A stretch of DNA of 18,412 nt, taken from Gemmatimonadota bacterium. GTDB lineage: Bacteria > GCA-2686955. The notes under the pieces were generated by a model that saw only the letters and a list, made by a program, of their open reading frames with translations, had not been told where the DNA came from and did no database searches. Shown piece after piece: positions 1 to 18,412 of the stretch. The position numbers and the translations under genes were made by a program. Every line of letters begins with the position of its first letter. Positions within the stretch are counted from its first letter, which is position 1. The DNA is taken from positions 1 through 18,412 of the forward strand of contig NYZA01000080.1 in the NCBI GenBank assembly GCA_002686955.1, in the 5' to 3' direction.

Positions 1-594
1 CGGATCGAAGACCCCCACCATCTGCCGCGTCGCCCCAGCCGGGTTGGTGAGAGGACCGAGCAGGTTGAAGATCGTGCGTAGGCCGAGCTCTCGGCGCGGC
101 CCCATCGCGTGCTTCATGGCGGGATGGTGCGCCGGCGCGAAGATAAAGCCGATTCCGATCTGGTCGATCGAAGCCGCCACCTGGCCTGGGCTCAGATCGA
201 CCCGAATGCCGAGCTCCTCGAGCAGATCGGCGCTGCCACAGCGAGAGGAGATCGAGCGGTTGCCGTGCTTGGCCACATGAACCAGACCGGTGCCTGCCGC
301 GACGATCGCCACGGCGGTCGAAATGTTGAAGGTCCCGGAAGCGTCGCCCCCGGTGCCACAGGTATCGAGAAGCGGAGTCGACTCGGCGTGCACCGGCACG
401 ACCCGCTCTCGCATCGCCCGCGCGGCACCGGCGATCTCCTGCACCCTCTCCCCCTTCATTCTGAGCGCGACCAGAAACCCACCGATCTGAGCCGGCGTGG
501 CTTTCGCATCCATGATCGCCGAGAATGCGGCGTGGGTCTCTTCGACGCTCAGATCCTCGCCCGCCACCACGCGTCCGATCGCCGAAGAGATCAT
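1..594 (-). CDS. trpD: Anthranilate phosphoribosyltransferase, N-terminal part (runs off window)
   Basis: This enzyme transfers the phosphoribosyl group of PRPP to anthranilate, the second step of tryptophan synthesis, in the cytoplasm. The reading frame is open from an ATG at 594 to the window edge, giving the first 198 of about 340 residues. Visible are the N-terminal helical region, the PRPP-binding loop GTGGD (about residues 80-84), the FNIST segment that follows (89-93), the KHGNR motif (109-113) and the NLLGPLTNP region close to the cut end. The ATG overlaps the trpG stop (ATGA), so the two are translationally coupled. The family call is firm from the motifs and from the trpE-trpG neighbours. 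The C-terminal third and whatever follows (trpC, trpF and so on) lie outside the window. Confidence 0.96.
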
Positions 595-1163
595 GCTTCG
601 TCGCCTCTCAAGAAATTGTCGATCAGCGAGCCGCCTTCGGTCGTGAGGATCGACTCGGGGTGAAACTGTACTCCCTCGACGCGGGTGCCCTGTACACGCA
701 GTCCCATGACATCTCCCTCTTCCGTCCAGGCCGACACTTCCACGCGGTCGGGCAAGCTCTCTTCATCGAGCACCAGGCTGTGATAGCGGGTCGCGACGAA
801 AGGGTTGCCCAAGCCACGGAAGACACCCTTTCCATCGTGGAATACAGGCGACACTTTCCCGTGCATCAGGCGGGGCGCGGCGACGATTTTTCCTCCGTAC
901 ACTTCACCGATCGCCTGGTGGCCCAGGCAAACGCCGAGAATCGGTGTCGTTTCCGCCAACGCCTCGATCATCGACATCGAAACTCCAGCCTGCGGCGGAC
1001 GACCCGGGCCGGGTGATACGACGAGGTGACTAGGCCGGAGAGCGAGGGCCTGTTCGACCGTGATTGCGTCGTTACGCATCACTTCAACCGCCATGCCCAG
1101 CGATCCGATCAGCTGTACTAGATTGTATGTGAAACTGTCGTAGTTGTCGATGACTAGAACCAT
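591..1163 (-). CDS. trpG: Anthranilate synthase component II, glutamine amidotransferase
   Basis: A 190-residue class I glutamine amidotransferase that supplies ammonia from glutamine to TrpE. The N-terminal [11 protein letters not shown] motif is typical of TrpG/PabA. The nucleophile is Cys79 in [11 protein letters not shown], and the rest of the triad is His168 and Glu170 in VQFHPES. Length is normal for a stand-alone TrpG. It begins only 3 nt after the trpE stop and ends in an ATGA overlap with trpD, so the three genes are one transcription unit. TrpG and PabA cannot always be told apart by sequence, and one protein may serve both anthranilate and aminodeoxychorismate synthase. The operon context favours TrpG. 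Confidence 0.96.
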
Positions 1164-1166
1164 CGT

Positions 1167-2657
1167 TCAATGCTCCAAGCCGCCCGCGGCGAGCTTGAGC
1201 GCGTGCATGGCAGCGCTCAGCTTGGCCTCGGTCTCTTCAAACTCCGAGTGCGGATCGGAATCGGCTACGATTCCCGCGCCCGCCTGCAAGTGCACGATTC
1301 CACCAGTGACGAGGGCGGTGCGAATCGCGATGCAGGTGTCGATATTGCCGTGAAAGGAGATGTATCCGATCGCGCCCGCGTACGGCCCGCGTGAGGTTGT
1401 TTCCAACTCGTCGATGATCTCCATGGCGCGAACTTTGGGCGAACCGCTTACCGTTCCCGCGGGGAAAGCGGCTCGCAGTAGATCAAAGGCGTCGCGTCCC
1501 TTCTCCGCGGTGCCCTGTACATCCGAGACGATGTGCATCACATGGGAGAACTGTTCCACCTCCATCATTCGCGTAACCCGTACCGTGCCGAAGCGCGAGA
1601 CCCTTCCTAAATCGTTACGACCCAGGTCGACCAGCATCACATGTTCGGCCCGTTCCTTCGGGTCTGCCAAGAGCTCGCGCGCTAGACGGCGGTCGGCGGC
1701 GGGCGTGTCGCCGCGGGGGCGGGTGCCGGCGATCGGCCGGGTTGTGCAGATACGGCCATCCAGCTTGACCAGCATTTCGGGGGAGGCCCCCACGAGGGCC
1801 AGCTCTTCGAAGTCCAGATAGAAGAGGTAGGGGGAAGGAGTCAGAATGCGTAGCGCGCGATAGAGTGCGAAGGGATCGACCGCGCTGGGGATCGAGACGC
1901 GCCGGGAGAGCACCACCTGAAAGGAGTCGCCGTCCCGGATGTACTCTTTGATCCGCTCCACGGCGGCCACATAGATGTCGGAGTCCATCGAGCTCGTCGG
2001 CTCACCGATGGCGGTTGATTCGACGTCGGCAGCCCCTGCCGGCAGCCCCTCGCGAAGGGTCCGACACAGCTCGTCGAGCCGCCTCAGCGCAGCTCGGTAG
2101 GCGAGCTCCGGATCCTCGGCGGTATCGGCGATCGTGACCACGCGGCAGCTTCTGCGGAAGTGATCGAAGATCACGAGCGTGCGCGAGATCGCAACGAAGA
2201 GATCGGGCGCTCCGAGCTCGTCGGGCGGACGATTCGGCAGCCGCTCGATATGGCGAACCAGGTCGTAGCCGAAATAGCCGACCGCGCCGCCGAAGAAGCT
2301 CGGCAAGGCCTCTTCGGGGCAGACATCGAGTCGCGCCAGCCTCTCTTCGACCACATCGAGCGGTGTCTCGCCTTCGCGGAGGGCACGATTCTCGGCGTGG
2401 GGGGATCGGATCTCGACCCTCCTCCCCCGCACCGCGATCGTCTCGAATTCATCGACTCCGATGAAGGAGTAGCGGCCGATTATCTCGGAACCTTCGACGC
2501 TCTCGAGCAGAAACCGAGCCCCATACTTCTTGAGCTTCAGATAGGCGGACACCGGTGTTTCGAGGTCGGCGGGCAGATCGCGCCACAGCGCCACATGCCG
2601 GTGCTGCTTCGCACGATCCAGAAAGCCGGTGAGATTGGGGAAGATCAGAGCATTCAC
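1167..2657 (-). CDS. trpE: Anthranilate synthase component I
   Basis: A 496-residue chorismate-utilising enzyme that makes anthranilate from chorismate with ammonia from TrpG. The N-terminal part holds the LLES motif (50-53), where tryptophan binds for feedback inhibition in this family. The C-terminal chorismate-binding domain shows PIAGTRPRG (308-316), EHVMLVDLGRNDLGRV (338-353) and the signature FPAGTVSGSPKVRAMEI (398-414). Length is usual for a bacterial TrpE. The start is a GTG at 2657: no in-frame ATG lies nearby, and this codon precedes the typical N-terminal sequence. The ribosome binding site is weak. It is the first gene of the trp operon. Only about 58 nt separate it from the hairpin at 2716-2754, and I see no leader peptide with tandem Trp codons, so attenuation of the enterobacterial kind is not supported. 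Confidence 0.96.
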   Translation of the reverse strand: MNALIFPNLTGFLDRAKQHRHVALWRDLPADLETPVSAYLKLKKYGARFLLESVEGSEIIGRYSFIGVDEFETIAVRGRRVEIRSPHAENRALREGETPLDVVEERLARLDVCPEEALPSFFGGAVGYFGYDLVRHIERLPNRPPDELGAPDLFVAISRTLVIFDHFRRSCRVVTIADTAEDPELAYRAALRRLDELCRTLREGLPAGAADVESTAIGEPTSSMDSDIYVAAVERIKEYIRDGDSFQVVLSRRVSIPSAVDPFALYRALRILTPSPYLFYLDFEELALVGASPEMLVKLDGRICTTRPIAGTRPRGDTPAADRRLARELLADPKERAEHVMLVDLGRNDLGRVSRFGTVRVTRMMEVEQFSHVMHIVSDVQGTAEKGRDAFDLLRAAFPAGTVSGSPKVRAMEIIDELETTSRGPYAGAIGYISFHGNIDTCIAIRTALVTGGIVHLQAGAGIVADSDPHSEFEETEAKLSAAMHALKLAAGGLEH

Positions 2658-2715
2658 CTTCGTGATGCGGGTTCACGATGGAGCGATCGGGGATGTTACT
2701 ACGGCGATCAACAAA

Positions 2716-2754
2716 ACGGCGGCTCCCGGGAACGCGAGTCCCGGAAGCCGCCGT
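2716..2754 (-). terminator. Intrinsic terminator after the lamin-tail protein gene
   Basis: Two 15-nt arms (2716-2730 and 2740-2754) pair at 14 of 15 positions around a 9-nt loop. Read on the minus strand, the GC-rich hairpin is followed by TTTTGTTG, a short U-tract. It lies 36 nt past the stop of the gene at 2790-3647, so it should end that transcript and keep it out of the trp operon. On the plus strand no T-run follows directly. The trpE promoter must then lie between here and 2657, or within the hairpin region. No convincing -35/-10 pair is visible there. Confidence 0.75.
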
Positions 2755-2789
2755 CCGGCCCCCTTTTCCGGATGCTGAGACGTCTTCTT

Positions 2790-3647
2790 CTAGTACACGG
2801 TCGCGGAGAAGCCGTCCGTCCAGGCTGCATCGCTCGGAAGCGTGCCCACGTTCAGATCGACGTCGTAGACGCCCAGCGGTGTGGAGGGCGGAACGGGAAG
2901 AGAGATCGGGACCAACCCGCTGCTGGTCATCCCCGGAAGGGTCACGCCGGGCTGGGTCTTCACGGTCTGATCGACCACGTCGCCGGTCGCGTGGATCCAT
3001 GCGTCGTTCGTGAGGGCGCCGCAAGTGATGTTCTCGAGCGTGACATTGAAGGTGGCGTTCGTGCCGACCGACACCGAATCGGGATAGTCGGAGACGGTCA
3101 CGACGATCGCATCCTCATTGTCCGCGCCCGGCGTGCCGAAGTCGCCATCGCCGTAGCTCGTGAGCATCGACTCGAACCAGTTCGCCCCGTCGTTGTTGTC
3201 GGCGAGGTAGCAGCCGAGGCTCATCGATGCACCGGTCGGGTCGGGGAAGAGAGGTCCGCCGTCCCACTCGACGCGATCGAGCTCGAGGCTGTCGGCGTCC
3301 ATGATCACGATCTCGTCGCCGCCGTTGGCCAAGGCCATCGAGGAGCCGAATTCGTAGTCGACCGCCACGCCACCATTGGTGGTGTCGTTGGCGCTCTTGC
3401 CGAAGACCACGTACCCGCCGGCCGGAACCAGGAGAGTGCCGCTGACAACGAAATCGTCTGAATCGTTGTCGACGATCGTATACCCGTCCATGTCGACCGC
3501 GGAGGCGCCGCTGTTGTACACCTCGAAGTACTCGCCGTTGCTGTCTGTGACGGCGGCGGGGTTCTGCATGATCTCGGTGATCACCAAGTCGGCGCCGGCG
3601 GTTCCCGCCACGAGCATGCAAGCCGTTATGGTTGCGAAGTTGCGCAT
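2790..3647 (-). CDS. Secreted lamin-tail-domain (LTD) protein
   Basis: A 285-residue predicted exported protein of unknown function. Residues 1-19 form a signal peptide: Arg2, a hydrophobic core, then an AGA-like cleavage site before DLVITEI. Residues 20 to about 125 look like a lamin-tail domain (ITEIM.NP, then GEYFEVYNSG, VDMDGYTIVD and LVPAGGYVVFG). A middle linker rich in Asp, Asn and Gly follows (about 145-180). The C-terminal 100 residues are beta-rich and resemble an Ig-like/CARDB module ending in a Tyr. No enzyme motif is visible. LTD domains occur on many bacterial cell-surface and secreted proteins, so a structural or adhesive surface role is likely but not shown. It is monocistronic, with a terminator behind it and a long 5' region that it shares with the divergent gene at 3958. 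A GGAG lies about 10 nt upstream of the ATG. Confidence 0.85.
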   Translation of the reverse strand: MRNFATITACMLVAGTAGADLVITEIMQNPAAVTDSNGEYFEVYNSGASAVDMDGYTIVDNDSDDFVVSGTLLVPAGGYVVFGKSANDTTNGGVAVDYEFGSSMALANGGDEIVIMDADSLELDRVEWDGGPLFPDPTGASMSLGCYLADNNDGANWFESMLTSYGDGDFGTPGADNEDAIVVTVSDYPDSVSVGTNATFNVTLENITCGALTNDAWIHATGDVVDQTVKTQPGVTLPGMTSSGLVPISLPVPPSTPLGVYDVDLNVGTLPSDAAWTDGFSATVY

Positions 3648-3957
3648 AGTTCTGAAGCTCCAGAAGTTGGTCGAAATCGGGGGTCCTCCCCCTGTGTAGC
3701 GTTACACGGCTCCATCCTCGAGGTTTGGGGTCCACTCAACCGTAACGCCGCTTGAGTGAGTCTTCCGCGTCGCATCGGTCGTTTGCCTAGTTGGGTTTGG
3801 CCAACGCCTTACGCGGACAGCCGTGCATTATATCACATCAAGAGCGGGGGATGCCTGTCCTTCTTCATCCATATCGATCGATGCCCCGCCCCGGTTCCTC
3901 GCATTCCGGGCCCGATGGTATGCTTCTCTCCAGACCGATCATTTCAGAGGGATCGCG
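3648..3957. promoter_or_regulatory. Divergent intergenic region with three small inverted repeats
   Basis: This 310-nt non-coding stretch separates two divergent genes for exported proteins and must hold both promoters. It contains three compact inverted repeats on the lamin-tail-gene side: GGGGG-TCCT-CCCCC (3679-3692), GTGTA-GCGT-TACAC (3694-3707), and CACTCAA/TTGAGTG with a 12-nt spacer (3733-3758). They could be operators or 5'-UTR hairpins. An AT-rich patch (CATTATATCACATC, about 3826-3839) could contain a -10 element for the plus-strand gene. An AGAGGGA ribosome binding site lies just ahead of the ATG at 3958. I could not fix a -35/-10 pair with confidence for either direction. Confidence 0.4.
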
Positions 3958-5310
3958 ATGAAGCCATCGACCCGCAATCCGACCATCACCGTCGGGGCAC
4001 TGACGCTCGTCGCTTCAGCGTACGGCACCATTCACCACGTCCCCGACTCCTACCCCACGATTCAAGGTGCGATCGATGCCGCCGCCGACAGCGATACGGT
4101 CCTCGTGCGGCCCGGCACCTACCTGGAGCGCGAGATCGACTTCAGGGGACGCGCGATCACCGTCACCGGAAGCGCGCCGACCGACTCGCTGATCGTGGCC
4201 GGCACCCTGGTGGACGCCGGGGGTGAGGGGACTGTCTTCTACTTCCACACCCTCGAAGACAGCTCGAGCGTGCTCCAGGGGCTCAGCATCACGGGTGGGA
4301 ACAGCCCCTCCTACGACGTGCGCGGCGGTGGAATCACTTGCCGTCCCGATTCCTCGCCCCGAATTCGTCGCTGTATCATCCGCGACAATGTTTCGGCACA
4401 CCACGGCGGCGGAATCCGCTGCTTTTTGGCCGCTCCGGTGATCGAGGAGTGCTCCATCGAGGGGAATCTGGGGGCGAACGAGGGTGGAGGGATCCACTGC
4501 GATTGGTCCAGCCCATCGTTCCGAAACTGTGCCGTTCGCAACAACGAAGCGTCCGTCGGTGGTGGCCTGAGCTGCTTCTGGCTCGCCGAGCCGGAGATCG
4601 TGGGCTGTGTCATCGATTCGAACCTCGCGCTGGATCGAGGTGGGGGCGTGGCGTGGCTCTACGACTCCGGCGGATCGATGCGGCGGTGTGTGCTGCGGGG
4701 GAACGAGGCGGAGAAGGGTGGTGGTGGTGCTGAAAACCAGTCGTCGCCCGAGATCTTGGAATGCCTGATCGAGGGGAATCTGGCGACGGACGGCGGGGGC
4801 TTCTACCTCGATGATGGTGAGCCTCGCATCTCCGCCACGGACCTCGTGGGCAATCGGGCGAATCATGATGGAGGAGCGATGAGGTGCCTTGCCTCGACGA
4901 CGCTGACCGATTGCACACTGATCGACAACAGTGCTGGGTCGAAAGGAGGAGTCGCCGCTATCGGTGTATACGGGAACTCCGGTTCTCTGTCGATGGACCA
5001 TTGCACTTTGGTGGGTAGCCGCGCTGACTCTCGGGGTGATGTTTTCTATGCTCACTACGCTGGCGCGACGCTTACGAACTGCATTGTCTGGCACAATGGG
5101 CCAGATCAATTGGCTGAAGGTTATGGCTTCTCGACAAGGATCGAATACAGCGACATCCAGGGCGGCTGGCCCGGCGAAGGCAACATCGATGAGGATCCCA
5201 AGCTCTGCGATGCGGTGTGTTTGGAATGCTGGTCGCGCTCTCGCTTGCTGGGGCCGCGGAGGCTCCGTGGTTCTGCACCGATGTCACCTGGGCCGGCGAT
5301 CGTGTCGTAG
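3958..5310 (+). CDS. Secreted right-handed parallel beta-helix protein, C-terminus probably disrupted
   Basis: A 450-residue predicted exported protein. After a weak signal sequence (1-23) comes the cap motif HHVPDSYPTIQGAIDAAADS, then TVLVRPGTY, which is typical of pectin-lyase-fold surface proteins. Residues 105-405 are beta-helix rungs of about 22-30 residues. Each has a turn such as GGGITC, GGGIRC, GGGIHC, GGGLSC, GGGVAW, GGGFYL or GGAMRC and a C.I..N strand. A 15-nt block is repeated at 4456-4470 and 4768-4782. Residues 405-417 (EGNIDEDPKLCD) are the usual end-of-helix sequence. From about residue 420 the sequence stops looking like the family and instead reads, out of frame, through the start of the next gene. 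The start ATG has a good AGAGGGA site. No catalytic residues are identifiable, so substrate binding or adhesion is only a guess. Confidence 0.82.
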   Translation: MKPSTRNPTITVGALTLVASAYGTIHHVPDSYPTIQGAIDAAADSDTVLVRPGTYLEREIDFRGRAITVTGSAPTDSLIVAGTLVDAGGEGTVFYFHTLEDSSSVLQGLSITGGNSPSYDVRGGGITCRPDSSPRIRRCIIRDNVSAHHGGGIRCFLAAPVIEECSIEGNLGANEGGGIHCDWSSPSFRNCAVRNNEASVGGGLSCFWLAEPEIVGCVIDSNLALDRGGGVAWLYDSGGSMRRCVLRGNEAEKGGGGAENQSSPEILECLIEGNLATDGGGFYLDDGEPRISATDLVGNRANHDGGAMRCLASTTLTDCTLIDNSAGSKGGVAAIGVYGNSGSLSMDHCTLVGSRADSRGDVFYAHYAGATLTNCIVWHNGPDQLAEGYGFSTRIEYSDIQGGWPGEGNIDEDPKLCDAVCLECWSRSRLLGPRRLRGSAPMSPGPAIVS

Positions 5311-7085
5311 GTGGCGGTGGTGATCTGCTGGTGGTGGGATCGATCGATCGGGCGCCGGCGCGGATTCGGATCGAGGGAATGGTGCGGGATCTCGACGCGA
5401 ACCGCGAGCGGTTGGTCGTAGCGGCCGACTGGGCGGGGACGCATTGTCTCGACCCGTGTGCTTCCGGCGTTGAAGTGACCATTCCCACCGGCGACGCCGC
5501 GGTGGCGGTTGATCTCGATGATCGGTTGTTGGTGATCGCGCAGGCGACCGAGGGCGTCGCAGTGTACGATCTTCGCAAAGCGGAGCCGGTGCTGCTGTGG
5601 CGCTGGAGGTCGGGCTCCGAGATCGTCGACGTGGAGCTCGATGGCGACACGATTTGGGCGGTGAGCTCGCTCGGCCGTCTGTGGCGCCTCGAGGCCGGTG
5701 GTGTGCGGGGATCCTGGACGGTCGGCGGCGAGGATGTGCCACCTAGATTCGCGGACACCGAGATCGGAGCTGTGCTGCTTCACGGCCGGCGGGTGCGCAG
5801 TCTGCGAAGCGGAGACGAAGTATCGCTGTCTCATCTGGTGGGCGCGGGCGCCGGGAGGTGGTTCGCCGGCGGTCCCTTGGGGCTCGTGCGCTGGGGAAGG
5901 AACGCCTCCGACTCGCAGCAGGTGTTCCCACGACCCGGTTCTCCGGCATGGGACGTGGACGTGGCCGGAGATCGCATCGCTCTGGCCGCGGGTGCGACCG
6001 GCGTCGCGCTCTTCCGAACGGACGAGCGAGGCGATGCGGCGTGGATCGGCGCGCTCCGCCCCGATGGGATCGATCAGCCCAACGATGTCGCGCGAGGAGC
6101 CCCGGAGAGCGCGCCCTGGGAGCCCACTTTGGTGCAGGTTTCCGCGCTTCCACTGGAGGGAGAGCCGAAAGCGGTGGTCGTCGACGACGAACGCGCTTTC
6201 GTGGCGGCGGGCGAGGGCGGGCTTCGCGTCGTGGATGTCTCCCACCCGCACCATCCCGAAGAGATCGGATCGTACGATCCTCCCAACACACCGACCTACG
6301 CGCACGATCTAGTGCTTCATCGCGACCATCTCATCGCCGCGGTGGGCGGGCCGGACGACGAGAAGATCTTCCGCATTTTCGACGTGGCGGATGGACCGGA
6401 TCCCCTTCTTGTCGCGGACGGTGGATCGAGCCCGGCGATTGTCGTTGGTCTCGACACAGGGGAAGATCGTCTCTACCTCTCCGGCATGGGTGGCGGATGG
6501 ACCGTCTACGGCTTCATCTCGATCTACGACCTGCGCGAGATTGAAGAACCCCGCCAAATCGGAGGTTTGAGCGGAACATCGAGCGGTACCTACTGGGCCG
6601 CCATCACCGTTGATCCCGCCGCCGAAGGGGAGATCTTCTACTGCTACAACGCTCCCTGGCGCCTGTGGACCTTCGATGCCACCTACCCGGCCGACGTCGA
6701 ATACCTCGGCTGGGGCTGGTGGGGGGCCGGCGCGAGCGAGATGGTCATCGCCGGCGACATCCTGCACCAAGCGCCGGGAGGGGGAGCCGGACCCGGCTAC
6801 CGTGCGATCAGGCCTGATCGTGAAGGTTGGTACGAGCTCGAAGCCGAGCTCGATCTCGGCGGGCGGAGGATGAACCGACTCCACGTGCATGGCGATCGCC
6901 TCTACGGCATCGGCGACGACCGTCTCTGGATCCTCGACATCTCCGATACGTCCGCACCCGAGCTCCTGCTCCCACCCCAAATCGTCGTCGGGATCACCGA
7001 TGTCTTCGTCGATTCGGCGGGGTTTATCTATGTGACTATCGCGGGCGAGGGGCTTCGAATCTACCGGCTGTTCCGGCCCAGGTAG
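5217..7085 (+). CDS. LVIVD-repeat beta-propeller protein, predicted secreted
   Basis: A 622-residue protein built of repeated beta-strand units. Units such as LRVVDVSHPHHPEEIGSY (336-353) and LWILDISDTSAPELLLP near the C-terminus match the LVIVD repeat of extracellular beta-propellers. A short hydrophobic stretch (LVALSLAGAAEA, about 5-16) acts as a possible signal peptide, but no basic residue precedes it from this GTG start. In the same frame the open region begins at 5193 and includes an Arg codon (CGA at 5208), so the native start may have been lost or may be a non-standard codon. No Shine-Dalgarno sequence is visible for 5217 or for the alternative ATG at 5226. The first 94 nt overlap the end of the upstream gene. 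LVIVD proteins are usually surface-located and of unknown function. Confidence 0.8.
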   Translation: MFGMLVALSLAGAAEAPWFCTDVTWAGDRVVGGGGDLLVVGSIDRAPARIRIEGMVRDLDANRERLVVAADWAGTHCLDPCASGVEVTIPTGDAAVAVDLDDRLLVIAQATEGVAVYDLRKAEPVLLWRWRSGSEIVDVELDGDTIWAVSSLGRLWRLEAGGVRGSWTVGGEDVPPRFADTEIGAVLLHGRRVRSLRSGDEVSLSHLVGAGAGRWFAGGPLGLVRWGRNASDSQQVFPRPGSPAWDVDVAGDRIALAAGATGVALFRTDERGDAAWIGALRPDGIDQPNDVARGAPESAPWEPTLVQVSALPLEGEPKAVVVDDERAFVAAGEGGLRVVDVSHPHHPEEIGSYDPPNTPTYAHDLVLHRDHLIAAVGGPDDEKIFRIFDVADGPDPLLVADGGSSPAIVVGLDTGEDRLYLSGMGGGWTVYGFISIYDLREIEEPRQIGGLSGTSSGTYWAAITVDPAAEGEIFYCYNAPWRLWTFDATYPADVEYLGWGWWGAGASEMVIAGDILHQAPGGGAGPGYRAIRPDREGWYELEAELDLGGRRMNRLHVHGDRLYGIGDDRLWILDISDTSAPELLLPPQIVVGITDVFVDSAGFIYVTIAGEGLRIYRLFRPR

Positions 7086-7109
7086 AGCACCAGCGGACGC
7101 CCACGCAAA

Positions 7110-7136
7110 CGCCGGCGGTGTGCTCCACCGCCGGCG
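7110..7136. terminator. Hairpin between convergent genes, possible bidirectional terminator
   Basis: An 11-bp perfect GC-rich stem (7110-7120 with 7126-7136) closes on a 5-nt loop. It sits between the stops of two convergent genes, 25 nt past the first and 42 nt past the second. Neither strand has a clear U-tract, so it may act only weakly or with Rho. The position, rather than the tail, supports a terminator role. Confidence 0.5.
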
Positions 7137-7177
7137 CGTCGCAGCGATCGATCCGCCGCTTCCCACTTCATCACCCT

Positions 7178-8602
7178 CTATTTCACGCAGGCGGCACCAT
7201 CGATTCGGTCGCGTCCCAGGATCACACCGGGAAGCCCGCCCCCATTGTCTCGGAGCTCCACGCTGTCGATAGAGCTGCCGGCGAGCCAGAAGTTGCCCCG
7301 CACATCGGCATCGGCGCCGCTGTTGCCGGGCCATTCGCCCGCGGAAAACACGATTTCGCCAGCGGTAGGGGACTCGTCTTCGATGCTGTTCGCGCGGAGC
7401 ACCAGATCTTGCCAATCGGAGCTGTGGATCGTCGGCGCACCGTTCGGAGTGGTCGCGAGATTGCCGGTGAATCGGCTGCAGAGCACATAGACCGGCCGCT
7501 CGTGGGGAATCTCTCGGTGTGTCAGAAGAAGTGCGGCGCCACGGGGAGCGACATTGTTCTCGATAACCGACTGGTGGATCACCGGCGCACCGTTGGCGTG
7601 AATGCCGATGGCCCCCCCGCCCATACTCGATTCGGATGCAACGCTATTCGACTCGAAACGGCAACCGATGATCAAAACGTCACTCTGATGGGCGATGAAG
7701 AGAGCTCCGCCGACGAGATCGACCTGATTATCCCGAAAGAGCGAGTTCTCGATGCGAGCATTCGAATAGTAAGACGCGTGGATCGCCCCACCACGCTCCG
7801 CGGTGTTGTCGAGAAAGGCGCAATCGTCCAACTTCGGCGATGAGCCGAGCAGACGAAGTGCGCCACCGCCCCTCGCGCCGCTCGTGTTCCTCTCGAAACT
7901 GCATCGTTCAAATGCGACCGGAGTCGGATCGCACTCGACCGCCGAAGCAGCCCCTCCTACGTTGGCGCTGTAGTTGTCGGCAAAGGTGCAATCGACGACA
8001 CGAAGCTCCGACTCGAGACGATAGGCGTAGAGCGCACCCCCGTGGATCAGCTCGTCGTCCTGAATCGCCGGGTCCACCACGATCTCTTCACCTTTGTCGT
8101 AGAGGGCGGCATTGGCGGCGAAGACGATCGACGCGATGAAGGGAGCGCTGCCATCCAGAAAAAGCCCTGTGTCGCCCGCATCACGGATCTCGGCGTGGCG
8201 GAGGATGCTGCCGCCGAAGTACTCGCCGCTCTCGGTCAATTCCGCGCTGATCGCTTCCGGTGCGAAGACGATGCCGCCCCAATCGTCGTTGGTGTCGTCC
8301 AGCCCCGAGAAGCGAACCGGAGATCCTTCCTCGCCGAGCACCTCGAGCAATCCTTCGACGCGCAGATGGGGGCCGGGAACCTCGCCCCGGTCCAGCGGAT
8401 CGGTGCGGCCGAAGCGGATTTCCGCGCCCGCCTCGACCGTGAGGGTCGCACCGGAAGCGACAACGACCTCTTCGGTGAAGAGGTGCGGAGACTCGAGGAC
8501 GGACCAGGTGGTGTTCTCGGTGATGCGAAGAGCCGCAGCGGCCGGGGCACTCGGAGCGGCGGCGAAGGCGATGGCGTGCAGTGAGAGAATGGCGCGGGTC
8601 AT
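7178..8602 (-). CDS. Secreted right-handed parallel beta-helix protein
   Basis: A 474-residue predicted exported protein. A signal peptide (about 1-24, Ala-rich with Arg3 in the n-region) precedes an N-terminal cap of the type VVVASGATLTVEAGAEIRFG, common in bacterial choice-of-anchor and beta-helix surface proteins. The body consists of rungs with turns GGALYA, GGAASA, GGGALRL, GGAIHA, GGALFI, GGGAIGI and GAALLL and C.F..N strands, ending around the RGNFW segment. Fold and likely location match the protein at 3958, but the N-terminal cap and sequence differ, so this is a paralogue of the same architecture and not a recent duplicate. No catalytic motif or C-terminal sorting domain is recognisable. 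A GGGAG ribosome binding site lies about 8 nt upstream of the ATG. Function unknown. Confidence 0.83.
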   Translation of the reverse strand: MTRAILSLHAIAFAAAPSAPAAAALRITENTTWSVLESPHLFTEEVVVASGATLTVEAGAEIRFGRTDPLDRGEVPGPHLRVEGLLEVLGEEGSPVRFSGLDDTNDDWGGIVFAPEAISAELTESGEYFGGSILRHAEIRDAGDTGLFLDGSAPFIASIVFAANAALYDKGEEIVVDPAIQDDELIHGGALYAYRLESELRVVDCTFADNYSANVGGAASAVECDPTPVAFERCSFERNTSGARGGGALRLLGSSPKLDDCAFLDNTAERGGAIHASYYSNARIENSLFRDNQVDLVGGALFIAHQSDVLIIGCRFESNSVASESSMGGGAIGIHANGAPVIHQSVIENNVAPRGAALLLTHREIPHERPVYVLCSRFTGNLATTPNGAPTIHSSDWQDLVLRANSIEDESPTAGEIVFSAGEWPGNSGADADVRGNFWLAGSSIDSVELRDNGGGLPGVILGRDRIDGAACVK

Positions 8603-8750
8603 TGGGGACTCCCTTGTGGGGTGTGCCCGAATCGCCAGTGCAGAGGCCGTGCCTCGCCTGTTCCATCTCTCTTAACGTTCTACGCCATAGTTATTTACAT
8701 ACTATTTGCCGCCTTGTTGAATCGGTTCGAGAAGCCTCGATCGTCCGTCC
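8603..8750 (-). promoter_or_regulatory. Upstream region of the second beta-helix gene with an AT-rich patch
   Basis: The non-coding region ahead of the gene ending at 8602 includes an AT-rich patch (about 8686-8708) that stands out from the GC-rich surroundings. It carries an ATAGT/ACTAT inverted repeat (8687-8691 and 8701-8705). On the minus strand TTCAAC followed after about 14-16 nt by TATGTA or TGTAAA could be a promoter. This is a low-confidence reading based on composition and position. Confidence 0.35.
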
Positions 8751-8781
8751 CGCTGACGCTCTGCTTTACGTGTCGTCAGCG
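8751..8781 (-). terminator. Hairpin downstream of the Fis-HTH gene
   Basis: An 8-bp perfect inverted repeat (CGCTGACG at 8751-8758, CGTCAGCG at 8774-8781) with a 15-nt loop begins 10 nt after the stop codon at 8792-8794. No U-tract follows on the minus strand, so termination efficiency is doubtful. It could instead stabilise the 3' end of the transcript. Confidence 0.4.
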
Positions 8782-8791
8782 CGGCGGACGT

Positions 8792-9395
8792 TCAATCCTC
8801 GTCAGCTCGGAGACCGTGCCGCTCGAGCCGCGCGTACAGGGCGGGACGCGAGATCCCCAAAAAGGCCGCGGCCTTGGTCTTGTTGCCACGCGCACGCGCG
8901 AGAGCCCGCCGAATCAGCACTCCCTCCAGCCGTTCGAAGCATGTGGCGAGATCACCCTCCATCGCTGGAAACCCATCGTCGAGCGTCTCGATGGCCGCAC
9001 CTCGACCATTTCCGGACGCGGCCGGGGTCTTCGCACCGAGATCGCCTCCGTGTTCCCCTCTCCATCTCTCGGAACACCAGGCGATTGGTCACGAACCAGA
9101 GTCCCATGACGATGGCGGTCCGCGCGAAGGCCCGACCGGCGGGATGGGTCGAGGCGTGTCTTCCGACGCTTGCGGCGAAGGTCAGGAGAAGTACGGCCGC
9201 CGAGGAATGAACAAGGATTTCCGAGGGGGCCTGGACGCCGGCGCGTAACTCGGCGATGCACCGGCCGGCCACAACGCTTCCCGCCCCCCAGACGGCGACC
9301 TGATAGGCACGAGCGCGCCGCGATTCCTGCGAATCGCCCGAATACTCCGGCTCGTCCGGGGTCTTGCCGGCCCGGCTGGGAGAGGGTACCTGCAT
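8792..9395 (-). pseudogene. Membrane-segment plus Fis-type HTH regulator, split by a +1 frameshift
   Basis: The ATG at 9395 opens a frame with a polar N-terminus and hydrophobic segments near residues 31-50 (weak), 59-77 and 90-108. The last reads AIVMGLWFVTN and is followed by RLVFREMER. This frame then turns into Arg-rich non-coding-like sequence. One frame over, starting in the same place, the sequence continues as EHGGDLGAK and later GNKTKAAAFLGISRPALYARL, a canonical C-terminal Fis/NtrC helix-turn-helix, stopping at 8792. Start to stop is 601 coding nt, which is 200 codons plus one base. Dropping one G from the G4 run at 9055-9058 joins both parts into a 200-residue protein. It may be a pseudogene, a sequencing error or programmed frameshifting. 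Alternatively, an ATG at 8962 gives a separate 56-residue Fis-like protein. There is no AAA+ domain. It lies divergent to the hydrogenase operon, which it might regulate. No strong Shine-Dalgarno sequence precedes 9395. Confidence 0.65.
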
Positions 9396-9557
9396 CGGTT
9401 TTCGGCGGGTCGCTCTACCTCTCCTACGGCTGCCTCAGCACGAACTCTCTAGGAGGTTAGCATCAACTCCGATCCACGGGTCGCCGTGATCGATGTCGAT
9501 GCGTGACCTTGCCTGCCGCACTCGCTAGACTGCGATACACCATCAGGAGAAGCACCC
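9396..9557 (+). promoter_or_regulatory. Intergenic promoter region of the hydrogenase operon
   Basis: This 162-nt gap between divergent genes must hold the promoter for the whole hyd-hyp operon. It contains an inverted repeat CACGG-GTCG-CCGTG (9475-9488), flanked by GAT and ATC with one bulged base, a plausible operator. TTGCCT (9509-9514) with CGATAC (9533-9538) at 18-nt spacing is a weak sigma70-like candidate. I looked for a sigma54 GG-N10-GC signature, which a Fis-type regulator might suggest, and found none convincing. A CAGGAGA ribosome binding site precedes the hydB ATG at good spacing. Confidence 0.4.
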
Positions 9558-10616
9558 ATGGTCATGCTCTCTAGGGTTCGGCTGGCCGCGTTCATCGACG
9601 CGTTGCGCCGGCATGGCGAAGTCGTGGCGCCGCGCCCGGTTCTCGATCCGCAGGCTTCCGGCGAGTACCGGCGATACGAAGAGCTGCGCTCCGGCGAGCT
9701 ACCGGAGCTCGCACCCGGCAAGCCCGCCCTTCTGCCGGCGTCGCATCTCTTCCTTCCGCCGCGAGAGACCATGCTCTCCTACGAGCTCGAGAGCGGTCGA
9801 TTCACGGAGGTGCTGGACCGGGAGCCACGGGTCGTCATTGGGGTGCCTCCCTGCGAAGCCCACGCCCTGGCTCTGCTCGACCAAGCGCTCTCGCAGGGCG
9901 TTCCCGATCGCCACTATCGGGCGCGCCGCGAGAACGCCACCGTTGTCTCCCTGGCATGCGCCGAACCTTGCTGGGAGCAGTGCTTCTGCCGGCAGATGGG
10001 CACCCATCGGGCCACCGACGGCTTCGACCTGCTCCTGACCCCGATCGACGCGGAGCGCTTCACCGTCGAGACCAATACAGAAAAGGGCGATGCCTTGACC
10101 GCCGAGCTCTCGGGCGTTTTCGCGCCGGCCCTAGATGCGGACCGCGCCGCCCTGGACTCATGGAACGTGCGTTGCGACGCAGCGTTCGGTCCCTCCGAAT
10201 CGTGGTCGGCCGACCCCAGAGCTCTCGTCGAAGACGGAGCCGACGATCCGGTCTGGTCGACCGAAGCCGAGCGCTGTCTCTCGTGCGGCGCCTGTGTGCT
10301 TCTCTGCCCGACCTGCACCTGTTTCGATATGGTCGAGTCGGTCCCTCTCCCCTGTTCCGCCGGCACCCGCGAGCGTTGTCGCGACGGCTGCATGATTCCA
10401 GGGTTCAGCGCGGTTGCCCACGGGGCAGATTTCCGTTCAGACCGAGCGGAACGCCTGCGCCACCGCACACGTCGCAAGTTCGCATATCAGCCCGAACGGT
10501 ACGGTGGCGGCTCCTACTGTGTCGGCTGCGGCCGCTGCCACGCTCATTGTCCCGTCGATATTGGACCGATCGGGCTTCTGAAGGAGCTCGAGAAGGACCG
10601 GGAGGAGGCGCGATGA
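9558..10616 (+). CDS. hydB: Group 3b [NiFe] hydrogenase (sulfhydrogenase-type) beta subunit, 4Fe-4S protein
   Basis: A 352-residue electron-transfer subunit that links the flavin subunit to the NiFe module in cytoplasmic NAD(P)-linked hydrogenases. It also resembles AsrA of anaerobic sulfite reductase. The N-terminal half contains VIGVPPCEAHAL (93-104) and the Cys-rich CAEPCWEQCFC (134-144), conserved in this family. Two 4Fe-4S motifs follow: CLSCGACVLLC (240-250, then PTC) and CVGCGRCHAHC (321-331, then P). Length is normal. The start ATG has a good AGGAG site. It opens the operon and its stop overlaps the hydG start (ATGA). The gene order B-G-D-A is that of Pyrococcus-type sulfhydrogenases and of bacterial group 3b enzymes. 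Whether it also reduces sulfur in this organism cannot be told. Confidence 0.92.
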   Translation: MVMLSRVRLAAFIDALRRHGEVVAPRPVLDPQASGEYRRYEELRSGELPELAPGKPALLPASHLFLPPRETMLSYELESGRFTEVLDREPRVVIGVPPCEAHALALLDQALSQGVPDRHYRARRENATVVSLACAEPCWEQCFCRQMGTHRATDGFDLLLTPIDAERFTVETNTEKGDALTAELSGVFAPALDADRAALDSWNVRCDAAFGPSESWSADPRALVEDGADDPVWSTEAERCLSCGACVLLCPTCTCFDMVESVPLPCSAGTRERCRDGCMIPGFSAVAHGADFRSDRAERLRHRTRRKFAYQPERYGGGSYCVGCGRCHAHCPVDIGPIGLLKELEKDREEAR

Positions 10617-11449
10617 CCCAGCAAGCACGCGACCCCGATTCCTGGACACCGTGGCGGGCACGCATCACCGAAACGGCGATGCTCACCGAAACGGAACGTT
10701 TCTTTCGGCTGGAACCGATCGATGGTCAGGCCCTGGGCCAGGTTCCGGGACAGTTCGTACAGGTTTGTCTGCCCGGAATCGGCGAGGCGCCGATCTCCGT
10801 CGCCAGCGCTCCCAACGAAGAAGGCACCTTCGACCTGGTCGTGCGCAAGGTGGGCAATCTCACCGAGGCGTTGCACCGGACAGTCGAAGGGCAGAGCGTG
10901 GGCATCCGCGGACCTTTCGGACGCGGTTTCCCGGTAGATTCCTGCCGTGGTCGCGATCTGGTGATCATCGCCGGCGGGATCGGGCTGGTGCCTCTGCGAT
11001 CGCTGATTCAACACGGTCTGATGCACCGAAATCGATTCAAGTCCTTCTCGGTCCTCTACGGCGCCAAACGCCCGGCGGAGATGCTCTTCAAGGAGGAGTT
11101 GATCGCATGGCAGGGTCGGCCCGACACCGATTTCCACATCACGGTCGATGTCGCCCCTTCTGGCTATCTCGGTCATGTCGGACTGATCACTACACTGATT
11201 CCCTATCTCGAGGGCTCGCCGGCCGACACGTCGGCGATTGTGGTCGGTCCCCCAGTGATGTTCCGTTTCGTCCTCCGGGAGCTCCTCGCGCATGGCGTGC
11301 CCGAAGACCACATCTGGGCTTCGCTCGAGCGCCACATGAAATGTGGGATCGGCCAATGCGGGCACTGCCAGATCAACGGTGCGCTGACCTGCCGCGAAGG
11401 CCCCGTATTCAGCGCGCAAGAGCTGAGTCGACTTCCGGAGGCGATCTGA
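10613..11449 (+). CDS. hydG: Group 3b hydrogenase gamma subunit, FAD/NAD(P)-binding reductase
   Basis: A 278-residue ferredoxin-NADP reductase-like subunit, related to the PyrK/DHODB electron-transfer subunit, that passes electrons between the Fe-S relay and NAD(P)(H). An N-terminal flavin-binding barrel contains PGQFVQV (45-51) and EAPISVAS (58-65). The nucleotide-binding motif is IIAGGIGLVPLRSL (118-131). The C-terminal Cys set is C244, C249, C252 and C260 (KCGIGQCGHC, then C), which in this family binds a 2Fe-2S cluster. The start ATG lies inside the end of hydB (ATGA). The stop shares one base with the hydD start (TGATG). NAD versus NADP preference cannot be decided by eye. Confidence 0.93.
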   Translation: MTQQARDPDSWTPWRARITETAMLTETERFFRLEPIDGQALGQVPGQFVQVCLPGIGEAPISVASAPNEEGTFDLVVRKVGNLTEALHRTVEGQSVGIRGPFGRGFPVDSCRGRDLVIIAGGIGLVPLRSLIQHGLMHRNRFKSFSVLYGAKRPAEMLFKEELIAWQGRPDTDFHITVDVAPSGYLGHVGLITTLIPYLEGSPADTSAIVVGPPVMFRFVLRELLAHGVPEDHIWASLERHMKCGIGQCGHCQINGALTCREGPVFSAQELSRLPEAI

Positions 11450-12225
11450 TGCCGCGCCCGCGCGTTGCTTTCTTCAGCTTCACTTCGTGCGAAGGCTGCC
11501 AGCTAACGGTTCTGGAGCAGGAGACGAAACTGCTCGAACTCTTGGAGGTCGTCGAGATCGTTCGTTTCCGAGAGGCGATCGATCGCAGAGAGGACCGATT
11601 CGATGTCGCTTTCGTGGAGGGTTCGATCAGCACCCCGGAGGAAGAAGACAGAGTTCGCTGGATCCGCAATCAGGCGGGACTCGTGGTCGCGATCGGTGCA
11701 TGCGCAACACTCGGAGGGGTGAACGCCATCCGGGAGGACCGCGACCATCTCGACGTGCAGGGACGGGTCTACGGAGAGAAGGGGGAATGGTACCCCGCCC
11801 ATCAGGTCAAGACGGTCGCCGAGGTAGTATCGATCGACTTCGAGCTGCACGGATGCCCCATGGCCGGCGCGGAGTTTCTTGATCTGGTGTCATGTCTGAT
11901 CACGGGGCGGAAGTTCCGACAGAAGGGAACATCGGTCTGCGTTGAGTGCGTGCTGCGCGGAACCGTGTGTCAGCTGTGGAAAGGGCGCCCCTGCCTGGGA
12001 CCGATCTCGCGGGGCGGGTGTCAGGCGGTATGTCCGTCGCAGGGCGGTTCGTGCATCGGCTGCCGAGGGCTCGCCACCGAGGCCAATCTCCCCGCGCTTG
12101 CGGATCAGCTCGAATCGGAAGGTCTCGGCGACGGCGTCACCGAAAGAATGCTCGAGCTTTTCAATCGCAAGGAGTTTGCGGCCAGGGAGGGCGGCCAGGG
12201 TGATGGCAAAGGAGACCCCGCATGA
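11449..12225 (+). CDS. hydD: Group 3b [NiFe] hydrogenase small (delta) subunit
   Basis: A 258-residue hydrogenase small subunit holding the Fe-S clusters next to the active site. The proximal cluster ligands are Cys14 and Cys17 (FTSCEGCQL), Cys85 (GACATLGG) and Cys136 (HGCPM). The C-terminal part has C164, C167, C174, C182, C191, C195, C202 and C205, enough for two further 4Fe-4S clusters. No twin-arginine signal is present, so the enzyme is cytoplasmic, as expected for group 3. Coupled by overlap to hydG upstream (1 nt) and hydA downstream (ATGA). Confidence 0.95.
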   Translation: MPRPRVAFFSFTSCEGCQLTVLEQETKLLELLEVVEIVRFREAIDRREDRFDVAFVEGSISTPEEEDRVRWIRNQAGLVVAIGACATLGGVNAIREDRDHLDVQGRVYGEKGEWYPAHQVKTVAEVVSIDFELHGCPMAGAEFLDLVSCLITGRKFRQKGTSVCVECVLRGTVCQLWKGRPCLGPISRGGCQAVCPSQGGSCIGCRGLATEANLPALADQLESEGLGDGVTERMLELFNRKEFAAREGGQGDGKGDPA

Positions 12226-13517
12226 GCCGGCGAGATCTGCACGTCGATGTTCACCACATCACCAGGGTCGAAGGCCACGGCAATCTCGTTATCGACGTCG
12301 ACAAGGGCGAGCTCAAAAAGTGTGAGCTCCAGATCGTCGAATCCCCGAGGTACTTCGAAGTGTTGCTCGAGGGGCGGCCGTATACCGAGGTGCACCATAT
12401 AGCTGGGCGCATTTGCGGGATCTGCTCCATCGGCCACACATTATCGAGCATCCAGGCCACGGAACGCGCTTTCGGCATCGAAGCAACGGAGCAAACCCTG
12501 CTGCTGCGCCGTTTGCTCCACTATGGCGAGATGATTCAGAGCCACGCTCTGCACGCCTTCTTCTTGGTGTTGCCCGATCTCTTCAATGCCGACAGTGTGA
12601 TCCCTCTTGCGGCGGACTCCCCTGATCTGGTGCAACGCGCCCTGCGCATCAAGCGCTTCGCCAACGATCTCTGTGCCGTTCTGGCCGGCCGCCACATCCA
12701 CCCGATATCGCCCGTTGTAGGCGGCTGGACCTCACTCCCGGATCCGGCCGCGTTGGAGGATCTCGCCCGGCGCCTCGACGAAGAGATCCGCGACGACCTG
12801 ACGGTGGCCGTCGACGCCTTGGCCGGTCTCCCTCTCCCCGCGCTCGACCGCCCAACCGAAAATGTGGCGCTCGTGAACGGAGATCGCTACCCGCTGCTCT
12901 CCGGGGAGATCGGCTCGAGCATCGATCCCCCGATCGTCCCCGCCGACTACCTGGACAAGATCGAGGAAAAGGTGAATCCGCACTCCTCGGCCAAACATTG
13001 CGAGGGCGGGCACGGCCCCTTCATGGTCGGTGCTCTCTCTCGATGGAATCTGAACGGCGACAAGCTGCGACCGGAAGCCCTCGCCGTGGCCGAATCGCTG
13101 GCGCTGCCCCGCCCCTGCGACGATCCGTACCGGATCACCCACGCACAGATCGTCGAGGCGGTCGACATGGCGTACGATTCAGGCGTTATTCTCGCCCGGA
13201 TTCTGGACGAAGGTCTTGTGCCGGAGACTGTTCGGGTCGAGCCCAGGGCGGGGCGAGGCGTTGGTGCCGTCGAGGTGCCGCGCGGATTGCTCATCCACGA
13301 CTACACCTACGGCGACGACGGCCGAGTCGAAAAGGCGAACTGCATCATTCCAACAGGCATGAACCTGGCAAACATCGAAGCCGACTTGAGGGCCGCCGTT
13401 CCCCGGCTGCTGGACCTTTCAGAAAAACGGATCGAACACGAGCTCCAGATGCTCGTGCGGGCGTACGATCCGTGTATCTCCTGTTCGACTCACCTGCTGA
13501 ACGTGGTCTTCGAGTGA
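12222..13517 (+). CDS. hydA: Group 3b [NiFe] hydrogenase large (alpha) subunit
   Basis: A 431-residue catalytic subunit that oxidises or evolves H2. The two NiFe ligand pairs are present: the L1 motif RICGIC (63-68, with His72 after it) and the L2 motif DPCISCSTH (416-424). The N-terminal ITRVEGHGNL is typical of all NiFe large subunits. After His424 comes a 7-residue tail (LLNVVFE) of the kind removed by a maturation protease, which is encoded by the next gene and overlaps by one base. With HydB and HydG as partners, this is group 3b and not 3a, 3c or 3d. Direction in the cell is not visible in the sequence. Group 3b enzymes are bidirectional, and many evolve H2 from NADPH. Confidence 0.96.
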   Translation: MSRRDLHVDVHHITRVEGHGNLVIDVDKGELKKCELQIVESPRYFEVLLEGRPYTEVHHIAGRICGICSIGHTLSSIQATERAFGIEATEQTLLLRRLLHYGEMIQSHALHAFFLVLPDLFNADSVIPLAADSPDLVQRALRIKRFANDLCAVLAGRHIHPISPVVGGWTSLPDPAALEDLARRLDEEIRDDLTVAVDALAGLPLPALDRPTENVALVNGDRYPLLSGEIGSSIDPPIVPADYLDKIEEKVNPHSSAKHCEGGHGPFMVGALSRWNLNGDKLRPEALAVAESLALPRPCDDPYRITHAQIVEAVDMAYDSGVILARILDEGLVPETVRVEPRAGRGVGAVEVPRGLLIHDYTYGDDGRVEKANCIIPTGMNLANIEADLRAAVPRLLDLSEKRIEHELQMLVRAYDPCISCSTHLLNVVFE

Positions 13518-14029
13518 TGCCCACCGACCCTCTGGTTCTTTGCATCGGTAACCTCTTGAGGCGCGACGATGGGATCGCCGTGCGATTGGCGGCGGATCCC
13601 CAGTTCATCCGAAATGTGCCGGTACGGGTCGCCGATGCGGGGAACGGCGGTTTCGGCGCCCTGGCGCTGGCTGATGGACACGATCCGATCATCGTCGTGG
13701 ACGCCGCAGAGCTGAGTGGCGAGCCGGGAGATGTGAGGATCGTGCGAAACGAGGAGCTCCGGTCGCCAGCATCGGCGAGCCTCCATGCACCCACGGCCGC
13801 GCTTTTGCAGCGATTCCGAGAATCGCTCTCCCCGGTGCCCCGAATCGTCTACTTGGGCATACAGGGGGCCCGCACCGACCACGGCGCGGAGCTCAGCCCA
13901 GAAATCGCTACATACTATCCCCGAATTCGCGAGCAAGTGACGGTCGCGATCATCGACGAAATCAACCGGCTCGCCCCCGATCACGACGACCGGTCCCATA
14001 CATCTAGAACCGGAGGAATGGCGCGATGA
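13517..14029 (+). CDS. Hydrogenase maturation protease (HycI/HybD/HoxW family)
   Basis: A 170-residue endopeptidase that cuts the C-terminal tail off the large subunit once nickel has been inserted. The N-terminus has the family signature CIGNLLRRDDGIA (9-21) with an acidic residue at the expected metal position. Asp62 (VVDAAE) and His90 (SLHAPT) match the other two nickel ligands known from HybD. Its start ATG shares one base with the hydA stop. Its own stop overlaps the next start (ATGA). The last 20 or so residues are polar and not conserved-looking. Its substrate is almost certainly the adjacent HydA. Confidence 0.9.
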   Translation: MPTDPLVLCIGNLLRRDDGIAVRLAADPQFIRNVPVRVADAGNGGFGALALADGHDPIIVVDAAELSGEPGDVRIVRNEELRSPASASLHAPTAALLQRFRESLSPVPRIVYLGIQGARTDHGAELSPEIATYYPRIREQVTVAIIDEINRLAPDHDDRSHTSRTGGMAR

Positions 14030-14478
14030 TCGATCAAGCTCGCATCGCAAAACTCGAGTGCTTCAGCGCTCTATCATCGGAGGAGCAGCAACTCTTAGCG
14101 GAGATCGCGACCCCTCGAAGTGTCGGCTCCGGCAAGTGGCTCTTCCGCACGGGCCGGCCGGCGACGGAGATCCTTTTCATCGAGCAAGGTCGTGTCGCCA
14201 TCGAGATGGAGCTTCACCATGGCCACAAGGCGACCGTCGCCACCCTGGGCGCGGGTGAGCTCTTGGGCTGGTCCGCCCTTGTGCCCCCCCATATCTATAC
14301 GGCGAACGCTCGCTGTCTACAAGACATGGTGTTGATCTCACTCGACGCCGAGCTACTGCGGGAATCCCTCACCCAGGACTCGCGCCTGGAGGCCGCGCTC
14401 ATGACGACGATCGCGCAGGTTCTTTCGAGCCGCCTCGGCGGGACACGGCAACAACTCGTCAACATTCTGCATACATAA
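14026..14478 (+). CDS. Cyclic-nucleotide-binding-domain protein without DNA-binding domain
   Basis: A 150-residue protein consisting of a single CRP/FNR-type effector domain (about 8-115) and the following helix (about 115-145). It has the typical FRTGRPATEILFIEQGRVAIE segment and the turn LGAGELLGWSAL. The winged helix-turn-helix that makes CRP a transcription factor is absent, and the stop codon leaves no room for it. In the phosphate-binding loop Glu78 is kept, but the Arg-Ser/Thr pair of cAMP binders reads Tyr-Thr (91-92), so cAMP may not be the ligand. Translationally coupled to the protease gene (ATGA). Its place between protease and hypF suggests a sensor or partner for the hydrogenase. 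A role as a protein-binding regulator is inference. Confidence 0.85.
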   Translation: MIDQARIAKLECFSALSSEEQQLLAEIATPRSVGSGKWLFRTGRPATEILFIEQGRVAIEMELHHGHKATVATLGAGELLGWSALVPPHIYTANARCLQDMVLISLDAELLRESLTQDSRLEAALMTTIAQVLSSRLGGTRQQLVNILHT

Positions 14479-14513
14479 TTCCGAATCAACCCGCTCGCGA
14501 GACGGAGACAGGT

Positions 14514-16922
14514 GTGATTTCCACTAAAGCAACAACCGAAGCGCGCGCGCAGGCAGCGGCTCTCCGGATTCGGCTTCACATCACCGGGCGGGTGCAGGGC
14601 ATCGGGTTCCGTCCCGAGCTCGCCCGGCGGGCGCGAGCCGCCGAGCTCGGAGGGGAGATCCGCAACGGCCCGGCCGGCGTCTTCCTTCTACTCGAGGGAC
14701 GAGAGCACGCGATCCGAAGATGCTTGCGCGAGCTCGAGGCGGAGCCGCCCGCCGGAAGCGCCATCGAGGAGATGCGCATGCTGTGCGAGAGCAGCATCGA
14801 TCCGGCGGCCGCAAGCGACATATTCTACATTCGCCCCTCACACGCCGGCGATGGCGGCGAAGTCGATCGTTGGCTCGATCTGCCGCTCGACTCGACCCCG
14901 TGCAACAAGTGTCGCAACGAGCTGCTCGATCCCGACGACCCGCGCTACCTTCACCCATTCATCTCTTGCACCGCCTGTGGACCTCGATACAGCATTCTCG
15001 AAGATCTGCCCTACGATCGAGCGCGGACGACCATGGGCGGCTTTCCCCTCTGCTCCCGCTGCACGCGGCAGTATCACGATCCGACCGACCGCCGTTTCCA
15101 CGCCGAGCCGATCGCATGCCCCGACTGTGGCCCGAAACTGAAGCTGATCGGACCGGCCGCCGGGCCCGGCGATCCGATCGAGGTTGCCCGAACGACGCTA
15201 CTCCGCGGCGGGCTGGTCGGCGTTCTCGGAACCTCGGGCTTCCATCTCGCCTGCGACGCCACGAATGCGCAAGCGGTCGCTCGCGTACGCGCCCTGAAGC
15301 AACGTCCCAGCAAACCACTTGCGCTCATGTTCGCCGACCCCCTCGATCTCCGGCGCTGGGCTCGACCCACCGGCGCCGAAATGCGCCTGCTCCAAGCTCC
15401 CCACGCACCGGTGGTTCTCGTGAGGCGGATCGGCGATGCGTCGCAACTGCCGGGTGTCGCCGACGAGAATCCGTGGATCGGCGCGATGCTCCCTTCGAGC
15501 CCCGTGCACCATCTTCTGCTCCGCTCTCTGCCGCCACTCGTGATGACCAGCCTCAATCGGCGGGGCGAGCCGATCGCATGCCGCGATTCCGAGCTGCCTC
15601 CCCTCTTCGATGCCCGCGCGGGCATCGATCTCGCCCTCTCCCATGATCGGAACGTGGCTCATCCCCTCGACGACAGCGTGTGCCGCATCTGGCGGGGAAA
15701 GACGATTCTGCTCCGACGGGGGCGGGGGTTGGCGCCCGCGGCGCTCGACATCGCGCCCGCCGGAGCCGAAATCGTGGCCATGGGCGCGCAGATGAGGTCA
15801 ACCCTCGCCCTCTGCGGCGGCGGCCGGGCGGTAGTGAGTCCTTACCTGGGCGATCTCTCATACGTGGCCGTGGCGCAGCGCCACGACCGAGAGCGAAGCG
15901 CCCTAGAGAAGCTACTCCGTGTGCGACCGCGAGCTGTCGCTTGCGATATGCACCCCGACTACGAATCGACGCGAATGGCGCGCGGGCTCGGTATCGATCT
16001 GCTCCCCCCGGTGCAACACCACCACGCCCACATGGCCGCGGTCCACGGAGAACACCGTCTCGACCCCAGGGAGGCAGTGACGGCGCTGGTACTCGACGGC
16101 ACCGGCTTCGGAACCGACGGAACCGTTTGGGGCGGCGAAGTCCTGGTCGGAAACCGACTCTCCTTCCATAGGGCGGCCCATCTCGCCCCCCTTCCGCTCC
16201 CGGGCGGCGATGCGGCGGTGCGCGATCCACGCCGCCTCGCCGTGGCGCTGCTCGCCAGAGACGGAGCGACGCTGGAAGACACCGCGTGGCTTCCCCTATT
16301 CGAATCGATCGACCCCGGCGTCGCCCGCGCCTGGGCGACGATGGCCGGCAAGCCGAGGCTCGCGCCGACCGCGTCGAGCGCCGGCCGCCTGCTCGACGGG
16401 ATCTCCGCCCTGCTCGGCGTGCAGCGTGCCCCGATCAGCTACGACGCCGAAGCCGCGTGTCGCCTCGAAGCGATCGCGGCCGGGAGCGATGCGAACGACC
16501 AGGCCTCCGCCCTTCCGAACCGAGGCGACACCACGGTAGCTCCCCCCGCCTCAACTCCCCGCCCCCCAAACGATCAACATCCCCGGCGAGACCCTGAAGT
16601 GCTGCCAACCACCCCGATCGTGCACCGCGCAATCACCGCTCTACGCTCCGCCACGCCCATACCGTGCATCGCCGCCCAGGTGCACGAAGACCTCGCCGGG
16701 CTCTTCGCGAGCGCCGCCATCGAGATCGCTTCTAGGGGTGGCCCCACCAAAGTGGTGCTCGCGGGGGGCTGCTACGTCAATACACAATTGCTCGAACACA
16801 CGGCGCGTCCACTGGAAGAAGCCGGGCTCGATATTCTCGTCCCCGAGCTGCTCCCCCCCGGCGACGAATCGATCGCCTACGGTCAGCTCTGCGTGGCGCG
16901 CGCCAGAGCCGGGGGAAGCTGA
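14514..16922 (+). CDS. hypF: Carbamoyltransferase HypF, hydrogenase maturation
   Basis: An 802-residue enzyme that makes carbamoyl-adenylate from carbamoyl phosphate and ATP and passes the carbamoyl group to the HypE cysteine, the source of the CN ligands. Domain order: acylphosphatase (about 18-105, RVQGIGFRP at 26-34), zinc-finger region with four CxxC pairs (C130/133, C152/155, C180/183, C202/205), YrdC/Sua5-like domain (about 218-400), and Kae1-like carbamoyltransferase domain (about 418-800) with QHHHAHMAAV (501-510) and DGTGFGTDGTVWGGE (528-542). A low-complexity Pro/Asp/Arg-rich stretch (about 657-700) interrupts the last domain. The start is a GTG with GGAGA upstream. An ATG is lacking nearby, and the acylphosphatase domain is complete from here. 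It is 35 nt from the previous gene, the widest gap in the operon. Confidence 0.95.
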   Translation: MISTKATTEARAQAAALRIRLHITGRVQGIGFRPELARRARAAELGGEIRNGPAGVFLLLEGREHAIRRCLRELEAEPPAGSAIEEMRMLCESSIDPAAASDIFYIRPSHAGDGGEVDRWLDLPLDSTPCNKCRNELLDPDDPRYLHPFISCTACGPRYSILEDLPYDRARTTMGGFPLCSRCTRQYHDPTDRRFHAEPIACPDCGPKLKLIGPAAGPGDPIEVARTTLLRGGLVGVLGTSGFHLACDATNAQAVARVRALKQRPSKPLALMFADPLDLRRWARPTGAEMRLLQAPHAPVVLVRRIGDASQLPGVADENPWIGAMLPSSPVHHLLLRSLPPLVMTSLNRRGEPIACRDSELPPLFDARAGIDLALSHDRNVAHPLDDSVCRIWRGKTILLRRGRGLAPAALDIAPAGAEIVAMGAQMRSTLALCGGGRAVVSPYLGDLSYVAVAQRHDRERSALEKLLRVRPRAVACDMHPDYESTRMARGLGIDLLPPVQHHHAHMAAVHGEHRLDPREAVTALVLDGTGFGTDGTVWGGEVLVGNRLSFHRAAHLAPLPLPGGDAAVRDPRRLAVALLARDGATLEDTAWLPLFESIDPGVARAWATMAGKPRLAPTASSAGRLLDGISALLGVQRAPISYDAEAACRLEAIAAGSDANDQASALPNRGDTTVAPPASTPRPPNDQHPRRDPEVLPTTPIVHRAITALRSATPIPCIAAQVHEDLAGLFASAAIEIASRGGPTKVVLAGGCYVNTQLLEHTARPLEEAGLDILVPELLPPGDESIAYGQLCVARARAGGS

Positions 16923-16924
16923 CG

Positions 16925-17137
16925 ATGTGCTTGGCGGTCCCCGGACTGATTCTCGAGATCTCGAAGCAACGCGCAAGCGTCGATGTACGAGGCGCACGAA
17001 TCGTCGCCGACCTGCGGCTCGTGCCGGAAGCCCACGAGGGCGACTACGTTCTAGTGCACGCCGGTTTCGCCCTGCAAGTTGTAGACTCGGACGAGGCGAA
17101 TGAGACACTCGCTCTCTTGGACGAAGTCGATGGCTGA
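16925..17137 (+). CDS. hypC: Hydrogenase assembly chaperone HypC
   Basis: A 70-residue HypC/HybG/HupF-family chaperone that carries the Fe(CN)2CO unit with HypD and hands it to the large-subunit precursor. The N-terminal MCLAVPG contains the essential Cys2, exposed after Met removal. The conserved VPEAHEGDYVLVHAGFAL segment (33-50) follows. Normal length. It starts 2 nt after the hypF stop and overlaps hypD by 8 nt. Confidence 0.96.
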   Translation: MCLAVPGLILEISKQRASVDVRGARIVADLRLVPEAHEGDYVLVHAGFALQVVDSDEANETLALLDEVDG

Positions 17138-18257
17138 TCTATCCCCCCACCCCGATCCCTGGGCCTCCTACAAAGACCCGACCCGCGCTCGCGCCGCCAC
17201 CGAGGAGGTGCATGAGCTCGCCGCGCGCTACGGCGAAAAACTGACCTTCATGGAGGTCTGCGGCACCCACACCATGCAGATCGAAAGACACGGAATCCGC
17301 CGCCTGATGCCGAAAAACGTGCGGCTCGTCTCCGGCCCCGGCTGCCCCGTCTGCGTCAGCGGTCGCGGATTGATCGACGCTGCGATCCATCTGGCCGATC
17401 GCACCGGAGTGCGGCTCGCTACATTCGGCGACCTCGTGCGGGTGCCCGGGCACCGCGGCTCTCTCGAACGAGCCCGGGCCGCCGGCGCTTCGGTCCAGGT
17501 CGTCTACTCCCCCCTGGACGCCCTCGCGCTGGCTGAGGCCCACCCCGCCGACGAGATCTGCTTCGTCGCCATCGGCTTCGAAACCACCGCTCCAGCCGTC
17601 GCCGCCACCGCGGAGAGCGCGCTCGAACGCGGCGTTCCCAACTTCTTCATCCTGCCCGCCTGCAAGACCATGCCCCCGCCGATGCGGGCCTTGCTCGCTC
17701 ATCCCGATCTGGCGCTCGACGGTTTCATCTGTCCCGGCCACGTGAGCGTGATCACCGGACTCGATCTCTATCGCCCGTTGGTGCGCGACTTCGCGGCCGC
17801 CTGCGTCATCGCGGGCTTCGAAGCGCTCGACGTTCTCGAATCGGTCGCCGCCCTGATTCGGCAGAAGCTCGACGACCGTGCCGCCGTGGAGATCCAGTAC
17901 AAACGCGCCGTGCGCGCCGAGGGCAACCCCGCCGCCCGCGAGATCGTCGCCCGGGTCTTCGAGCCGGCGGACGCCTGGTGGCGCGGGCTCGGCGTGATTC
18001 CCGCCAGCGGTCTGGCCTTCCGCGAAGCGTATCGATCGCTCGACGCCCTCGAACATTTCGATGTGCGAATCCCTCCAGAACATGTGGGAGACGCCTGTCG
18101 CTGCGGCGACGTGCTCACCGGCGTCATCGAGCCGGAAGAGTGCAAGCTCTTCGCCGGCATCTGCACCCCCGACGACCCCTTCGGCCCCTGCATGGTCTCC
18201 TCCGAAGGAGCCTGCGCCGCCCGGCTGCGCTACCACAACCTCTCGGTCGCGTCATGA
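17130..18257 (+). CDS. hypD: Hydrogenase formation protein HypD
   Basis: A 375-residue Fe-S scaffold protein on which the iron of the NiFe site receives CN and CO together with HypC. Motifs in order: MEVCGTHTM (41-49), SGPGCPVCVS (68-77), IGFETTAP (148-155), LPACKTMPPPM (175-185), ICPGHVSVITG (200-210). The C-terminal 4Fe-4S region CRCGD (323-327) is followed by C338, C345, C354 and C362. I chose the ATG at 17130, which overlaps the end of hypC by 8 nt. An in-frame upstream start at 17100 would add ten residues of poor fit from inside hypC. The stop overlaps the hypE start (ATGA). Confidence 0.96.
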   Translation: MADLSPHPDPWASYKDPTRARAATEEVHELAARYGEKLTFMEVCGTHTMQIERHGIRRLMPKNVRLVSGPGCPVCVSGRGLIDAAIHLADRTGVRLATFGDLVRVPGHRGSLERARAAGASVQVVYSPLDALALAEAHPADEICFVAIGFETTAPAVAATAESALERGVPNFFILPACKTMPPPMRALLAHPDLALDGFICPGHVSVITGLDLYRPLVRDFAAACVIAGFEALDVLESVAALIRQKLDDRAAVEIQYKRAVRAEGNPAAREIVARVFEPADAWWRGLGVIPASGLAFREAYRSLDALEHFDVRIPPEHVGDACRCGDVLTGVIEPEECKLFAGICTPDDPFGPCMVSSEGACAARLRYHNLSVAS

Positions 18258-18412
18258 GCTCCTCCGCCCGCACCCACCCGCGATCGCCGGAACGAATTCG
18301 CCTGGCCCACGGCGGCGGCGGTTCCGCCACCGCCGAGCTGCTGAACTCCCTCGTCCTCCCCAAACTCTCCAATCCCACCCTCGATGCCCTGGGCGACAGC
18401 GCCATCCTCGCC
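18254..18412 (+). CDS. hypE: Hydrogenase expression/formation protein HypE, N-terminal fragment (runs off window)
   Basis: The first 53 residues of a HypE-like protein, the ATP-dependent dehydratase that converts a carbamoylated C-terminal cysteine to thiocyanate. The segment LAHGGGGSATAELL followed by LGDSAIL is the usual HypE N-terminus (glycine-rich HGGGG motif, then the DSA strand of the AIRS domain). The start is the ATGA overlap with hypD. The catalytic C-terminal cysteine lies beyond the window. Confidence 0.9.
   Translation, partial: MSSSARTHPRSPERIRLAHGGGGSATAELLNSLVLPKLSNPTLDALGDSAILA

What the first reader, a model, noticed from the sequence alone, without database searches (positions are those of the whole stretch)
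8792..9395. Possible membrane-anchored Fis-HTH regulator, broken by exactly one surplus base
Two reading frames on the minus strand abut: one has hydrophobic segments, the other a textbook NtrC-type Fis HTH with no AAA+ domain. Start-to-stop length is 3n+1, and a G4 run lies at the point where coding character changes frame. Removing one G gives a continuous 200-residue protein. A membrane protein that ends in a Fis HTH and lacks the sigma54-activating ATPase would be an unusual regulator type. The mRNA could instead be read by +1 frameshifting, or the gene may be decayed.
Basis: partly seen in the sequence, partly recalled or inferred. Interest (0 to 1): 0.6.

Follow-up and report, generated by a model that had tools for sequence, protein, structure and literature searches.

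The report
Broken membrane–Fis helix-turn-helix gene
A short stretch beside a hydrogenase operon carries a membrane-protein reading frame and, one base out of step, the DNA-binding tail typical of NtrC-family regulators; it looks like a broken or rearranged gene rather than a new kind of working regulator.

Summary
On the minus strand a 147-codon frame (9395-8952) with hydrophobic segments meets a second frame that ends in a good Fis-type HTH (Pfam HTH_8, E 3e-13). Genome-trained codon statistics, blind to the G run, place the frame change at 9059-9053; the G4 run is 9055-9058. However, runs of four or more G/C are common here (174 in 18.4 kb), so the G4 proves little.

No homologue of the membrane half was found. 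The clear relatives of the HTH half are C-terminal tails of AAA+ sigma54 activators; the closest is an intact AAA+ response regulator in the same genome (52% over 63 residues). That match begins upstream of the only possible start of a stand-alone HTH gene, which argues against two separate genes. The AAA+ regulators of this genome are open over the stretch examined, but two further orphan HTH_8 tails (contigs C179, C228) also sit behind an abrupt frame change, and another lies at about 5.2 kb in this window.

Best reading: a broken or rearranged gene whose HTH half is the tail of an NtrC-family regulator. An intact membrane-anchored Fis-HTH protein, hidden by a recent indel or assembly error, remains possible. 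Programmed frameshifting has no positive support.

The parts
9057..9395 (-). Membrane-protein half: 113 codons from ATG 9395 in frame mod3=2, hydrophobic segments at residues 30-48 (weak), 60-78 (clear), 90-108 (moderate)
   Evidence: ORF; codon log-likelihood +19.5 bits; random-sequence test; hydropathy; no family or homologue
9055..9058 (-). G4 run at the frame change
   Evidence: Sequence; codon-statistics optimum for the switch 9059-9053; but 174 G/C runs of 4 or more in the window
8963..9055 (-). Linker in the HTH frame, upstream of the only start codon of that frame; holds LDDGFPA, matching LADGYPP of the own-genome AAA+ paralogue
   Evidence: codon log-likelihood +8.0 bits against -8.2 in the membrane frame
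8792..8962 (-). Fis-type HTH (PF02954), ending at the stop codon 8794-8792
   Evidence: Pfam E 3.2e-13; PF02954 match 8819-8935; codon log-likelihood +18.0 bits for 8795-8962
8952..9055 (-). Out-of-frame continuation of the membrane frame to its stop (Arg-rich, not coding-like)
   Evidence: -8.2 bits over 8963-9055

Best explanation
This is a broken or rearranged gene. Its 3' half is the linker and Fis-type HTH that normally follow the AAA+ domain of an NtrC-family sigma54 activator. That tail now lies, one base out of frame, behind a reading frame for a small membrane protein. As sequenced, normal translation makes the membrane frame with an Arg-rich tail and stops at 8952; the HTH is not made as part of it. 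Shown: the two coding frames, the place of the switch, the HTH family, and an AAA+-bearing paralogue of the HTH half. Inferred: that the lesion is real in the cell, and that it arose by deletion or rearrangement from an activator gene rather than by a one-base insertion in a once intact membrane-HTH gene.
For: The clear HTH relatives are tails of AAA+ proteins. The closest, G000:C171, is an intact 517-codon response-regulator/AAA+/Fis gene; 52% identity over 63 residues, beginning upstream of ATG 8962. The tblastn match from C171 residue 395, after the AAA+ domain, begins at about the frame switch. Two other HTH_8 tails in this genome without an intact AAA+ domain also follow an abrupt frame change: C179 and C228. 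The AAA+ regulators recovered from the genome are open through the AAA+ and HTH over the stretch fetched. Another abrupt change of coding frame lies at about 5.2 kb of this window. No homologue of the joined protein was found, though relatives are few.
Against: No AAA+ remnant is detectable in 8700-9700 outside the linker/HTH match. None of the genome's AAA+ regulators examined has a clear N-terminal membrane anchor (two have one weak peak each), so the membrane half is not explained as an activator's own N-terminus. Both halves keep good coding statistics, so any break is recent or the sequence is in error.
Confidence: 0.55

Rival explanations
1. In the cell the gene is intact and encodes a 200-residue membrane-anchored Fis-HTH protein without AAA+; the surplus base is an assembly error or a very recent mutation. 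It would be a one-component regulator that binds DNA from the membrane without sigma54 ATPase activity.
For: Coding statistics continue on both sides with one switch point, 45.8 bits for one switched gene. Joined, it gives 200 residues without a stop. No AAA+ remnant between the halves. Transmembrane regulators with over a hundred kinds of DNA-binding domain are described (PMC10269533).
Against: No homologue with this architecture in the roughly 400 different genomes searched or in the 85k-species peptide-pattern scan. Non-AAA+ Fis proteins in sampled relatives are Fis-like or receiver-Fis, none with a membrane part. No ribosome-binding site close to ATG 9395. Single-sequence AlphaFold model is poor outside the HTH (mean pLDDT 54.6).
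Confidence: 0.22
2. Two overlapping genes: a membrane protein ending at 8952 and a 56-residue HTH protein starting at ATG 8962, translationally coupled.
For: The frames overlap by 11 nt, a common coupling geometry (general knowledge).
Against: 8963-9055 is coding-like in the HTH frame (+8.0 bits) and not in the membrane frame (-8.2). Homology to the C171 paralogue reaches at least 11 residues upstream of ATG 8962. There is no ribosome-binding site before 8962.
Confidence: 0.12
3. The mRNA is read through by programmed +1 frameshifting near AGG-GGA, giving a membrane-HTH fusion in regulated amounts.
For: One-base offset, a fairly rare AGG codon (6.9 per 1000) and a GGAGAGG-like stretch at the switch.
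Against: No stop codon at the shift site, no close match to the prfB-type signal (general knowledge), no conserved relative, and G4 runs are frequent.
Confidence: 0.03

Closest known systems
NtrC-family sigma54 activators (bacterial enhancer binding proteins), own-genome paralogue G000:C171
   Same: Linker LxDG[FY]PxM and Fis-type HTH, 52% identity over 63 residues
   Different: No AAA+ ATPase and no receiver; a membrane frame stands upstream, one base out of frame
RegA/PrrA-type response regulators and Fis
   Same: HTH_8 without AAA+
   Different: Those have a receiver or the Fis N-terminal part and no membrane segment; examples in relatives were intact
Transmembrane transcription regulators (ToxR, CadC; PMC10269533)
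   Same: Would share membrane anchoring plus a DNA-binding domain if the frames were joined
   Different: No family relation shown; frame broken; whether HTH_8 occurs among them could not be read (supplementary table not available)

Membership tests
NtrC-family sigma54 activator | C-terminal Fis-type HTH | tested here: met
   PF02954 E 3.2e-13
NtrC-family sigma54 activator | AAA+ sigma54-interaction domain (Walker A, GAFTGA) | tested here: not met
   No match to the C171 AAA+ in any frame of 8700-9700; no Pfam hit in the membrane frame
Transmembrane transcription regulator | Transmembrane segment and DNA-binding domain in one uninterrupted chain | tested here: not met
   The halves are in different frames; one segment above Kyte-Doolittle 1.6
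RegA/PrrA-type regulator | Receiver domain before the Fis HTH | tested here: not met
   No receiver match; the upstream frame is hydrophobic
Programmed +1 frameshift gene | Conserved shift site with stimulatory signal | tested here: inconclusive
   No homologue available to test conservation

The most novel reading that the evidence does not exclude
An intact membrane-anchored Fis-HTH regulator without AAA+, divergent from a NiFe hydrogenase operon and controlling it from the membrane, in a phylum with only two genomes held here.
Probability: 0.1. Interest if true: 0.45.

Novelty: new member of a known kind. Interest (0 to 1): 0.2.

Why it matters
If it is only a broken gene, it is a small case of regulator-gene decay and a warning that one-base offsets in GC-rich draft genomes can suggest new architectures. 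If an intact version exists, it would be a membrane-bound one-component use of the Fis HTH without the sigma54 ATPase.

Tried and rejected
Homologue searches with the membrane half: 60 and 386 genomes and the genome-contig scan gave only chance hits, and 7 genomes of the phylum of the Eisenbacteria locus gave none. HTH-half searches gave almost only AAA+ proteins. The joined protein had one plasmid match, HTH only, and HTH-end matches in NCBIfam, PHROGs and the PDB. Sigma54 promoter scan: 4 matches against 5 expected, none in 9396-9557. Relative G001 has the hydrogenase genes, but its contig holds only 270 bases upstream of the first gene, so the divergent position could not be compared. Structure prediction from one sequence was poor, so no fold search was made.

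Full report
Observation. The minus strand holds two open frames that meet at about 9057. The first (mod3=2) starts at ATG 9395 and stops at 8952; the second (mod3=1) ends at 8792 and contains a Fis-type HTH. With codon frequencies from 36 genes of the same genome, the membrane half scores +19.5 bits in its frame and the HTH half +26.0 bits in its own; the best one-base switch is at 9059, 9056 or 9053, without any use of the G4 run. No random sequence of the same dinucleotide make-up in 20,000 was open and as codon-like as the membrane half. So both frames are probably coding, and the frame change is real in the sequence as given. The antisense in-register frame can score almost as well as true coding in this genome, but the plus-strand frame in that register has a stop here and a lower score.

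One gene or two. The only ATG, GTG or TTG of the HTH frame is 8962, with no ribosome-binding site before it. Coding character in the HTH frame, and homology to the C171 paralogue (LDDGFPAMEG against LADGYPPMDG), extend upstream of that codon. The part upstream of 8962 therefore once belonged to the HTH protein. Adding the segment scores, two overlapping genes reach about 29 bits against 45.8 for one switched gene. This makes two separate genes unlikely.

Origin of the HTH half. The best matches in hundreds of genomes are AAA+ regulators or fragments of them, so far as they were inspected. The nearest is an intact response-regulator/AAA+/Fis gene on contig C171 of the same genome. Around the window no trace of an AAA+ domain is left. 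In sampled relatives, HTH_8 without AAA+ occurs as Fis-like proteins and as receiver-Fis proteins, never with a membrane part.

Origin of the membrane half. It has no family and no homologue. The phylum is represented by two genomes only, so absence of homologues is weak evidence. One segment is convincingly hydrophobic, two are moderate. AlphaFold from the single sequence draws three long helices before the linker, but with low confidence.

A pattern in the genome. A scan for HTH_8 found 28 matches. Those with an AAA+ domain are open through it and the HTH (some only over the stretch fetched). Short-frame matches were inspected: two are cut by contig ends (C1, C44), one is a transposase-like HTH (C22), and two, C179 and C228, sit behind an abrupt change of coding frame, as here. 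A further abrupt frame change lies in this window at about 5.2 kb. Orphan Fis tails in this genome thus tend to be remnants or junctions. This is the main reason to prefer a broken or rearranged gene over a new regulator type; it rests on three cases, and assembly faults could also produce it.

Recoding. Nothing positive speaks for programmed frameshifting: no stop codon at the site, no conserved relative, and G4 runs about every 106 bases.

Context. The locus lies divergent from a hydrogenase operon starting at 9558: an iron-sulfur subunit, an FAD/NAD subunit, a small subunit, the NiFe large subunit, a HycI protease, a cNMP-binding protein, HypF and HypD. A regulatory link is conceivable but untested. 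No sigma54-like promoter was found between the two genes.

Known kinds. Transmembrane transcription regulators are widespread and use over a hundred kinds of DNA-binding domain (PMC10269533), so even an intact version would be a variant of a known kind. Whether HTH_8 is among those domains could not be checked.

Noticed in passing
window 5100-5320 (+): Coding character jumps from frame mod3=1 (beta-helix-like gene 3823-5310) to frame mod3=0 (LVIVD-repeat gene 5217-7085) at about 5210-5240 with no gap; the downstream gene's start lies inside the first frame. Looks like a second junction or frameshift in this contig.
   Followed up: partly
L121 (G000:C179:5000-7000), about 640-955: An orphan HTH_8 tail of 49 residues follows a strongly coding upstream frame, with a +1 frame switch between them; no AAA+ domain.
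   Followed up: partly
L120 (G000:C228:1-2000, minus): TPR-like coding frame followed, in another frame, by the C-terminal part of an AAA+ domain and HTH_8, without the Walker part: a probable truncated activator gene.
   Followed up: partly
window 14026-14478 (+): Stand-alone cyclic-nucleotide-binding protein of 150 aa within the hydrogenase operon, with no other Pfam domain found.
   Followed up: no
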